A stretch of 64,000 nucleotides of DNA from Desulfatiglans anilini DSM 4660. GTDB lineage: Bacteria > Desulfobacterota > DSM-4660 > Desulfatiglandales > Desulfatiglandaceae. Below the pieces are notes generated by a model, which saw only the letters and a list, made by a program, of their open reading frames with translations, was not told where the DNA came from and ran no database searches. How positions within the stretch are numbered: position 1 is the stretch's first letter; each line of letters opens with the position of its first letter. The DNA lies in assembly GCF_000422285.1 (NCBI RefSeq), contig NZ_AULM01000001.1, positions 248,001 to 312,000 on the forward strand. Direction: 5' to 3'. The translations under genes and the position numbers were made by a program. Below are positions 1 through 64,000 of this stretch, piece after piece.

Positions 1-236
1 GCGAAGGGATTGGCGTTGTCTCCGGCCAGGAAGTAATTGACCCAGAGGCCGTCTTTGCGACAGTCCACCAGATCGGCCTCTGCAAGGATCTTCAAGTGTT
101 TGGAAACCGTCGGCTGGCTGATGCCCAAGGCAGCCTGTATTTCGCACACACACATTTGACGATGTTGGAGGATCTTGAGGATTTTGACCCTGTTCGCGTC
201 TGACAGGGCCTTCATGACCCTGATGAACCTTTTCAT
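1..236 (-). CDS. ArsR/SmtB-family metalloregulator (partial, 3' end outside window)
   Basis: Reading leftward from the ATG at 236-234, 78 codons stay open to the window edge, so the C-terminus is missing. The protein begins MKRFIRVMKALSDANRVKIL and continues into a winged helix-turn-helix (LGISQPTVSKHLKIL around residues 37-51). Residues 29-31 are Cys-Val-Cys in the position of the ELCVCDL metal-binding box of ArsR/SmtB sensors, so metal or metalloid sensing is a reasonable inference. A Shine-Dalgarno sequence (TAGGAG) lies 8 bases before the start. Family members are usually 90-120 residues, so most of the gene is visible. The regulated genes are not in the window unless the divergent thiolase is a target. 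Confidence 0.9.
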   Translation of the reverse strand, partial: MKRFIRVMKALSDANRVKILKILQHRQMCVCEIQAALGISQPTVSKHLKILAEADLVDCRKDGLWVNYFLAGDNANPF

Positions 237-266
237 GGCGGAATCTCCTAAGGGTTATTGTCCAAA

Positions 267-295
267 AATGTAGTCAGAGCTGCCTTGGGAGTCAA
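267..295 (-). promoter_or_regulatory. Sigma-70-like promoter of the ArsR-type gene
   Basis: On the minus strand, TTGACT (295-290) is separated by 17 bases from TACATT (272-267), about 30 bases upstream of the ArsR-type start codon. Match by eye to the sigma-70 consensus; no operator could be defined. Confidence 0.55.
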
Positions 296-426
296 CATCA
301 AAGGGCATGGACATGGCCGCGATCAGGTCACCTGTCGCGGACTACCCGCGGTCACGAGAACGAGGAAAGCTGTACCCGGATCGAGGCCGGACTCGAGGGT
401 GTTCGGCAGCGTGATCAGTATTTTCC

Positions 427-455
427 TTGACCCTCATAACACCGTTTCCTATACT
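427..455 (+). promoter_or_regulatory. Sigma-70-like promoter upstream of the thiolase gene
   Basis: TTGACC (427-432), a 17-base spacer and TATACT (450-455) form a good promoter. Initiation near 462 would give a leader of about 315 bases to the thiolase start at 778, and that leader contains a reversed copy of the dispersed repeat (567-710). Apart from this promoter and the repeat, nothing gene-like is seen between 300 and 777. Confidence 0.6.
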
Positions 456-566
456 ACAACATTTCAGTAAAAAGGAATAATCGGCACAGACAGAAAGCGG
501 TTTCAGGGTCGCGGCCGGCGGCGATCGATTCCTCGGAATACGGAGGTGATTTTCCGGTGCAGCCCA

Positions 567-710
567 GTTTCCCATTCTGAAATGAAGATTTCTTGCCCCT
601 ATCAAGGAAATCAAATGCTGGTGCGGAGGCGACCTGTTGGGCAGCACCGCACAGGCAAATGTCCAGATGGATGCCGGGATGGGCAAGAAGGACCATTTCT
701 GGATGGAAAC
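567..710 (-). repeat. Dispersed intergenic repeat, copy A (reverse orientation)
   Basis: Read on the minus strand this 144-bp segment begins with GTTTCCATCCAGAAATGG and ends with CATTTCAGAATGGGAAAC, imperfect terminal inverted repeats. It shares its order of blocks with copies B (17854), C (28200) and D (59274), including the central GTGCGG...CAGGTCGCCTCCGC segment. It is more diverged than B and C. It lies in the untranslated leader of the thiolase gene. Confidence 0.8.
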
Positions 711-777
711 CAGTTCGCAGCGCCGATCGATCCTTTCATGACGGCCGGCAGGCCGACGATCTTAAGGGAGGTCATTT

Positions 778-1944
778 ATGGGAAAAGTAGCGATTATCGG
801 AGTGGGACAGAGCGCCTTCGTCAGAGGTTATCCGGGTTCCATCAGGGAACTGGCGTTTGAAGGCTTCAAGGATGCCATGCGGGATGCGCAGATCAGTACG
901 AAGGACATCGATGCATCCGTCGTCTGCTCGGCGCCGGAGTACGACAAGCAGCGTTCACCGGCGGGGGTTTTGGCCGAATATTTCGGCCTGACCCCGCAGC
1001 CGACCTTTTACCTCGAGAGTCTGTGTTCGTCGAGCAGTATGGGCCTGAAGGTCGCCTATGCCCTGGTGGAATCCGGACTTCATGATGTGGTGGCGGTCGT
1101 CGGCTTTCAGAAGATGTCGGAGATCTCTTCGGCCGAGTCCCAGGAACGGATGGGGCGCGGCGCCGACATCCAGTGGGAAAGCCCCTTCGGAACGATGATG
1201 CCTGCTTATTACGCCATGTATGCCCGCGCGCACATGGCCAAGTACGGGACCACATCCGAGGACCTGGCGCTGATCCGCGTGAAGGCGGCCACATACGGAC
1301 AGATCAACGAAAAGGCGGTTTATCGCAAGCCGGTGACCTTCGAGATGTTTTCGGATCCCAAGAGCCCGATGGCCTCACCGGTCGCGAGCCCCCTGCGCGT
1401 CGGAGACTGCTGTGCCAATGCGGACGGCAGTTCGTGCGTGATTGTCGCGAACGAGGAAAAGGCGAAGGCCTTCTGCAAGAAGCCGGTCTGGATCCTGGGC
1501 GTCGGCAGCGCCTCCACGGCTGTGAATCTGGCCGGGCGTGAGTTGTTTACGGGCCTGACGGTGGCCCAGCAGGCGGGGGAGCAGGCCTACAAGATGGCCG
1601 GTGTGGGCCCCAAGGACATCAATGTGGCGGAGGTCCACGACTGCTTCACCATCGCGGAGATGATGGCCTACGAGAACCTCGGTTTTGCCAAACCCGGCGA
1701 GGGGAAGGACCTGATCCGCGGCAAGGAGACCTACAAGGAAGGCAGCATTCCGGTCAATGTCGACGGCGGGCTCCTTTCCAAGGGGCATCCGATCGGTGCC
1801 ACAGGAGGTTCGCAGATCCGGACCATCGTATTGCAGTTGAGGGGCGAGGCGGGCCCGATGCAGGTCAAGGATCCTGCAATCGGCCTCGTCCACAATATCG
1901 GCGGTGTCGGCCTTTACGGCAATGTCACCATCTTGGGGAGGTAA
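778..1944 (+). CDS. Thiolase-family protein (SCP-x / acetyl-CoA acetyltransferase-like)
   Basis: This 388-residue protein has the hallmarks of the non-biosynthetic thiolase family: nucleophilic Cys83 in SLCSSSSMGL, the HDCF motif at 287-290, and KGHPIGATGG with His337. Thiolases of this type condense or cleave acyl-CoA thioesters. The gene is followed 5 bases later by a DUF35 zinc-ribbon/OB protein. That pairing is known for two-subunit thiolases such as BbsAB of anaerobic toluene degradation, where the small partner is essential. The substrate cannot be read from sequence and no other aromatic-degradation gene is near. The start is supported by a strong AAGGGAGGT ribosome site 6 bases upstream. 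Confidence 0.9.
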   Translation: MGKVAIIGVGQSAFVRGYPGSIRELAFEGFKDAMRDAQISTKDIDASVVCSAPEYDKQRSPAGVLAEYFGLTPQPTFYLESLCSSSSMGLKVAYALVESGLHDVVAVVGFQKMSEISSAESQERMGRGADIQWESPFGTMMPAYYAMYARAHMAKYGTTSEDLALIRVKAATYGQINEKAVYRKPVTFEMFSDPKSPMASPVASPLRVGDCCANADGSSCVIVANEEKAKAFCKKPVWILGVGSASTAVNLAGRELFTGLTVAQQAGEQAYKMAGVGPKDINVAEVHDCFTIAEMMAYENLGFAKPGEGKDLIRGKETYKEGSIPVNVDGGLLSKGHPIGATGGSQIRTIVLQLRGEAGPMQVKDPAIGLVHNIGGVGLYGNVTILGR

Positions 1945-1949
1945 AGAAC

Positions 1950-2387
1950 ATGGCGGGACAGAAGAAAGAGATAGACGATCGATTCAAAAAGTTCGGGACG
2001 GTAAGCTTTACCTCCATTACGAAGGTCAACGATTTCATCGACCACCTGGAACAGGGCAAGGTCATGGGCACGCGGTGCAAGGGTTGCGGGCTCACGTTTT
2101 TTCCGCCCCGTGCGGACTGCTACAAGTGCCTTGGCGGGGAGATGGAGTGGTTCCAGGTCTCCGGAACCGGCAAACTCGTGAGCTACAGCAAGCTCGAGTA
2201 TGCCCCGGTAGGTTTCGGGGATGATCTGCCCTACGCTATTGCACTGCTGGATTACGGTGATTACAAGGTCTTTGGACGAATCGCCTCCAACGTCCCCGAC
2301 GAAGAGATCCAGGTCGGCATGGACATGCGGACCGAAGTGAACCATCTGCCGAACGGTCAGTTGAACTACGTATTTCACAAGGCCTGA
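1950..2387 (+). CDS. DUF35 Zn-ribbon/OB-fold protein, thiolase partner
   Basis: The 145-residue protein has an N-terminal helical part, a rubredoxin-like zinc ribbon (Cys43, Cys46, Cys57, Cys60) and a C-terminal OB-fold region (about 70-140, including GTGKLVSYSKLEYAP), the layout of the DUF35/OB_aCoA_assoc family. These proteins partner thiolases or acyl-CoA synthases and are thought to help bind CoA substrates. Its ribosome site GGGGAGGT overlaps the thiolase stop codon, so the two are translationally linked and probably form one complex. A strong hairpin follows the gene, so the pair looks like a two-gene operon. Confidence 0.88.
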   Translation: MAGQKKEIDDRFKKFGTVSFTSITKVNDFIDHLEQGKVMGTRCKGCGLTFFPPRADCYKCLGGEMEWFQVSGTGKLVSYSKLEYAPVGFGDDLPYAIALLDYGDYKVFGRIASNVPDEEIQVGMDMRTEVNHLPNGQLNYVFHKA

Positions 2388-2392
2388 TCGGC

Positions 2393-2430
2393 CTCAGGGA
2401 GGCCCACGCCTCCGCGTGGGCCTCCCTGAG
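2393..2430 (+). terminator. 17-bp perfect hairpin after the thiolase/DUF35 pair
   Basis: CTCAGGGAGGCCCACGC (2393-2409), loop CTCC, then the exact complement (2414-2430). It lies directly after the DUF35 stop codon. There is no T-run after the stem, so it may act as an mRNA 3'-end stabiliser or a weak terminator. Confidence 0.6.
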
Positions 2431-2447
2431 AGAAGCGAAGAGGGCCT

Positions 2448-3347
2448 GTGAGCGAGGAAGTGACGCATCGTAAGAAATGGATAGAACTGTCCTTTCGCAT
2501 CGATCCGGTTGCCCGCGAGGCCCTGAGCGCCTTTCTCTTCGATCTGGGTTCCACCGGGATTGTATCGGAGGATTTTGGAGACCCCGCTTTGCGGGCCTAC
2601 TTCCCGTCAGATTGCGACCCGGAGGCCGTCGCTTCCAGGACGCAGGTTTTTTTGGAGGAGCTGGGCCGCGTCTTCACTGAAATGGAACGGCCTGTCTGGG
2701 CTTGGCAGCGAATGGAGGACGAGGATTGGTCCCTTGCCTGGCGCCGCTTTTTCCATCCCACCCGCATCACGCCAAACCTGCTGATCCTGCCGGCCTGGGA
2801 AACGCCGGCGGCTGAGGAGACCGGTCACATCATCCGGATCGATCCAGGCCTTGCCTTCGGGACCGGCCAGCACCCCACGACCCAGATGTGCTTGAAGGCC
2901 CTGGAGAGGGCTTCTTCCACACGGGAAGCCTGGTCCATGCTCGATCTCGGAACGGGGAGCGGGCTTCTGGCCATTTACGGCGTTCTGCTCGGCGCCGAGC
3001 CCGTCCTGGCCCTGGATGTGGACGAGGATGCCCTTGCCTGGGCCGCCAGGAACCTGGAACTCAATTTCGTGCAGCAACAGGTAACGCTTTCAAAGACGCC
3101 GGTGGAGGATTGCCGGGAAAACTTCGATGTAGTAGCCGCGAATCTGATTTTTGGCGAGATTATGCGCCTGTTGCCGCACCTCCCGAGGCTTCTCGCTCCT
3201 GAGGGGCTCCTGATCCTCTCGGGACTGCTCGATTCGCAGTTGAACGAGGTTGCCCGCGCCTCGACCGTTCATGGCCTCGCCGTGCAGGATACGCTCCTTC
3301 AGGATGAATGGGGGTGCCTCCTGTGCAGTCCTGTTGAAAAGGGGTGA
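2448..3347 (+). CDS. prmA: Ribosomal protein L11 methyltransferase
   Basis: This 299-residue protein is PrmA, which trimethylates ribosomal protein L11 using S-adenosylmethionine. The N-terminal substrate-recognition domain (about 1-90) is followed by a Rossmann methyltransferase domain with the family signature RIDPGLAFGTGQHPTT, the SAM-binding loop LDLGTGSGLLAI, the acidic residue after strand 2 (DVDEDAL) and the NLIFGEI segment equivalent to the catalytic N-P-Y-like motif. The start is GTG, close behind the hairpin that ends the previous operon. rsmE follows, a common linkage of prmA with an rRNA methyltransferase gene. Confidence 0.95.
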   Translation: MSEEVTHRKKWIELSFRIDPVAREALSAFLFDLGSTGIVSEDFGDPALRAYFPSDCDPEAVASRTQVFLEELGRVFTEMERPVWAWQRMEDEDWSLAWRRFFHPTRITPNLLILPAWETPAAEETGHIIRIDPGLAFGTGQHPTTQMCLKALERASSTREAWSMLDLGTGSGLLAIYGVLLGAEPVLALDVDEDALAWAARNLELNFVQQQVTLSKTPVEDCRENFDVVAANLIFGEIMRLLPHLPRLLAPEGLLILSGLLDSQLNEVARASTVHGLAVQDTLLQDEWGCLLCSPVEKG

Positions 3348-3384
3348 GCGGTTCTGCAGGGACGGGGCGCCGGAGAGGTTGCGG

Positions 3385-4200
3385 ATGCCTGAACGGAGTC
3401 TCAGGCGTTTTTTCGTGGAGCGGATCGATCCGGATGCCACGGTGTGCCGCGTCGCGGGGCAGGAGGCGAAGCACATCCGCAAGGTGCTTCGGATGGGCGT
3501 AGGACAGCCCCTGCTGCTGGTCGACGAGGTCGGCCGAAGGGTCATCGGCCGGATCGCTTCGGTTTCGCCGCAGGAAGTCCAGGTCCTTGTGGAGACGTTG
3601 CTTTCCCCTGCCGCCGCCCCTTTGGTCGAGACGGTCCTCTGCCAGGCGGTGTTGAAGTCGCAGCGGATGGACTGGCTGATCCAGAAAACCACGGAGCTGG
3701 GGGTCCGCAGGATCGTACCCTTCTTCTCGGAGAGGACAGTGGTCGACCTGTACGGGGAGAAGACGGAGAGCAAGATCCGCAGGTGGCGTGAGATCGCCCG
3801 GATGGCAACGACCCAGTGCGACGGGGATCGACCCCCTGTGATCGAGCCCCCGCTCACCTTCGCTGAACTTCTGGCGCGGTACAGGGATGAAGCCGCCCTG
3901 AAGGGCATTTTGTGGGAGAAGACGATCGGGTTGGCGAACCTCAAGGATATCCTGCGGCCCAACGCGGCGTCGCCCCGGCGGTTCATCGGCATGGTCGGGC
4001 CCGAGGGTGGTTTTTCCGAGCGCGAGATCGAGGAGGCTGCTGCGTGCGGCTTCGTCCCGCTTGGACTGGGAAGACGCATTCTGAGGGCGGAGACGGCGGG
4101 GATGATGCTAGTCGGCATTGTCCAGTACGAGTGGGGCGATCTCGGGGAGGCAGCCGATCGGCAGCGGCAGACGGCCGGGACGGATGCAACGGATGGATAG
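3385..4200 (+). CDS. rsmE: 16S rRNA (uracil-1498 N3) methyltransferase
   Basis: RsmE methylates U1498 of 16S rRNA through a SPOUT-fold (knotted) domain. Visible motifs are the N-terminal PUA-like part (RRFFVERIDPDATVCR), QKTTELGVRRIVPFFSERTVV, and the C-terminal knot MVGPEGGFSEREIE ... GLGRRILRAETAGM. I chose the ATG at 3385, which has GGAGAGG just upstream and gives 271 residues, slightly longer than the usual 240-250. An upstream in-frame start would run deep into prmA. The C-terminal 20 or so residues after YEWGDL look like a non-conserved tail. Confidence 0.95.
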   Translation: MPERSLRRFFVERIDPDATVCRVAGQEAKHIRKVLRMGVGQPLLLVDEVGRRVIGRIASVSPQEVQVLVETLLSPAAAPLVETVLCQAVLKSQRMDWLIQKTTELGVRRIVPFFSERTVVDLYGEKTESKIRRWREIARMATTQCDGDRPPVIEPPLTFAELLARYRDEAALKGILWEKTIGLANLKDILRPNAASPRRFIGMVGPEGGFSEREIEEAAACGFVPLGLGRRILRAETAGMMLVGIVQYEWGDLGEAADRQRQTAGTDATDG

Positions 4201-4231
4201 TCCGGCTGGGTGGACACATGAAGGAGATGAC

Positions 4232-4981
4232 ATGAGCGAAGAGATGACCCGACGTTTGTCGCGATCCATCACCGGGTGGGTCGCGCTCTGGTTTTTGGTT
4301 TTGGCGGCAGGATTGGTTGCCGGAGGGTGGTGGTATCTCGAAAGCCTGAGGGCAGGAGCTGTGATGGACGAGCAGCCGGTGCTGAAAACCCTTTGGGATG
4401 CCAGGATGGTTCTCGGCGCGATTTTGGCAGGCAGCGTCATGGTGACCGGAATCCTTCTTCGCCTCTGCATCGGCGGCACGGTGGGTCGGCAGATGGCCGA
4501 ATGGCGCCCTGCAGCCCCGGCCGGCGGGAAACGCGTTCGTGCCGAGCGTCCACCGGAGGCGCCGGCCCGGCCCGAAGCGGCTGCCGAATCGCGGGAAACG
4601 GCGGAGCGTCGCGCGCTGCAGGTCGTGGCCCTCCTGCAGCGGGAGGGCCGTCTGGTCGATTTTCTGAGCGAAGATCTGGCTGCATATGAGGATGCGCAGA
4701 TCGGTGCGGCGGTCAGGAGCATCCAGGAGAGCTGCCGGAAGGTTTTGCAGAAGCACCTGGCGCTCGCTCCGGTGATGGACCGGGAGGAAGGGGAGCAGGT
4801 GACGGTGCAGGCGGGTTTTGACGCCGGATCGATCAAGCTGACCGGGAATGTCACCGGGGATCCTCCGTTTTCCGGGGTCCTGCAGCATCGGGGCTGGCGG
4901 GCGACGCGTGTGGACCTGCCGACGCTTTCAGGCACGCAGGACCCGAAGCTGATAGCACCGGCGGAGGTCGAGGTGCAATAG
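4232..4981 (+). CDS. DUF2760 membrane protein, Hsp70-cluster partner
   Basis: The start is the ATG at 4232 (GGAGATGAC upstream), giving 249 residues. Two hydrophobic helices near the N-terminus (about 14-34 and 59-81) are followed by an Ala/Pro/Arg-rich linker and a C-terminal domain (VVALLQREGRLVDFLSEDL, then GFDAGSIKLTGNV and HRGWRATRVDLPTLSG) that matches the DUF2760 family as I know it. DUF2760 genes are often found just before two atypical Hsp70 genes, as here, which suggests a joint function. That function is unknown; a membrane-tethered cofactor of the two Hsp70s is an inference. Confidence 0.82.
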   Translation: MSEEMTRRLSRSITGWVALWFLVLAAGLVAGGWWYLESLRAGAVMDEQPVLKTLWDARMVLGAILAGSVMVTGILLRLCIGGTVGRQMAEWRPAAPAGGKRVRAERPPEAPARPEAAAESRETAERRALQVVALLQREGRLVDFLSEDLAAYEDAQIGAAVRSIQESCRKVLQKHLALAPVMDREEGEQVTVQAGFDAGSIKLTGNVTGDPPFSGVLQHRGWRATRVDLPTLSGTQDPKLIAPAEVEVQ

Positions 4982-5092
4982 CACCTGCCCGCGGACGGTG
5001 GATGACACCAACGGAATGTAACGCACACACCGCGCGAAGCCGGTTGAGGGCGGCTGCCCCATACGGTTGGAAAGCTGAAAGGGAATCTGGAT

Positions 5093-6919
5093 TTGGACAA
5101 GCCGAGCTACATCGTCGGTATCGATCTTGGGACAACCAACAGCGTCGTTGCTTATACAGAAGCGGAGGTCGAGGAAACCGGTTTTCCGGAGATCCATGTC
5201 TTCAAAATCCCCCAGCTGGTCGGGCCTGGATCCATTGCCGAACGGCCTGTCCTGCCGTCCTTCGTGCTCGTCCCCGGGCTGCACGATCTGCCCCCGGGGG
5301 CGCTGGCACTGCCTTGGGATCCTGATGGCGATCTGGCCGTCGGTGAATTTGCCCGCGACCGCGGCGCTGAACTTCCGCACCGGCTGATTGCATCTTCCAA
5401 GTCCTGGCTCTGCAATACAGGGGTGGATCGGCGCGCGCCCATTCTGCCGTGGGAAGGTCCGGAGGACGTCCGTAAGCTGTCGCCGGTCGCGGCGTCGGCC
5501 GCTATTCTTTCGCATATCCGGGAGGCCTGGAACCACGGGTTGGCCAAAAAGGATGCGAACCTTTTTCTGGAAAATCAGGAGGTTTTCCTGACGGTGCCGG
5601 CCTCCTTCGACGCGGTGGCACGGGACCTGACCGTGGAGGCCGCCGGCCTCGCCGGCCTGCCGCAGATCGTCCTGCTCGAAGAGCCGCAGGCCGCGTTCTA
5701 TGCCTGGATCGAGGCGTCACGGGACGGTTGGCGCAAGCGGGTGCGGAAGGGCGATCTGGTGCTGGTGGTGGACGTGGGCGGCGGGACGACGGATTTCAGC
5801 CTCATCCGGGTGTCGGATGACAGGGGCGAACTCGAGCTTGACCGGATCGCAGTCGGTGAGCACCTGCTGGTGGGCGGCGACAACATGGACCTGACCCTCG
5901 CTCACGCTGTGTCACGGTCTCTGGCGGCGCAGGGCCGTAAGTTGAACGTCTACCAGCTGCGCGGCCTCTGGTCGGCCTGCAGGTCTGCGAAGGAAAAGCT
6001 CCTCGCCGGAGGCGGGGAGGATAAGGTTCCGGTCACGGTCCTCGGCCGCGGGTCGAGTTTGATCGGCGGGACGCTCACGACCCAACTCGAGCGCGAACAG
6101 GTGAACCGAATCCTGATGGAAGGCTTCTTCGGCCTCTGCGGGCGCGAGGCCGAGCCGCAAAGCACGGTCCGCACCGGGATGCGGGAACTCGGGCTTGCCT
6201 ATGCCGCCGATCCGGCCGTCACCCATCACCTGGCCGCATTTTTGCGCCGCGCCGGACGCGCGAAGGAAGGCGTGGACGGCGAAGGGCTTCTGCCGACGGC
6301 CGTTCTGTTCAACGGTGGAGTCATGAAGGCGACAGGACTGCGCCGCCGGATCCTGGAGGTGCTTCGATCCTGGGGGCCGCCACCCGATGGGGTGCGGGAA
6401 CTCTCGAGCCAGGATCTCGACCTGGCCGTGGCAAAGGGAGCGGCCTATTACGGTTTGGCGCGGCGCGGTAAGGGAATTCGGATCAGGGGCGGCCTGGGTC
6501 GGAGCTATTATATCGGTGTCGAGGCTGCGCTGCCTGCTGTTCCGGGCATGCCCACTCCGCAGAAGGCCCTCTGCCTGGCCCCTTTCGGCATGGAGGAAGG
6601 CACGGAGGTGACCCTCGAAGGAAAGACCTTCGGGCTGTTGGTCGGGGAACCTGTTCGATTCGACTTCCTGGGCTCGCTGACGCGACGTCAGGACACCCCC
6701 GGAACCATTGTGGAAGACTGGGAAGGCGAGATCGAAACTTTGACGACCCTGGAGACCGTCCTGGAGGGTGAACCGGGAACGGTCGTTCCGGTCGTCTTGC
6801 AGGTCAAGGTCACCGAGGTGGGTGCACTCGAGGTCTGGTGCCTGGCCCAGGAGGGGGGCGGCCGGTTCAGGCTCGCATTCAACGTCAGGGAGCACACAGA
6901 TCGCGAAAATGGTCGGTAA
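5093..6919 (+). CDS. Atypical Hsp70-family ATPase (first of tandem pair)
   Basis: The 608-residue protein starts at TTG (5093) with AAAGGGAA upstream. Phosphate-1 motif GIDLGTTNSV is at residues 9-18, the phosphate-2 motif is DVGGGTTDFSL, and an adenosine-type motif NGGVM follows, so ATP binding should be intact. It keeps the actin-like ATPase fold but lacks a standard DnaK substrate-binding domain and the C-terminal EEVD-type tail; the last 130 or so residues form a compact beta-rich region. It belongs to the Hsp70-family group found next to DUF2760, not to DnaK or HscA. Its 3' end overlaps the second Hsp70 gene by 11 bases. Confidence 0.88.
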   Translation: MDKPSYIVGIDLGTTNSVVAYTEAEVEETGFPEIHVFKIPQLVGPGSIAERPVLPSFVLVPGLHDLPPGALALPWDPDGDLAVGEFARDRGAELPHRLIASSKSWLCNTGVDRRAPILPWEGPEDVRKLSPVAASAAILSHIREAWNHGLAKKDANLFLENQEVFLTVPASFDAVARDLTVEAAGLAGLPQIVLLEEPQAAFYAWIEASRDGWRKRVRKGDLVLVVDVGGGTTDFSLIRVSDDRGELELDRIAVGEHLLVGGDNMDLTLAHAVSRSLAAQGRKLNVYQLRGLWSACRSAKEKLLAGGGEDKVPVTVLGRGSSLIGGTLTTQLEREQVNRILMEGFFGLCGREAEPQSTVRTGMRELGLAYAADPAVTHHLAAFLRRAGRAKEGVDGEGLLPTAVLFNGGVMKATGLRRRILEVLRSWGPPPDGVRELSSQDLDLAVAKGAAYYGLARRGKGIRIRGGLGRSYYIGVEAALPAVPGMPTPQKALCLAPFGMEEGTEVTLEGKTFGLLVGEPVRFDFLGSLTRRQDTPGTIVEDWEGEIETLTTLETVLEGEPGTVVPVVLQVKVTEVGALEVWCLAQEGGGRFRLAFNVREHTDRENGR

Positions 6920-9701
6920 GCGCTTCATCGTCGGAATTGATCTAGGGACCACCAATTCGGCGGCTTCCTATGTGGACCTGGAAAGCGGGGAACGCCTGCC
7001 GGCGGGCATACACCTGTTCGCCATCCCGCAGCTGAATGCCCCGGGAGAGGTGTTGGCGCAGGATATCCTCCCCTCTTTCCTGTATCTGCCGGGTGGGCAC
7101 GAGATCGATCCGGAGGCTGTGCGGCTGCCTTGGCACACGCCCGCAGCTGAGGGCCTGGTCGGGGTTTTTGCGCGCGAACAGGGTGCCAGGGTGCCGAAAC
7201 GGCTGGTTTCATCGGCCAAGAGCTGGCTTTGCCACGGCAGGGTGGACCGCAGGGCGGCCGTCCTCCCGTGGGGCGTTGACGAGGGCCTGCCGCGCGTCTC
7301 GCCGGTCGCCGCCACAGCCGCCTATCTGCGGCACGTCCGCGAGGCATGGAATCACCGCTGGGGCTATGACGAAGCCCTGTTTCTGGAAGACCAGAACGTG
7401 GTGGTGACGGTGCCGGCCTCCTTCGACGAAGTGGCGCGGGATTTGACGGTGGAGGCGGCGGAGAGCGCCGGCATCCCGAAATTTCTGCTGCTCGAAGAAC
7501 CCCTCGCCGTATTTTACAGCTGGCTCGTCCGTCACGAGAATGATTGGCACGAAAGGGTACGGCCGGGCGAGCTCGTGCTGGTGTGCGACGTGGGGGGGGG
7601 CACCACCGATTTTACGCTCATCACCCTTCGGGAAAAGGAGGGTGTCCCGGAGTTCGAAAGGATTGCGGTGGGGGACCATCTCATCCTCGGCGGGGACAAC
7701 ATGGACCTCGCCCTGGCCCGTATCGCCGAAGGCCGCATGCAGCGCGGGGGTGGGGCCGCGCCGCTCCAGCTGCATCGCTGGCAGGCCCTCTGCCATCAGT
7801 GCCGCTCGGCCAAGGAAGAGATTTTGAGCGGGTATGCGCCTTCCCGCAGCATCACCCTGGTCGGCGAGGGCCGGCGCGTCATCGGCGGCACACTCAGCAC
7901 GTCTTTGGATCGGGAGGAGGTCGAGCGGGTGATCCTGGATGGGTTCTTCCCGCTGGTCGGCCCCGATGAGGATCTCTCAGAGCCGCAGCGCAGGGGCATG
8001 ACGGAACTCGGCCTCCCGTATGCCCAGGATCCGGCGATTACACGGCACCTGATCCGCTTTCTCGAACGGCATCGGGAAGACATCGTCCGGGCTTCAGGGC
8101 GCGAAACGCCCTATCCGGACCTGATCCTCTTCAACGGCGGGGCCCTGAAACCCGCGATCATCCGGGACCGGATCCGGCAGGCGGTCCGCTCCCGGTTTTC
8201 TCTGACCGATGAAGGGGCGCCCCGGGTGCTCGAAAACCCGCATCTCGATCTCGCCGTGGCTATCGGGGCGTCCTATTACGGACTGGTCAAGGTGGGGCGA
8301 GGCGTCCGCGTCGGCAGCGGGAGTCCGCGTGCCTACTATCTGGGGCTCGGAACCGCCGGGCGCGCGGAGAAGGACACGGAGGGCGGAAAGGCGATCTGTC
8401 TGATCGAGAGGGGCATGCACGAGGGGGCCGATATCCGGGTGCCGGACCGTAGATTCGAGGTTCTGGCCAACCAGCCGGTGCATTTTCAGCTCTTCAGCTC
8501 GAGTTTCCGCTCGGGCGATCACATCGGGGATGTCATCGAGGTGGATGAAACCCTGACGGCGCTTCCACCGATCCGCACGGTCATCCAGTTCGGGAAAAAG
8601 GCCCGTGAAACGGCCATCCCCGTTCAGGTGGAGGCGTCTTATACGGAGATGGGAACCCTTGCCATCTGGTGCCGGTCTCTTTTGACGGAACACCGGTGGC
8701 GCCTCCAGTTTCAGCTGCGTGACGCAGATGCCGCGGTTCCTGTCGCGGACCATGCCTTTCTCGAAGAGTCCGTTGTGGAAGGGGCCCTGAGTGTCATTAT
8801 GGAGACCTTTACGGGCACGGGGCAGGGCCCGGCGCCGGAACGCCTGGTGAAGACGCTGGAAGAGCAGATCGGCCAATCGAAGGATCGCTGGCCTCTCAGC
8901 GTCATCCGCCGTTTTGCCGACGCCTTGATGGAGTGCCCTGATGCCAGGGAAAGGAGTTCGGAATATGAGTCCCGGTGGCTCAATCTCCTGGGGTTCTGCC
9001 TGCGGCCGGGCTTTGGTGATGCCCTGGACGAGCACCGGCTCCAAAAGATCTGGCGGCTATACAACCGCGGGCCTCTGCATGCGAATCACCCCCAGGTGCG
9101 CTCGGAGTGGTGGTGCTTCTGGCGGCGCGTGGCCGGGGGATTGAGCGTTGCACAGCAGCGGCAGGTGGGGATCGATTTTGCGGCGCTTGTCCGTCCGAAG
9201 AAGAAAAAAAACCAGAAGAAGCTTCCGCCCCAGGAGCATCTGGAGCTGTGGATGGCCCTGGCGAATATGGAGCGGCTGCCGGCCCCGGATAAAGAACTGT
9301 GGGCGCGTACCCTGCTCGAAGGATTCAACCCGAAAAGCGTCAAGCCGCAGTACTGGTGGGCGCTGGCGCGGATCACGGCCCGGGAGCCCCTTTACGGCCA
9401 GGTGGACCGCGTGGCCCCGCCCAGGGCTGTGGCCGCGATGGTCGACACGATCCTTGCTACGGACTGGCGCAACCTGAAACCGGTCGGCGCGGCCCTGGCC
9501 CAGATGGGTCGATTGACCGGGGACCGGACGCGGGACCTGGATCCGGAGGTGATCGCGCGCATGATCGCATGGCTGGAGCCTCACGAGTGGGCCCATGCAT
9601 GGATCCGATGCCTGCGGGAGGTGGTTCCGGTGGCGGAGCAGGAGGAGGAGGCCCTTTTCGGCGAGGCGCTGCCTGCCGGGATTCGGCTGCACCAGGGGTG
9701 A
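6909..9701 (+). CDS. Atypical Hsp70-family protein with DUF3731-like C-terminal extension
   Basis: The start ATG at 6909 lies inside the end of the preceding Hsp70 gene, indicating coupled translation, and gives 930 residues. The N-terminal half repeats the ATPase motifs of its neighbour (GIDLGTTNSA at 9-18, DVGGGTTDFTL, NGGALK) and is clearly paralogous over its first 550 or so residues. The last 300 residues are Trp/Arg-rich and helical (for example PLHANHPQVRSEWWCFWRRV and KPQYWWALARI), matching the DUF3731 extension known from such Hsp70 pairs. Clients are unknown. The two proteins probably act together, one being an extended paralogue of the other. Confidence 0.88.
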   Translation: MVGKRFIVGIDLGTTNSAASYVDLESGERLPAGIHLFAIPQLNAPGEVLAQDILPSFLYLPGGHEIDPEAVRLPWHTPAAEGLVGVFAREQGARVPKRLVSSAKSWLCHGRVDRRAAVLPWGVDEGLPRVSPVAATAAYLRHVREAWNHRWGYDEALFLEDQNVVVTVPASFDEVARDLTVEAAESAGIPKFLLLEEPLAVFYSWLVRHENDWHERVRPGELVLVCDVGGGTTDFTLITLREKEGVPEFERIAVGDHLILGGDNMDLALARIAEGRMQRGGGAAPLQLHRWQALCHQCRSAKEEILSGYAPSRSITLVGEGRRVIGGTLSTSLDREEVERVILDGFFPLVGPDEDLSEPQRRGMTELGLPYAQDPAITRHLIRFLERHREDIVRASGRETPYPDLILFNGGALKPAIIRDRIRQAVRSRFSLTDEGAPRVLENPHLDLAVAIGASYYGLVKVGRGVRVGSGSPRAYYLGLGTAGRAEKDTEGGKAICLIERGMHEGADIRVPDRRFEVLANQPVHFQLFSSSFRSGDHIGDVIEVDETLTALPPIRTVIQFGKKARETAIPVQVEASYTEMGTLAIWCRSLLTEHRWRLQFQLRDADAAVPVADHAFLEESVVEGALSVIMETFTGTGQGPAPERLVKTLEEQIGQSKDRWPLSVIRRFADALMECPDARERSSEYESRWLNLLGFCLRPGFGDALDEHRLQKIWRLYNRGPLHANHPQVRSEWWCFWRRVAGGLSVAQQRQVGIDFAALVRPKKKKNQKKLPPQEHLELWMALANMERLPAPDKELWARTLLEGFNPKSVKPQYWWALARITAREPLYGQVDRVAPPRAVAAMVDTILATDWRNLKPVGAALAQMGRLTGDRTRDLDPEVIARMIAWLEPHEWAHAWIRCLREVVPVAEQEEEALFGEALPAGIRLHQG

Positions 9702-9725
9702 TGAAGAGGAGAAGAGGATTGATTC

Positions 9726-11042
9726 ATGAATGAAGACGACGAGGTGAACAACATGCAGGAAACGGCCAAACTCATTGTGGACGGCAGGACCTTCGAACTG
9801 CCCATCGTCCGTGGGACGGAAGGGGAAAAGGCCCTGGACATCTCACGTCTCAGGAATGAAACCGGTCTGATCAGCCTCGATCCCGGGTATGCCAATACCG
9901 GCAGCTGCGAGAGCAGCATCACCTTCATGGACGGCGAAAAAGGCATTCTGCGCTATCGCGGGATACCGGTCGAACAGTTGGCCGAGCGGTCGAGCTTCGT
10001 CGAGGCGGCCTATCTGCTGATCAACGGGGAACTGCCTACGCGTCAGGAATTGAACCGCTTTTCGGTCATGTTGAATGACCACTCCCTCGTGCATGAGGAT
10101 ATGCGGGCGTTCTTCGAGAACTTTCCCCGCCGGGCGCACCCGATGGGCATCCTTTCCTCGATGGTGAACGCCCTGAGGGCCTTTTATCCGGAACTCCCGG
10201 AGCGAGGTGAAGAGGAGGAGATCAATATCACCTTCACGCGGCTGCTGTCGAAGGTCCGGACGATGGCAGCCGCCTCTTACAAGATCTCGCGGGGCCACAG
10301 AGTCGTCTATCCGCGGCATGATCTCAGCTACTGCGCGAATTTTCTGAACATGATGTTCGACTCACCGGTCAAACCCTATGTCATTGACGACGATATTGTA
10401 CAGGCGTTGAATGTTTTCTGGATTCTGCATGCCGATCACGAACAGAACTGTTCGACGGCGGCGGTCCGGCTGGTGGGAAGCGCACGGGTCAATCTCTATG
10501 CGGCCATCTCCGCGGGGATTTGCGCTCTTTGGGGACCATTGCACGGCGGGGCCAACCAGGCGGTGATCGAGATGTTGAATCGGATCTATACGGAGGGAGG
10601 AGACCCCGGCCCGTTCATTTTGCGCGCCAAAGACCGCAAGGACCCCTTCCGGTTGATGGGTTTCGGGCATCGGGTTTACAAAACCTACGATCCGCGGGCG
10701 AAGATCATGAAGGCCATGTGCGACCGGATCCTGGAAAAGCTCAATCTGGACGACCCGCTTCTGGACATTGCCAAGACGCTCGAAGAGGTGGCTCTCAACG
10801 ACCCCTATTTCATCGATCACAACTTGTACCCGAATGTGGACTTCTACAGCGGGATCGTCCTGAGAGCCCTCGGGATCCCATTGAACATGTTCACGGTCAT
10901 GTTTGCCATCGGGCGATTGCCGGGTTGGATCAGCCAGTGGAAAGAGAGCGTGGACGACCCGAAGTGGAAATTGCACCGGCCGCGGCAGATTTATGTGGGC
11001 CCCCGGGAAAGGGACTACGCTCCTATCGGGGAGCGGAAATAG
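9726..11042 (+). CDS. gltA: Citrate synthase
   Basis: This 438-residue protein condenses oxaloacetate with acetyl-CoA. Catalytic elements are all visible: LWGPLHGGAN (first active-site His), MGFGHRVYKTYDPRA (second His) and NLYPNVDFYSG (catalytic Asp). Length and motifs fit the GltA-type (Si) citrate synthase, not the Re-type enzyme used by some sulfate reducers. It sits 24 bases after the Hsp70 pair and 26 bases before hsp20, so it may share a transcript with stress genes, which is odd for a central-metabolism gene. The start ATG at 9726 has GAGGATTGATTC upstream; a second in-frame ATG lies nine codons later. Confidence 0.96.
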   Translation: MNEDDEVNNMQETAKLIVDGRTFELPIVRGTEGEKALDISRLRNETGLISLDPGYANTGSCESSITFMDGEKGILRYRGIPVEQLAERSSFVEAAYLLINGELPTRQELNRFSVMLNDHSLVHEDMRAFFENFPRRAHPMGILSSMVNALRAFYPELPERGEEEEINITFTRLLSKVRTMAAASYKISRGHRVVYPRHDLSYCANFLNMMFDSPVKPYVIDDDIVQALNVFWILHADHEQNCSTAAVRLVGSARVNLYAAISAGICALWGPLHGGANQAVIEMLNRIYTEGGDPGPFILRAKDRKDPFRLMGFGHRVYKTYDPRAKIMKAMCDRILEKLNLDDPLLDIAKTLEEVALNDPYFIDHNLYPNVDFYSGIVLRALGIPLNMFTVMFAIGRLPGWISQWKESVDDPKWKLHRPRQIYVGPRERDYAPIGERK

Positions 11043-11068
11043 GGCAAATCAGCAGGGAGGGGATCTCC

Positions 11069-11512
11069 ATGTATCTTTTGAAGGTTCGCTTGGACCGCAA
11101 CCCCGGCAAGTTCCACGACAAGGTGAATCGACTGATGGACGAGGTCATGAACCTGCGGGGTCCGGTCCTGAACGCCACGAGCGCTGATTGGGTGCCTGAG
11201 GCGGACCTGTACGAAACAGCGGAAGAAATCGTTCTGTTGGTGAATCTGGCCGGGGTCCGCAAAGAGGATATCGAAGTGACCTTTTTCGAAAATTACCTGC
11301 GGGTAGCCGGAACCAGGGCACTTTGCGGGAGCGATTCTCCTGCGCGCTACCACCGTCTCGAAATGGGACACGGCAGTTTCGAACGGGTCTTCCGGGTGCC
11401 CGCCTGGGTTGATGGGGATCGGATCGAAGCCGCCTTTTCGGAGGGCCTCCTGACCGTCCGGATGAAAAAGGGCCCGATGCCGCAGCCGCGGTTCATCGAA
11501 GTGGATCAGTAA
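11069..11512 (+). CDS. Small heat-shock protein, Hsp20/alpha-crystallin family
   Basis: The 147-residue protein starts at ATG 11069 with GGGAGGGGATCTCC before it. An N-terminal arm of about 45 residues leads to the alpha-crystallin domain (WVPEADLYETAEEIVLLVNLAGVRKEDIEV ... GSFERVFRVPAWVDGDRIEAAFSEGLLTVRM), with the A-x-x-x-G-L-L-x-V signature near the end. A long in-frame extension upstream overlaps gltA and is not real. It is an ATP-independent holdase. Its place between citrate synthase and lon suggests co-expression with the protease. Confidence 0.93.
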   Translation: MYLLKVRLDRNPGKFHDKVNRLMDEVMNLRGPVLNATSADWVPEADLYETAEEIVLLVNLAGVRKEDIEVTFFENYLRVAGTRALCGSDSPARYHRLEMGHGSFERVFRVPAWVDGDRIEAAFSEGLLTVRMKKGPMPQPRFIEVDQ

Positions 11513-11564
11513 TTACCGGGCAGTGTTCGAAGCTGGGGTGATAGACCTCTTTGAGGAGATGTGG

Positions 11565-13961
11565 ATGGATTTTTCTGATAAAAAGATCCCGGACGCTTTA
11601 CCGGTGCTTCCTTTGAAGGATGCCGTGATCTTCCCCAGGATGGTGATCCCTCTGGCTATCCGGGAGGAGGCGCATCGCCGGTTGGTGGATGACGCCCTCC
11701 ACGGGGACAAGATGGTCCTGACCGTCATGATGAAGGACGGGGCGGAGGGAGAAACGACCGGTATGCCGGAGGTGCACCGGATCGGGACGGCGTGCCATAT
11801 CATGAAGCTATCGAAGATGGACGAGGGCACCGTCGTTGTCGTGCAGGGCATAGCGCGGGTAGAGATCAAGGGCGTCAAGCAGGGGGAGCATTACAGTCTG
11901 GCCGAGGTGGAGCGTCTGGAAGACATCGGCCACAGCGGGAAAAAGATCGATGCGATGACCTTGAGCATCATGAATCTATTCAAAGAGATCGTGGATCTGT
12001 CCCCCCACCTGCCGGACGAGCTGATCGATCTGGCCAAGAACATCGAGGAGCCGGGGCCTCTGGCGGATATGATCGTTTCCACCCTCAATCTCGATCGCCA
12101 CAAGAAGCAGGAAATCCTCGAGTGCCTGGATGTCAAGACCCGGCTGGAGCGGATTACGCGCTTTCTGAGCGAAGACCTCGAACTGCAGAAAATGGGGCGT
12201 CAGATCCAGGATCAGGTGAAAAAGGGGATCGATCAACACCAGAAGGAGTTCTACCTGAAGGAGCAGCTCAAGGCGATCCAGAAAGAGCTCGGAATGGGGG
12301 AAGACGAAGGCTCCGAGATCGACGAACTGCTGGAGCGGCTCGAGGAAAAGGATCTGCCGGAACCGGTCAAGGCGGTGGCGGAAAAAGAGCTTCGCAGGCT
12401 TTCCGGGATGAACCCCGCATCATCCGAATACACGGTTTCCCGGACCTACCTGGATTGGATCCTCGACCTGCCCTGGAACGAGGGGACGGAGGAGACCCTG
12501 GATATCCGCCGCGCGGAGCGGATACTGAACAGGCATCACTACAATCTCGAAAAGGTCAAGAAGCGGATTCTCGAATACCTGGCGGTGCGGAAGTTGAATC
12601 CGGCCCACAAGGGCCCGATCCTCTGCCTGGTGGGGCCGCCTGGGACGGGCAAGACGAGCCTGGGCCGGTCGATCGCCGAGGCTATGGGCCGCAAGTTCGT
12701 CCGCACCTCCCTCGGCGGGGTGCGGGACGAGGCCGAGATCCGTGGGCATCGCCGCACCTATGTGGGTGCCCTGCCTGGTCGGATCATCCAGGGGATCAAA
12801 CGGGCGGGTTCCAACAACCCGGTCTACATCCTCGACGAGATCGACAAGGTGGGAACCGACTTTCGGGGAGATCCGTCCTCGGCGCTTCTCGAAGTCCTCG
12901 ATCCCGAGCAGAACTTCTCGTTTTCCGATCACTACCTGGAGGTGGAATTCGATCTGTCGAAGGTCATGTTCATTGCCACGGCCAATCAGCTGGATCCGGT
13001 GCCGCCTCCCCTCCGGGACCGGATGGAGGTGCTCGAGCTGGCCGGCTACACGGAGGACGAGAAACTCAACATCGCCCGGAAATTCCTGATCCCAAGACAG
13101 GTCAAGGAGCACGGGCTCAGCCGGGAGACGATCATCATCCGGACGCCGGCCGTCCGGAAGATCATTCGGGAATACACCCGGGAGGCCGGGGTGCGGAACC
13201 TCGAGCGCGAGATCGGCGCGATCTGCCGTGCGGTCGCCCGCGGGGTGGCCGAGGGGAGCGAAGACCTTTTCGACGTCTCGGCTGCTGCGGTGCAGGAGTA
13301 CCTCGGGAACCCGCGTTTTACCTTCGATCTGGCCAAGAGGACATCGGTTCCCGGGGTGGCCATCGGACTGGCCTGGACCCCCGCAGGAGGGGACATCCTC
13401 TTTGTCGAGGCGACGATGATGCCGGGGAAGAAATCACTGAACCTCACCGGTCAACTCGGGGATGTGATGAAGGAGTCCGCCCACACGGCGATGAGCTATC
13501 TGCGGTCGAAGGCCATTCAGTTCGGGATCAGGGAGGACTTTTTTGCGGAACGGGATTTTCACATCCACGTCCCTGCCGGCGCCATTCCCAAGGACGGTCC
13601 GTCCGCCGGCGTCACCATGCTGACGGCATTGGCCTCTTTGTTGATCGGGAGACCCGTGCGGCACCGCGTCGCCATGACGGGCGAGGTCACGCTGCGGGGC
13701 ATGGTCCTGCCGGTCGGCGGGATCAAGGAGAAGGTTCTCGCTGCGAGCCGGAGCGGGATCAAAGAGATCATCCTCCCGGAGGGAAATCGCCATGATCTGG
13801 ATGATATCCCCGAAAAGATCCGCAAGCAGCTGATCTTCCATCTCGTCAACCGCATGGAAGACGTCCTCGTGCTGGCGCTCGAGGAAAAAAAGGACGAGAC
13901 GGAGAAGCGTTCCCATGAGGCTTCTACAGCGAAGCAGGCATCGGAGGAGGAAGGAAAATGA
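11565..13961 (+). CDS. lon: ATP-dependent protease Lon
   Basis: Lon degrades damaged and regulatory proteins in the cytoplasm. The N-terminal LON substrate domain begins at [18 protein letters not shown]. The AAA+ module has Walker A GPPGTGKT at 357-364 and Walker [10 protein letters not shown]. The protease domain has catalytic Ser680 in [11 protein letters not shown] and the Lys in [11 protein letters not shown] chose ATG 11565 (GAGGAG six bases upstream), giving 798 residues; an earlier GTG at 11523 and an ATG at 11559 are in frame. The charged tail ([16 protein letters not shown]) is not conserved. The stop overlaps the next start by 4 bases. Confidence 0.97.
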
Positions 13962-14248
13962 CGGAGTGGGACGAGGCATTGAGCCGTTGGGTGTGGGTGA
14001 TCGTGCAAAGTGACGGGGGCGGGGAGCAGTTTCTAGGGCAGGTTGATGCGGATCTGAACATCTCCTTCATCCCGGCCTTTCCGGAAAAAGACGCCGCGCT
14101 GATGGGGCTCGGCCGGCTGGCGAGGGAAAAGGGCATGACCTACGAAGCCCAGGCCATCCGCCTTGACGATTTGAGGGCCCGGGCTGGGCAAAACGGTTTT
14201 GCCGTGTTCGTCTTGGATGGCGAAGGACGCATCGTCGAAAGGCACTGA
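13958..14248 (+). CDS. Conserved small protein of unknown function after lon
   Basis: A 96-residue soluble protein without membrane segments or cysteines. It starts at the ATG overlapping the lon stop codon and has a very strong GGAGGAAGG site, so it is surely translated. It contains [23 protein letters not shown] and a C-terminal ending in [18 protein letters not shown] recognise no family. The tight coupling to lon suggests a Lon-associated or stress role, but that is inference only. Confidence 0.75.
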
Positions 14249-14264
14249 TCGGCTCCGGAACACT

Positions 14265-14340
14265 GTCCATGAAGGCCGCCGCGCAGGCGACGATATAGAT
14301 CGATGTCGGGAGCGGCAAAGAAAAGCCATTTCCGGATGGC
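14265..14340 (-). repeat. Eroded fragment of the dispersed repeat (copy E)
   Basis: Read on the minus strand, the segment begins CCATCCGGAAATGGCTTTTC and continues with CTCCCGACATCGATCT and CTGCGCGGCGGCCTTCATGG. This parallels the first half of the 141-bp repeat (GGAAATGGTCTTTTTGGCC ... GTGCGGCGACCT) with many substitutions. The second half is not recognisable. It fills the gap between the convergent ends of the post-lon gene and frdB. Confidence 0.45.
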
Positions 14341-14343
14341 GAT

Positions 14344-15087
14344 TTATTTTACAAAGCGAAAGAGCTTCTTGACGGCGGTCCAGCCCATCTTGCGCCGCAG
14401 GATGCCGAGTTGATCCTGGAGCGGCAGGTTCTTCGGGCAGACGTCCTCGCACCCCAGCAGACCCATGCATCCGAAGATGCCTTCGTCGGTTCCGATGACG
14501 TCGAAATACTCCTTATCCCCTCTCTGATCCCGGGGATCCAGCATGAACCGCGCAATGCGGTTCAACGCCACCGCTCCCATGAAATCCGCCCGCATATTGG
14601 CGGTGCCGCAGGCCGCGACACAGCACCCGCACTCGACGCAGCGCTCGAGTTCATAGATCTCTTCGGCGACGGCGTTGTCCATCCGCTCTTCCTCGCCATT
14701 CGGGTCGAAGGACTTGCTGGTGTGGATCCATGAGCCGACACGCTCGTTCATGGCCCTGAACCACGTGCCCGTATCCACCGAAAGATCCCCGATCAGCTTG
14801 AAGACCGGCAGGGGCATGAGGGTGATATCCTCGGGCAGGTCTTTGGTGAGCGTCTTGCAGGCGAGGCCCGGCCGGCCGTTGATGACCATGGCGCAGGAGC
14901 CGCAGATTCCGGCGCGGCAGCAGAAGTCGAATTGCAGCGAAGGGTCCTGCTCTTCGCGGATGCGCGAGAGGGCGATAAAGAGCGTCATACTGTCGGTCTC
15001 CTCCAGGCGGAAGAGATCCGTGTGGGGCGAGGATGCAGGGTCCTGCGGATTGTAGCGGAAGATATGGAAGGTGAGCCGTCTCGCCAT
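14344..15087 (-). CDS. frdB: Fumarate reductase / succinate dehydrogenase iron-sulfur subunit
   Basis: The 247-residue subunit carries three clusters: [2Fe-2S] ligands in CCRAGICGSC ... LAC, a [4Fe-4S] motif CVECGCCVAAC, and a second set CMGLLGCEDVCP for the [3Fe-4S] and shared ligands. It links the flavin of FrdA to the quinone site in FrdC. AGGAG lies 9 bases before the ATG, and the gene begins four bases after the frdA stop. Reaction direction (fumarate reduction or succinate oxidation) cannot be decided from sequence; the complex resembles the Wolinella type. Confidence 0.94.
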   Translation of the reverse strand: MARRLTFHIFRYNPQDPASSPHTDLFRLEETDSMTLFIALSRIREEQDPSLQFDFCCRAGICGSCAMVINGRPGLACKTLTKDLPEDITLMPLPVFKLIGDLSVDTGTWFRAMNERVGSWIHTSKSFDPNGEEERMDNAVAEEIYELERCVECGCCVAACGTANMRADFMGAVALNRIARFMLDPRDQRGDKEYFDVIGTDEGIFGCMGLLGCEDVCPKNLPLQDQLGILRRKMGWTAVKKLFRFVK

Positions 15088-15091
15088 GATG

Positions 15092-16930
15092 TCAATCTCC
15101 TATGATTTCCCCGTCGCAGCTGATGATCTTGCAGACGCCGTAGCCCCGTTCGCCGGGGGCAAGGTCGAGGACCTTCGAGGCCGGTTCGTAATCCAGGGTG
15201 GGGAGGTCATGGCCTTTTTGCCATGTGGCCAAGGTCCGGGTCAGCCAGTCGCGGTCGTTCCGGGCCGGAAAATCCTCCCTGGCGTGGCAGCCGCGGCTTT
15301 CGGTGCGCTGCAGGGCTGCGTATGCGACGCAGATGGCCAACTGCAGCATCCCTTCGATCTTGAGGGCCAGACCCAGCTCGGGATTGGCCCCGATGCCGTT
15401 GGAGCGGAGTCCGACCCTCTGCGCCCGGGCATAGATTTCCTGCAGCGTGTCGACCGCTTTTTGGAGATCCGTCCCGTTGCGGAAAATCCCGACGTGTTCC
15501 ATGAGCTCGATCTGCATGGCGTCGCGCACCTGGAAGGCGTTTTCCTTTCCGGCGCTTCGGGCGCGCAGGCGCTGGATCCGGTCCTCCTCATGCGCCAGGC
15601 GGTCCCGCACCGTGTTCGTTTTGAACTGGGTTTCATACCCTTTCAGGAATTCGGCGATTCTCTCTCCGACGATCTTGCCGGCGACGATGGTTTCCGCCAG
15701 GGAATTGCCGCCCAGGCGGTTGAAGCCGTGCATGTCCCAACAGGCAGCCTCGCCGGCGGCGAAGAGGCCCTTCAGACCGTAAGCGGCACCGTCCTTGTTC
15801 GTTCGAACCCCTCCCATGCTGTAATGCTGTGCCGGACGCACCGGGATGAGCTGGGTGACAGGGTCCACGCCGAGGAAGTTGTTGCAGATCTCGTCCACCT
15901 CCCGGAGCTTGGTCTTGATGTGTTGGGCGCCGAGGTGGCGTATGTCCAGCCAGAGGTGGTCGCCATAAGGGCTTTTGATACCGAACCCCTGGCGGATGTG
16001 GTGGGTCATCCAGCGTGAAACCACGTCCCGAGAGGCGAGTTCGGCCTTCTGGGGCTCGTACTGCGGCATGAAGCGCTCCTGGTTGACGTCCAGGAGGGTT
16101 CCCCCGTCCCCCCGGCAGCCTTCCGTCACCAGGATGTTGGTCGGGACGATGCCTGTCGGGTGAAACTGAACCGCCTCAGGATTGCCTATCGGGACGACTT
16201 CCGTGTCGAGGGCCAGAATGGCCCCGGAGCCGTCATTGATGACCGCATTCGTCGTTTCACGATAAATCCTGCCGTAGCCTCCGGTAGCGATCAGCGTGGC
16301 TTTGGCCAGGTAGACCCGGAGCTGCCCTGTCTTCAGGCAGCGGGCTACAGCGCCGGTGCAGGTCTCCCCGTCGTGGATCAGGGCAATGGCCTCGAACCGG
16401 TCATGAACGGTAACCCCGAGCTCCACCACTTTGTTGTCCATGGTGTATAAAAGCGTGTGGCCGGTTCCGTCCGAGGTGTAGCATGTGCGCCACTTGGCGG
16501 TTCCACCGAAATCCCGGGCGGTGATCAGCCCCTTCCGCTCGCCGGGTTCGACCTTTTCGTATTTCTGGCCGCCCTTGAAGTAAGAGGATTTCCCCGGCAC
16601 CACACGATTCCAGGGGATGCCCCAGAAGGCCATCTCGCGCACGGCGATCGGCGCGGTGTCCACGAACATCCGCGCAACCTCCTGGTCACAGCCCCAATCC
16701 GAGCCTCTCACAGTGTCCAGAAAATGGACGTCAGGGCAGTCCCCGGCTCCCATGGTACAGTGGCCGAGCGCGGCCTGCATGCCTCCTTGTGCGGCGGAGG
16801 AGTGTGACCGTCTCGGGGGAACGATGCTCAAGCAGATGGTGCTGAAACCGTTGGAGGCCACCTCCACGGCAACCCGTTCGCCGGCGAGGCCGGCACCGAT
16901 ACACAGGAGATCGGTCAAAATTGTTTCCAC
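15092..16930 (-). CDS. frdA: Fumarate reductase / succinate dehydrogenase flavoprotein subunit
   Basis: The FAD-binding subunit has the Rossmann start TDLLCIGAGLAGERVAVE, the flavinylation region SHSSAAQGGMQAALG whose His binds FAD covalently in the family, and the HPTGI and RPAQHYSMGGVRT active-site segments. The best start is GTG at 16930, preceded by AAAGGAG at 8 bases, giving 612 residues; an upstream ATG at 16975 lacks a ribosome site. Gene order C-A-B is that of menaquinone-linked type B enzymes. Confidence 0.95.
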   Translation of the reverse strand: METILTDLLCIGAGLAGERVAVEVASNGFSTICLSIVPPRRSHSSAAQGGMQAALGHCTMGAGDCPDVHFLDTVRGSDWGCDQEVARMFVDTAPIAVREMAFWGIPWNRVVPGKSSYFKGGQKYEKVEPGERKGLITARDFGGTAKWRTCYTSDGTGHTLLYTMDNKVVELGVTVHDRFEAIALIHDGETCTGAVARCLKTGQLRVYLAKATLIATGGYGRIYRETTNAVINDGSGAILALDTEVVPIGNPEAVQFHPTGIVPTNILVTEGCRGDGGTLLDVNQERFMPQYEPQKAELASRDVVSRWMTHHIRQGFGIKSPYGDHLWLDIRHLGAQHIKTKLREVDEICNNFLGVDPVTQLIPVRPAQHYSMGGVRTNKDGAAYGLKGLFAAGEAACWDMHGFNRLGGNSLAETIVAGKIVGERIAEFLKGYETQFKTNTVRDRLAHEEDRIQRLRARSAGKENAFQVRDAMQIELMEHVGIFRNGTDLQKAVDTLQEIYARAQRVGLRSNGIGANPELGLALKIEGMLQLAICVAYAALQRTESRGCHAREDFPARNDRDWLTRTLATWQKGHDLPTLDYEPASKVLDLAPGERGYGVCKIISCDGEIIGD

Positions 16931-17070
16931 AGGCAGGACTCCTTTGCGACCATTAAACGGCATCACCCCTGGCATTGAACAGGCCGTTCGCCGGTCGGGC
17001 CCCGCTCGGGGCCGGACGCACGCGCTCGGCCTTCCTTCGTGCGATCGGGAAAGGGGCCGGCGTAGGGAGG

Positions 17071-17721
17071 TCAGACCGAAAGGGTCAAAAAGCGAACAAT
17101 GGTGATCAATCCGATCAATACGAAAATACCGGTCAAAATATTCTCAAATTTTTTCAAGCCCTTGCGGTTTCTGCGCTGGATGAAGCCCCACTTGACGCCG
17201 ATGCGGTAAAAGCCGATGCCTACGTGCAGTTCGACCATCGGCAGGAGAATCAGGTAGAACACGAGCCAGTACCCCCCCTGGATGCGGGCGGCGCTCTTGG
17301 CGGCGGTGATGGGAAGATCGGTCAGGACGGTCCACATGTGAATGGAGCCCATGATCAGGATGATCATAGCGGTGATGACTTGCACGAGCCAGAGCCAGGT
17401 GTCCAGATGATGAAGCGAACGGCTGTGCTTCCAGACGGCGGATTGCTGCTCGACCCTGAACGGGATCTTGCGGGCCGCCAGGATGAAGTGCATCAGGAAG
17501 GTGGCGCCTATCAGCGGACCCCCGACCTGGGCCATGTAGGAGTCCTCGAAAAACCGGGCGATCGCGTTCATGACGCCGGGGCCGAAGTTGACGCTTGCGA
17601 CCAGGACCATGTGGCTCCACATGAAGAGAATGAGACCGGCACCGGTCAACATCTGAAGCAGGTCGAGATAGGCGGGGATCCTCCCTGGGGAGTGGACGAA
17701 GATCGTGGTGTCGATGGCCAT
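17071..17721 (-). CDS. frdC: Fumarate reductase / succinate dehydrogenase cytochrome b subunit
   Basis: Start ATG 17721 has AGGAGG 5 bases upstream and gives 216 residues. Five hydrophobic helices are apparent (LLQMLTGAGLILFMWSHMVL, GPLIGATFLMHFILAA, WLWLVQVITAMIILIMGSI, YWLVFYLILLPMVELHVG, LTGIFVLIGLITIVRF). Helix-borne histidines (SHMV, MHF, GSIHMW, ELHVG) fit the diheme cytochrome b of the Wolinella-type enzyme, a membrane anchor that oxidises or reduces menaquinone. A 140-base gap to frdA holds no gene. Confidence 0.93.
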   Translation of the reverse strand: MAIDTTIFVHSPGRIPAYLDLLQMLTGAGLILFMWSHMVLVASVNFGPGVMNAIARFFEDSYMAQVGGPLIGATFLMHFILAARKIPFRVEQQSAVWKHSRSLHHLDTWLWLVQVITAMIILIMGSIHMWTVLTDLPITAAKSAARIQGGYWLVFYLILLPMVELHVGIGFYRIGVKWGFIQRRNRKGLKKFENILTGIFVLIGLITIVRFLTLSV

Positions 17722-17817
17722 GGCGCCTCCTGGTCTCAGCCTGTCCCCGTCGCTGGGCGGGGCCTGGGGAAATGGGGCAAGGTACGGCACGGGGGGAATG
17801 AAACGCGCTTTTCTGAC

Positions 17818-17847
17818 TTTTTAGGTGAAGAAGGGTCGGTCTGTCAA
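17818..17847 (-). promoter_or_regulatory. Promoter of the frdCAB operon
   Basis: On the minus strand, TTGACA (17847-17842), an 18-base spacer and TAAAAA (17823-17818) lie about 100 bases upstream of frdC. The dispersed repeat copy B begins only 7 bases beyond the -35 box. Confidence 0.55.
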
Positions 17848-17853
17848 CAATTA

Positions 17854-18024
17854 GTTTCCATCCGGAAATGGTCTTTTTGGCCAATCTCGGCGTGAATCTT
17901 CACGGTTGCTTGTGCGGCGACCTGTAGGTCGCCTCCGCGCAAACGCTTGATTTCATTAATGTTGACCAAAAATCCTCATTTCCGGATTGGAAACTGGGTT
18001 TTACGGGGAAATCATTTCCGGATG
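17854..18024 (+). repeat. Dispersed intergenic repeat, copy B (near-consensus)
   Basis: The 141-bp core (17854-17994) starts GTTTCCATCCGGAAATGG and ends CATTTCCGGATTGGAAAC, near-perfect terminal inverted repeats of 17-18 bp. A central palindrome GGCGACCTGTAGGTCGCC can fold into a hairpin. About 30 further bases end in another CATTTCCGGATG. The element lies between the divergent frd and dsr promoters. Confidence 0.85.
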
Positions 18025-18177
18025 GAAACCAATTGGGAATGGATACCCGTAGAAAGGAACGCGAAGCAGTCTCCATCTCTCCAGAGCAAGCCTCCTGCGC
18101 ATTCCGGTCACGGTAAAATAGGTCGTAATCATTTGCGATATTTGAATAAAATCGCTCCCGAGACCCGAATTTTTTTC

Positions 18178-18206
18178 TTGACAGGGCACGGCAAGTTGGC
18201 TATAGA
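18178..18206 (+). promoter_or_regulatory. Promoter of the dsr operon
   Basis: TTGACA (18178-18183), exactly 17 bases, and TATAGA (18201-18206) form a near-consensus sigma-70 promoter, preceded by an AT-rich stretch (18125-18177). Initiation near 18213 would give an 86-base leader to the first gene at 18299. This predicts strong, largely constitutive expression, which suits an essential respiratory complex. Confidence 0.75.
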
Positions 18207-18298
18207 CGTCCATCATTATGGATCATCCGGAAGGCCCTCTGGACGAACGGATTTGGGGGGGCCGATTTTTTTGTTTGCTTTACTCAGGTAATTCTGTC

Positions 18299-18838
18299 AT
18301 GCACTTGACCGCTTTTTTAATCGAAAGAAGGTCGGCCATCGTAAAGCGGTGGCGCGATGTCCTTTTCGAAAGCTATGAACCGGAGGGACGGGATTTTCTG
18401 CGTCGGCAGAAGGATCCGTTTTCCAACCCTGTCGGGGCGACTCTGAGCGGGGAACTGGAAGCGGTGTATGACCATCTCGTTTCCGGGGGTTCTGCGGAGG
18501 ACATAGCGGCCTGCCTGGATCGGATCATACGAATCCGCGCTGTGCAGGATTTCAGCCCCTCCAAGGCCCTGGCTTTTCTCATCCAGCTCAAACCGGTCAT
18601 CCGCAAGGAGCTGCAGGGCGCAAAGTCCTCCGGCGCCGCGGCTTCGGCGGAGCTGCTGGAATTGGAGGACCGGATCGATGCGCTGGCTCTGCAGGGCTTT
18701 GACGTTTATACGGCCTGCCGGCAGCATCTCAACGAGCTGCGTGTAAGGGAGATTCGGAACGAGGTGGGGAAGTTACTGGAAAGAGCCAATGCCAGGTATG
18801 CCGCTTCGGATCGGCAGGTATCGGACACAACGGCCTAA
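18299..18838 (+). CDS. RsbRD N-terminal-domain-like protein, first gene of the dsr operon
   Basis: I chose ATG 18299 (MHLTAFLIERRSAIVKRW, 179 residues) because the earlier in-frame ATG at 18218 lies at the likely transcription start. The protein is helical and soluble. Its first 150 residues (LIERRSAIVKRWRDVLFE ... DFSPSKALAFLIQLKPVIRKEL) match the RsbRD_N pattern, the globin-like sensory domain of stressosome RsbR proteins, but there is no STAS domain after it. Such a gene precedes dsrM in several Desulfobacterota. A role in regulating or assembling DsrMKJOP is plausible but unproven. The ribosome site is weak (TCAGGT). Confidence 0.75.
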   Translation: MHLTAFLIERRSAIVKRWRDVLFESYEPEGRDFLRRQKDPFSNPVGATLSGELEAVYDHLVSGGSAEDIAACLDRIIRIRAVQDFSPSKALAFLIQLKPVIRKELQGAKSSGAAASAELLELEDRIDALALQGFDVYTACRQHLNELRVREIRNEVGKLLERANARYAASDRQVSDTTA

Positions 18839-18874
18839 TCATCGGGATTGTCATTGGAGGTGAGGTAGCAGCCT

Positions 18875-19921
18875 ATGAATTTCATATTGAGCATTGTCGT
18901 TTCGTCATTGGCAGTGGTGCTGATCGTTTTGATCCCCTGGGTGGGGGTGGGGGCGTTCAATCTCCAGTACCTTTTCGGTGTCGTGGTTCCCTACGCGGCC
19001 TTGGCCACCTTCATCATCGGGATCGTCGTTCGGGTCATCGACTGGGCCCGCTCCCCCGTGCCTTTCAGGATTCCCACCACGGCCGGGCAGCAATGGTCTC
19101 TCCCATGGGTCAAGTACAGCAAGATCGACAATCCAAAAGGCACCGGCGGGGTGATCGTGAGGATGCTCTTCGAGATCCTCACCTTTCGATCCCTTTTCCG
19201 GAACACCCGTTTGGAGTACCGGCTGAAGGGTGACGGTGCGCCAAAGATCGATTACGAGTGGGAAAAGTGGCTCTGGCTGGCGGCGCTGCTTTTCCATTAT
19301 TCCTTCCTGGTGATCTTTCTCAGGCATTTCCGGTTTTTTGTCGAACCCATTCCGGGGTTTGTCCACCTGCTGGAGAGCCTCGACGGCTTCATGCAGATGG
19401 GTGTGCTGCCGTTGAACGGACTCGGCCTTCCGGGGGTGTACCTGACGGATATGCTCCTTATGCTGGCGGTAACCTATCTCTTCGTCCGGCGGATTTACGT
19501 TCATCAGACCCGTTACATCTCGCTGCCGGCGGATTATTTTCCACTGTTTCTCATTCTGGCTCTGGGCACGACCGGGATTTTGATGCGTTACTTCATCCGG
19601 GTCGACATCACAGCCGTCAAGGAGCTGGCGGTGGGTCTCTTCAAATTTCACCCAACGATTCCGGGCGATATCGGGGTGATCTTCTACATTCATCTGTTCG
19701 TCATCAGCGTGTTGATCGCGTATTTCCCCTTCAGCAAGCTGATGCACATGGCCGGGATATTCCTGTCGCCGACGAGAAACCTGTCGAACAACAGCCGTAT
19801 GAAGAGGCATATCAACCCGTGGAATTATCCTGTGCATTACCATACGTATCAGGCGTACGAAGACGAATTCCGTGAGGCGATGGTCGAGGCCGGCCTCCCG
19901 GTTGAAAAAGAGCCTGAATAA
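18875..19921 (+). CDS. dsrM: DsrM, membrane cytochrome b of the DsrMKJOP complex
   Basis: This 348-residue NarI-like subunit has about six membrane helices, two near the N-terminus (SIVVSSLAVVLIVLIPW and VVVPYAALATFIIGIVV) and four from about residue 130 on. Histidines in LFHYSFLVIFLRHFRFF and in the later helices are candidate ligands for two b hemes. It is thought to exchange electrons between menaquinol and the catalytic-like DsrK subunit. GGAGGTGAGG lies 9 bases before the ATG. It is followed by dsrK, dsrJ, dsrO and dsrP in the usual order. Confidence 0.95.
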   Translation: MNFILSIVVSSLAVVLIVLIPWVGVGAFNLQYLFGVVVPYAALATFIIGIVVRVIDWARSPVPFRIPTTAGQQWSLPWVKYSKIDNPKGTGGVIVRMLFEILTFRSLFRNTRLEYRLKGDGAPKIDYEWEKWLWLAALLFHYSFLVIFLRHFRFFVEPIPGFVHLLESLDGFMQMGVLPLNGLGLPGVYLTDMLLMLAVTYLFVRRIYVHQTRYISLPADYFPLFLILALGTTGILMRYFIRVDITAVKELAVGLFKFHPTIPGDIGVIFYIHLFVISVLIAYFPFSKLMHMAGIFLSPTRNLSNNSRMKRHINPWNYPVHYHTYQAYEDEFREAMVEAGLPVEKEPE

Positions 19922-19950
19922 CCAGCAGGGTAAAGAAATAAGGAGTAGAC

Positions 19951-21579
19951 ATGGCTAAGGATCCAAAGGCAGGCGAGACCGCCAAGATCAACCACACCCC
20001 GCCGCTGATGGAAGGGTGGATGGATACGCCGGTTGACATTCGCGAAGGCATTTACTGTTACGGCGCTAAAGAAAAGAACCTCGAAGCTGTCGATATGCCG
20101 AATGCGCGGGATTGGAATCCCGCAGAAGAAGACTGGCAGCTGCCGGACGATTGGGAAAAAGTCATCGACGACGGCTTTCGGCTTCGGCTGGATCGTTTCA
20201 GATCGTTCAAGCTCTTCATGGATATCTGTGTGCGATGCGGGGCCTGTGCTGACAAGTGCCACTTTTTCATCGGCTCGGGCGATCCGAAGAACATGCCGGT
20301 GCTTAGAGCGGAATTGATCCGCTCCGTCTACCGGAAGAAGTATACGGCTGGAGGGAAGCTTTTCGGCAAACTGGCAGGCGCGAGGGATCTTACCTTAGAT
20401 GTCCTGAAAGAGTGGTGGTATTACCTTTATCAATGCACGGAGTGCCGCCGTTGCTCCCTTTTCTGCCCCTACGGCATCGATACGGCCGAAGTGACGATCA
20501 TCGGCCGCGAGTTGACGAACCTGATCGGCCTCAACACCGACTGGATCTCGGCGCCGGTGGCGAACTGCAACCGCACCGGCAATCACCTCGGAATCCAGCC
20601 TCATGCCTACAAGGACATGATGGACTTCTTCGTCGACGAGATCGAGGATATCACAGGGATCCGGGTTGAGCCGAGCTTCAACCGCAAAGGGGCGGAAATC
20701 CTGTTCATCACGCCCTCGGGGGACGTCTTTGCCGATCCCGGTACGTATACGTGCATGGGCTATCTCATGCTCTTCCACTATCTGCAGAGCCAGGGCCTCG
20801 ACATCACCTGGAGCACCTATGCCTCCGAAGGGGGCAATTTCGGATACTTTACGTCCCATGAGATGGCCAAGCGGTTGAACGCCAAGATGTACGCGGAAGC
20901 GAAGCGGCTCGGGGTGAAATGGATTCTGGGCGGGGAGTGCGGCCACATGTGGCGCGTCCTGAACCAGTACATGGACACCTTCAACGGCCCCGCGGATTTT
21001 CTTGAAGAACCGGTTTCGCCCATTACGGGGACGAAGTTCGAGAACGCCAAAGGGACCAAGATGGTTCACCTGGTGGAATTTACGGCAGACCTGATCAAGC
21101 ATAACAAGCTCAAGCTGGATCCGAGCCGGAACGATCACCTCAAGGTCACCTTTCACGATTCGTGCAACCCGTCGCGGGGTATGGGTTTCTTCGAGGAGCC
21201 GCGCTACGTGATCAACGCCGTGTGCAACAATTTTTACGAAATGCCCCCGCAGACCATTCGTGAGCAGACCTTCTGCTGTGGAAGCGGCGCCGGGCTGAAC
21301 GCCGGGGAGAACATGGAACTGAGGATGCGCGGCGGCCTGCCGAGGGCCAACGCCGTCCGCTATGTCAAAGAAAAGTATGGCGTCAACATGCTCTCCTGCA
21401 TCTGCGCCATTGACCGGGCGGTGTTTCCCACCCTGATGGATTTCTGGGTTCGAGATGTGGGGGTCACCGGGGTGCATGAAATGGTAGCCAACGCCCTCGT
21501 CTTCGAAGGGGAAAATGAACGGACCACCGACCTGCGTGGCGAACCCCTCGCTGGAATGGAGGATGATGACAATGTATGA
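19951..21579 (+). CDS. dsrK: DsrK, HdrD-like iron-sulfur subunit
   Basis: The 542-residue cytoplasmic subunit resembles heterodisulfide reductase HdrD. Two [4Fe-4S] motifs begin at Cys93 (CVRCGACADKCHF) and Cys162 (CTECRRCSLFCPYG). C-terminal CCG elements include the FHDSCNP segment and Cys442-Cys443-Gly444 in TFCCGSGAGLN, which in this family bind a special [4Fe-4S] cluster thought to act on a disulfide, with the DsrC trisulfide or disulfide as proposed partner. dsrC and dsrAB are not in the window. The 3' end overlaps dsrJ by 8 bases. Confidence 0.96.
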   Translation: MAKDPKAGETAKINHTPPLMEGWMDTPVDIREGIYCYGAKEKNLEAVDMPNARDWNPAEEDWQLPDDWEKVIDDGFRLRLDRFRSFKLFMDICVRCGACADKCHFFIGSGDPKNMPVLRAELIRSVYRKKYTAGGKLFGKLAGARDLTLDVLKEWWYYLYQCTECRRCSLFCPYGIDTAEVTIIGRELTNLIGLNTDWISAPVANCNRTGNHLGIQPHAYKDMMDFFVDEIEDITGIRVEPSFNRKGAEILFITPSGDVFADPGTYTCMGYLMLFHYLQSQGLDITWSTYASEGGNFGYFTSHEMAKRLNAKMYAEAKRLGVKWILGGECGHMWRVLNQYMDTFNGPADFLEEPVSPITGTKFENAKGTKMVHLVEFTADLIKHNKLKLDPSRNDHLKVTFHDSCNPSRGMGFFEEPRYVINAVCNNFYEMPPQTIREQTFCCGSGAGLNAGENMELRMRGGLPRANAVRYVKEKYGVNMLSCICAIDRAVFPTLMDFWVRDVGVTGVHEMVANALVFEGENERTTDLRGEPLAGMEDDDNV

Positions 21580-21958
21580 TGGAGGAAAAATCATCACCGG
21601 CCTGGTCATCGGTCTTGGGCTGCTGCTCTTTCCGTTTTTCTACAATGCGGGGAAGGCCGCCAAGGCGCCCGATCCCGAGTTGACCCCCAAGGCGCAGGAA
21701 GCCAAGGTGTGTGTGATGGATAAGGCATATATGCAGAGTTCTCATATGACTCTGCTGGACGATTGGCGCCACACGGTCGTGCGCGATGGGGAACGCTATT
21801 TCAAGGCCAAGAGTGGCACCGTGTACTACAAAAGCCTTCAGGTGACCTGCCTGGACTGTCATTCCAACAAGACGAAGTTCTGCGACCAGTGCCACGACTA
21901 CATGGGTGTTGCGCCGTACTGTTGGGACTGCCATCTTGAGCCGGAGGAGAAAAAATGA
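21572..21958 (+). CDS. dsrJ: DsrJ, periplasmic triheme cytochrome c
   Basis: The 128-residue protein has an uncleaved-looking N-terminal anchor (GGKIITGLVIGLGLLLFPFF) and three CxxCH heme sites (CLDCH, CDQCH, CWDCH). Cys47, in the stretch KVCVMDKAYM, is in the position of the Cys that gives DsrJ of other species its rare His/Cys heme ligation. The start at 21572 is preferred because GGAGG lies 9 bases upstream; ATGs at 21563 and 21566 are also in frame. It overlaps the dsrK end and the dsrO start. Confidence 0.94.
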   Translation: MYDGGKIITGLVIGLGLLLFPFFYNAGKAAKAPDPELTPKAQEAKVCVMDKAYMQSSHMTLLDDWRHTVVRDGERYFKAKSGTVYYKSLQVTCLDCHSNKTKFCDQCHDYMGVAPYCWDCHLEPEEKK

Positions 21959-22770
21959 AGGGCATTGACAGAAGGGAGTTTCTGAAGATAGGTGGTATGG
22001 CAGCCATAGCGGGGCTGGGAGGGAAGGCTGCGTTCGAGATCCTGGCACCCGGAAAGCTCGAGGCCGCGCAGCAGATCCCTTTGACGAAGGGCAAGCATTG
22101 GGCGATGGTCGTGGACACGACCAAGATGGACGACGCCTTGATGGATGTCTGCATCGAGGCGTGCCACAAAGAGCATAATGTTCCGAATCTCGGGAATCCG
22201 AAGGAAGAGATCAAATGGATCTGGAAAGAAACCTATGAGCATGCGTTTCCGGGGCAGGAGCACGAGTATATCGGTGAGCGTTTTCATGGAATGAATTTTC
22301 TGCTGATGTGCAATCACTGCACCAATCCGCCCTGTGTCCGAGTCTGTCCGACACAATCGACTTGGAAGCGGGAAGACGGCGTTGTCATGATGGACATGCA
22401 CCGGTGCATCGGTTGCCGGTTTTGCATGGCGGCCTGTCCGTATGGAGCGCGCAGCTTCAATTGGGGGGATCCGCAGCGGGTCCGCACCGATGAAAAGCTG
22501 ATGCCGATGAATCCAGGTTTCCCCCGCAATAAGGATTACCCGACGCGCAGCAAAGGTGTGGTTGAGAAATGCAACTTCTGCGCGGAGAGACTGGCCAAAG
22601 GGGATCAACCCGCCTGCGTCGAGGCCGCTGCCAAGGTGCGAAAAGGCGCACTGGTCTTTGGGGATCTGGCGGATCCGCATTCGGAAGTCAGGAAGGTCCT
22701 GAAGGAGAATTACACGATCCGGCGCAAGCCCGAACTGGGTACGGGGCCCAACTTATTTTTCATTGTATGA
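21955..22770 (+). CDS. dsrO: DsrO, periplasmic iron-sulfur subunit
   Basis: A 271-residue ferredoxin-like protein with a twin-arginine signal (DRREFLKIGGMAAIAGLGG, Arg6-Arg7), so it is exported folded. Cysteine clusters CNHCTNPPCVRVCP, CIGCRFCMAACP, CNFCAERLAKGDQPAC and an N-terminal CIEACHKEHN set supply four cubane clusters, as in HybA/DmsB-like electron-transfer subunits. It should pass electrons between DsrJ and the membrane protein DsrP. The ATG overlaps the dsrJ stop (ATGA). Confidence 0.95.
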   Translation: MKGIDRREFLKIGGMAAIAGLGGKAAFEILAPGKLEAAQQIPLTKGKHWAMVVDTTKMDDALMDVCIEACHKEHNVPNLGNPKEEIKWIWKETYEHAFPGQEHEYIGERFHGMNFLLMCNHCTNPPCVRVCPTQSTWKREDGVVMMDMHRCIGCRFCMAACPYGARSFNWGDPQRVRTDEKLMPMNPGFPRNKDYPTRSKGVVEKCNFCAERLAKGDQPACVEAAAKVRKGALVFGDLADPHSEVRKVLKENYTIRRKPELGTGPNLFFIV

Positions 22771-22777
22771 GGTGGTT

Positions 22778-23935
22778 ATGCTTGATACGGCGCTGAAGGG
22801 AACACAACGATACTGGGGATGGTTGATCTTCCTGCTGGTCTTGATGGGCATCGGATTGGGCTGCTATCTCTACCAGTTTCAGGAAGGCCTGAGGGTCACG
22901 GGGATGAGCCGGGATGTCTCCTGGGGCTTTTATATCGCCCAATTCACTTACCTGGTCGGTGTGGCGGCCGGAGGGGTGATGGTGGTTCTTCCCTATTACC
23001 TCCACGATTATAAGGCGTTTGGCCGGATCACCATTCTGGGCGAGTTTCTGGCTATCGCTGCGGTGGTTATGTGCCTGCTGTTCATTTTCGTCGATCTCGG
23101 GAACCCGGTGCGGATCATGAACGTGATCATGTATCCGACGCCGAATTCGATCCTTTTTTGGGATATGATCGTGCTGAACGGGTATCTGCTTCTGAATGTC
23201 CTGATCGGATGGAACGTGTTGAGTGCTGAGAGGAAGGGGATTCATTATCCTGGATGGGTGAAGACGCTGATCTACATCTCCATCCCGTGGGCCTTCAGCA
23301 TTCATACCGTGACGGCATTCTTGTACGCCGGTCTGCCCGGCCGACATTTCTGGCTGACCGCCATCATGGCGGCGCGCTTTCTTGCTTCGGCTTTCGCCGC
23401 CGGGCCTGCACTGCTGCTGCTGTTGTGCCTGATCGTGCGGCGGGTGAGTCGCTTCGACCCTGGAGAAAAGGCGGTCAGGACTCTCGGAGGAATTGTCACT
23501 TACGCCTTCATCCTGAACATCTTCTTCCTGCTGCTCGAGGTCTTCACGGCTTTTTACAGCCAGATCCCCGGGCACATGCACAGTTTTGTGTACCTGTTCG
23601 CCGGGTATGAGGGCTTTGGGAAACTCGTGCCATGGATGTGGACTTCGGTGGGTTTTGCGATCCTTGCTTTGATCCTATTGATTGTTCCCGGCACGCGGCG
23701 GAAGGATGACACCCTTGCCGTCGGTTGCGCTGCTGTCATCATATCCAGTTGGATCGACAAAGGCATGGGGCTTGTCATCGGCGGCTTCGTGCCGAACACC
23801 TTTGACCGGGTGTTCGAGTACTGGCCGACAACCCCTGAAATTTTAATTACCATCGGTGTGTGGGCGACTGGTTTCTTTGTTCTGACGGTGCTGTATAAGA
23901 TCGCTGTCTCGGTCAAGGAGGAGGTTGGGGCCTAA
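22778..23935 (+). CDS. dsrP: DsrP, NrfD-like membrane subunit
   Basis: The 385-residue integral membrane protein has about ten hydrophobic helices and belongs to the NrfD/PsrC family, which handles quinone without heme. Start ATG 22778 is the most natural; a TTG at 22763 in the dsrO end is also in frame. GAGGTGG lies just upstream, partly over the dsrO stop codon. It ends the operon, and a clear terminator follows 55 bases later. Confidence 0.94.
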   Translation: MLDTALKGTQRYWGWLIFLLVLMGIGLGCYLYQFQEGLRVTGMSRDVSWGFYIAQFTYLVGVAAGGVMVVLPYYLHDYKAFGRITILGEFLAIAAVVMCLLFIFVDLGNPVRIMNVIMYPTPNSILFWDMIVLNGYLLLNVLIGWNVLSAERKGIHYPGWVKTLIYISIPWAFSIHTVTAFLYAGLPGRHFWLTAIMAARFLASAFAAGPALLLLLCLIVRRVSRFDPGEKAVRTLGGIVTYAFILNIFFLLLEVFTAFYSQIPGHMHSFVYLFAGYEGFGKLVPWMWTSVGFAILALILLIVPGTRRKDDTLAVGCAAVIISSWIDKGMGLVIGGFVPNTFDRVFEYWPTTPEILITIGVWATGFFVLTVLYKIAVSVKEEVGA

Positions 23936-23989
23936 TAAGTCCTGCGGGGGCCCCATGCCCCTGTTTTGGGCTTTCATTTGTGGGTATGC

Positions 23990-24030
23990 GATGGCCTTGT
24001 TCCTGCTCGAACAAGGCCATCTTACTTTTG
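23990..24030 (+). terminator. Rho-independent terminator of the dsr operon
   Basis: GATGGCCTTGTTC (23990-24002), loop CTGCTC and the exact complement (24009-24021) form a 13-bp stem followed by TTACTTTTG. Confidence 0.85.
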
Positions 24031-24128
24031 ACTGGCGATCTCCTGTCGGTCGACCGTTGGTTTGTTTGCTGAGCGCGGGCGAGCGGGACGAGCAGGAGGT
24101 TTTGTGGTGGTTAAGGGGGATAAAAAGC

Positions 24129-24157
24129 TTGACAGGGTCTGGTTACTCTGTTACATA
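24129..24157 (+). promoter_or_regulatory. Promoter of the ferredoxin gene
   Basis: TTGACA (24129-24134), a 17-base spacer and TACATA (24152-24157). Initiation near 24164 gives a leader of about 95 bases to the ferredoxin start. Apart from the dsr terminator and this promoter, 23936-24258 holds nothing obvious. Confidence 0.65.
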
Positions 24158-24258
24158 ACGCGCTGACGTTCAGGGGCATGCCAGTTCCGGAGCCAAAATC
24201 AGCGGTCATTTCAAGAGATTGGGTATCTCGTATTCAAAAACTTAGGAGGGTTTGACAG

Positions 24259-24447
24259 ATGGGTTATGAAGTAGTGGTTGACCACGACAAGTGCGAGGGA
24301 TGTGAGGAGTGCGTCGAGGTTTGTCCAGTCGACGTGTACGAGATGGAAGACGGGAAGTCTGTTCCGGTCAATGCGGAAGAGTGCCTCGGTTGCGAAAGCT
24401 GCGTGGAGGTTTGTGATCAGGAAGCCATCACGGTTACCGAAGTATAA
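24259..24447 (+). CDS. Small 2[4Fe-4S] ferredoxin
   Basis: A 62-residue acidic protein with two cluster motifs, CEGCEECVEVCPVD and CLGCESCVEVCDQE. The second motif has Asp in place of the usual Pro after the last Cys. There is no signal peptide, so it is a cytoplasmic low-potential electron carrier of the type common in sulfate reducers. It has its own promoter and terminator and so is a single-gene unit between the dsr operon and the cytochrome c3/hydrogenase genes. AGGAGG lies 10 bases before the ATG. Confidence 0.95.
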   Translation: MGYEVVVDHDKCEGCEECVEVCPVDVYEMEDGKSVPVNAEECLGCESCVEVCDQEAITVTEV

Positions 24448-24472
24448 ATAGAATCGCACAACACAGAAAGTC

Positions 24473-24515
24473 GGCCGCCTTGGGTTTGGCATGAGCAAGC
24501 CCAGGCGGCTTTTTT
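24473..24515 (+). terminator. Rho-independent terminator of the ferredoxin gene
   Basis: GCCGCCTTGGG pairs, with one bulged T, with CCCAGGCGGC (24500-24509), followed by six T (24510-24515). Confidence 0.85.
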
Positions 24516-24610
24516 CGTGGGGACGAACGGGGGTGGTTGGTTTTGGGGCTATACCTGCCATCATTTGCCGGGGACATGAAAGAAGGGTGCAGGACAGGCC
24601 TCCTGTTCAC

Positions 24611-24647
24611 AAAGAAAAAAACCGCACCGTCTTTCGGCGGTGCGGTT
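24611..24647 (-). terminator. Rho-independent terminator of the cytochrome c3 gene
   Basis: On the minus strand AACCGCACCG (24647-24638) pairs with CGGTGCGGTT (24629-24620), then TTTTTT follows. It lies 55 bases past the cytochrome c3 stop codon. Confidence 0.88.
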
Positions 24648-24702
24648 CAAAACAAGTGGATGCAAAAGGCATCCCTGGCGAAGCTGGCTTTACAAAAGAG
24701 GA

Positions 24703-25110
24703 TCAACCCTTCTTTTCGTGGCAGCCGTTGCACTTCTTGAAGGGAGCCTTGGCATCGTCGTTCTGCTCTTTGTGGCAATCCTTGCAGTTCTTATGGAACG
24801 CATTCTGCAGCTTCAGTGCTTCCTTGTCCGGTGGATCGGCTGGATGGCACTCGCTGCATTTCTGGACAGCATCACCTTCCTTCCAGACGTTTTTGCCATC
24901 CTGAATAACATGGTGGCAATCGTCACAGGTGGCGCCGTAGTCCTCGGCATGCTTCTTGTGGCTGAATTTTACCGGTCCTTGCTTATCTGCGGGGTATTCA
25001 TTCTGAAGGACGATTTCTTCCGCGACATCGGCGGCTGTGATGGCCCCCACTGCGCAGAGCATAAGGCCGCAAAAGACAACCGTCAGAAGGCTTAGGAATT
25101 TCTTGTTCAT
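24703..25110 (-). CDS. Class III tetraheme cytochrome c3 (periplasmic)
   Basis: The 135-residue precursor has a Sec signal (MNKKFLSLLTVVFCGLMLCAVGAITA, cleavage probably near residue 26). The mature part of about 110 residues has four heme sites CDDCH, CSECH, CKDCH and CNGCH, and extra histidines (FSHKKH, CHH) for the distal ligands. This is the size and pattern of type I cytochrome c3, the usual electron acceptor of periplasmic hydrogenases. It lies next to the hydrogenase genes but has its own strong promoter and terminator. AAAGGAGGTG precedes the ATG. Confidence 0.96.
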   Translation of the reverse strand: MNKKFLSLLTVVFCGLMLCAVGAITAADVAEEIVLQNEYPADKQGPVKFSHKKHAEDYGATCDDCHHVIQDGKNVWKEGDAVQKCSECHPADPPDKEALKLQNAFHKNCKDCHKEQNDDAKAPFKKCNGCHEKKG

Positions 25111-25198
25111 TTTGCTGTTTCACCTCCTTTCACCGTAGGTTAATAAAACGCCAAGTCTGTGGCAGAGCCGGCGTGGAACCCGCACCATACAGCCTAAA

Positions 25199-25228
25199 AT
25201 TATAATCTCAGCGCCGAAAAGGTGTCAA
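25199..25228 (-). promoter_or_regulatory. Strong promoter of the cytochrome c3 gene
   Basis: On the minus strand a consensus TTGACA (25228-25223), 18 bases, then a consensus TATAAT (25204-25199). Initiation near 25192 gives a leader of about 80 bases. This is the closest match to the sigma-70 consensus in the window, which fits an abundant protein. Confidence 0.8.
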
Positions 25229-25478
25229 GAAAATACCTGTTTTCCGGTGCAAGAGGAGGACTACGGCTGCTTCCTCCGGTTAGTGGAGGTGCTGAAAACA
25301 GCCGGTTACGGATTTGAGAAAAAGGTCCAAACGAAAGGCCTGTAAATTCCGAGCAATGTGAGAAGGAGGGTGCATACAGCAAGTTCCCCCCTGTATTGGA
25401 AATGAGCAGGTGCCCCACATGGGTGTCCGCAGCAGGTGTCAGCCATGGCTCACAGCCGAAGGCGAGGGCCTGCGATGT
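25229..25478. other. Intergenic stretch without a recognisable gene
   Basis: Between the cytochrome c3 promoter and the end of hypC I see no credible reading frame, strong terminator or clear repeat. Short G/C-rich inverted segments around 25245-25300 may fold weakly. Confidence 0.5.
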
Positions 25479-25706
25479 TCAAGGGAGGTCGGTGAGATCC
25501 GCCATCTCTCGAAGGAGGGTCAGGGCCGCCATGGCCTCCTTCTCGTCGATCCGATGGATGGCAAATCCGGCGTGGACGATCACGTAATCTCCCACCTGAG
25601 CGTCATCGAGCAGAAGGAGGCTTGTCTGTCGTTGGGTTCCATCCAGATCGATGACGGCCGTTCGATCGTGGATCTGAATGATCTTTGCTGGGATGGCCAG
25701 GCACAT
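25479..25706 (-). CDS. hypC: Hydrogenase maturation chaperone HypC/HupF family
   Basis: The 75-residue protein begins MCLAIPAKIIQ. Cys2 is the essential ligand of HypC, which carries the iron-cyanide-carbonyl unit with HypD and docks on the hydrogenase large-subunit precursor. I place the start at 25706 because the family needs Met-Cys at the N-terminus; an ATG three codons earlier is too close to the ribosome site. It is the last gene after hynB, hynA and the protease gene. hypA, B, D, E and F are not in the window. Confidence 0.93.
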   Translation of the reverse strand: MCLAIPAKIIQIHDRTAVIDLDGTQRQTSLLLLDDAQVGDYVIVHAGFAIHRIDEKEAMAALTLLREMADLTDLP

Positions 25707-25711
25707 GTCCG

Positions 25712-26209
25712 TCATTCTCCTCTCGCTTGGGGGACGCAGCCCAGCAGCTTGAGTTCAGCGAGGACCGCATCGACGAGTTCAGGGATTCGTTCTCGTACGG
25801 GTAGGGTGGGTTCGAGGCCGATCGACGCGATGTCGAGCGGTTCCACTCCCAGGATGACGGTCGAGGGAGGATCGCCGAGGACGCTCGCCAAAGCGAGCGC
25901 CTCGAGCAACCCCACTTGGTGAAGGGAGTTCTTTTGAAGGACCCGCCTGGGGATTTGTCCTCCCGCAAGGCGATAGAGAGTTCCCGGGGCACCCCCATTG
26001 CGAACGGCATCGATGACGATCAGATGCTTCGCTTCAGCGATGAAGCCCAGAAGATTCAGCCCCTGTACGCCCCCGTCCATGATTTCTACAGGAGGGTTGA
26101 AGGAATAGGCCTTTTCCAATGCAGCAATGGCGTGAATGCCGACCCCATCATCCGTGAGAAGGGGATTACCGACGCCAAGAACAAGGATAGGACTCTTTTG
26201 ATCCATCAT
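25712..26209 (-). CDS. hynD: Hydrogenase maturation endopeptidase (HyaD/HybD family)
   Basis: The 165-residue protein carries the family motif ILVLGVGNPLLTDDGVGI, a second acidic metal ligand region (VIDAVRNGG) and a His in SLHQVGLLEAL. Such nickel-recognising peptidases clip the C-terminal tail of the hydrogenase large subunit after nickel insertion. The expected substrate, HynA with a 15-residue tail, is encoded just upstream. The end of this gene lies 5 bases before the hypC start, so hypC translation is probably coupled to it. Confidence 0.93.
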   Translation of the reverse strand: MMDQKSPILVLGVGNPLLTDDGVGIHAIAALEKAYSFNPPVEIMDGGVQGLNLLGFIAEAKHLIVIDAVRNGGAPGTLYRLAGGQIPRRVLQKNSLHQVGLLEALALASVLGDPPSTVILGVEPLDIASIGLEPTLPVRERIPELVDAVLAELKLLGCVPQARGE

Positions 26210-26382
26210 TCAGTGAGGTCTCTCCCGGTGCCGAAAGGCTCAGTGGATCCTGTTTTACGCACGGGCGAAGCCGCGGAAGGCGCGCCCTTCGGAATCTGAA
26301 CGCGGCGCCGGCTGGTCAGGGTTGGCGCAGGTTTGCACCCCAAGCCGGGGAAAGGCATACACCCTGCAGCCGGGCTCCGCGG

Positions 26383-26420
26383 TTGACTGCCAGCTTCCAA
26401 TGGCGGAAACCGGCAGTCAA
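26383..26420 (-). other. Inverted repeat in the hynA-protease gap
   Basis: TTGACTGCC (26383-26391) and GGCAGTCAA (26412-26420) can pair across a 20-base loop. It lies in the 246-base gap after hynA, a possible mRNA processing or partial termination structure that would lower expression of the maturation genes relative to hynA. The rest of the gap holds nothing recognisable. Confidence 0.4.
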
Positions 26421-26455
26421 GAGGGTATTGTAGCGACCGTCGGAAGCCGAAGCAA

Positions 26456-28096
26456 TCACAGCACATGGATTTTGTAGACTTCGTTTGATCGGGGGTCGAT
26501 CATGTGCACAGCGCAGGCGATGCAGGGATCGAACGAATGCACGGTTCTCAAAACCTCCACGGGCCGTTTGGGATCGGCGACCGGTGTCCCGATCAACGCT
26601 TGTTCGACCGGTCCGAGCTTTCCATTGCTGCAGCGGGGCCCGAGATTCCAGGTGGATGGGACGACATATTGATAATTCTTTATTTTTTTGTCCTCGATTT
26701 CTATCCAGTGTCCCAGGGAGCCGCGCGGAACATCGTTGAGGCCGCAACCCGTCGCCTTGTCGGGCATGGTCCACGCCTGGTAGATGGTGTCCTGGCCCGC
26801 TTTCAGATTTTCCACCAGTTTCATGACCCAGCCCTCCATGGCGTCGCCTACCAGCACGGTTTCGAGGGCCCGCGCCGCAGTCCTGCCAAGAGTGGAAAAA
26901 AGGGCTGTGACGGGGACCCCCAATCGGGCAAGGGTGTCGTCAACTAGCTTCCGGGCGCTGTCCTTTCCCCTGGCGTATGCCACGAGCATCCTCGCCAGAG
27001 GGCCGACCTCGCATGGCTCGCCTTCATAACGCGGTGCCTTGATCCACGAGTAGCGGTTGTCGGGGTCGTAGTCGCCATGCTGGGGGGCGGTCTGTCCTTT
27101 ATATGGATGCTGATCGGTATTCCCCTCGTACCAGGAGTGGGAGATGTGTTCCGTGACCTTTTCCTGCTCCGCCGGTCTGACGGCGGCGATATCACGGTTC
27201 ATGATGACGCCCCGAGGCATGAATAGGCTCTCGGGTTCTTTTTCGCCTTCGGGAAAGTCGCCCCAGGCGAGGAAGTTGGAAGTGCCTCCCAGCGCAGCCC
27301 AATCTTTGTAAAAGGACCCGATCGCGAGGATGTCGGAAAGATAAACATTCCTGACGAAGGTTTGCGTCTCCTTCCAGAGATAGAGGAATTCGGCAATCCG
27401 ATCTGGAGTGAGGTCCATGGCGCAGGTGATTCCACCGACCACCAGGGACTGCAGATGCGGGTTCTTGGCACCGAAGATCGCGTGCATTTGGGCGGCCTTG
27501 GCTTGCAGGCGCAAGGCCTCGAGGTAATGAGAGACCGCCATCAGGTTGGCTTCCGGTGGGAGGGCGTAGGCCGAATGCCCCCAATAGGCATTGTTGAATG
27601 GCCCCAACTGGCCGCTCTCCACAAAGGTCTTGATGCGCTCCTGGACTTGTTTGAAATAGGCAGTCCCCCCCCATCGTGCCTGGCTCACGTTTTCAGCGAG
27701 GGCAGCGGTTTTTTGCGGGTCGGCTTTCAATGCACTCAGTATGTCGACCCAATCCAGGGCATGGAGATGATAGAAGTGAATGATGTGGTCGTGCTGGTAC
27801 TGGGTTCCATGGAGAAGATTCCGGAGGATGCGTGCGTTTTCAGGGACCTCGACACCTACGGCCGCTTCGATCGCCCGGATGGAGGCGAGATAGTGCACAT
27901 AGGTGCAGACGCCGCAGGATCGCTGTGTAAAAAGAGGGGCATCCCGCGGGTCCCTTCCCTTGAGGATCATCTCGATGCCTCTAAACATCTGCCCGGAACT
28001 CCAGGCATTGACGACCTTCCCGTCAGCGATTTCCACTTCGATCCGCAGGTGGCCTTCAATCCGGGTGACAGGATCGATGGTGATTCGTTTGGCCAT
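26456..28096 (-). CDS. hynA: Periplasmic [NiFe] hydrogenase large subunit
   Basis: The 546-residue subunit holds the Ni-Fe site, with ligands Cys61 and Cys64 (RSCGVC) and Cys525 and Cys528 (DPCIACAVH). All four are TGC or TGT Cys codons, so it is [NiFe], not [NiFeSe]. Maturation should cut after His531, releasing a 15-residue tail starting MIDPRS. Start ATG 28096 has AAAGGAG 6 bases upstream, and MAKRITIDPVTRIEGH is a typical N-terminus. It has no signal peptide and is exported with the Tat-bearing small subunit. It is separated from hynB by an unusual 482-base gap filled by repeat copy C. Confidence 0.96.
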   Translation of the reverse strand: MAKRITIDPVTRIEGHLRIEVEIADGKVVNAWSSGQMFRGIEMILKGRDPRDAPLFTQRSCGVCTYVHYLASIRAIEAAVGVEVPENARILRNLLHGTQYQHDHIIHFYHLHALDWVDILSALKADPQKTAALAENVSQARWGGTAYFKQVQERIKTFVESGQLGPFNNAYWGHSAYALPPEANLMAVSHYLEALRLQAKAAQMHAIFGAKNPHLQSLVVGGITCAMDLTPDRIAEFLYLWKETQTFVRNVYLSDILAIGSFYKDWAALGGTSNFLAWGDFPEGEKEPESLFMPRGVIMNRDIAAVRPAEQEKVTEHISHSWYEGNTDQHPYKGQTAPQHGDYDPDNRYSWIKAPRYEGEPCEVGPLARMLVAYARGKDSARKLVDDTLARLGVPVTALFSTLGRTAARALETVLVGDAMEGWVMKLVENLKAGQDTIYQAWTMPDKATGCGLNDVPRGSLGHWIEIEDKKIKNYQYVVPSTWNLGPRCSNGKLGPVEQALIGTPVADPKRPVEVLRTVHSFDPCIACAVHMIDPRSNEVYKIHVL

Positions 28097-28199
28097 GGCG
28101 ACTCCTTTCAAGATAAGGGCGGTTGAACGCGGGAGATATTCCGTGAACTTCGAGTGTTCAAGCGGCAGCCGGCCCCGCTCGAGTATCTGCTTCTAAACA

Positions 28200-28473
28200 G
28201 TTTCCGTCCGGAAATGGTCTTTTTGTCCAATCTCGGCGTCAATCTGCACGTTTGCTCGTGCGGCGACCTCCAGGTCGCCTCCGCGCAAAGGCTGGATTTG
28301 CTCAACTTTGGCCAAACCGGGACCCGCCGCGAAGCGGTGGGACGGAGCACCCGAAGGGTGTGAAGAAACCGGGCCTCCCCGAAGGGGCGGGACTAGGCAC
28401 GCGTAACGTGTGAAGAAAAACCCTCATTTCCGGCCTGGAAACGACCTCGTTTTCAAAGGTTGATTTCCGGATG
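28200..28473 (+). repeat. Dispersed intergenic repeat, copy C, split by a 102-bp insertion
   Basis: The 141-bp core is present as two parts, 28200-28316 (starting GTTTCCGTCCGGAAATGG) and 28419-28442 (ending CATTTCCGGCCTGGAAAC). These add up to exactly 141 bp, the length of copies B and D. The central palindrome GGCGACCTCCAGGTCGCC is intact. The extension to 28473 (GTTTTCAAAGGTTGATTTCC) is almost that of copy D. It sits between hynB and hynA. Confidence 0.85.
28317..28418 (+). repeat. Two tandem hairpin units nested in repeat copy C
   Basis: Unit 1 (28317-28368, 52 bp) and unit 2 (28369-28418, 50 bp) both begin CCGGG and end TGTGAAGAAA. Each contains two small hairpins: in unit 1 around CCGCGAAGCGG and CACCCGAAGGGTG (28348-28360), in unit 2 CCCCGAAGGGG (28377-28387) and CACGCGTAACGTGTG (28398-28412). 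The loops are GAA- or TAA-like. The stem sequences differ between units while the framework is kept, as expected of structure-conserved elements. Confidence 0.75.
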
Positions 28474-28578
28474 ATCTAAATGACCGCTTCTGTGGTCATG
28501 ACGATTTTCACGCCTGAACCAAAGTCTCTGGTTATTTCACCCATTCCTGAGGCGTGTCCGGAAACCCCGCGCGAGACA

Positions 28579-29526
28579 TTAAAGCGGTTCGAAGAAGGGG
28601 CCCTTTTCGTCCCAGAATCCGGGCTCGCTGCAACCGATACAGGGATGGCCGGCCTCCACCGGCCAGCTGGTGCCGGCATTGAACTTTGCAGTCGGGCAGT
28701 TGTTGTACGTATCCGGCCCTTTGCAGCCCATCTTGTAGAGGCAGTAACCCATCTTGGCTTCCGGGGATCCGAATGATTCCACGTACTCGTCGTTTTCGTA
28801 ATGAGAGCGCCTGGGACACTGATCATGGATGGTGCGACCGTAGGCGAAAAGCGGACGCCCCTTTTCGTCCAGGTCCGGAAGCTGGCCGAGCAGGAGGTAG
28901 TTGACTACGGTTCCGACGAAATTGACAGGGTTCGGCGGGCAGCCAGGGATGTTGAGGGTCTTGATGCCCAAGGCGTCGCCGACACCCTTGTATCCGCCGG
29001 GATTCGGGGCGGCCGCCTGGATGCCGCCGAAGCTGGAGCAGGTCCCGATGCAAATAACGGAGGCGGCTTTGCGGCAGACATCGTTTGCGATTTCGAGGAA
29101 GGTCCTGCCAGCGATCTTTCCGTAGGCCCCATTGTGGGCGGTGGCCACAGCGCCTTCCACCACGCAGAGAAATTGCCCCTCATACTTTTTGACGGCGGCC
29201 TGCAGGTTGTCTTCGGCCTGATGACCGGCTGCAGCCATGATCGTTTCATGGTACTCCATGGAAAGGATCTCCATGAGCAGATCGTCGATCCAAGGATATT
29301 GTGATCTCAGAACCGCCTCCGAGCATCCCGTGCACTCGGCCAAGTGGAGCCATACGACGGGTGGCCTCTGCTTCGGGGCGGCGAAGACCTCTGCCACCTT
29401 CGGCACGAAAGAGGCTGAAAGCCCCATGGTTGCGGTCAGCATCCCGCAGTAGCGCATGAAATCGCGCCGGGAGATCGATCTCGCAGCCAGTCTGTCGTAG
29501 AAATCCCGTTTAAGCTGTTGATCCAT
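28579..29526 (-). CDS. hynB: Periplasmic [NiFe] hydrogenase small subunit (Tat-exported)
   Basis: The 315-residue precursor has a twin-arginine signal SISRRDFMRYCG (Arg20-Arg21) followed by a hydrophobic stretch ending near residue 50 (VFAAP). The mature part carries the cluster ligands: CTGCSEA and CIGTCSSFGG with GCPPNP for the proximal [4Fe-4S] cluster, then the CPRRSHYENDEYVE, CLYKMGCKGP and CIGCSEPGFWD regions for the medial and distal clusters. The His in CPRRSH is a likely distal-cluster ligand. It starts with GGAGGTGACTG just upstream and is the first hydrogenase gene of the operon. Confidence 0.96.
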   Translation of the reverse strand: MDQQLKRDFYDRLAARSISRRDFMRYCGMLTATMGLSASFVPKVAEVFAAPKQRPPVVWLHLAECTGCSEAVLRSQYPWIDDLLMEILSMEYHETIMAAAGHQAEDNLQAAVKKYEGQFLCVVEGAVATAHNGAYGKIAGRTFLEIANDVCRKAASVICIGTCSSFGGIQAAAPNPGGYKGVGDALGIKTLNIPGCPPNPVNFVGTVVNYLLLGQLPDLDEKGRPLFAYGRTIHDQCPRRSHYENDEYVESFGSPEAKMGYCLYKMGCKGPDTYNNCPTAKFNAGTSWPVEAGHPCIGCSEPGFWDEKGPFFEPL

Positions 29527-29698
29527 GATCAGTCACCTCCTGATGAGTAGAATGTTGCATGTCGCGGGGAACTGCATCCGAATCGCGAGACTCCGTAAAA
29601 AGCACACAGGGGGGCTGTTTAGAAGGGGGCATTCGAAGATCATTGCCCGGGACGACCAAGACGCCAATCCCCTGGGAAGGGTCTTTTTCCCGGTATCA

Positions 29699-29714
29699 AA
29701 GGGATCAATCCCTT
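29699..29714. promoter_or_regulatory. 16-bp palindrome upstream of hynB
   Basis: AAGGGATCAATCCCTT has 7-base perfect arms around a 2-base centre, about 175 bases upstream of the hynB start. It could be an operator; no regulator is identified. Confidence 0.35.
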
Positions 29715-30027
29715 GTGCCGACGGGGCTTGCAGCCTGCTGGACAAGGAACCGCCTGTGGATTGACACCGAGACAGGCAAAATGGCCACTTCTGCACACAA
29801 ATTCGCTCTGCACGGAGAAGGGGAGGGGCATCGCCTCAGATTTCTCCTCAAAGGGCTTTTTTAGATCTATCAGCAAAATTGGAATCGCTGTGCATGGCTC
29901 CTTTGTTCCGTGTAAAAAACCCGATTCAGGAGAATGCTACAGGTAAGACTCAAACCGCCTGGGAGGGCCTGCTGGGGGGGGCTGAAAACGGCCCAGGATG
30001 GGAGTCGTTTATGGCGGTTCAATCACT

Positions 30028-30064
30028 GGATAACACTGTTATCCGAGGCCGAAAAAAAAGTCAA
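30028..30064 (-). promoter_or_regulatory. Palindrome overlapping a possible promoter in the hynB/sensor-operon gap
   Basis: GGATAACACTGTTATCC (30028-30044) has 7-base perfect arms around a 3-base centre. On the minus strand TTGACT (30064-30059) lies 17 bases before TAACAG inside this palindrome, so the site could cover the -10 region of a promoter reading towards hynB. On the plus strand an AT-rich block with TATAAT follows (around 30085-30095) but lacks a matching -35. Confidence 0.35.
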
Positions 30065-30482
30065 GAGTATCCATCGAAATTTTATTATAATTTGATGCTA
30101 TGCGCTTTTTATCCCATCGATTCCGCAAATGGCAGATGCCCCGGCCGGGCAGAGAGGACCCCTTCCCACCCCCGGCCTGGAGAAAGGCTTCCGGATGGGC
30201 GTGCCCGTTTCGGCAGGTCTGACACGAACGGCTCCAGGGTTGCGAAGAATGCCTGAACGAGGCGCAGCATGAACGGCAGGGGTTGTCTTGGAAACCGGCT
30301 CGCGCCGGGCATTTCCCGATGGACATCCAGAGGGGACAGAACCTGGTTTCGGGTGAAGCCCGGGCCGGGTTTGCATGCTCCGGTCAAACGGCAGCGCCCG
30401 GACGGCTCCGGGGAGTCTCCGCGCGGCGGATTGCGCCCAGGATTGAAACGCAGTGGGCGTGAGAGGCATTGGAGGGGGCATC

Positions 30483-31742
30483 ATGGCACGGTCGATCAGG
30501 TTTTGTCTCAGATGGGCCCTTTTTATGGGGATCTTCATGTTTGCGGCCGGTTGCGATGCACCGTTAGGGGTGGCCGATCGGCCGCCGGCGTCTTACCAGG
30601 TCGATGAGACGAGGATCCTCCTGGGTTCTTCGCTGGCCCTGGGAGGTCATGCGGGTTACCTGGGCACCCAGACCCTGCATGGCGCGCTCGCGTATCTCCA
30701 TCATGTCAACGAGCGTGGCGGTGTGCATGGCCGCCGGATCGAACTGATCGCTTATGACGATGGCTACGATCCGCCGCGCTGCGTCGCCAACACCCAGAAG
30801 CTGATTATCGAGGACCGGGTTTTCGCGCTTTTCTGTTATGTCGGTACGCCTACGACGGTCAAAATCGTGCCTCTGGTTGAAAAGGCGCGGATCCCTCTTG
30901 TGGGCATGTTTACGGGGGCTTATGCGCTGCGTGAACCGGTGAACCGTTACCTCTTCAATGTGAGGGCTTCCTACTACCAGGAGACGGCCGCCGCCGTGAA
31001 GCATCTGGTCGGCGATCTGGGCATTCGGCGTATCGCCGTGTTCTATCAGTACGACGCCTATGGTTTCGACGGCCTCAAAGGAACGGAACTGGCCCTGCGG
31101 GCATACGGGTTGACGCCCGTTGCCCGGGGATCCTATATCCGGGGGACTCTCGACGTGGAAGAGGGGCTTGCAAGGATCAAGGAGAGCGCCGCCGAGGCGG
31201 TCGTGATGATCGGCACCTACGAGCCCTGCGCCCGGTTCGTCCGGGAGGCGAGAGCAGATGAATTCAACCCCCTCTTCTACAACGTCTCGTTTGTCGGCGC
31301 CGATGAACTTGCCCGGCGGCTTGGCCCGGATGGGGACGGGGTGATAGTCAGCCAGGTCGTTCCGCCGCCTGAATCGGTCGAGATGCAGGCCCTTCTTCCG
31401 GGTGTCGCAGAATATGTGCGGTGTCTCGCCCGATTTTTCCCGGAAGACAAGCCGAATTTCGTCAGTTTGGAGGGTTACATCAACGCGAGGGTCCTGGTCG
31501 AGGGCCTGGAGCGGGCGGGCAGGGATGTCGACCGGGAGTCTTTCATCGATGCGGTCGAGACGATCAGGGATTGGGATATTGGGATCGCGAACACCATATC
31601 TTTCAGCCCGACGGACCACCAAGCGCTCGAAGAGGTCTACTTCACCCGTATCGAGGACGAGTCCTTTCACCTGATTTCGGACTGGCAGGTTGCCGGGTCG
31701 GCGAACCCCCCTTCCGTGAAGAGGCATTCAGCGGAAGAATGA
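30483..31742 (+). CDS. LivJ-like periplasmic binding lipoprotein (sensor operon)
   Basis: The 419-residue protein has a lipoprotein signal ending FMFAAGC with Cys24 as the lipidation site. The rest is a type I periplasmic binding fold (Peripla_BP_6): ILLGSSLALGGHAGYLGTQT, LIAYDDGYDPPRCVANTQKLI, VFALFCYVGTPT and GYINARVLVEGLERAG are typical of branched-chain amino acid/urea-type receptors. No permease or ATPase genes follow. Instead it overlaps a histidine kinase gene by 4 bases, so it is probably a ligand receptor for signalling, not transport. The start ATG at 30483 follows GGAGGGGGC. The ligand is unknown. Confidence 0.9.
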   Translation: MARSIRFCLRWALFMGIFMFAAGCDAPLGVADRPPASYQVDETRILLGSSLALGGHAGYLGTQTLHGALAYLHHVNERGGVHGRRIELIAYDDGYDPPRCVANTQKLIIEDRVFALFCYVGTPTTVKIVPLVEKARIPLVGMFTGAYALREPVNRYLFNVRASYYQETAAAVKHLVGDLGIRRIAVFYQYDAYGFDGLKGTELALRAYGLTPVARGSYIRGTLDVEEGLARIKESAAEAVVMIGTYEPCARFVREARADEFNPLFYNVSFVGADELARRLGPDGDGVIVSQVVPPPESVEMQALLPGVAEYVRCLARFFPEDKPNFVSLEGYINARVLVEGLERAGRDVDRESFIDAVETIRDWDIGIANTISFSPTDHQALEEVYFTRIEDESFHLISDWQVAGSANPPSVKRHSAEE

Positions 31743-33757
31743 TGGAGCGATTCGAAAATATCAGCCTCAAGAACAAGATCCTCTATTCGATTCTTGCCAT
31801 CATCTTGATGATGAGTTTTGGCAGCGCCCTGGTGACGCGGACGGTCCTGGTATCGAGCATGACCGAAGAACTCCGGCAGAGAGGCGTCGCTATTGCACGG
31901 GGTGTCGCCGATACGGGCCGGAGCTTTATTCTGACGGAAGATTATCCCAACCTCATCAGCCTTCTTTTCGATGCGGCCAGGCTCGAAGAGCGCAGGCAGT
32001 TGATCGCCTACATCTTCATCCTCGATGACGGGCATAACGTCATCGCCCACAATTTCATCCGTCCCTTTCCGGAAGGTCTTGCCGGTGCGAATGTCGTGAA
32101 GGCCGGCGAGAATTACAGCATACGCCTCCTGAATCTGGAGGGGATGAGCGCCTATGACATCGGAGTCCCGATCCTCGAGGGCATCTACGAGATCGGTGCA
32201 GTTCATGTGGGTCTGGACAAAAATTACATAGATGGTGTCATCGCCAATCTGCGGATGACCTATCTCGGGATTCTTTCTTCCATCGTGGTGATTTTTTTCC
32301 TGGTCAGCCGGTGGCTCTCCAAGTACATCACACGCCCGATCTGGGAGTTGACACAACTGGCGGACGAAATCAGCCGGGGAAATCTCGATGTCAAGTCGCA
32401 CCTGGGAAGCCGTCCGCGATGCTGGGAGCAACTTCGATGCCGGGAATACAGCTGTCCGGCCCATCACAATATCGAGGTCCCCTGCTGGTATGTCGACGGG
32501 ACCGAATTCATGGAGAAGGCGGCCTCCAAATTCCCCGAAAAGCTTCAGGTGTGTTATGACTGTGTCGTCTACAAGCGGCGGGCTCGCGACGAGGTCAAGC
32601 AGTTGGCCGATTCGCTGATGAACATGACCTTCCGGCTCAAGGCCTCGCAGGAGCGGCTGCAGGAATCCGAGGAGAAATACCGCTCCCTTTTCACGAGCGG
32701 CCCCAACCCGATCTTCGTGCTCGACCGGGAAACCCTGGATATACTGGACGCCAACCCCAGCGCCGAGGAAGTCTATGGATACGGGCGCCATGAACTGATC
32801 GGGCGCTCGTTTGCCGCCCTGGCCTGCCGCAGGGATGGACAGCCGGAAATCGAACATTTCCGGCCCGATGCCGAGGGTCATGTGAAACGGTCCTACTCGA
32901 AGGTCTGCCATTTCAGAAAGGGCGGAGATCCTTTTTTTGTCAATATTCATGCCGTACCATCCAAGGTCCAGGATCGGGACGTGATGATTGCCGCTGTCAC
33001 CGATATTACGGAGATGCTCGAAAAGGATGCGCAGCTCATTCAGGCCAGCAAGATGAGCACGCTGGGGGAAATGTCCGCCGGCATCGCGCACGAATTGAAC
33101 CAGCCGCTGAACGCGATCAAGATGGGAAGCGAATTCCTCCAGATGATGCTCGAGAAAGGGGAAACCGTTCCGAAGCAGGATCTCGACTGCGTTGCGAAGG
33201 AGGTGAGTGAGCAGGTCGATCGTGCGACGGGCATCATCAAGCGCCTCAGAGAATTCGGCCGCAAGGCGGATTTCGCCCGCGAAATGATCGATATCAACCT
33301 GCCGATCCGTAATGTCTACGAAATGATCGAAAGGCAGCTGAGCATCCAGAACATCGAGATGGAGCTGGATCTGGCGGAAACCCTTCCGCTGATCTACGGC
33401 CACGTCAATCGGTTGGAGCAGGTCATCTTTAACCTGATCGCCAATGCACGGGATGCCATCAATCAGAAGCGGGAGTCGACCGGCTTTTCCGGGGAGAGGA
33501 AGATCCGGGTCCGCTCATTTCTGGATCAGGGGCAGGCCGCCGTAAGCATTTCCGATACCGGGAGCGGCATTCCGGAGGCGCTGCGCCGGCGGATTTTCGA
33601 CGCCTTCTTCACGACCAAGCGAATGGGCCAGGGGATGGGGCTCGGCCTCTCTATTTCTCAGGGGATCGTCAATGACTACGGCGGGGAGATTTCCTTCGAG
33701 AGTGAGGAAGGCGTCGGAACGACCTTTACCTTGACCTTTCCTCCCGCCAAGGATTGA
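31739..33757 (+). CDS. Two-CW sensor histidine kinase with HAMP and PAS (sensor operon)
   Basis: A 672-residue membrane kinase. TM1 (about 14-33) and TM2 (about 174-192) enclose a periplasmic sensor domain of about 140 residues. HAMP follows (about 193-222), then a cysteine-rich insert with Cys228, 234, 239, 249, 272 and 275 (CWE...C...CP...CW...C-x2-C) like the two-CW domain of Desulfobacterota. A PAS domain (about 310-430), the H-box with His451 in GIAHELNQPLNAIK, the N-box (FNLIANARDAI) and the G-boxes (SDTGSGIP, GMGLGLSIS) complete the kinase. Start at 31739 or 31742. It is the likely partner of the upstream lipoprotein. Confidence 0.93.
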   Translation: MMERFENISLKNKILYSILAIILMMSFGSALVTRTVLVSSMTEELRQRGVAIARGVADTGRSFILTEDYPNLISLLFDAARLEERRQLIAYIFILDDGHNVIAHNFIRPFPEGLAGANVVKAGENYSIRLLNLEGMSAYDIGVPILEGIYEIGAVHVGLDKNYIDGVIANLRMTYLGILSSIVVIFFLVSRWLSKYITRPIWELTQLADEISRGNLDVKSHLGSRPRCWEQLRCREYSCPAHHNIEVPCWYVDGTEFMEKAASKFPEKLQVCYDCVVYKRRARDEVKQLADSLMNMTFRLKASQERLQESEEKYRSLFTSGPNPIFVLDRETLDILDANPSAEEVYGYGRHELIGRSFAALACRRDGQPEIEHFRPDAEGHVKRSYSKVCHFRKGGDPFFVNIHAVPSKVQDRDVMIAAVTDITEMLEKDAQLIQASKMSTLGEMSAGIAHELNQPLNAIKMGSEFLQMMLEKGETVPKQDLDCVAKEVSEQVDRATGIIKRLREFGRKADFAREMIDINLPIRNVYEMIERQLSIQNIEMELDLAETLPLIYGHVNRLEQVIFNLIANARDAINQKRESTGFSGERKIRVRSFLDQGQAAVSISDTGSGIPEALRRRIFDAFFTTKRMGQGMGLGLSISQGIVNDYGGEISFESEEGVGTTFTLTFPPAKD

Positions 33758-33767
33758 CCTGGCCCCC

Positions 33768-33899
33768 ATGAGCATTGATATGCGGGAAACCATGTGGAAG
33801 GCGCTCGCTGACGCAATGCTGGTGCATCAGTCGGAGCGCGGAGGCGCGGCGGGGGTCTTCCGCCCGCCCGGCTGCCGGAAAGGGGATTCGATCCGGTGA
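33768..33899 (+). CDS. Possible 43-residue leader ORF before the RND-kinase gene
   Basis: ATG 33768 opens a 43-codon frame (MSIDMRETMWKALADAMLVH...) whose stop overlaps the ATG of the next gene, so it could couple translation. It has no ribosome site of its own and its second half is Arg/Pro/Gly-rich, so it may be chance. Confidence 0.25.
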   Translation: MSIDMRETMWKALADAMLVHQSERGGAAGVFRPPGCRKGDSIR

Positions 33900-36883
33900 T
33901 GATCGCCTCCTATTACAAATCCGCATTGAAGCAGCAGTGGATCCGGCTGATTCTAGACCATCCCCGCTGGACGATCGGCTTCCTCCTGATGCTGACCCTC
34001 TTCTTCATCTGGCATATTCCCCATCTTCGGTTCCAGTCCTCCCTGTATGATCTGGCGGTCGAAGACCTGCCGGAGACCCGCCGGTATGAGACATTCAAGA
34101 AGATCTTCGGGACGGAAGAGGTGATTCTCGTCGTGGCCCGGACGAAAGGGGTGTTCGAGACCGGTGCCTTCAAAGCAATCGAAAAACTGGCGGATCGCCT
34201 GGGGGAGATCGAGGGGGTTCGCAGGGTGATCAGTCTGCCCGGCATCAAACGGGATGTGGAGCTTTTCGGCATCAAGAGCCTGAGGGAGTTCGAGCAGATC
34301 CTTCAACCGGTCGAACTGATCTGGAAGAGCCTCCTTTCCGAAAACCGAAAAAACACCTCCGTCATGCTGCTGCTCGACGACTCCGAAGACCGGCGGGCGG
34401 TCGTGAACGCAGTGCAGAAGGAAATAGAGCGGGTACGGGAAGGGATCGATCTGTATCAGATTGGAATGCCGGTTGTTTCGGAGGCCCTTTCCCGTTTTAC
34501 GGAAAGAGATTTTCTGCATCTGCCTCCCTTGACATTCGGTGTGATTGCGGTGTTGCTGTTTCTGTTTTTCAGAGACCTTCGGGGGATGTTGATCCCGCTC
34601 GGCATGGTGTTGATGGTGCTGATCTGGGTGTTCGGCCTGATGGGCATGACGGGCGAACCCCTGACCATGCTGACCATGATCGTGCCCGTTTTTCTGATTG
34701 CCGTCGGAACGGCCTACTGTATGCATGTCTGGTCCATGTACCTCGAGGAACTCGAGGACGCGGTCTCGAACAGACAGGCGGTGATCCAATCCTTTTCGCG
34801 CAGCGCGCTGCCGATGGTCCTGGTGGTGGCCACCACCATCATCGGCCTGGGTTCGCTTTTCGTCAGCCGGATCGAGGGGATCCGGTCCTTCGCGCTTTTC
34901 TCATGCCTGGGAATGGTTTGCCTCCTGGTCGTGATCTTGACCTTTCTCCCCGCGCTCCTGACGGCGCTGCCGACACCGCGGAGCCGTCTATCATCGATCT
35001 CACGACCCCACGCATGCGTTGCCCGATTCCTCGAGGCGATTGTCCGGATCGATGTCGCGCATCAGAGGATGACCCTCCCCCTCCTGGCGGTGGTCATCCT
35101 CCTGGCGTTCTGGGGGATGACGCGCATCCGCGTCGAGACGAACCCTGTCGCCTATTTCAGGGAGCAAAGTGAAATCAGCCGGCATTTCCATGACGCGCAC
35201 CGGGATATGACCGGCTCCTTCCCTGTGAATGTAGTGGTGGAGGGAGAGGGGGAGGGCTATTTCGAAGACCCGGCCCATTTGAGAAAGGTCGAAGAGATCC
35301 AGGACTATCTGCAAACGCTCGAGGGTGTCGACAAGACCCTGTCCTTCCTGGACTATCTCAAACTGGTCCGCTATGCCCTCAATCGGTTCGATCCGAATCA
35401 CTATGCCCTGCCGGAAGAGGCCTTCGAGGTCCGGATGCTGGTGAACAGCTACCAGACGATCCTCGGGACCGACATGCTGCGCACCTATATGGACGAGGAT
35501 CTTTCCAGAACCGGCATTCTCCTGCTGACCCGCCTTTCCAGTTCTGCGGAGTTCCTGCGGATGAAATCTAGGATTGAAGCACACTGCAATTCGGTTCTGG
35601 GAGGGTCCCCCCGCGTCGATGCCACGGGCTTCGGCATGGTCATATCCGCCAGCAGCGAATGGGTGACGCGGGGGCAGGTGAGCAGCCTCTGGATCACCGT
35701 CGCTGCGGTGTTTGCATTAATGCTGGTGTTGTTCGTTTCGCTCAGAGTAGGCGTCGTCGCGATTCTGGCCAATTTTTTCCCGATCATCGTGAATTTCGGT
35801 CTAATGGGATGGCTGGGGATCAAGTTGTCCATGGTGACGAGCCTGATAGCCGGGATAGCCATCGGGCTGGCGGTGGATGACACCATTCATTACCTCGTCG
35901 GGTTCAGCCGCGAGCTCAAAAAGGACCTGAACAAGCAGCGCGCCTTGACCGATACCCTCTTGCGTGTCGGCCGCCCGATGGTTTATACCACACTCACGAT
36001 CGGCTCGGGCTTTGCAGTCCTGCTGTTTTCCCATTTCGAACCGACGGCCGTCTTCGGCCTGATGATGGCCGTCACCCTGCTCGCGGCCCTGGTGGGGGAT
36101 CTCGTTTTGCTGCCATCCTTGATGCTGCATGTCGATCTGGTGACGGTGTGGGATTTATTGAAGCTGATGCGGCCGCTCGGGGGGGTGGCGGGCGGAGTGG
36201 CTCACGAATTGAACCAGCCGTTGAATGCCATCAAGATGGGCAGCGAATATCTCAAGATGACGCTCGATCGCGGGGAGGAGATTTCCCGGGAGCAGCTCAG
36301 GCAGATTGTTCAGGAGATCGACGAACAGGTCGACCGGGCAAGCGGGACGATCAAGCGCCTATGCAGGTTCGACCAGAAGGCGGATGTCGACTGCGAGGAG
36401 GTGGACCTGAATGCCGCTGCTCAGGAGGTGCTGGCGATCCTCGGGCATCAGCTGGCGCTCGAAAACATCCGGCTCGAGCTGAATTTCGAGCCGGATCTGC
36501 CCCCTGTCCTCGCCAACGTGAACCGGATCGGGCAGGTCGTCTTCAATCTTCTGAACAACGCCCGGGAAGCGATCCTGCGCAAACGGAGGGCCGGAGGCGA
36601 GACGGCGGAAGACCATATCGGTGTGCGCACCTTCAGGGCGGGCAAGCGGGCGGTGGGGTTGGAGATATCGGACACCGGCCCGGGTATTCCCGAGGAACGC
36701 CTGAGCAGAGTCTTCGAACCTTTCTATACAACGAAAAAGGGTGGCGAGGGATTGGGGCTAGGGCTTTCCATCGTCTATGGTATAGTCAAGGCCTATGGGG
36801 GCCGTGTCCGAATACGGAGCGAGGAAGGCCGGGGAAGCGCTTTCAGGATTCTGTTCCCGGTGCCGGGGGAGGAAAGGGGATAA
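33899..36883 (+). CDS. RND/MMPL-type transporter fused to a C-terminal histidine kinase
   Basis: One uninterrupted 994-residue frame from ATG 33899 (GTG 33896 also possible). Residues 1-765 are an apparently complete RND-superfamily protein of the MMPL class: TM1 (about 27-44), a first periplasmic loop, a bundle at about 214-380, TM7 (about 407-424), a second loop, and a last bundle (about 612-755) with GIAIGLAVDDTIHYLVGFSREL. Residues 766-994 are a kinase core without PAS: His769 in GVAHELNQPLNAIK, N-box FNLLNNAREAI, G-boxes SDTGPGIP and GLGLGLSIV. The phosphorylation region is nearly identical to that of the preceding kinase. The fusion implies that transport state or a bound lipid-like substrate controls phosphorylation. 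Confidence 0.9.
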   Translation: MIASYYKSALKQQWIRLILDHPRWTIGFLLMLTLFFIWHIPHLRFQSSLYDLAVEDLPETRRYETFKKIFGTEEVILVVARTKGVFETGAFKAIEKLADRLGEIEGVRRVISLPGIKRDVELFGIKSLREFEQILQPVELIWKSLLSENRKNTSVMLLLDDSEDRRAVVNAVQKEIERVREGIDLYQIGMPVVSEALSRFTERDFLHLPPLTFGVIAVLLFLFFRDLRGMLIPLGMVLMVLIWVFGLMGMTGEPLTMLTMIVPVFLIAVGTAYCMHVWSMYLEELEDAVSNRQAVIQSFSRSALPMVLVVATTIIGLGSLFVSRIEGIRSFALFSCLGMVCLLVVILTFLPALLTALPTPRSRLSSISRPHACVARFLEAIVRIDVAHQRMTLPLLAVVILLAFWGMTRIRVETNPVAYFREQSEISRHFHDAHRDMTGSFPVNVVVEGEGEGYFEDPAHLRKVEEIQDYLQTLEGVDKTLSFLDYLKLVRYALNRFDPNHYALPEEAFEVRMLVNSYQTILGTDMLRTYMDEDLSRTGILLLTRLSSSAEFLRMKSRIEAHCNSVLGGSPRVDATGFGMVISASSEWVTRGQVSSLWITVAAVFALMLVLFVSLRVGVVAILANFFPIIVNFGLMGWLGIKLSMVTSLIAGIAIGLAVDDTIHYLVGFSRELKKDLNKQRALTDTLLRVGRPMVYTTLTIGSGFAVLLFSHFEPTAVFGLMMAVTLLAALVGDLVLLPSLMLHVDLVTVWDLLKLMRPLGGVAGGVAHELNQPLNAIKMGSEYLKMTLDRGEEISREQLRQIVQEIDEQVDRASGTIKRLCRFDQKADVDCEEVDLNAAAQEVLAILGHQLALENIRLELNFEPDLPPVLANVNRIGQVVFNLLNNAREAILRKRRAGGETAEDHIGVRTFRAGKRAVGLEISDTGPGIPEERLSRVFEPFYTTKKGGEGLGLGLSIVYGIVKAYGGRVRIRSEEGRGSAFRILFPVPGEERG

Positions 36884-36887
36884 ACCG

Positions 36888-37628
36888 ATGGACCGTAAAC
36901 CGAAGATCCTTGTCATCGACGACGAGAACGCGAATCTGACCATGTTTCGCCTCTTTCTCTCGGCATACGGCTATGAGGTCCTCCTGGCCGAAAACGGCAC
37001 CGGGGGGTTGGCGCTTTTCGAGAAAGAAAGGCCCCGGATCGTTTTTACCGACATCAAGATGCCCGGTATCGACGGATTCGAGGTCCTGCAGCGGATCAAG
37101 GCGGCCGACCCGGGGACCCAGGTGATCGTGATTACAGGCCACGGTGACATGGATCTGGCGCTCCAGGCGCTCGATCTCGATGCCACGGATTTCATCAACA
37201 AACCGATCAGCCGCTCAGCCCTCGATTCGGCTCTGGACAGGGCGGAAAAGCGGCTGAAGCGTGTGGAGGAGCCTTCCGGTTCTGTATCTTCGTTTCGAAA
37301 AGAGGGGGGGGTCACTATCTTCGAGATTGTCGGACGGCTGGATGGAAAAACGGGGGCCGAGCTCCTGCAGGACTGGCGGGTAGCCAAAGAGGAGGCGGGC
37401 GGGGTGCTCATCCATTTTGCGGCTACGGCCGGTATGAACAGCGCAGGAATCGCCGTCCTGATTCAACTGCTTTCAGATGCTGCAAAAAGCGGCCGGAAAG
37501 CGGTCTTGACAGGGGTAACCGAAAATCTCCGGGAGATCCTGACGATGGTGGGGATTACCCGCCTCGCGCCTGTTTTTGAACAAGAGCAAGAAGGGCTGCT
37601 GCATCTGAAGAAATCTGTTTGCAGGTGA
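36888..37628 (+). CDS. Response regulator with REC receiver and C-terminal STAS domain
   Basis: The 246-residue protein begins at ATG 36888 with GGAGGAAAGGGG upstream, 4 bases after the RND-kinase stop. The receiver domain has Asp11-Asp12, phospho-acceptor Asp55, Thr83 and Lys105. The C-terminal part (about 138-235) has the STAS pattern (GGVTIFEIVGRLDG ... AGMNSAGIAVLIQLLSDAAKSGRKAVLTGV), with Ser185 at the position phosphorylated in SpoIIAA-type anti-anti-sigma factors. There is no DNA-binding domain. The output is thus probably partner binding (anti-sigma/STAS type), not direct transcription control. Confidence 0.92.
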   Translation: MDRKPKILVIDDENANLTMFRLFLSAYGYEVLLAENGTGGLALFEKERPRIVFTDIKMPGIDGFEVLQRIKAADPGTQVIVITGHGDMDLALQALDLDATDFINKPISRSALDSALDRAEKRLKRVEEPSGSVSSFRKEGGVTIFEIVGRLDGKTGAELLQDWRVAKEEAGGVLIHFAATAGMNSAGIAVLIQLLSDAAKSGRKAVLTGVTENLREILTMVGITRLAPVFEQEQEGLLHLKKSVCR

Positions 37629-37640
37629 TTGCGCCCCTGA

Positions 37641-37668
37641 GAGCTGGATGAGGTCCGGGGACCAGCTC
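37641..37668 (+). terminator. Hairpin after the sensor operon
   Basis: GAGCTGG (37641-37647) and CCAGCTC (37662-37668) form a 7-bp stem 12 bases after the REC-STAS stop. There is no T-run, so its role as terminator is weakly supported. Confidence 0.4.
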
Positions 37669-37711
37669 CCGTCATCCGGCGCAGATGAAGCGAGGAGAAA
37701 GGTATTTCCAG

Positions 37712-37740
37712 GGCGGATGCGTGCGTCATCGGCATCCGCC
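37712..37740 (+). other. 9-bp hairpin upstream of the glycosyltransferase genes
   Basis: GGCGGATGC (37712-37720) and GCATCCGCC (37732-37740) pair perfectly around an 11-base loop, about 46 bases before the next start. It could be a leader structure or a terminator without T-run. Confidence 0.4.
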
Positions 37741-37786
37741 GGCATCGGTCATGTGGATGACCTGACGCGATGGAAGGAGTTTTTTG

Positions 37787-38593
37787 ATGGGGCTTTCCGC
37801 CTGTGTGATCTGCTACAACGAAGAAGAGAATATCGGCCGCTGCCTGGAAAGCGTCTCTTGGGTGGATGAACTGGTGGTGGTGGATTCTTTGAGCCGGGAT
37901 GACACCGTGCGGATTGCGCGCTCCTTTACGGGGAAGGTTTACGAAAGGCCTTGGGAGGGCTATGTCAGGCAGAAGAATTTCGCCGTGTCGCAGGCCACGC
38001 AGAACTGGATTCTGAGCCTCGATGCAGACGAGCAGGTTTCGAAGGCTTTGCGCGAAGAGATCCTCGCCGTGATGGCGCACCCGGAGGCGAAGAACGGCTA
38101 CAGGATGCCCCGCTGCTCTTTTTATCAAGGTCGTTGGATCAGGCACAGCGGCTTTTATCCCGATCACCAGACACGGCTCTTCCGCTGCGGCAAGGGCCGG
38201 TTCGTCGGCGGCCGAGTGCATGAGCGGCTGGAGATCGAGGGGCCGGTCGGACGGTTGACGCAAGACCTTCTGCACTACCCGTATCATGGGGGACTGACGG
38301 GGCAGATCGACACGGTCAACCGGTTTTCTTCCCTTCTGGCAGCGGATCTCTATGGCCAAGGCAAGCGCTATGGAGGGCATTTGCTCCTGCTGAGGCCCGT
38401 GTTCAAGTTTCTCGAGGTCTTCGCCCTCAAACGGGGATTCCTGGACGGCACGGCGGGGCTCATCATCGCGGCGACATCGGCCTACGCCCTTTTTGCCCGT
38501 TATGTCAAACTGCGCGAGATGGAATCCGCTTCCTCCTGGAAGGCGGGGGTTGCCGGAAAAGAGGCCCCCAAGGGGTCGGGAGACGGGCGGTGA
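37787..38593 (+). CDS. Family 2 glycosyltransferase (WaaE/KdtX-like)
   Basis: A 268-residue GT-A enzyme that starts LSACVICYNEEENIGRCLESV, with the sugar-nucleotide-binding VVVDSLSRDDT and the metal-binding SLDADEQVS motif, then the family-typical HERLEIEGP and HGGLTGQID segments. This matches the WaaE/KdtX subfamily that adds a sugar to the lipopolysaccharide inner core. Start ATG 37787 has AAGGAG 7 bases upstream. The stop overlaps the next start (GTGA), so it is coupled to a GT4 enzyme. Confidence 0.88.
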   Translation: MGLSACVICYNEEENIGRCLESVSWVDELVVVDSLSRDDTVRIARSFTGKVYERPWEGYVRQKNFAVSQATQNWILSLDADEQVSKALREEILAVMAHPEAKNGYRMPRCSFYQGRWIRHSGFYPDHQTRLFRCGKGRFVGGRVHERLEIEGPVGRLTQDLLHYPYHGGLTGQIDTVNRFSSLLAADLYGQGKRYGGHLLLLRPVFKFLEVFALKRGFLDGTAGLIIAATSAYALFARYVKLREMESASSWKAGVAGKEAPKGSGDGR

Positions 38594-39834
38594 GGGCGCA
38601 GGAGATATCCCCCTCAGAAGCTCCCATCCATCGGCCTTCCGGTTGCCGCCCCAACGCCCCGATCAGGGTCGCGATGGTGATTCCCAAATACGGCCTGCTC
38701 GGCGGGGCCGAGGCCTTTGCTTTCGAACTCGGGGAAAGGCTTGCGAGCGAGGAGGGGATCGAAATTCACGTCCTGGCCAATCAATGGCGCGCAGGCAGGG
38801 GGCGGGTGACGTTTCACAAGATCCCGGTATTCCGGTTCCCCCGGCTTCTGAGACAGCCGACTTTCGCCTTCTTCGTCAACCGCGCCGCCCTGCCGGGAAG
38901 ATTCGATTTGATCCACTCCCATGATCGGATTTGGCGGATGGATCTTTTCAGCATGCACGGCATTCCGCATAGCCAATGGGTTGCGCGGGTGCGCCGGAAG
39001 CGGAGCAGCCTCTTCGACCGCAGTACGGCGTGGGTCGAGGCAAGGGGCATCGAGAACCCCCTCAGGCCTCTTGTGATGCCGGTCTCGCACCTTGTCAGGG
39101 AGCACCTTCTCGAATGCTATGCTTTGCCGCCCGATCAGATTCAGGTGATCCATCCCGGGGTGGCGCTCGATCGCTTCGAGAGCCTGAACCGGGAGGATTG
39201 CCGCGAGGAGATCCGGCGGCGGGTCGGCCTCAACCTGGAGGACGTGGTCGCCCTCTTTGTGGGGATGAACTTCGATGTCAAGGGCCTTGATCTTGTTTTG
39301 AAGGGCATGTCGGATTTGGTCCATGGAAAGGAGACGATGCCGCCCCTCAAATTGCTGGTGGTCGGGAAAGGCGATCGTGAAGGATACACGCGCCTTGCAC
39401 GGGAGCTTGGCCTCGACCGGCGGGTGGTGTTTGCAGGGCCGACCCGGGAGGTGGAAAAATTCTATCTGGCTTCAGATCTATTTGTAATGCCCTCGAGATT
39501 CGACACCTTCGGCATGGTCGTGCTCGAAGCCATGGCGGCCGGGCTCCCGGTGGTGATCAGTTCGAACGTGGGGGCGCGCGACCTGGTCAGGGACGGTGAA
39601 GAAGGATTTGTCGTCCACCGTGACAGGAATGTCGAATCCGTCGGCGCCGCTCTGAAATCGCTGCTGGATCCGGAAAACCGCAGGCGGATGGGATTGCACG
39701 CGCGGCTGACGGCTTCCCGGCACGACTGGCGCCTTGTGGCCGCCAGGATCGGCGGGATCTACCGGGCTAGGGCCGCACTTCGAATAGAATCATCTGTCCC
39801 GTGTCCCGGTGTTCCCAGCGACCGAGCACCTTGA
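38590..39834 (+). CDS. Family 4 glycosyltransferase (WaaG/RfaG-like)
   Basis: The 414-residue GT-B enzyme has the N-terminal acceptor domain (VAMVIPKYGLLGGAEAFAFELGERL) and the C-terminal donor domain with VALFVGMNFDVKGLDLVL, VVFAGPTREVEKFYLASDLFVMPSRFDTFGMVVLEAMAAGLPVV, including the E-x7-E motif. This resembles the LPS core glucosyltransferase WaaG. Start is GTG 38590 overlapping the previous stop. The last 20 or so residues extend into the convergent GT39 gene, with 68 bases coding on both strands. Confidence 0.88.
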   Translation: MRAQEISPSEAPIHRPSGCRPNAPIRVAMVIPKYGLLGGAEAFAFELGERLASEEGIEIHVLANQWRAGRGRVTFHKIPVFRFPRLLRQPTFAFFVNRAALPGRFDLIHSHDRIWRMDLFSMHGIPHSQWVARVRRKRSSLFDRSTAWVEARGIENPLRPLVMPVSHLVREHLLECYALPPDQIQVIHPGVALDRFESLNREDCREEIRRRVGLNLEDVVALFVGMNFDVKGLDLVLKGMSDLVHGKETMPPLKLLVVGKGDREGYTRLARELGLDRRVVFAGPTREVEKFYLASDLFVMPSRFDTFGMVVLEAMAAGLPVVISSNVGARDLVRDGEEGFVVHRDRNVESVGAALKSLLDPENRRRMGLHARLTASRHDWRLVAARIGGIYRARAALRIESSVPCPGVPSDRAP

Positions 39835-41395
39835 GATCCCGCCGGTGCATGCTTTTTTCCAGGGTATAGCCGCAATCGGGCCAACGCTTTTCTTCCCACA
39901 GGAGATAGGGAATGTGCTGTGCCCTCAGATTCTGCAGGAGTCTTTTATAAGAAGATCCCGCAAGGGCCTCGATGCGGAGGTGGTTTCCGTTGATCGGTGT
40001 CGGGCCGTTGTAGCGGGGATTCGCGTAAAAGGTGATCCAGCGCTGGATCGGGTCTGATGCGGCGACGGGAGCCAGCCTGTCCGGATCTTCCCGGGAAGCG
40101 ATCAGGGCACCGATCGCTTTGAAAACGCCTTTGTCTGCCTCTCTTTCCTTGAGATTTTTCGGCAGAGTCAGGGCCATTACAACGGCGGCGGCGATGAAAA
40201 GCGCCGTTGCCCCCTGGAGTTGAAAGCGGCGAGACAAGAAGGAGAGGCACCTGTCCAGTCCCAGTCCCATGATGACGGATGCAGGCAGAAGGGCGAACAC
40301 GAAGAAACGCGCCTCGCTGATCCACTGGTCGAGAAGATGCACATAGAGGATCCCTAAGGCGGCAGCGGTGAGGAACGTGAGATACAATAGGCAGCGGTTT
40401 TTCCCGATCTCGCGACGCAGAGGGGTGAACGCGGCGATGAAAAGCAAAGCGAAAGGATAATGGACCGCTTTGAGGAGGGTTGAAACGATTTCTCCCAAGG
40501 CGATCAGGAGGACATGGCTGCGGGCAATTTGGAGGAAGAAGCGCAAGGGGCCTGTAGGCTGATCGTGCGCAAGATGCGAGAGCCCCTCGCGAACCAGTTG
40601 ATAACCCGTGAAAAGTCCTCCGGGCTTGGACTTGATTTCATCGATGCGCAGCGCATTGAGTTCGACGGCCTGACCGGCCGTGGAGATCCAGATGTTCAGG
40701 AGCAGGAAAGCCAGCAAGGGGAGGCAGAAGACCAGGCATTTTCTGAACCGCGCCGTCCCTTCCAAAAACAGGAGAAAGAGGAGCGACACCCCGAAGAATA
40801 GCCCCATTTCGACGCGGCTCCATGCCGCCAGCACGAAGCTTGCGCCCGCAAAGCATACAGCCCACCAACGCCTGGTCTGCGTCTGATGAACCATCAGAGA
40901 GAGTCCGCAGGCGCCGAAAAACCATGCCATGGGATCCCGGACAGCCTCCGCGCTGTTGATCACGAAGGTCGGCATGAGTCCAAAGATCAGGATGAGCCCG
41001 AGGGCTGTTTCGGGCCGGAGGAACTTGCGGGCGAGCAGGAAAAGCGGAATGAGGGTGAGGGTGCCGAAGAGGAGAGAAATGCCTCGGGCCGCCGTCTCCC
41101 AGTCGCCCAAAAGCGGGTAGGCGGCCGCAACCGCGAATGGATAGGGCGAGAGAAAACGCAGGTCGGCCAGGGTGGTTTCCGCCATATAGCCGTGACGGAT
41201 CATCCTGGCCTGGTCGATGTAAAGGATTCCATCCGGGTTGATGATGTGCGTATGTTCCAAGTTGTACCATCGGATGGTGAGCGAAAGAAGCAGGATCAGG
41301 AAAAAGATCCGGCGGGAGGGAAGACGCTGCGGCGGGATCGTGTTCGGTGTGGTTTTCTCCGAGCTGTTCCACCGCAAAGAGATCCATGGTTTCAT
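39767..41395 (-). CDS. Family 39-like membrane glycosyltransferase (ArnT/PMT type)
   Basis: Starting at ATG 41395 (GAGGGAACGG upstream; ATG 41416 also in frame) this is a 542-residue protein with ten or more hydrophobic helices. The first large loop has INPDGILYIDQARMIRHG, with an acidic catalytic-type residue, and EAVRDPMAWFFGACG in the next loop, as in lipid-phosphate-sugar-dependent transferases. The C-terminal 110 residues are soluble and probably periplasmic. It likely adds a sugar from a polyprenyl carrier to a glycan, lipid A or protein. Its 3' end overlaps the convergent GT4 gene. Confidence 0.82.
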   Translation of the reverse strand: MKPWISLRWNSSEKTTPNTIPPQRLPSRRIFFLILLLSLTIRWYNLEHTHIINPDGILYIDQARMIRHGYMAETTLADLRFLSPYPFAVAAAYPLLGDWETAARGISLLFGTLTLIPLFLLARKFLRPETALGLILIFGLMPTFVINSAEAVRDPMAWFFGACGLSLMVHQTQTRRWWAVCFAGASFVLAAWSRVEMGLFFGVSLLFLLFLEGTARFRKCLVFCLPLLAFLLLNIWISTAGQAVELNALRIDEIKSKPGGLFTGYQLVREGLSHLAHDQPTGPLRFFLQIARSHVLLIALGEIVSTLLKAVHYPFALLFIAAFTPLRREIGKNRCLLYLTFLTAAALGILYVHLLDQWISEARFFVFALLPASVIMGLGLDRCLSFLSRRFQLQGATALFIAAAVVMALTLPKNLKEREADKGVFKAIGALIASREDPDRLAPVAASDPIQRWITFYANPRYNGPTPINGNHLRIEALAGSSYKRLLQNLRAQHIPYLLWEEKRWPDCGYTLEKSMHRRDLKVLGRWEHRDTGQMILFEVRP

Positions 41396-41428
41396 CTCAC
41401 CGTTCCCTCGATCCATAGGGTTCTAGGG

Positions 41429-42514
41429 TCATTGCCCGCTGCGGTCCGTCAACGCGAGACGGACTGTTTCCAGAACGGCCTCCACAGGAAGGGTCTGAAG
41501 GCATCGGCTGACTTCGGAGCCCTGGCATCCTTTCTGCCTGCAAGGAACACAGTCCCAGTGCTGACAGACGACATGATGCCTTGGGCCGCGGGGCGCCCAG
41601 CTGACGGGTGAAGATGGACCGAAAATGCTGATGGTCGGGGTCCCGACGGCTGCAGAGATGTGAATGCCGGCGCTGTCGCATCCTATCAGCAGCTTGGCGA
41701 GGCTCAAGACCCCGGCGAGTTCGTCGAGGGTGGTCATGCCGGCCAGATGGAAGATGTCGCCACGGGCCTTGGCGGCCAGTCCAACCGCCCGCTCCCGTTC
41801 GCTCTGGGTTCCGACCAGGACGACCGCCCTTTCGAACTCCGTGGTCATCAGGCTGATGAGCTTGGCAAACCGCTCTGTCGGCCACTCTTTGTATCCCCAG
41901 AGAGAAAAGGGCTGAACCGCGATGAAAGGCCTTCCCCGCGGAAGACCCGCTGAGGAAAGGATGGAGGCTGCACGATCGCGGAGGGCGGGCGGGACAACCA
42001 GTTTCGGGCGCCTCTCCTGTGTTGCGATGCCGAAGGGAAGCAGAATGTTGAGGCCATGCTCTGCACAATATTGGGTTGCTTCCTCTCGAGGCGCAACAAG
42101 ATGCGTGAAGACCTGGTTGCGCCAGAAAGTGTCTGTCTCGGAATAACGCCCGATTCGTGTGGGTGCTCCCGAGAGAAGCGCCATGATAGCCCCCCGCGTC
42201 CCGGTGCGCAGGTCGATGCTGAGATCCAGCGGCGGGCGTCTGAGCCGCCTGAAAAAGCGCCACTGGGCCCGGATGGCTTCGAAGAGGGAATGGCCTTCCT
42301 TTTTTACGTAGGAGACGTCGTCCACGGGCGGGCAGCATTCCAGGATCCCGCGCGCCTTTTCCCGCACCGCCGCATGGATGCGGGCCGAAGGGAACGCTTC
42401 CCGGAGAGCTTGGATGGCCGGTGTCGCCAGAACCACGTCACCTATGTCTCCCAACTGAATGAGGAGCAGGTTCCGGATGCCGGCCGGCAGGGAGGGCTTG
42501 CCTTTGATCAACAT
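41429..42514 (-). CDS. Heptosyltransferase-family protein (GT9)
   Basis: The 361-residue GT-B protein shows IRNLLLIQLGDIGDVVLATPAIQALREAFP at the N-terminus and, in the donor domain, IAVQPFSLWGYKEWPTERFAKLI and LLIGCDSAGIHISAAVGTPTISIFGPSSPVSWAP, the signature of ADP-heptose:LPS heptosyltransferases. It probably acts in LPS inner-core synthesis. A late Cys-rich segment (CQHWDCVPCRQKGCQGSEVSRC) is common in the family. It lies 13 bases after the GT2 gene upstream of it. Confidence 0.92.
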   Translation of the reverse strand: MLIKGKPSLPAGIRNLLLIQLGDIGDVVLATPAIQALREAFPSARIHAAVREKARGILECCPPVDDVSYVKKEGHSLFEAIRAQWRFFRRLRRPPLDLSIDLRTGTRGAIMALLSGAPTRIGRYSETDTFWRNQVFTHLVAPREEATQYCAEHGLNILLPFGIATQERRPKLVVPPALRDRAASILSSAGLPRGRPFIAVQPFSLWGYKEWPTERFAKLISLMTTEFERAVVLVGTQSERERAVGLAAKARGDIFHLAGMTTLDELAGVLSLAKLLIGCDSAGIHISAAVGTPTISIFGPSSPVSWAPRGPRHHVVCQHWDCVPCRQKGCQGSEVSRCLQTLPVEAVLETVRLALTDRSGQ

Positions 42515-42527
42515 GTTTCGCTCTTGC

Positions 42528-43466
42528 TCAGGGTTCAGGGCATCCTTTCAGGTGCCAGAAAATCAACTGGAGATAGACCTTCAGCCGCCGACGCAAGGCG
42601 CGGGCGGTCCCGAACGAAAGGAGCACGCCCGCACTTGCCAGTAGGGTGTTTACGAGCAGTCGCAGAAAGACCAGGGTCCAGAGGAGCGGATAGGACCTCG
42701 GGTGCCATTTGCGCAGGTACCGGTACCTCGAACGGTAAAAATGGATCCTTGCTCGTATATTTTGTCCCACGCTCTGACCTTGATCATGGATGATGCGTGC
42801 CTGGGGAACGAGATAGCTGTTCCAGCCTGCCTTCTTCATCTGCAGCGCCCAATCCGTTTCTTCGAAGAAGAAGAAATAGCGCTCATCGAACCCTCCCACC
42901 TCTCGGATGGCGGAGGACCTGACCATCAGACAGGCGCCGATGCAGGAATCCACCGGGTGTGGTGTGGCGGAAAACCTGCGTTTTCCAGGGTGCTTGCGAG
43001 GAAACAGCAGGCTCAGCAGCGTTTCGTTGGCGATCAACGTCAGCCAGGAGGGGAAAGCGGCAACGGATCTTTGATGGGTTCCGTCCCGGTTGAGAAGCTG
43101 CCCGCAGGCCATGGCAGCATCCGTTTGCGTTTCCATGAAGGTATGCAGCTCTTTGACTGCGCCGTCGAGGAGGACCGCATCGGTGTTCAGCAGAAGGGCG
43201 TACCGGCCGCGCATGGGTATGAGGGCCTGGTTGTTGGCGGCTGCAAACCCGCGGTTGGCCTCATTGCGGATGATCTGCACCTCGGGGAACCGTCTCTCCA
43301 CCGCCTCGACGCTTCCATCCAGCGAGGCATTGTCAACAAGAATGATCTCGAAAGGGATATCGGTCACCGTTCGGAGGATGCTCTCGAGACAGGCGAGGAG
43401 GTACTCGCGGGTATTCCAGTTGACGACGATAAAGCTGATTTCCGGGTCGGTAGGCATGGTGGGCAT
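42528..43466 (-). CDS. Family 2 glycosyltransferase (rhamnosyltransferase-like)
   Basis: The 312-residue protein begins ISFIVVNWNTREYLLACLESIL, with DNASLDGSVEAV and LLLNTDAVLLDGAV as nucleotide- and metal-binding motifs, and GGFDERYFFFFEETDWALQMKKAGW typical of WbbL-like rhamnosyltransferases. A hydrophobic segment near the C-terminus (LLWTLVFLRLLVNTLLASAGVLL) suggests membrane association. GGAG lies 6 bases before the ATG, in the end of the lipoprotein gene upstream, so the genes are coupled. Confidence 0.9.
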   Translation of the reverse strand: MPTMPTDPEISFIVVNWNTREYLLACLESILRTVTDIPFEIILVDNASLDGSVEAVERRFPEVQIIRNEANRGFAAANNQALIPMRGRYALLLNTDAVLLDGAVKELHTFMETQTDAAMACGQLLNRDGTHQRSVAAFPSWLTLIANETLLSLLFPRKHPGKRRFSATPHPVDSCIGACLMVRSSAIREVGGFDERYFFFFEETDWALQMKKAGWNSYLVPQARIIHDQGQSVGQNIRARIHFYRSRYRYLRKWHPRSYPLLWTLVFLRLLVNTLLASAGVLLSFGTARALRRRLKVYLQLIFWHLKGCPEP

Positions 43467-43469
43467 GGC

Positions 43470-44276
43470 TTACTCCAGGGCCCGCCGTTCAATCTCCACG
43501 ATCCGGTAACCGGGGGGGACCTGCAGTGAGAAGACAGGTTCCGGCAACGTTCGATTGAAGGTGATATCGTCCCATTGGACTTCGATGAAACGGTTGCCTG
43601 ACGCGGGTTCGATGCGGCAGCGCTTTGCGTATTCAATGGGGCCGGTGCGCGCGAACCGGTCGAAGTAGAGGGTAAGATCCTGCGCCGGGAAAGTGACCGC
43701 AGTGGGAGCGGCGGCCTGGACGTCAAAAGCGAATGTTTGAAGGGGTTTCCCAGCTTCGTCGAGGAGTTGAATTTCCTGGGGCCGCAGGGACAAAGCCTTT
43801 TCGTAGGGTCCGATGTCAGGGTACGCCCGCACGAGGGCCCAGAGCGCCGATGGGTTCAGTGTGCCGGGCAGGTAGGGTTCGAAGAGCGGGTCCCGCAGGC
43901 TTCCGATGAGCAGCTTCTTGTCGCGGAAAGAGAGCACCTCCACCGTGTCGTTGCGGACGAGGATGTGGAGGAGGGGATTACCCCAGAAATGCGTCATCTC
44001 GATCTTGATGGTGAGGGGCTGCAGACGGCCTGCCATGAGGAGACTGACCTTGGAAGCGGACCCGTTTTCCCCGACGGTCAAGGTGCCCGCGCAGACTGCG
44101 GATGAGACCAGTCCCTTTTGATGCTCGAGGCCGGCGACGAGCGATGTGACCATCGGCGGGGCGTAGGGGGATTGAAGGGGTTCGACCGGCGGTCGCGTGC
44201 AGCTCGAGGCCAGGCAGAGGGCCAACATCACCGCCGGGAGATGCCCGATCCTCCGGTATCCGATGAACCTCCTCAA
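43470..44276 (-). CDS. LolB-like / DUF4292-type outer-membrane lipoprotein
   Basis: The 268-residue precursor starts at TTG 44276, two bases after the TPR-gene stop, with GGAAG 5 bases upstream. The signal ends LASSC (lipobox, Cys26), so it is a lipoprotein. The mature protein is beta-rich (AVCAGTLTVGENGSASKVSLLMAGRLQ ... TLYFDRFARTGPIEYAKRCRIE) and resembles LolB- or DUF4292-like proteins that hold acyl chains. A role in lipoprotein or lipid handling at the outer membrane is inferred from that fold and from coupling with the TPR lipoprotein. Confidence 0.72.
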   Translation of the reverse strand: MRRFIGYRRIGHLPAVMLALCLASSCTRPPVEPLQSPYAPPMVTSLVAGLEHQKGLVSSAVCAGTLTVGENGSASKVSLLMAGRLQPLTIKIEMTHFWGNPLLHILVRNDTVEVLSFRDKKLLIGSLRDPLFEPYLPGTLNPSALWALVRAYPDIGPYEKALSLRPQEIQLLDEAGKPLQTFAFDVQAAAPTAVTFPAQDLTLYFDRFARTGPIEYAKRCRIEPASGNRFIEVQWDDITFNRTLPEPVFSLQVPPGYRIVEIERRALE

Positions 44277-44278
44277 TT

Positions 44279-46126
44279 TTATCTTCCTATCAGGGCCTTG
44301 GTCTGAAGGATCTTCTCTTCGAGACTCGGCCTGTCCGAGGGCCCCAGGGAAAGAGCCTTTTCATAACTTTTCAGGGCCTCGTCAAAAAGCCGTTCGCGGA
44401 AATAGGCGTCCCCGAGGTGTTCATGGATCGTCGGGTCATTGGGTTCCAGTTCCGCGGCCCTCTGAAGGTATTGGATCGCCGCCTGGTAGAGGCCTTTTTG
44501 GAAGTAGACCCAGCCCAGGCTGTCCATGATATAGCCGCTTTCGGGTTTGATCTCGAGCGCCCTTTCAATCAATTCCAGCGCCTCATCGAGCCGGATTCCC
44601 TGTTCGGCATAGGTGTAGCCGATGTAGTTGAGTGCGTCGGCATGCTCGGGGTCGATGCGCAGGATCCGCTGCATTTCTTCGAGGCAGGCGGTTTTGTCCC
44701 CCTGTTTGTCGAGCAGGACGCCGAGCCGGTAAATCAGATCGATGTGCTCCGGATCTCGGTCGAGGCCCTGGCGTACCGCCTGCTCCGCTTCCTGCACCTG
44801 CCCTGCCTTTTCGAGCATGGTGCTCAACATGATGTACAGCTCGGGCTGCGGTGAATAGCGCAAGGCATCCCGGAGCAGATCGGCGGCCTTCAGGTATTCC
44901 CCTCCGTTTTCCATCATGAAGGCCATATGCAGGCGAGCATTGGTGTAATAGGTCGATTGGGGTTTGATCCTGGCGAAATATTTTGCAGCCTCCTCAAAAT
45001 CACCCTTCTCTTCGTATGCGGTCGCGAGGTAATAGGCCGTCTTTTCATCGTCGGGCCAGGCCATAAGGATCATTTTGAGCTCTTCGATCGATTCGTCCAG
45101 CCTCCCCTGTTTCAAGTAGATCAAACCGAGGGATTGGCGTCCGAGTTCACCGGGTTCGGAGTGGGCCTTGATCTGCTCCAACTGCTGTTCGGCCTTTTCG
45201 TTGAGTCCGAGCTTGAAATAGAGGTTCGCCAGCCGTTCGCGTGCGGCGCTGTTTTCGGGATAGGCCGACAGCAGCGTTTCGTACATGGAAACCGCCTGGA
45301 CATCGCGCCCGGTCATCTGGTAGAGCGTCCCCAGGTCGAACAGGGCGGGCTCGAAGAACTCGTTGAACTGCAAGGCGTTCTGGAAGGACTCCTCGGCTTC
45401 CTGGAACTCCTCCATTTCGAGATAGACCCGCCCCTTATAATAATGGGCGAGGGTGAGACCCGGTTTTTCAGTGAGAATCAGATCGAGATGTTCCAGGGCC
45501 CTGGAATAGTTGCCCGTGCGGATGAAAAGGGTTGCGAGCAGAAAACGCACCCTCTGATCCCCCGGATCGACCCGCAGCACGCTTTCATAAGCCTGTGCCG
45601 CCTGTTTCTCGTCCCCCAGCATTCTGTGCAGGTCCCCAAGCAGGATCAAGGGCTCCGTCTGGCTCGGGTCGTCTACCAAGGTCTTCCGGGCATAGGGCAG
45701 GGCCTCCTGCGGGCGATTCATCTCTTTGAGCAGGAGGGCCATTTTCATGTTCAGATACACGGAGTCCGGATCATGTTTCAGAGCCTCCGCAATGTAACGG
45801 GCCGCCTGGTCATACCGGCCGGCGGCCTCGGCGAGGGCGGCCATGGCAAATGAGGAGTACGCCTCCCTCAATGGGTCTGAGCCTTTTCTCCGGAGCACAG
45901 GATCGCCCGCACCGGGATATTTGGAGACGGGATCCGGCGATGGTTCGGGCGCCGTCTTTTCGGGAGCCGCAGGAACGGCCTCGGTCCGGGCAGGGACGGC
46001 TTGGGTCGGCACTGTCTCGCATCCGCCCAGGAGGGTCAGGGCGAGGGCCAGAAAGAGCGCCGCACCGGGAAAAGGTCGGCCGAGCCGGCGGCCGGGTTGC
46101 GCAGCGGGTTTCAGTGGATGCATCAT
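44279..46126 (-). CDS. TPR-repeat lipoprotein
   Basis: From ATG 46126 (or 46123) the protein has 615 residues, with a lipoprotein signal ending LTLLGGC. A Pro/Ala-rich linker follows, then at least 13 tetratricopeptide repeats from about residue 65 to the end (for example YNSA-like AYESVLRVDPGDQRVRFLLATLFIRTG and ALELIERALEIKPESGYIMDSLG). Such proteins scaffold envelope complexes. The TPR array continues nearly to the stop, and the LolB-like gene starts two bases later. In-frame sequence upstream of 46126 is basic and non-conserved and is not used. Confidence 0.87.
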   Translation of the reverse strand: MMHPLKPAAQPGRRLGRPFPGAALFLALALTLLGGCETVPTQAVPARTEAVPAAPEKTAPEPSPDPVSKYPGAGDPVLRRKGSDPLREAYSSFAMAALAEAAGRYDQAARYIAEALKHDPDSVYLNMKMALLLKEMNRPQEALPYARKTLVDDPSQTEPLILLGDLHRMLGDEKQAAQAYESVLRVDPGDQRVRFLLATLFIRTGNYSRALEHLDLILTEKPGLTLAHYYKGRVYLEMEEFQEAEESFQNALQFNEFFEPALFDLGTLYQMTGRDVQAVSMYETLLSAYPENSAARERLANLYFKLGLNEKAEQQLEQIKAHSEPGELGRQSLGLIYLKQGRLDESIEELKMILMAWPDDEKTAYYLATAYEEKGDFEEAAKYFARIKPQSTYYTNARLHMAFMMENGGEYLKAADLLRDALRYSPQPELYIMLSTMLEKAGQVQEAEQAVRQGLDRDPEHIDLIYRLGVLLDKQGDKTACLEEMQRILRIDPEHADALNYIGYTYAEQGIRLDEALELIERALEIKPESGYIMDSLGWVYFQKGLYQAAIQYLQRAAELEPNDPTIHEHLGDAYFRERLFDEALKSYEKALSLGPSDRPSLEEKILQTKALIGR

Positions 46127-46274
46127 CTCTTCTTGATCGACGATCAGCCTCGATAGGGTTTTTCCCAGTTGCAGAAGTGGACCCGCCCCGCTGCGCCCTT
46201 TGCGGCACGGTGTAGGCCGGGCGCGGGCGTTTGAAGGAAAATCCAGGTGATAGTGCAAGGAAAAGGTCTCGTCA

Positions 46275-47285
46275 TCACTTGAGGAAATCGGAGTATTCTT
46301 CTTCGAAATCAGGGATTTCCTCCTTGAGCCAGGATTTGATCCTCTTGATGATTTTTTCCTGGATCTGACGAACACGCTCGCGCGAGATGTTGTATTTGTC
46401 ACCGAGATCCTGCAGCGTCAGCGGTTTTTCGGCCATGATACGGTGATCATAGATGTCTGCCTCTTTACCCGAAAGGGTCTTGCGGAAGGTCTTCAGTTTC
46501 TCGGCAAGCCGGCTCCGGCCTTCGGCCTCGGAGATCTGTTCGTCGGCGCCGATCCCGGGGTCCGGCAGCAGCGCACTGAAGGGTTCCCTGGAATCCTCCC
46601 CGATCGGCGAGCTGAGGGAGACTTCCCAGCCTCCAAGCCGCTGGCTCATTTCCACGACTTCCTCTTCCTTGACGTCCAGCCGCTCGGCGAGGAGGCGCGG
46701 CTCCGGATCGAAGCCCTGGGCGATCAGCTTGTCCCTTTCTTTAGCCAGGTTGAAAAAAAGTTTCCTCTGGCTCTGAGTGGTTCCGATCTTGACCAGTTTC
46801 CAGTTGTCCATGATGGACTTGAGAATGTAAGCCTTGATCCAGAAGGAGGCGTAATAGGAAAATTTGATGCCGCGGTAAGGATCGAATTTCTTGACGGCGT
46901 GCAGGAGCCCGACATTTCCCTCCTGAATCAGATCGAGCAGGTTTCGAGTCCAGAAGCGATGAAAATCCATAGCGATTTTCACAACGAGACGGAGGTTGGC
47001 AGTCACGAGCCGGTAGGCCGCGTTCTGGTCGTTCTTTTCCCGGACCCGGATCGCCAGCTCCAATTCTTCTTCTCGGGTGAGCAGCGGGTATTGCTTGATC
47101 TCCAAAAGATAGCGTTGAAGGGGATCATAGGCCGCAAGGGACCGTTCCGTAGCCGGCGCAACGCTGTACTCTTCCGGTACGGGCGAAAGATCCTCTCCGC
47201 CTTCCTCTTCCAGCAGGCTGTCTTCCAGTTCTTCTTCTTTCATAAAGTCCTTCATCCGGCCGATGCCCCAGGGGCCTTGGACCAC
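46275..47285 (-). CDS. rpoH: RNA polymerase sigma-32-type factor (RpoH)
   Basis: Region 1.2/2 (PLQRYLLEIKQYPLLTREEELELA ... LRLVVKIAMDFHRFWTRNLLDLIQEGNVGLLHAVKKFDP), the RpoH box QRKLFFNL, region 3, and a region 4 helix-turn-helix (LTLQDLGDKYNISRERVRQIQEKIIKRIK) are all present. The RpoH box distinguishes heat-shock sigma factors from RpoD and RpoS. The start is uncertain: GTG 47285 (GGAAGGG upstream, 336 residues) or ATG 47255/47243. Lon, Hsp20, Hsp70s and FtsH in this window are typical members of its regulon, but I saw no clear -35/-10 sites of this class. Confidence 0.92.
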   Translation of the reverse strand: MVQGPWGIGRMKDFMKEEELEDSLLEEEGGEDLSPVPEEYSVAPATERSLAAYDPLQRYLLEIKQYPLLTREEELELAIRVREKNDQNAAYRLVTANLRLVVKIAMDFHRFWTRNLLDLIQEGNVGLLHAVKKFDPYRGIKFSYYASFWIKAYILKSIMDNWKLVKIGTTQSQRKLFFNLAKERDKLIAQGFDPEPRLLAERLDVKEEEVVEMSQRLGGWEVSLSSPIGEDSREPFSALLPDPGIGADEQISEAEGRSRLAEKLKTFRKTLSGKEADIYDHRIMAEKPLTLQDLGDKYNISRERVRQIQEKIIKRIKSWLKEEIPDFEEEYSDFLK

Positions 47286-47329
47286 CGGAACCCTTCCGCA
47301 TGGCCCCTTCCCCGGGAGAGGGGCGAATT

Positions 47330-48559
47330 TCAGGCGACAACGACGTGCATGTAGCGTTTTTTCCCTGCTCTCAGCAGGAGGCTGTTTTCTTTCAGGTCAG
47401 CGGTGTTGACGATACGATCGAAGATATCCAGCCTTTCTCCGTTCAGGTAGGCGCCTCCCTGCCCGATCAGGCGGCGGGCGTCCCCTCTTGTCTTGCAGAG
47501 GCCGCACAGCTCGAAGAGGATGAAGGCAGGGATGCCCTGTTCCAACTCCTTCATGGTGACAGAGAACTGGGGCGCTGAATCGGCCAGGGCGGTTTCCTCT
47601 TCCCCGAAAAGACTCTTGGCCGCCTCCCGTGCCCGGTCGGCTTCCTGTTTCCCGTGGCAGATGCGCGTCGCTTCATAGGCCAGGATCTCTTTGGCGGCGT
47701 TGATCTCAGCACCCTTCAACTGCGAGAGCCGATGCACCTCATCCATCGGCAGCAGGGTGAACAGGGCGAGAAACCGTGGGATATCCGCATCGTCCTGATT
47801 GATCCAATATTGATAGTAGTAGTAAGGCGAGGTGAGATCCGGGTCCAGCCACACCGCCCCTTTGTGGGTTTTTCCCATCTTGATCCCGGCCGATGTGGTC
47901 AGGAGGGGGAAGGTCAGGCCGAACACGGTTTCCCCTTCGAGGCGGCGGATGAGGTCCTCACCGGCAAGGATGTTGCCCCATTGGTCGTTTCCCCCCATCT
48001 GGAGACGGCAATCATAGTATTTGAAAAGATGCCAGAAATCATAGGCTTGAAGGAGCATGTAGTTGAATTCGATGAAGCTGAGTCCGGTTTCGAGCCGCAT
48101 GCGATAGCTTTCGGCGGCCAGCATGCGGTTGACCGAGAAATGCTTTCCGATATCCCTCAGGAAGTTGATATACCGCAATTCCGTCAGCCAGTCGGCGTTG
48201 TTCAGCAGCAGTGCACGGTTGTTCGAAAAATCGATGAATCGGGACAACTGCGCCCTGAGTCCTTCGGCGTTTTCGTCGATCTGCTCACGGCTCATAATGG
48301 GCCGCATTTCGGTTTTGCCGCTCGGGTCACCGACCATGCCCGTTCCGCCGCCGACCAGGGCAATGGGGCGGTGGCCGGACTGCTGCATGTGGACGAGGGA
48401 CATGATGGGCAAGAGACTCCCGACATGCAGACTCTTTGCGGTTGGATCGAAGCCGATATAGCAGACAGCCGGCCGGTCGAGAAGATCCCGCACGCCGTGC
48501 ACATCGGTCACCTGTTCAACAAAACCTCTTGATTGCAAGGTATCCAGAACGTTTTCCAA
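47330..48559 (-). CDS. tyrS: Tyrosyl-tRNA synthetase
   Basis: The 409-residue class I synthetase starts at TTG 48559, one base after the rodZ stop, with AGGAG 7 bases upstream. Visible are CYIGFDPTAKSLHVGSLL (HIGH-like HVGS), the tyrosine-site motif GGNDQWGNILAG, the KMSKS-like KMGKT, and a C-terminal S4 RNA-binding domain (IPAFILFELCGLCKTRGDARRLIGQGGAYLNGERL). This is the TyrZ-like/short-linker form common in Desulfobacterota. Confidence 0.96.
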   Translation of the reverse strand: MENVLDTLQSRGFVEQVTDVHGVRDLLDRPAVCYIGFDPTAKSLHVGSLLPIMSLVHMQQSGHRPIALVGGGTGMVGDPSGKTEMRPIMSREQIDENAEGLRAQLSRFIDFSNNRALLLNNADWLTELRYINFLRDIGKHFSVNRMLAAESYRMRLETGLSFIEFNYMLLQAYDFWHLFKYYDCRLQMGGNDQWGNILAGEDLIRRLEGETVFGLTFPLLTTSAGIKMGKTHKGAVWLDPDLTSPYYYYQYWINQDDADIPRFLALFTLLPMDEVHRLSQLKGAEINAAKEILAYEATRICHGKQEADRAREAAKSLFGEEETALADSAPQFSVTMKELEQGIPAFILFELCGLCKTRGDARRLIGQGGAYLNGERLDIFDRIVNTADLKENSLLLRAGKKRYMHVVVA

Positions 48560-48560
48560 T

Positions 48561-49514
48561 TTATCTCTCCTGATGCCTCCTTTCGTAGCCCGCGGGAAGA
48601 TTCAACCGGATGACCTGTCCCTCCCTTCCCAGATTCTGCACCGGCTGGCCGTTCAGTTCGAGGCTGATGCCTCCCGCGTTTCCGATGCGCATTTCGAAAC
48701 CTTTTTCCGCATGCCACACTTTTTCTTCGCCGGGCACGAAAATCCGCTCCTCCGGACGTTGATCGTCGACAAAGATCTTGACCCAGGTCCGTTTCATGAC
48801 CTGCATTTTCAGGGTCAGTTTTGCGGGCGGGGACTCCATCTCGGCAAGGCTTTCCGCTAAAACCGGTTCGGAAAGGGTGCCCGCGGTGTTTTCCCTGGCA
48901 AGAGGCGTCTCAGGTTGCGCACGCGCATCAAGTTGCGGGTCCGGCGTTTCAGGGGGGGGGCTCGGGAGGTCATTGCCGCTGGAAGGCGCTGCATCAACGG
49001 GTTCGGGATCTCGACCGGCGTCGGGCCGAACGTGAACGTCGGCTGCAGAGTCGACCTCGGACGGAGCCGTGGAAGCGGGCTCCTCAGGGCTGTCCTTGGA
49101 TCCGTTGGACCACAGGAGAAAGCCCAGCAGACAAATCAGGAGCAGTCCGGCGACGAGCAGAAGCGGTCCCGGCCCCCGATGCCGGACCTCCTGGTTCAGC
49201 GGTTTGAGGGGAGCAGTCCGTCTGGGAAGCTCTTCTCCGAATCGTTCCAGGACGGCCGCTGGATCGAGGCCCAGGGCGGAGGCATAGTTGCGCAGGAAGC
49301 CCTTGGCGAAGGCGGGGGAGGGAAGCCGATCCCAATCCTCGGCTTCGAGGGCCTTGAGGATATGGGGCTGGAGCCGCGTGCGCTCCAGGATGTCCTCGAA
49401 GCTCAGCGCCTGCCGTTCACGTTCACCGCGCAGATAGGCGCCTATACCCTCTCCGGGCATCGACCTGCGGCCCCCTGCGGGGGCCTCTGTTTGTCTGTCC
49501 TGCTCGTTTTCCAT
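48561..49514 (-). CDS. rodZ: RodZ-like cytoskeletal/helix-turn-helix membrane protein
   Basis: The 317-residue protein has an N-terminal HTH of the RodZ type (GIGAYLRGERERQALSFEDILERTRLQPHILKALEAEDWDRLP), a single membrane helix (about 113-134, LLLVAGLLLICLLGFLLW), a Pro/Ala/Glu-rich periplasmic linker and a C-terminal DUF4115 domain (KRTWVKIFVDDQRPEERIFVPGEEKVWHA ... GNAGGISLELNGQPV). RodZ links MreB to the membrane in cell-shape control. It is coupled to tyrS downstream. Confidence 0.92.
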   Translation of the reverse strand: MENEQDRQTEAPAGGRRSMPGEGIGAYLRGERERQALSFEDILERTRLQPHILKALEAEDWDRLPSPAFAKGFLRNYASALGLDPAAVLERFGEELPRRTAPLKPLNQEVRHRGPGPLLLVAGLLLICLLGFLLWSNGSKDSPEEPASTAPSEVDSAADVHVRPDAGRDPEPVDAAPSSGNDLPSPPPETPDPQLDARAQPETPLARENTAGTLSEPVLAESLAEMESPPAKLTLKMQVMKRTWVKIFVDDQRPEERIFVPGEEKVWHAEKGFEMRIGNAGGISLELNGQPVQNLGREGQVIRLNLPAGYERRHQER

Positions 49515-49526
49515 TCGTGTAGCGCT

Positions 49527-50501
49527 TTAGAAGATGATTTTCGTGTAGGCCTGGTCTCTCAGTCGTTTCACCCATTCCATATAACGCCTGTTGATCTCTT
49601 CGCGATACAGTTCGCTGTAAATGGCATCCTTGACGTCTTCATAAGCCTTGGTTTCGCCCGGCCGGCGATCGAGCAGTTTGATGATCTGAAAACCGGAAGC
49701 GGTCTCGATGGGTTGACTGATCTGCCCCGGTTGCATCCCTTCGACCGCCTCCAGAAGGGCCTTGTTGAGCTGGCTTGTCTTGAACAGACCCAAATCTCCT
49801 CCGTCCTTGGCACCGGGGCCGCGGGAAAACCTGCGGGCTAGTTCGCCGAAATCCTCTCCCGCACTCAGGCGCCGGTGAATATCGGCGATCTGGGACTCGA
49901 TCCTCTGCCGCTCCTGTTTGTCGGAAGGGTTGCCGACCGGTAGGACGATCGCAGCGAGGTGAAGGGTCTCATAGGTGATGTACTGTTCCCGGTGCTCGTC
50001 GTAATAAGCCTTCATGGCCTCTTCGCGCACGATGATCTTGGATTTCACTTCAAAGTTGATCAACTGCATGCGCTCGAGCTCATCCTTCAGGTTCTCCCGC
50101 AGGGTTTCGTAGGAGATTCCCTGGCTTTCGAGCCGGGCGAGGAGATCTTCATGCGTCAGGTTGTTGTTCCGTTTCATCTTTTCAATGGCATCATCGATTT
50201 CGGCCGGCGATACCTTGATCCCCAGTTCGTCTATCTTTTTCTGTGCAATCTTGTCATCGATCAGAAAGTCGAGAATCTTCCGGCGTGCGTCCAGAAAGGC
50301 GGTTTCATCCTGGCTTCGAAGCTCTTCCGGCGCCAGGCCGGTCACCTGTTTGATCTTGTGGTTGAGTTCGTACAGGGTGATCACGTCTTCGTTGACGATG
50401 GCGACCACCCGATTGCAGACTTCTGCGCATAGCCCCGCGGGAAATGGAATAAACATGAGAAGGCAGCATGCCAGTGTGCCTGTCCATTTTTTCCTGTTCA
50501 T
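49527..50501 (-). CDS. surA: SurA-like periplasmic peptidyl-prolyl isomerase
   Basis: From ATG 50501 (GGAG 8 bases upstream) this is 324 residues with a Sec signal (RKKWTGTLACCLLMFIPFPAGLCA). The SurA N-terminal chaperone domain (NRVVAIVNEDVITLYELNHKI) is followed by one parvulin PPIase domain (about 170-275: YETLHLAAIVLP ... FSRGPGAKDGGDLGLFKTSQLNKALLEAVEGMQPGQIS ... GFQIIKLLDRRPG). E. coli SurA has two parvulin domains; a single one is usual in this phylum. It helps outer-membrane proteins fold. Confidence 0.92.
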   Translation of the reverse strand: MNRKKWTGTLACCLLMFIPFPAGLCAEVCNRVVAIVNEDVITLYELNHKIKQVTGLAPEELRSQDETAFLDARRKILDFLIDDKIAQKKIDELGIKVSPAEIDDAIEKMKRNNNLTHEDLLARLESQGISYETLRENLKDELERMQLINFEVKSKIIVREEAMKAYYDEHREQYITYETLHLAAIVLPVGNPSDKQERQRIESQIADIHRRLSAGEDFGELARRFSRGPGAKDGGDLGLFKTSQLNKALLEAVEGMQPGQISQPIETASGFQIIKLLDRRPGETKAYEDVKDAIYSELYREEINRRYMEWVKRLRDQAYTKIIF

Positions 50502-50649
50502 AAAAAGCACTCCATCATCGGTGTCTGGTTGTCCGGTCGTTTACAATCGTTCGTTCCGGCCAGATGCTCCAAGAAAAGGGCCGCGACTCTGTACTTTAAC
50601 CTATCAGCCTACCATCTTGAAAGAGGCATGCCAAGAAAAATCCTGGATT

Positions 50650-53600
50650 CTACCCCTTTCCCGCCTGGACGTCCCGCGCCGGTCTTCGATAGGAATGATC
50701 CTCCCCGCGCGAGGGGCTGGAGGAAAAACGGCCGATTTCTCCATGCGCCCTCCGATGGTCCGAGCGCAGGATCTGGAGGTTTTCCATGATGCGCCTGCGA
50801 TCATCCGGCAGGGTAATGGGTCCCATCAGGATGCGCAAACGATTCTCTCCCAGGAAACGATAGCGTTTAGGGAGGGTCCCTATCCTCTGCACCAGCCTTG
50901 CCGGGTCTGCCAGGCGATCGGGATCGAAATGGAGCGTCACGCTGTCGGTGCCGACCTCGAGACGCGCAATGCCGAGGTGTTTTGCAAAGATGCGCAGCCG
51001 CATCATCCAGAGAAGATTTTCCACAGGGGGCGGGGCCTTGCCGAACCGGTCCACCATCTCCTGCTCGACGTCTTCCAGATCCCGGGTCTCGTTCAGGATC
51101 GACAGGCGCCGATAGAGATTCAGCCTGACATCCGTATCCATGATGTAGTCTTCCGGGAGATAGGCCTCCATGTCGACGAGGATCTCGGGGTTGATTTCCG
51201 GCAGCCATTCTTCGCCTTTGAGCTCGGCCACCGCCTGTTCGATCATCCTCAGGTAGAGTTCGTAGCCTACGGCGGCGATCTGGCCGGACTGCGCGAATCC
51301 GAGGATGTTTCCGGCGCCTCTGATCTTGAGGTCATGCAGGGCGAGGTGCAGGCCGGCGCCCAGGTGAGAAAAGTCCATCAGGGCCTTGAGGCGCTTCTCG
51401 GCCTCCCTCGTCAAGTGGGTGCCGTCACTGATCAGCAGATAGGCGTAGGCCTTCTCTTTGGATCTGCCGACGCGCCCCCGGAGCTGATAGATCTGCGCCA
51501 GTCCCAGGCGCTCGGCCTCGTTGATGATGATGGTGTTGGCGGACGGAATGTCCAAACCGGATTCGATGATGGTGCTGCAGACCAGGACGTCCAATTCTTT
51601 CCGCAAAAAGGTGAGCATGGTGGACTCGAGGTCCTTCTCCTTCATTTGACCGTGGGCGACCGCGATGCGGGCCTCAGGGACGATCGCGCTGAGGCGTTCC
51701 GCGAGCAGGTCGATGGTTTGAACCCGGTTGTGGACGAAGAACACCTGCCCATGACGTTCGATCTCGAAGCGGACGGCTCTCGCAATGAGGTTTTCGTCAA
51801 AGGGGGAGAGGTATGTCTGGATGGCCAGACGGTCTTCGGGAGCGGTTTCGATGACAGTGAGATCTCTCACGCCCATGAGGGACATCTGCAGGGTCCTTGG
51901 GATCGGTGTGGCAGTGATGGCCAGGACGTCCACCATGCTGCGGTATTTTTTGAGGGCTTCCTTCTGTTTGACCCCGAAACGCTGTTCTTCGTCGATGATC
52001 AGCAGCCCGAGATCCATGAAAGAGACATCCTTCTGGAGCAGCCGGTGGGTGCCGATCAGGACGTGAAGCTTACCCGAGCGCACCTTGGCCAAAACCTCCC
52101 TTTGTTCGGACGGAGGTTTGAAGCGGCTGATGAGACCGACCCCGATCCCGTAGGGCGACAGCCGCTTGGTGAAGGTCTGGTAGTGCTGTTCGGCGAGGAC
52201 CGTCGTGGGGACGAGCAGGGCGACCTGTTTGCCGTCGGCCACGGCCTTGAAGGCGGCCCTCAGGGCGACTTCGGTCTTTCCGAATCCCACATCGCCGCAG
52301 ATGAGCCGATCCATAGGACGTTCGGAGATCATATCGTCCAGGACATCGTCGATGGCCTTGATCTGGTCGGGGGTTTCCTCGTGCTCGAATGTCGCCTCGA
52401 ATTCGCGGTAATAGTGATCGGGATTCGAAAAGGCATAACCCGAGCGGTATCGGCGCAGGGCGTATAACTGTACGAGCTGCTTCGCGATGCGCTTGACGGA
52501 TTTACGCGCCTTCTCCTTGGCGATGTTCCATGAGCGCCCGCCCAATTGATCCAATCTCGGAGCGACGTCATCGGCGCCCACATAGGTCTGTAGACTGCTG
52601 ACCCGGTCCGCCGGGATGTAAAGCTTGTCGGCATTGGCGTATTCGATCAGAATGAAGTCATTGACCCTGTTCTGGATCTCCATCTTGAGAAGTCCGCCGT
52701 ACCGTCCGATGCCGTGCTCCTCGTGGACCACGAGGTCGCCCTGCTTGAGTTGGCTGAACGTCGACCATGACAGCGCGTTTTCCCGCGCCTTCTCTCTGTT
52801 TTTGCTTCGCCCCCGCTTTTGACCGAAGATTTCGTCTTCACTGATGATATACAGGTTCTCTGCGGGCCAGAGGAAACCCCGCCCAAGCCGTCCCAGGCAG
52901 ATCCGGAGCCCAGGACTCTCAGGAAGCCCCCCCCAGGAATCCACGGTGTCCAGGACGTTCACGTCGTAGTTCGAGAGGATCTCCACCAGCCGGTTGGCCT
53001 GTTTTGCCGTGCGGCTGACGATGATCACCCGGCCGCCGCGGGAAAGCCAGAGGGCGATTTTGTTGGCGAGCGGGGCGAGAGACCCCCTTCCCTGCCCGGC
53101 TAGTTGGACATCGGGGTCGGTGTCGAGCCCGAACGGGCCCTCAACCTGGAAATGCACCCCGTCCGTTTGCGTAGATGTCCCGGGCGTCTGCAGATCGAGC
53201 TCGTTCACTTCGAGCCGCTGGAAGCGGTTCAGGGCGGAGAGGATGGCATCCCCGCCATGGATGAGGCCTTCGGTTTCGGGGAAGGGCAGCCCTTTGTCCA
53301 CCGACTCTTCGCGGAATCGCTCAAGGTCGAGTTGGAATCGCTCCGTCATCCGCTTCAGGCCGCCTTGCAAGCGCTGGGGGTCGAAGTGGGCAATGAGGGT
53401 GTCTGCGGGCAGATAGTCGAAGAGGGAGTCGAGCCGGGGGTAAAAATGGTTCAGCCAGGCCTCCTGCCCCGGGAAATGGGATCCGTCGGCCCCTGGGGGT
53501 GGAAGACGGCCCATGGAACGCGCCCGTTGAACAGCGGCTTCGTCCATGATAATTTCGGTGTTGGGCAGAAGGACCCACTCGTCGAACGCCCCTTCTGAAC

Positions 53601-54249
53601 GCTGGCTGAGCGGTTCGAAGAGGCGGATGGATTCGAGATGGTCCCCCCAGAACTCGAGCCTGATCGGCAGCGGGCTCGAGGGTGGGAAGATGTCCAGGAC
53701 TCCACCGCGGACGGCGTAATCCCCGCGTTCTTCCACCAGGGAAACGCGCTGGTAGCCGCAGATCTCAAGGTGCCGGAGGAGTTGCTCGCGGTCGATTTCT
53801 TCACCGGCCGCAAGGTATTCGAGCGCCTGAATCAGACGGCCCTTCGGGACCAGCCTGTACAGGAGGACCTCTTGCGAGGTGATGACGACGGGGTTGTCTG
53901 CGGAGGTCAGGGCGTAAAGGGCTTCGATCCTCAGATTGACGATCTCCCGGTGGGGGCTCAAGCCCGAGAGCGGTGAGATGTCGTAAGGGGGAAGAAGATA
54001 AAGGCTGCGCCGTTCGCCGGTGCGATGGTTGTCCTGTTCAGCCAGGAAAAACTGCAGTTCCTGAAAAAACTGTTCAGCCTGCTTCTTATTGGGCAGAACG
54101 GCCAGACAGGGGCGGTCGAGCCGTTGCACGAGGAGTGCGAAGAGATAACTCATGGCTGCGCCGCCAAGCCCCGTCAGCCGGGTAGGGTTCTTGCCGGATT
54201 GAATGGCAGCTTGAAGGGGATGGATTGGATGGGTCGACTCGTTCTGCAT
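50650..54249 (-). CDS. mfd: Transcription-repair coupling factor
   Basis: Mfd removes stalled RNA polymerase and recruits UvrA. From ATG 54249 the protein has 1199 residues. The UvrB-like N-terminal modules, the RNA-polymerase-interacting CarD-like domain (GDLVVHEEHGIGRYGGLLKME), the translocase core with Walker A GDVGFGKT at 652-659 and the DEEQ box, motif VI region QIYQLRGRVGRS, and the C-terminal TRCF domain (EINPEILVDMEAYLPEDYI) follow in order. The last 25 residues (SSSPSRGEDHSYRRPARD) look like a non-conserved tail. A start 37 codons earlier is possible but less likely. Confidence 0.96.
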   Translation of the reverse strand: MQNESTHPIHPLQAAIQSGKNPTRLTGLGGAAMSYLFALLVQRLDRPCLAVLPNKKQAEQFFQELQFFLAEQDNHRTGERRSLYLLPPYDISPLSGLSPHREIVNLRIEALYALTSADNPVVITSQEVLLYRLVPKGRLIQALEYLAAGEEIDREQLLRHLEICGYQRVSLVEERGDYAVRGGVLDIFPPSSPLPIRLEFWGDHLESIRLFEPLSQRSEGAFDEWVLLPNTEIIMDEAAVQRARSMGRLPPPGADGSHFPGQEAWLNHFYPRLDSLFDYLPADTLIAHFDPQRLQGGLKRMTERFQLDLERFREESVDKGLPFPETEGLIHGGDAILSALNRFQRLEVNELDLQTPGTSTQTDGVHFQVEGPFGLDTDPDVQLAGQGRGSLAPLANKIALWLSRGGRVIIVSRTAKQANRLVEILSNYDVNVLDTVDSWGGLPESPGLRICLGRLGRGFLWPAENLYIISEDEIFGQKRGRSKNREKARENALSWSTFSQLKQGDLVVHEEHGIGRYGGLLKMEIQNRVNDFILIEYANADKLYIPADRVSSLQTYVGADDVAPRLDQLGGRSWNIAKEKARKSVKRIAKQLVQLYALRRYRSGYAFSNPDHYYREFEATFEHEETPDQIKAIDDVLDDMISERPMDRLICGDVGFGKTEVALRAAFKAVADGKQVALLVPTTVLAEQHYQTFTKRLSPYGIGVGLISRFKPPSEQREVLAKVRSGKLHVLIGTHRLLQKDVSFMDLGLLIIDEEQRFGVKQKEALKKYRSMVDVLAITATPIPRTLQMSLMGVRDLTVIETAPEDRLAIQTYLSPFDENLIARAVRFEIERHGQVFFVHNRVQTIDLLAERLSAIVPEARIAVAHGQMKEKDLESTMLTFLRKELDVLVCSTIIESGLDIPSANTIIINEAERLGLAQIYQLRGRVGRSKEKAYAYLLISDGTHLTREAEKRLKALMDFSHLGAGLHLALHDLKIRGAGNILGFAQSGQIAAVGYELYLRMIEQAVAELKGEEWLPEINPEILVDMEAYLPEDYIMDTDVRLNLYRRLSILNETRDLEDVEQEMVDRFGKAPPPVENLLWMMRLRIFAKHLGIARLEVGTDSVTLHFDPDRLADPARLVQRIGTLPKRYRFLGENRLRILMGPITLPDDRRRIMENLQILRSDHRRAHGEIGRFSSSPSRGEDHSYRRPARDVQAGKG

Positions 54250-54417
54250 GCTTCGGTGCTCTACATTTTCCGTCTTCAGGTCGGTTTGTGGCGGCCGGCC
54301 GCTTCTGGTCTCAGGCGAGGCGGAGGCCTTACGCCGGTTCGGCAGCCGAAAACCCGGCAAACGATGCTTATCTTATGCAGGCTCGATCAGAGCCCACAGG
54401 GATGCCTGCCGCTCAGA

Positions 54418-55395
54418 TCAGGGGTGCTTTTTGTCGCGGCCGCCAAGGCGGTCTTTCACCGTGTCGGCAGGCGCCTCCATGATTTCGAGGATGCCCGCGA
54501 GTGTGTCCAATTCGACCTCGGCGCCGATCGGCAGCAGGACATTCCGCTCACCGTGGCCCGAAGGAAGCCCCATGGTGCAGGGCACATCAAGTTCGTCCGC
54601 CAGCTCTAGAAAAAGGGCGGCGATGGTCCTGAGGGTGCCGCACTGAATGAAGTCTCCCCCGATCAGGCCGGAGACTCCCTGCAAAGCGCCGGACAAAGCC
54701 AGGTGGCGCAGCATTCTGTCGACCCGGTAGGGTTGTTCACCATGGTCTTCCAGAAAGAGGACGGCGCCCGAAAGATCGGGAAAATAGGGGGTCCCTGCCA
54801 AATGTGAAATAAGGGTAAGGTTCCCGCCGATCAGAGGGCCTTTCGCTCTTCCCGGCCGCAGGACGCCCTCTCGGGGGAGGCGGATCGGTCGGGGAGGCGC
54901 CCCCTTGAGCACCGCGAGTGCTTCGGCCATGTCCTGCCGGTCCAACGCTCCCATTTGCCTGACGACGGGGCCGTGGAAGGTGATGAAACGCGCCTTCCGC
55001 CAAATCGCAAGGAGGAGCGCTGTCAGATCACTGAACCCCATGCAGATCTTCGGATTGGCGGTCAGCAGAGGCCAGTCGATCCTCTCGAGCAGGCGAAGAC
55101 TGCCGTAACCACCGCGCGAACAAAAAACGGCCTTGATGTTGCGGTCCTTGAACATGGCATGAAGGTCTTCGAGCCTGGCCGCATCAGACCCCGCAAGGTA
55201 ACCCTTCCGCGCAAAAAGGGCGCGGCCTTCGCGGATTTGGAAGCCTTCGGCCCGCAGATGTGCAATCCCGGCCTCTAGATCTCCCCGCTCGAGGGGGCCG
55301 GCCGGCGAGATGATTCCGATCATGTCGCCGGGGCGAAGGGCCGCAACGGTCTTTTGACGGACAGCGGCGGGTCGATCCCCCGAGTGGGTGCACAT
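54418..55395 (-). CDS. ldcA: LD-carboxypeptidase (peptidase S66)
   Basis: A 325-residue enzyme from ATG 55395 (AGGA 7 bases upstream; ATG 55419 also in frame). ALRPGDMIGIISPAGP starts the family core, the nucleophile Ser lies in FCSRGGYGSLRLLERID, and the Glu/His of the Ser-Glu-His triad lie in VLFLEDHGEQPYRVDRML and near the C-terminal MGLPSGHGERNVLLPIGA. It trims the terminal D-Ala from tetrapeptides in peptidoglycan recycling. It has no signal peptide, so it is cytoplasmic. Confidence 0.92.
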   Translation of the reverse strand: MCTHSGDRPAAVRQKTVAALRPGDMIGIISPAGPLERGDLEAGIAHLRAEGFQIREGRALFARKGYLAGSDAARLEDLHAMFKDRNIKAVFCSRGGYGSLRLLERIDWPLLTANPKICMGFSDLTALLLAIWRKARFITFHGPVVRQMGALDRQDMAEALAVLKGAPPRPIRLPREGVLRPGRAKGPLIGGNLTLISHLAGTPYFPDLSGAVLFLEDHGEQPYRVDRMLRHLALSGALQGVSGLIGGDFIQCGTLRTIAALFLELADELDVPCTMGLPSGHGERNVLLPIGAEVELDTLAGILEIMEAPADTVKDRLGGRDKKHP

Positions 55396-55553
55396 TCTCG
55401 ATTCCTGATCCATCTTCATCGGTATCTATTGGATACTCCGAGTCATTGGCCGAATGATCGCACGCTGCCGGCACAGGCAAAAAAACAACCTCCTCCGCTT
55501 CCATTGAAGCGGCAGGCTTCTCAAGGCTTGAGCAAGGAGCGGTTTCAGCCGGT

Positions 55554-56366
55554 TCAGGCGAGTTCAACCCTGCCCGAAAAGGAAAGTCTGCGCCTGAAAA
55601 TGGCCTCCAGCCCCTCGAATGTCAGCAATGGTTCGATGACGTCGAAATGCTCGGATACATCCTGGAGGACCGGGGCGATCCCGCCGGTGGCGACGACCAT
55701 CGGCCTGCCGCCCATTTCCTGCTTCATTCTGGTGAGGACCCCGTCAACGAGCCCGGCGTATCCATATAGGAGGCCGGAGTTCATGCTGTCCAGGGTGCTG
55801 CAGGCGATCGCGGCCGGGGGCTTGGAAATCCGCTCGAGTTTGGGAAGCCGGGATCCACGGCTGACGAGGGCTTGCATGGAAATCATCAATCCGGGGGCGA
55901 TGGCTCCGCCGAGATAGGCTCCCTCGGAGGAAACGCAATCGAAGGTGGTTGCCGTTCCCAGGTCGACGACGATGCAGGCGCATCGGAATTTATCGTAGGC
56001 CCCTACTGCGTTGACGATCCTGTCGGCGCCCACTTCGGCGGGGTTTTTGTAGCGGACCGGCATGCCCGTATCCGTTTCATGGTCCACGAACAACCCGTCG
56101 ACTTCGAGGTACTGCTCGAACAGAGCACTCAAGGCCCGGTTGACGTGGGGGACGACGGAGGTCACGATGGCATGGGTGATGTCTGCCATGCGGCGGTTTC
56201 TGAGCTGGAAAAGCCCGTTGAAAAGCACCGCCGCCTCGTCGGTGGTGATGTCTGTCTGGGTCCGGATTCTCCAGTGTTCGAGGATCCGCTCCCCGTCGCT
56301 GAGGGCGAGGCCGGTATGGGTGTTGCCGACGTCGATGCACAGAAGCAGCAAGTCATGATTCCGCAT
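55554..56366 (-). CDS. coaX: Type III pantothenate kinase
   Basis: The 270-residue ASKHA kinase starts ATG 56366, overlapping the folP end by 14 bases. Phosphate-binding motif LLLCIDVGNTHTGLAL, the pantothenate site NPAEVGADRIVNAVGAYDKF with its catalytic Asp, VVDLGTATTFDCVSSEGAYLGGAIAPG and the C-terminal VVATGGIAPVL are all present. It starts coenzyme A synthesis and needs a monovalent cation. It is the last gene of the ftsH-folP-coaX cluster. Confidence 0.95.
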   Translation of the reverse strand: MRNHDLLLLCIDVGNTHTGLALSDGERILEHWRIRTQTDITTDEAAVLFNGLFQLRNRRMADITHAIVTSVVPHVNRALSALFEQYLEVDGLFVDHETDTGMPVRYKNPAEVGADRIVNAVGAYDKFRCACIVVDLGTATTFDCVSSEGAYLGGAIAPGLMISMQALVSRGSRLPKLERISKPPAAIACSTLDSMNSGLLYGYAGLVDGVLTRMKQEMGGRPMVVATGGIAPVLQDVSEHFDVIEPLLTFEGLEAIFRRRLSFSGRVELA

Positions 56367-57219
56367 TCTGATCGATGGATCCTCTCTTGATGGCATCCGC
56401 CACCGCAACGGTTTCTGCGGCCGGGCGCACGTTATGCACCCGGACGATAGCTGCTCCGTTCAGTACGCAGGCCGTCACCGCGGCCATCGTTCCGGTGTCC
56501 CGCTCTTGGACCGTCTTCTTCAGGATATGTCCGATAAAGGCCTTGTTGGACGGCCCGGCCAGGATCGGTTTTCCCAGCGGGGCGAAGCGCGAGAACTGCT
56601 GGATGAGTTGGAGGTTGTGCGTAAAGGTTTTGCCGAACCCGATCCCCGGATCCAGGATGATCAGATCTTCCCGAATACCTGCCTGCAGGGCCCGCTCAAC
56701 CGCATCCTGAAGAAACAGGGTGATTTCGCCGAATAGATCAACATAATAGGGGTTTTCCTGCATGTTCCGGGGAGTGCCCTGCATGTGCATGAGCACGACC
56801 GGCACACCGCGGAACGCGGCCAGCGGGGCCATCTCGGGGTCGAAGCGAAGGGCGCTGATGTCGTTGATGATCGATGCGCCGGCGTCCAGCGCCGCTTGGG
56901 CCACCTCGGCCTTGTAGGTGTCGATGCTGATCGGCACCGGGATCTTCTTCGCCAGCGCTTCGATGACGGGTACGATCCGTGCCTTTTCGGTCGCGGCGTC
57001 GAGCTCCGGGGCGAAAGGCCGGGTCGATTCTCCACCGATATCGATGATGTCGGCCCCTTCTTCGACCATCCTCCAGGCGCCGGCGACCGCCTCTTCAAAT
57101 GTGAAATGCCTGCCCCCATCGGAAAACGAATCCGGGGTGACGTTCAGGACCCCCATGACCAGCGTCCGTCTTCCGAGTTCCAGGGTGTGGTTCGGCCAGT
57201 TCATCCTCCAGATGGTCAT
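56353..57219 (-). CDS. folP: Dihydropteroate synthase
   Basis: The 288-residue TIM-barrel enzyme joins dihydropterin pyrophosphate with p-aminobenzoate. Motifs [73 protein letters not shown] and [11 protein letters not shown] match the family signatures. The ATG overlaps the ftsH stop codon (ATGA). ftsH-folP linkage is widespread in bacteria. Confidence 0.96.
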
Positions 57220-59054
57220 TGCGCCGGGATCTCCGATGAAATGGGTTCTTTGTCGCTTTCTCCGGGCTCATCGGGGGCGATCCCCAGCAGTTCGTCGATG
57301 GCCCGAACGTCCAGAGTCTCTCTTTCGAGGAGGGCCTGGGCGATTTTGTGCAGTGATTCGAGATTCGTTTTGAGGAGGTTGGCAGTCCTCCCGTAGGCCT
57401 CATTGATGATGCGGCTGACTTCCTTATCGATCCGCTGGGCGGTAAACTCGCTGTAGTCACGGTGCTGCGTGATTTCCCGCCCGAGAAAGATCTGCTCGTC
57501 CTTCTTGCCGTAGGTCAGGGGCCCGAGTTCTTCGCTCATGCCGTAATCACAGACCATCTTGCGCGCGATGTCCGAGGCCCGTTCGATATCGTTTCCCGCG
57601 CCGGTGGTCTGCATCTCGAGGACGATCTCCTCTGCCGCGCGTCCGCCCATCAGGATGGAAAGGGTGTTCAGAAGGTAGTCTTTTGCATAGGTATGCCGCT
57701 CGTCTATGGGCAGCTGTTGCGTCAGGCCCAGGGCGCGGCCTCTCGGGATGATGGTGACCTTGTGGATGGGATCCGTATCCGGAATCAGCCGGGCGACCAG
57801 CGCATGTCCGGCCTCGTGATAGGCCGTGATCCGTTTTTCGGTTTCACTGATGATCATGCTCTTGCGTTCGGTTCCCATCAGGACTTTATCCTTGGCGTCT
57901 TCGAAATCGGACATTTCGACGCGCTCTTTTCCACGCCGGGCGGCCATGAGGGCGGCCTCGTTGACCATGTTCTCGAGGTCTGCGCCGGTAAAGCCCGGGG
58001 TGCCGCGCGCGAGAGTACGGACGTCGAGATTATCCGCCACGAGCTTCTTCTTGAGGTGCACCTTGAGGATTCCTTCCCGGCCTTTGAGATCCGGCACCGG
58101 GACGATGACCTGGCGGTCGAAGCGCCCGGGTCGCAATAGGGCCGGATCCAGGACATCGGGGCGGTTGGTGGCCGAAATGAGGATCACTCCCTCGTTGGAT
58201 TCGAAGCCGTCCATCTCGACCAGAAGCTGATTCAACGTTTGTTCCCGCTCGTCGTGCCCGCCCCCGAGCCCCGCTCCCCTGTGCCGGCCAACGGCGTCGA
58301 TTTCATCGATGAAGATGATGCAAGGGGCATGCTTTTTTCCCTGCACGAAAAGATCACGTACACGCGAGGCGCCGACACCAACAAACATCTCCACGAAATC
58401 GGACCCGCTGATGCTGAAAAAGGGGACGCCAGCCTCTCCAGCAATAGCACGGGCGAGAAGGGTTTTTCCTGTTCCCGGGGATCCTACTAGCAGGACCCCT
58501 TTGGGGATTCGGCCACCGAGACGCGTAAACTTTTTGGGGTCGCGGAGAAATTCCACGATTTCTTCGAGTTCGTCCTTGGCCTCATCGATTCCTGCAACGT
58601 CCTCGAAGGTGACCTTTTCCTGTGAGTCGCTCATCAGTCGCGCCCGGCTCTTGCCGAAAGAAAGAGCCTTGCCTCCGCCTACCTGCATCTGACGCATGAA
58701 GAAGATCCAGACTCCGATCAACAGCAGCATGGGGACCCAGGAGAGGAACACTTGAAACCAGGAGGAATCCTCCTCGGGTTTAGCCGTGATCTTCACGCTT
58801 TTCGAGGTCAGCAGTTGGATCAGTTCAGGATCGCGCGGTGCATAGGTCTTGAAGGGCCCCTGAACGGAAGATCCGGAGATGTTGTCGCCTTGAATGGTTA
58901 CCCGGTCGACATGGCCTTTCTCGACCATTTCCAGAAAATCGCTGTAACCGATGCTTGCGCTGCTGCCGCCGGGAGTTTTGAAGATCTGAAAAAGCATAAC
59001 CATCATCAGGGTGATGACGAGCCACAGTGCAAGGTTTTTGTAAAAAGGATTCAA
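57216..59054 (-). CDS. ftsH: Membrane AAA+ zinc protease FtsH
   Basis: I place the start at TTG 59054 ([13 protein letters not shown]), with GGAGGT 9 bases upstream, giving 612 residues; the longer frame to 59144 has a non-hydrophobic, basic front. TM1 (about 6-24), a periplasmic domain, TM2 (about 107-125), an AAA+ domain with Walker A GSPGTGKT, and the zinc site His413-Glu-Ala-Gly-His417 are clear. FtsH degrades membrane proteins and unstable factors, in E. coli including sigma-32. rpoH is about 10 kb away on the same strand. Confidence 0.95.
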
Positions 59055-59273
59055 TGAAATCGGACCTCCATACGAAACTTGACCAAGTGATCGGGTTTTT
59101 GCTTGAAGAGGATACGTTGCCCGCTTTTCAGCGCTTGTCCACATGCCGCCTGGATGCTGGGCCGGTTTGCCTCTTTGAGGCGCCGGCTTCGGTTGATGCC
59201 GGCCAATACACCCCCCTCCGAGGCCTTAAAACCGGGCAGGCTCGGTCGGTGAACAACCTCCGGCTCTCGGGGA

Positions 59274-59445
59274 GGGGTGGACCGGAAATGGTCTTTTTGG
59301 CCAATCTCGGCGTCAATCTGCCCGTTTGCTTGTGCGGCGATCACCAGGCTGCCTCCTCGCAACCAACTGATTTCCTTGATATTGGCCGAAAATCCTCATT
59401 CCCGGCCTGGAAACTATTTCGTTTTCAAAGCCTTATTTCCGGATG
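59274..59445 (+). repeat. Dispersed intergenic repeat, copy D
   Basis: The 141-bp core (59274-59414) carries the block GGAAATGGTCTTTTTGGCC and ends with CCCGGCCTGGAAAC. The left terminal repeat is degraded and the central hairpin partly broken (GGCGATCACCAGGCTGCC). The extension to 59445 (GTTTTCAAAGCCTTATTTCC) is nearly the same as in copy C. Confidence 0.82.
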
Positions 59446-59962
59446 GTCGCCGGCTCGTGCCGGACCATCGGTTCCCGGAGCAGCACAAGATATTAAATAT
59501 ATAGATATTCGTCTAAAATTCCATAAAAATTTAATTTCTAAAAGCTGCCCTGATTCTGGGAATTGCCGCTCATTCGATGATGCCTGCCGGGTTCGGCCAG
59601 GAATCCGCTCCTTACGAGCGGGTTCTTCTTCACCGAATTCGCCGATGGATCAAAACTCTTCCCAGGCACGAGCAAACCTTTTGCCCGGCTTGTCGTTCCC
59701 CGAGGGGGAAGAAAGGCATCTTTTCCCCCGCCGGGATCAAACTCGTCCCGCTCTGGAATATAACCGGCTTTTCAGAGAGAAGCCTGATGTTCATTTTCAC
59801 ACAGACGTTGTTGACACTCAAGGGGTTTTCCCATAGATTGAACCGTAATGAAACCATGCTGTTATGATGGACGCCCGGTCTTGGGGTCCGTGCGTTGGCG
59901 GGGCAACCCTCGAGGAAGGGATACGGCCGAACATTTTGCGACGAAGTGAAAGGGGGAGTTGA
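59446..59962. other. Intergenic region with AT-rich block upstream of the ferritin-like gene
   Basis: An AT-rich stretch (about 59488-59545, with ATATTAAATATATAGATATT) stands out against the GC-rich background, then no credible gene is seen up to 59962. The region contains a promoter candidate at 59811-59839. Confidence 0.5.
59811..59839 (+). promoter_or_regulatory. Promoter candidate of the ferritin-like gene
   Basis: TTGACA (59811-59816), 17 bases and TAGATT (59834-59839). The leader would be about 115 bases. A second, weaker pair (TTGAAC near 59838, TATGAT near 59863) is also possible. Confidence 0.5.
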
Positions 59963-60418
59963 ATGCCATTCGATAACTTTGATGAAATCATGACCTATGC
60001 TATCGACAAGGAAAAGGAGGCGGTTCAGTTCTATGAGGATCTGAGCCGGCGTGAATCGGCCCAGGGCACGAAGGCGCTTTTTCATGAATTTGCCGATGAA
60101 GAACGCCGTCACCAGAGAATGCTCGAAAATTTCAGCCGTGAGCAGGTGGCCAAGTATTCCATCAGAAAGATCCCTGATCTGAAGCGCAGTGATTACCTCG
60201 TGGATCTCCAATATTCTCCGGACATGGCCTATGCCGATATCCTGCGCCTTGCCATGAAACGGGAGGAAAAGGCCCAGGCCTTTTACCGGGATTTCGCCGC
60301 GCGGACCGCTGAGGATGAACACCGTAAGCTCTTCGAGATGCTGGCCCAGGAGGAGGCTAAGCATAAACTGCGGTTGGAGACCATGCTGGATGATTATTTG
60401 GCGGCCATGGGGGATTGA
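59963..60418 (+). CDS. Ferritin-like diiron protein (rubrerythrin domain, no rubredoxin)
   Basis: The 151-residue all-helical protein has two halves each with an E-x-x-x-x ... EExxH pattern (EKEAVQFYEDL and DEERRHQRML; REEKAQAFYRDF and QEEAKHKLRLE), which supplies six ligands for a diiron site as in rubrerythrins. No C-terminal rubredoxin CxxC is present. A peroxide-reducing or iron-handling role against oxidative stress is likely. AAAGGGGGAG precedes the ATG. Confidence 0.9.
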   Translation: MPFDNFDEIMTYAIDKEKEAVQFYEDLSRRESAQGTKALFHEFADEERRHQRMLENFSREQVAKYSIRKIPDLKRSDYLVDLQYSPDMAYADILRLAMKREEKAQAFYRDFAARTAEDEHRKLFEMLAQEEAKHKLRLETMLDDYLAAMGD

Positions 60419-60473
60419 TGCGCCTCCGGACGTGGAGCCGGCGTTGCTTTCCTGGGACCCCTCATTTCAGATC

Positions 60474-60505
60474 ACGTCGGCCGCGGGGAGGCCGCCTGCC
60501 GACGT
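60474..60505. terminator. Hairpin between convergent ferritin-like gene and fabH
   Basis: ACGTCGGC (60474-60481) and GCCGACGT (60498-60505) pair around a GC-rich loop that can pair further. There is no T-run on either strand; it may serve both converging transcripts. Confidence 0.45.
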
Positions 60506-60571
60506 CTGGTCATTCTTCCGAAGGAGGTACGTTCCAGGACCGCCGGTTTTACGCTTTCGAAACGGTATAGG

Positions 60572-61621
60572 TCAGATCTCCAGGTCCGTTCCGCTTTGGA
60601 GGAGCGGCCGGCCGTGTTCGTTATGATTGTGGCTCCCCCACTTGATGATGGAGGCCCCCCACGTCAATCCCGCTCCGAAACTGACGAGCAGCAACATGTC
60701 GCCGTCTTTGATCAGCCCGGCGCGGTTGGCCTCATCCAGAGCGATCGGGATCGAAGCGGAGGATGTGTTTCCATAGCGGTCCAGATTGGTGTAAACTTTT
60801 TCCATAGGGATTCCGATAGTTTGCGCCATGGACAGGATGATGCGTATGTTGGCCTGGTGGGGAATCATGAGATGGATATCGCTGCTTGCCAGGCCGTTTT
60901 CGGCCAGCGCCTTTTCGGCTATGGTAGACAGACAATTCACCGCGCGTTTGAACAGCCGATTGCCCTCCATTTTGAGCTGGAACGGCTTGAGATCGATGCA
61001 GGCGAGACTTTCTGGGAGATAGCAGCTTTCGTAACTGGCGTAGAGCAGGTCCCAGAAGGCGCCATCCGATCGAAGATGGGTTGAAAGGACCCCGCTCCCA
61101 TTCGTAGAGCCTGCCATGACCACCGCGCCGGCGCCGTCCCCAAGCAGGACACAGGTGCTGCGGTCCTGCCAGTTGACGATGGTCGACAGCCGTTCGGCAC
61201 CCACGACGAGTGCACATCGGGATGTCCCCGCCCTGATGGCGTTGTCGGCCATGGTCAGGCCGTAAAGAAAACCCGAGCATCCGGCCGAAACATCGAAAGC
61301 GGCGGCCTGCGACGCTCCGATAGCGGTTTGGAGCATGCAGCCGGTGGAAGGAAACTGCCGGTCAGGCGTGACGGTACCGACCACGATCATATCGAGGTCT
61401 TCGGCGTTGACGCCTGCCATTCGAAGGGCGTTTTCCGCCGCTTGGGTTGCCAGATCGGTCGTTGATTCGCGCTTGCCTTTCGACGCGATACGCCTTTCCT
61501 TGATACCTGTCCGCCGGGTGATCCATTCGTCGTTTGTTTCGACGATCCGTTCGAGTTCATTGTTGGACAGGATGCGCTGTGGAACAAAAGATCCTGTGCC
61601 GATGATCCTGGATCTTGTCAT
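60572..61621 (-). CDS. fabH: 3-oxoacyl-[acyl-carrier-protein] synthase III
   Basis: The 349-residue enzyme starts fatty acid synthesis by condensing acyl-CoA with malonyl-ACP. Active-site residues are visible: Cys in FDVSAGCSGFLYGL, His in MIPHQANIRI and Asn in DRYGNTSSASIP, plus the closing SFGAGLTWGASIIKW. It stands alone, without plsX, fabD or acpP, so it may be a second or specialised KASIII. AGGAGAAAGG precedes the ATG. Confidence 0.93.
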   Translation of the reverse strand: MTRSRIIGTGSFVPQRILSNNELERIVETNDEWITRRTGIKERRIASKGKRESTTDLATQAAENALRMAGVNAEDLDMIVVGTVTPDRQFPSTGCMLQTAIGASQAAAFDVSAGCSGFLYGLTMADNAIRAGTSRCALVVGAERLSTIVNWQDRSTCVLLGDGAGAVVMAGSTNGSGVLSTHLRSDGAFWDLLYASYESCYLPESLACIDLKPFQLKMEGNRLFKRAVNCLSTIAEKALAENGLASSDIHLMIPHQANIRIILSMAQTIGIPMEKVYTNLDRYGNTSSASIPIALDEANRAGLIKDGDMLLLVSFGAGLTWGASIIKWGSHNHNEHGRPLLQSGTDLEI

Positions 61622-61763
61622 GATGACCTTTCTCCTGGTAAGCCGACAAAACCGCTACCTCTCCCTGAATGACGCAGGGTCCGAATCTGGTTGCAGGATA
61701 ACCGACCGGCTGAATGCTCGTGAATCGGTTGCCGGGATCTGCATCTCCCGGAATGCGCCCGGC

Positions 61764-61779
61764 CCCGTCATATGACGGG
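61764..61779. promoter_or_regulatory. 16-bp perfect palindrome upstream of fabH
   Basis: CCCGTCATATGACGGG lies about 145 bases upstream of the fabH start. A perfect palindrome of this length suggests a dimeric regulator site; none is identified. The rest of 61622-61925 shows no gene. Confidence 0.4.
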
Positions 61780-61925
61780 ACGGACAGGGTCTGAGGCGGA
61801 CGCAGCAAGATGAAGGTCCGAGATGAGAGGCCTGGACCCGCCGGGCGTCCCATACGTTGCATCGACCGTTCAACTGCTTTCACGATAGCTTAGGGATTGG
61901 CTGAGATTAGGAACAGAAGGGGAGG

Positions 61926-62315
61926 CTAGCCCCTGCGTAAAGCCGCTTGGCTGTAGCGTTTGTCGCGGCTGCTGCGCTGTCCGCCGACGGTCAACACGGG
62001 TTCCCGGCGGCCGATGTGGCTGTGAAAATTTCCGCCGGAGGTTCTCCCGGGGGTGGACCGCTCGACGGTCCGGACGCGTTCGAACGCTTCGTGAACGCGT
62101 AGCTTCCGGTATTCGAAAGGCGCCCCGTCAAGGGCTTTTATAGCCGCATCTGCTGCATCGGATTCCATTTCCACGAAACCGAACCCTCGGATCCTACCTG
62201 TCACCGGATCGGTCAGAAGCTTTACGGAATGCACCTCCCCGAATTGGGAGAAGACTTTGTGTACCTTTTCTTCCGATGCGCTGAACGGCAGGTTTCCTAC
62301 GTAGATCTTTTTCAC
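61926..62315 (-). CDS. RRM-type RNA-binding protein
   Basis: A single RNA-recognition motif with RNP-2 KIYVGNLPF and RNP-1 GRIRGFGFVEM, followed by an Arg/Gly/Ser-rich tail (about 80-129). I chose GTG 62315 (MKKIYVGNLPF, 129 residues), which has AAAGGAG upstream at 12 bases; the longer frame upstream is not RRM-like. Such bacterial RRM proteins are often cold-induced and probably act as RNA chaperones. Confidence 0.88.
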   Translation of the reverse strand: MKKIYVGNLPFSASEEKVHKVFSQFGEVHSVKLLTDPVTGRIRGFGFVEMESDAADAAIKALDGAPFEYRKLRVHEAFERVRTVERSTPGRTSGGNFHSHIGRREPVLTVGGQRSSRDKRYSQAALRRG

Positions 62316-62723
62316 GTTGAGATTATACTCCTTTGAATGCTGAATCGTTCGAATCAATCGTATGCGATAACCCCTGCCGGAGGCGATCCACAGGATCTTC
62401 CCGGCGATGCGCATAGAGCCCTTCAATAAACCTGTGTCAAAGGCAGGTTGACCGGTCAGGTCGGGCGAAGAATGCTTCCTGGGCGTAACGATCGGTGAAG
62501 CGGTCTTCTTCTTCTTGCTGACACAACCCCCCCTCGAATCTGCCTGGTTTGCAGATCATCCGGGGTGCTTCGGAATCCGTTTTAGGGAAGGATAGAAACG
62601 CGGCCACGGAATGGCGGGCGCTGAGACTCCGATCTTCCTGAAGACAATTCCTGCATGTTTGAGCCCGCCTTAAGGCTTCGGCTCAATTACCGTAACGGAA
62701 TTAATATTGTTGCAATTTATTTC

Positions 62724-62752
62724 ATAATAAATACTCCGAAAGCAAAGTGCAA
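62724..62752 (-). promoter_or_regulatory. Promoter candidate for the RRM gene
   Basis: On the minus strand TTGCAC (62752-62747), 17 bases and TATTAT (62729-62724) lie in an AT-rich block. The leader would be about 400 bases, which recalls the long leaders of cold-shock genes. No gene is seen from 62316 to 63005. Confidence 0.4.
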
Positions 62753-62913
62753 GCGGTTTCGGAAAAAATAGCCGATGAAACTTCAGGCTGGCGGTGCGTG
62801 GTCTGCTTGGGGTGGCCGGCAGGTCTTTTTTTCTGAATCGCGGGTGATCTTTTGCGCCCACCCGATTGAGCGCGGCTCACCGGGAGTTTCTATTTTACGG
62901 GGCTGGCCTGGGG

Positions 62914-62956
62914 AACCGCCTTTGTAAAACCTTGTACCGAACCTCAAGGTGCGGTT
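62914..62956 (-). other. Two-step hairpin after the ABC transporter gene
   Basis: AACCGC/GCGGTT (outer) and ACCTTG/CAAGGT (inner) pair in a nested manner. It lies 50 bases past the stop of the ATPase gene. There is no T-run; it may be a 3'-end structure. Confidence 0.4.
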
Positions 62957-63005
62957 TCCCGGGGGATGAAACGGCCGGTAAAAAACGGGTCGCACAGCCG
63001 GGTGT

Positions 63006-64000
63006 CTAATCGCTCAGGGTCTGAATCCACCGCAGCTTCAAGATCATGTGGACCACCGAGCCCCGGGCTAGACGGAGCATTTCGCATACGTTGAGCGGCA
63101 GCTCGGCAAGGATGGTCTGGCCGCGGACATCCAGAGCCAGTCTCACGGTGGAACCATCGCGCCGCAGGTTTCGAACCTCGCCCTGGAACCGGTTGATGTG
63201 AGGACCGGCTGGTGCTTCGATAGACACATAGATATGCTCCGGCAGGATGACGATCTTGCGGATCGGGCCCCCTTCATAGGGGACGAAAACCGGCAGTTCG
63301 CCACAGTAGGCTATGGCGAGCCCGTTCTCGACGATGCGGCTCGACTGGCACTCGAGGATGTTTGGCTCTCCGATGAACCGGCGGACGCGGTCGTCGGCAG
63401 GTGCGAAAAAGATCTCTTCGGGAGTGCCCGTCTGCAGCAGGCGGCCGTTGTCGATCAAGGCGATGCGGTCGGCCATCTCCGCGGCTTCAGTCAGGTTGTG
63501 GGTCACGAAGAGCGTAGTGCAGCCGAGTTCACGCTGCAGGCGCTTGAAATCCGTCCGCATGTATTTGGCAGATCTCAGATCCATGCTGGCGAGGGGTTCA
63601 TCCATGAGGAGAATATCCGGACGGGTCGCGACCGCCCTGGCCAGAGCGACTCTTTGCCTTTCACCGCCGCTCAGGTCGCGGGGGTATCGATCGGCAAGAT
63701 GAGCGATATGGACCATCTGAAGGAGGAGGTGCACCTTTTCGAGGAGGTTGTTTCTCTTGCAGGTTCCGCGCATCCTCAGGCCGTAAGCGATGTTGGATTT
63801 TACATCCATATGGGGGAAGAGCGCCAGTTCCTGAAAAAGATACCCGATGTTCCGCTTTTCGGGGTGAAGGGTGTCGACCGCTTTCCCGTCGAACAAAACC
63901 GTGCCTTCGTAATCGATCAGACCGGCGATGACATTGAGAAGCGTACTCTTTCCGGCACCGTTTCTTCCCAGGAGGATCATGAATTCGCCGTCGTCGATGG
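63006..64000 (-). CDS. ABC transporter ATPase, molybdate/tungstate/oxyanion type (N-terminus outside window)
   Basis: The frame stays open to the window edge. Visible are Walker A LLGRNGAGKSTL, the Q-loop FQELALFPHMDV, the signature DLSGGERQRVALARAVA, Walker B ILLMDEPLASMD and the switch His in FVTHNLTEAAEMADR. After residue 220 or so comes a TOBE-like regulatory part (IVILPEHIYVSIE ... FQGEVRNLRRDGSTVRLALDV). This is the ModC/TupC/WtpC layout, with tungstate or molybdate as probable substrate. The permease and binding-protein genes would lie beyond the window. Confidence 0.88.
   Translation of the reverse strand, partial: IDDGEFMILLGRNGAGKSTLLNVIAGLIDYEGTVLFDGKAVDTLHPEKRNIGYLFQELALFPHMDVKSNIAYGLRMRGTCKRNNLLEKVHLLLQMVHIAHLADRYPRDLSGGERQRVALARAVATRPDILLMDEPLASMDLRSAKYMRTDFKRLQRELGCTTLFVTHNLTEAAEMADRIALIDNGRLLQTGTPEEIFFAPADDRVRRFIGEPNILECQSSRIVENGLAIAYCGELPVFVPYEGGPIRKIVILPEHIYVSIEAPAGPHINRFQGEVRNLRRDGSTVRLALDVRGQTILAELPLNVCEMLRLARGSVVHMILKLRWIQTLSD

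Follow-up and report, generated by a model that had tools for sequence, protein, structure and literature searches.

An RND transporter fused to a histidine kinase in Desulfobacterales, seemingly a pump turned sensor that probably helps control hydrogen metabolism

We found that Desulfatiglans anilini DSM 4660 encodes, in a single chain, an entire RND transporter domain and the catalytic core of a histidine kinase, and that this fusion is conserved among Desulfobacterales, shares its kinase core with kinases encoded nearby, and is linked to [NiFe] hydrogenase genes. The stretch of DNA analyzed here (the window) comprises 64,000 nucleotides (contig NZ_AULM01000001.1, positions 248,001 to 312,000), and positions below are those of the window unless another locus is named. 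The protein seems to be a pump turned into a sensor, and it probably acts as one in helping control hydrogen metabolism. With moderate confidence, we favor the reading that the fusion is an RND-based transceptor kinase, which would feed, as one of several sensors, into a two-component network controlling H2 metabolism. Most RND proteins have been investigated as pumps, and the animal proteins Patched and NPC1 as sterol-linked signal proteins; the field has yet to settle how an RND body relays a signal. A bacterial RND body joined to a kinase through a fixed linker offers a simple biochemical measure of such a conformational signal, namely autophosphorylation.

The fusion gene (33899-36883, plus strand) is open without a break from ATG 33899, or from an alternative GTG start at 33896, to the stop at 36881-36883, and its product measures 994 aa from the ATG. 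A Pfam scan found MMPL (PF03176) in two stretches (113.5 bits, cut-off 20.5), HisKA at residues 764-824 (36188-36370; 40.3 bits, cut-off 26.9), and HATPase_c at residues 874-989 (36518-36865; 86.7 bits, cut-off 26.4), with no PAS, no HAMP, and nothing between MMPL and HisKA. The initial annotation had described a complete RND body joined in frame to a kinase core, and the open frame and domain scores bear this out. The phospho-accepting His769 (HELNQPL) and the ATP-binding boxes it had called intact are all there (Asn887, the G1 box DTGPGI, the F box, and the G2 box GLGLGL) and are kept across nine aligned fusions, so that the protein has the full H, N, G1, F, and G2 set of a two-component sensor histidine kinase. 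The GLAVDDTIHYL segment likewise lies in the transporter half, at residues 656-666, with the Asp pair of TM10 at residues 660-661. The transporter had been drawn as reaching residue 765; it stops near 742-755, and the body together with the beginning of the LVTxWDLL linker, as delimited by Pfam, fold, tree, and motif survey, occupies residues 1-756 (33899-36166). An entire transporter domain and a kinase core in one chain give the protein the architecture of a transporter-kinase transceptor, and the absence of SLC5 and STAC domains from the Pfam scan places it outside the SLC5/STAC kinase family.

A scan of genome contigs returned 0 matches with the single protein as query and 80 loci with an alignment as query. 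Altogether, 21 RND-kinase fusions were identified, all in Desulfobacterales: the window gene, an orthologue of 97% identity from the same genus (genome G039, a single 4.8 Mb contig), and 19 other loci with the same join at about 44-52% identity. Two of the 20 further loci are in cultured strains, NaphS2 (ADZZ01000415) and Desulfatibacillum alkenivorans DSM 16219 (G117). In all 21, exactly 18 residues lead from the Trp of the linker (LVTxWD) to the phospho-accepting His (W751 to His769 in the window protein, where the junction from LVTVWDLL to the H-box spans 36137-36205), which is the expectation if the linker passes on a conformational signal. Two of the fusions are incomplete: L045 is missing its 5' end, and the frame of L047 (2247-4739 in reverse-strand coordinates, from a metagenome bin) stops past the first DHp helix, because of a frameshift or else an error in the contig.

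An AlphaFold2 model built from the window protein and 23 relatives (mean pLDDT 80, pTM 0.66) consisted of a body of 12 TM-like helices and two porter domains, with TM12 at residues 714-742, and a kinase half with a DHp hairpin (765-825) followed by the ATPase domain. In Foldseek searches of the PDB, the body was matched best by MmpL4/5 (E about 1e-23) and also by MmpL3, HpnN, Dispatched, NPC1, and Patched. Model and matches thus agree with the proposed 12-helix MMPL-type body, and the likeness to Patched/NPC1-like proteins holds at the level of the fold; MmpL3/4/5, HpnN, and Patched/NPC1/Dispatched are, however, only about 12-17% identical to the body, and none has a histidine kinase. A profile search of the PDB matched kinases to the tail and MmpL to the body, with no single chain covering both. 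Score, 12 TM helices, and two porter domains assign the protein to the MMPL family (PF03176) of the RND superfamily; with 238.6 bits against a curated cut-off of 351.9, it is related to, and by that model not a member of, the HAE3 subfamily (TIGR00921). The last helix had been thought to run straight into the H-box with no PAS or HAMP between. The absence of both domains stood; the junction was predicted as a low-confidence linker (750-766, pLDDT <50), though fixed in length, and not as one helix continuing from TM12. An unbroken TM12-DHp helix has no support in the model.

In a tree of the RND bodies alone, the window protein fell within a fully supported clade of 42 rows, and every complete member carries a signaling tail C-terminal to the same LVTxWDLL linker. 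This tail can be a histidine kinase; otherwise it is a cNMP-binding domain, alone or together with a GGDEF domain of degenerate signature (DGQQF, DSNRF, or GGNQF in the alignment). The cNMP-tailed sister proteins differ from the fusion in this cytoplasmic part; their closest bodies are 47-55% identical to it, with the same linker and the same hydrogenase surroundings. In the tails of L016/L067, L018/L083, and L020-L024, the phosphate cassette of the cNMP-binding domain looks intact (GEM...RSA) and is followed by the degenerate GGDEF domain. Both paralogues can occur in one genome (e.g., G037, G040, G059, G062, G117, and G444). A single origin of the kinase tail was unsupported on the RND tree, where the kinase label required three changes and 0% of 200 bootstrap trees managed with one; on the kinase-core tree, the fused cores formed one clade (85/92, recovered in 88% of bootstrap trees). 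Both patterns are explained if paralogues exchanged their tails, and from these trees we read the tails as having been swapped in this way. A broader and more tentative proposal, to which we give less than even credence, is that the RND body of Desulfobacterales might be a dedicated receptor with swappable outputs (histidine kinase or cNMP/GGDEF-like), the membrane arm of a hydrogenase-controlling network and a bacterial counterpart of Patched-like signaling.

The transporter half is best read as the sensory part, and the main rival to this is a pump with an attached reporter. The fusion would then be a functioning RND exporter, its kinase tail would control that transport or report on it, and sensing would be secondary, as in the transporting transceptor CbrA; the substrate pumped would be a hydrophobic or envelope compound required at the place where periplasmic hydrogenase and cytochromes operate. 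A motif survey found the TM10 Asp pair in 18/18 kinase-tail members, 21/21 cNMP/GGDEF-tail members, and 39 of 44 tail-less relatives, so transport by the protein is conceivable, and the body is of full length and resembles the MmpL/HpnN lipid exporters. The acidic residue of TM4, missing in kinase-tail members, is missing in most tail-less relatives too, and we rejected its loss as the mark of a non-pump. The commonest sister tail, the cNMP-binding domain, is usually an input, and these tails could be inputs to a pump, not outputs; CbrA itself retains transport (PMC7096432). We nevertheless consider the exporter reading somewhat unlikely, because a signaling tail is present on all complete clade members, the linker is of fixed length, neither an adaptor gene of the periplasmic kind nor one for an outer-membrane factor was observed next to the window gene, and the GGDEF motif of the sister tails is degenerate.

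The fusion gene belongs to a plus-strand operon (30453-37628) that begins with a periplasmic substrate-binding protein (Peripla_BP_6, 30453-31742) of the amino-acid type. Its gene overlaps by 13 bases the start of a separate sensor kinase gene (31730-33757; sCache_3_2-HAMP-PAS-HisKA-HATPase), whose core is 48-50% identical to the fused core. Between HAMP and PAS, this kinase has a Cys-rich stretch (CWEQLRCREYSCPAHHNIEVPCWYVDG...CYDC) that is possibly metal- or redox-binding. Four bases past the fusion stop begins the gene for a 246-aa receiver-STAS protein (36888-37628, plus strand; Response_reg 103 bits, STAS 40.6 bits), the probable partner. Many relatives have a bare single-domain receiver in its place, and the STAS domain makes a partner-switching output possible. 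The receiver gene is conserved beside L038, L039, and L046; binding protein, sCache kinase, and receiver form a linked set in L038 and L046 as in the window, and homologues of the binding protein also lie near L058, L060, and L065. The intergenic regions checked for repeats had none.

The kinase-core tree grouped the cores of the fusions with those of the sCache kinases and of the PAS kinases next to a second, sensory-type hydrogenase (regS/regL) in a 30-row clade (97/96) apart from the window genome's other kinases, the fused core being sister to the cores of these two neighbor kinases. Partner choice of histidine kinases is largely set in DHp helix 1, in the 16 residues after the H-box. Over these residues (H+7 to H+22), the fusions are 57% identical to the neighbor kinases and 59% identical to one another, as against 16% to other kinases. 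Near-identical specificity helices and a conserved receiver gene nearby lead to the prediction that three kinases address one receiver, that is, that the RND-kinase, the sCache/PAS kinase, and the PAS kinase of the sensory-type hydrogenase probably all feed one response regulator.

Divergent from the fusion operon, a minus-strand operon (29526-24709) encodes a periplasmic-type [NiFe] hydrogenase. It comprises hynB, the small subunit with a twin-arginine signal (28579-29526; TIGR00391, 408.9 bits), hynA, the large subunit (26456-28111; NF033181, 604.4 bits, cut-off 600), a maturation protease of the HyaD/HycI type (25715-26203; tblastn 57% to the L067 protease, family HycI), and a class III cytochrome c (24709-25110; tblastn 57%, Pfam of the homologue). 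Counting a hydrogenase gene anywhere within the stretch retrieved around each locus, we found hydrogenase genes at 33 of 48 clade loci and at 0 of 45 other RND loci of the same scan (Fisher p 7e-14). By class, they flanked 11/19 kinase-tail and 22/29 cNMP-tail loci of the clade, 0/8 cNMP-tail loci outside it, and 0/37 tail-less RND loci; the eight kinase-tail loci with no hydrogenase gene in the stretch examined include some on short contigs. Among the order's 85 genomes, 27 have the RND clade and 58 do not; HynA of this type (identity of about 72% or more) was present in 24 of the former and 9 of the latter (p 8e-11).

The arrangement of these genes varies. Desulfatibacillum has the order hynB-hynA-protease-RND/HK-sensory-type hydrogenase-kinase; L153 and L154 have hynB-hynA-protease-RND/HK-regS-regL-HK(-RR); L068 has RND/HK-RR-regS-regL-PAS HK; and L067, L052, L053, L072, and L058 have hynB-hynA-RND/cNMP/GGDEF-protease-cytochrome c. 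That linkage is kept while gene order varies counts against mere inheritance of one arrangement. The sensory-type hydrogenase stands next to a PAS kinase in L060, L068, L069, L090, and L153. Its regS/regL pair is without a signal peptide, regL ends just past a DPCLVC-x-VH motif, and the closest solved relative of regL in the PDB is Hydrogenase-2 (Huc); pair and adjoining kinase look like a putative H2-sensing hydrogenase of the HoxBCJ kind. No sensory-type hydrogenase was found in the window genome.

The linkage could instead be a bystander of one ancestral gene order, with the fusion sensing some other signal such as the substrate of the neighboring binding protein. The repeated association of binding protein, sCache kinase, and receiver, and the binding protein homologues at further loci, are in keeping with this, as are NaphS2 and its close relatives, in which the fusion lies with an sCache kinase, a receiver, and lipid/CoA genes and with no hydrogenase nearby. 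We regard it as unlikely, given that the linkage survives at least four gene orders and both tail types and that the fusion and the kinase of the sensory-type hydrogenase have a common kinase core.

Returning to the transceptor kinase, we infer its signal, direction of signaling, and output as follows. The MMPL/RND body would be the input module, with a ligand, or the proton gradient or energy state of the membrane, acting at the 12-helix body or the porter domains. The stimulus would move TM12 together with the fixed-length linker, and this movement would toggle the DHp/ATPase core from the kinase to the phosphatase state or back. From gene adjacency and the shared DHp helix, the phosphoryl group would pass to the receiver encoded alongside, which is RR-STAS in the window and in many relatives a receiver of a single domain. 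As many as three sensors built on one kinase core (the RND-kinase, the binding protein/sCache-PAS kinase, and the PAS kinase by the sensory-type [NiFe] hydrogenase) would converge on one receiver, and the network would serve periplasmic H2 oxidation by hynBA. These receivers have no DNA-binding domain, so that a direct effect on hydrogenase transcription would be hypothetical.

A narrower alternative makes the RND body a proton-motive-force sensor, its TM10 Asp pair reading the gradient from H2 oxidation and its kinase feeding back on the hydrogenase. The clade keeps the pair without exception, and its loci are linked to class III cytochrome c and to hydrogenases of the periplasmic type that bear a twin-arginine signal; ordinary relatives, however, keep the same pair, which is thus not special to the fusions, and we find this version quite improbable. 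An assembly or annotation artefact, or a chance isolated fusion without function, has a negligible likelihood even though the window assembly is in 107 contigs and some relatives are metagenome bins: the 20 other loci with the same join and identical spacing, isolates among them, and the orthologue on the single G039 contig rule out an assembly chimera and agree with the initial annotation that a sequencing error was improbable, and the catalytic boxes show no decay.

The fusion resembles known transporter-kinase fusions and would work as they do, yet it uses an unrelated transporter fold. In Ks-Amt5 of Kuenenia stuttgartiensis, an ammonium transporter fused to a histidine kinase has become an ammonium sensor and lost transport; as here, a whole N-terminal transporter precedes DHp/CA with no PAS, HAMP, or STAC (PMC5764959). 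Its Amt fold (a trimeric ammonium channel) has no shared ancestry with a 12-TM RND body, and the loss of transport is one shown for Ks-Amt5. CbrA (SLC5, STAC, PAS, and kinase; PMC7096432, PMC13022988) and CrbS are likewise transporter-kinase transceptors that have a two-component partner and function in metabolism (PMC7096432, PMC13022988, PMC5715377); their transporter has the SLC5 symporter fold, and STAC (in CbrA also PAS) precedes the kinase where the RND fusion has only a short fixed linker. The H2-sensing system of Ralstonia eutropha, HoxBC-HoxJ-HoxA (PMC6978683), has parallels in several relatives where the fusion is accompanied by a PAS kinase, to whose core the fused core is sister, and by a hydrogenase that lacks both a signal peptide and a C-terminal extension. 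HoxJ is not a transporter fusion, HoxA binds DNA unlike the single-domain or RR-STAS receivers here, and the window genome itself is missing the sensory-type hydrogenase. The initial annotation had called the fusion very unusual; this holds for RND proteins, with none in the PDB or in the open literature searched, and not for transporter-kinase fusions at large, as CbrA and Ks-Amt5 show. That targeted open-literature search, with most subscription papers outside its reach, returned neither an RND-kinase fusion nor a report on RND, cNMP, and hydrogenase together. That annotation did not include the second type of tail, the linkage to hydrogenases, or the kinase core common to fusion and neighbors, and the linkage hints at an unstudied layer of control for H2 use in environmentally important sulfate reducers, hydrocarbon degraders included.

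Two observations concern the hydrogenase operons themselves. Several hynA genes have in-frame TGA at Cys codons of the N-terminal L1 motif within an otherwise full 550-aa frame: both codons (QRT-TGA-GV-TGA-T) in L067 (6244-7893), L083 (5876-7525), and L053 (5942-7591), all on the plus strand, and one in L072 (2868-4523) and L060 (5264-6910); the window HynA reads RSCGVC. The codons are predicted to encode selenocysteine, possibly double, at the L1 site and not at the usual C-terminal one. Finally, in L052, L053, L073, and L087, homologues of two plus-strand genes at 22000-24000 of the window (about 255 and 390 aa) lie by the hydrogenase/RND operon; of the two, the second resembles an NrfD/DsrP-type membrane subunit, and from this likeness a DsrMKJOP-like complex may adjoin the hydrogenase operon.
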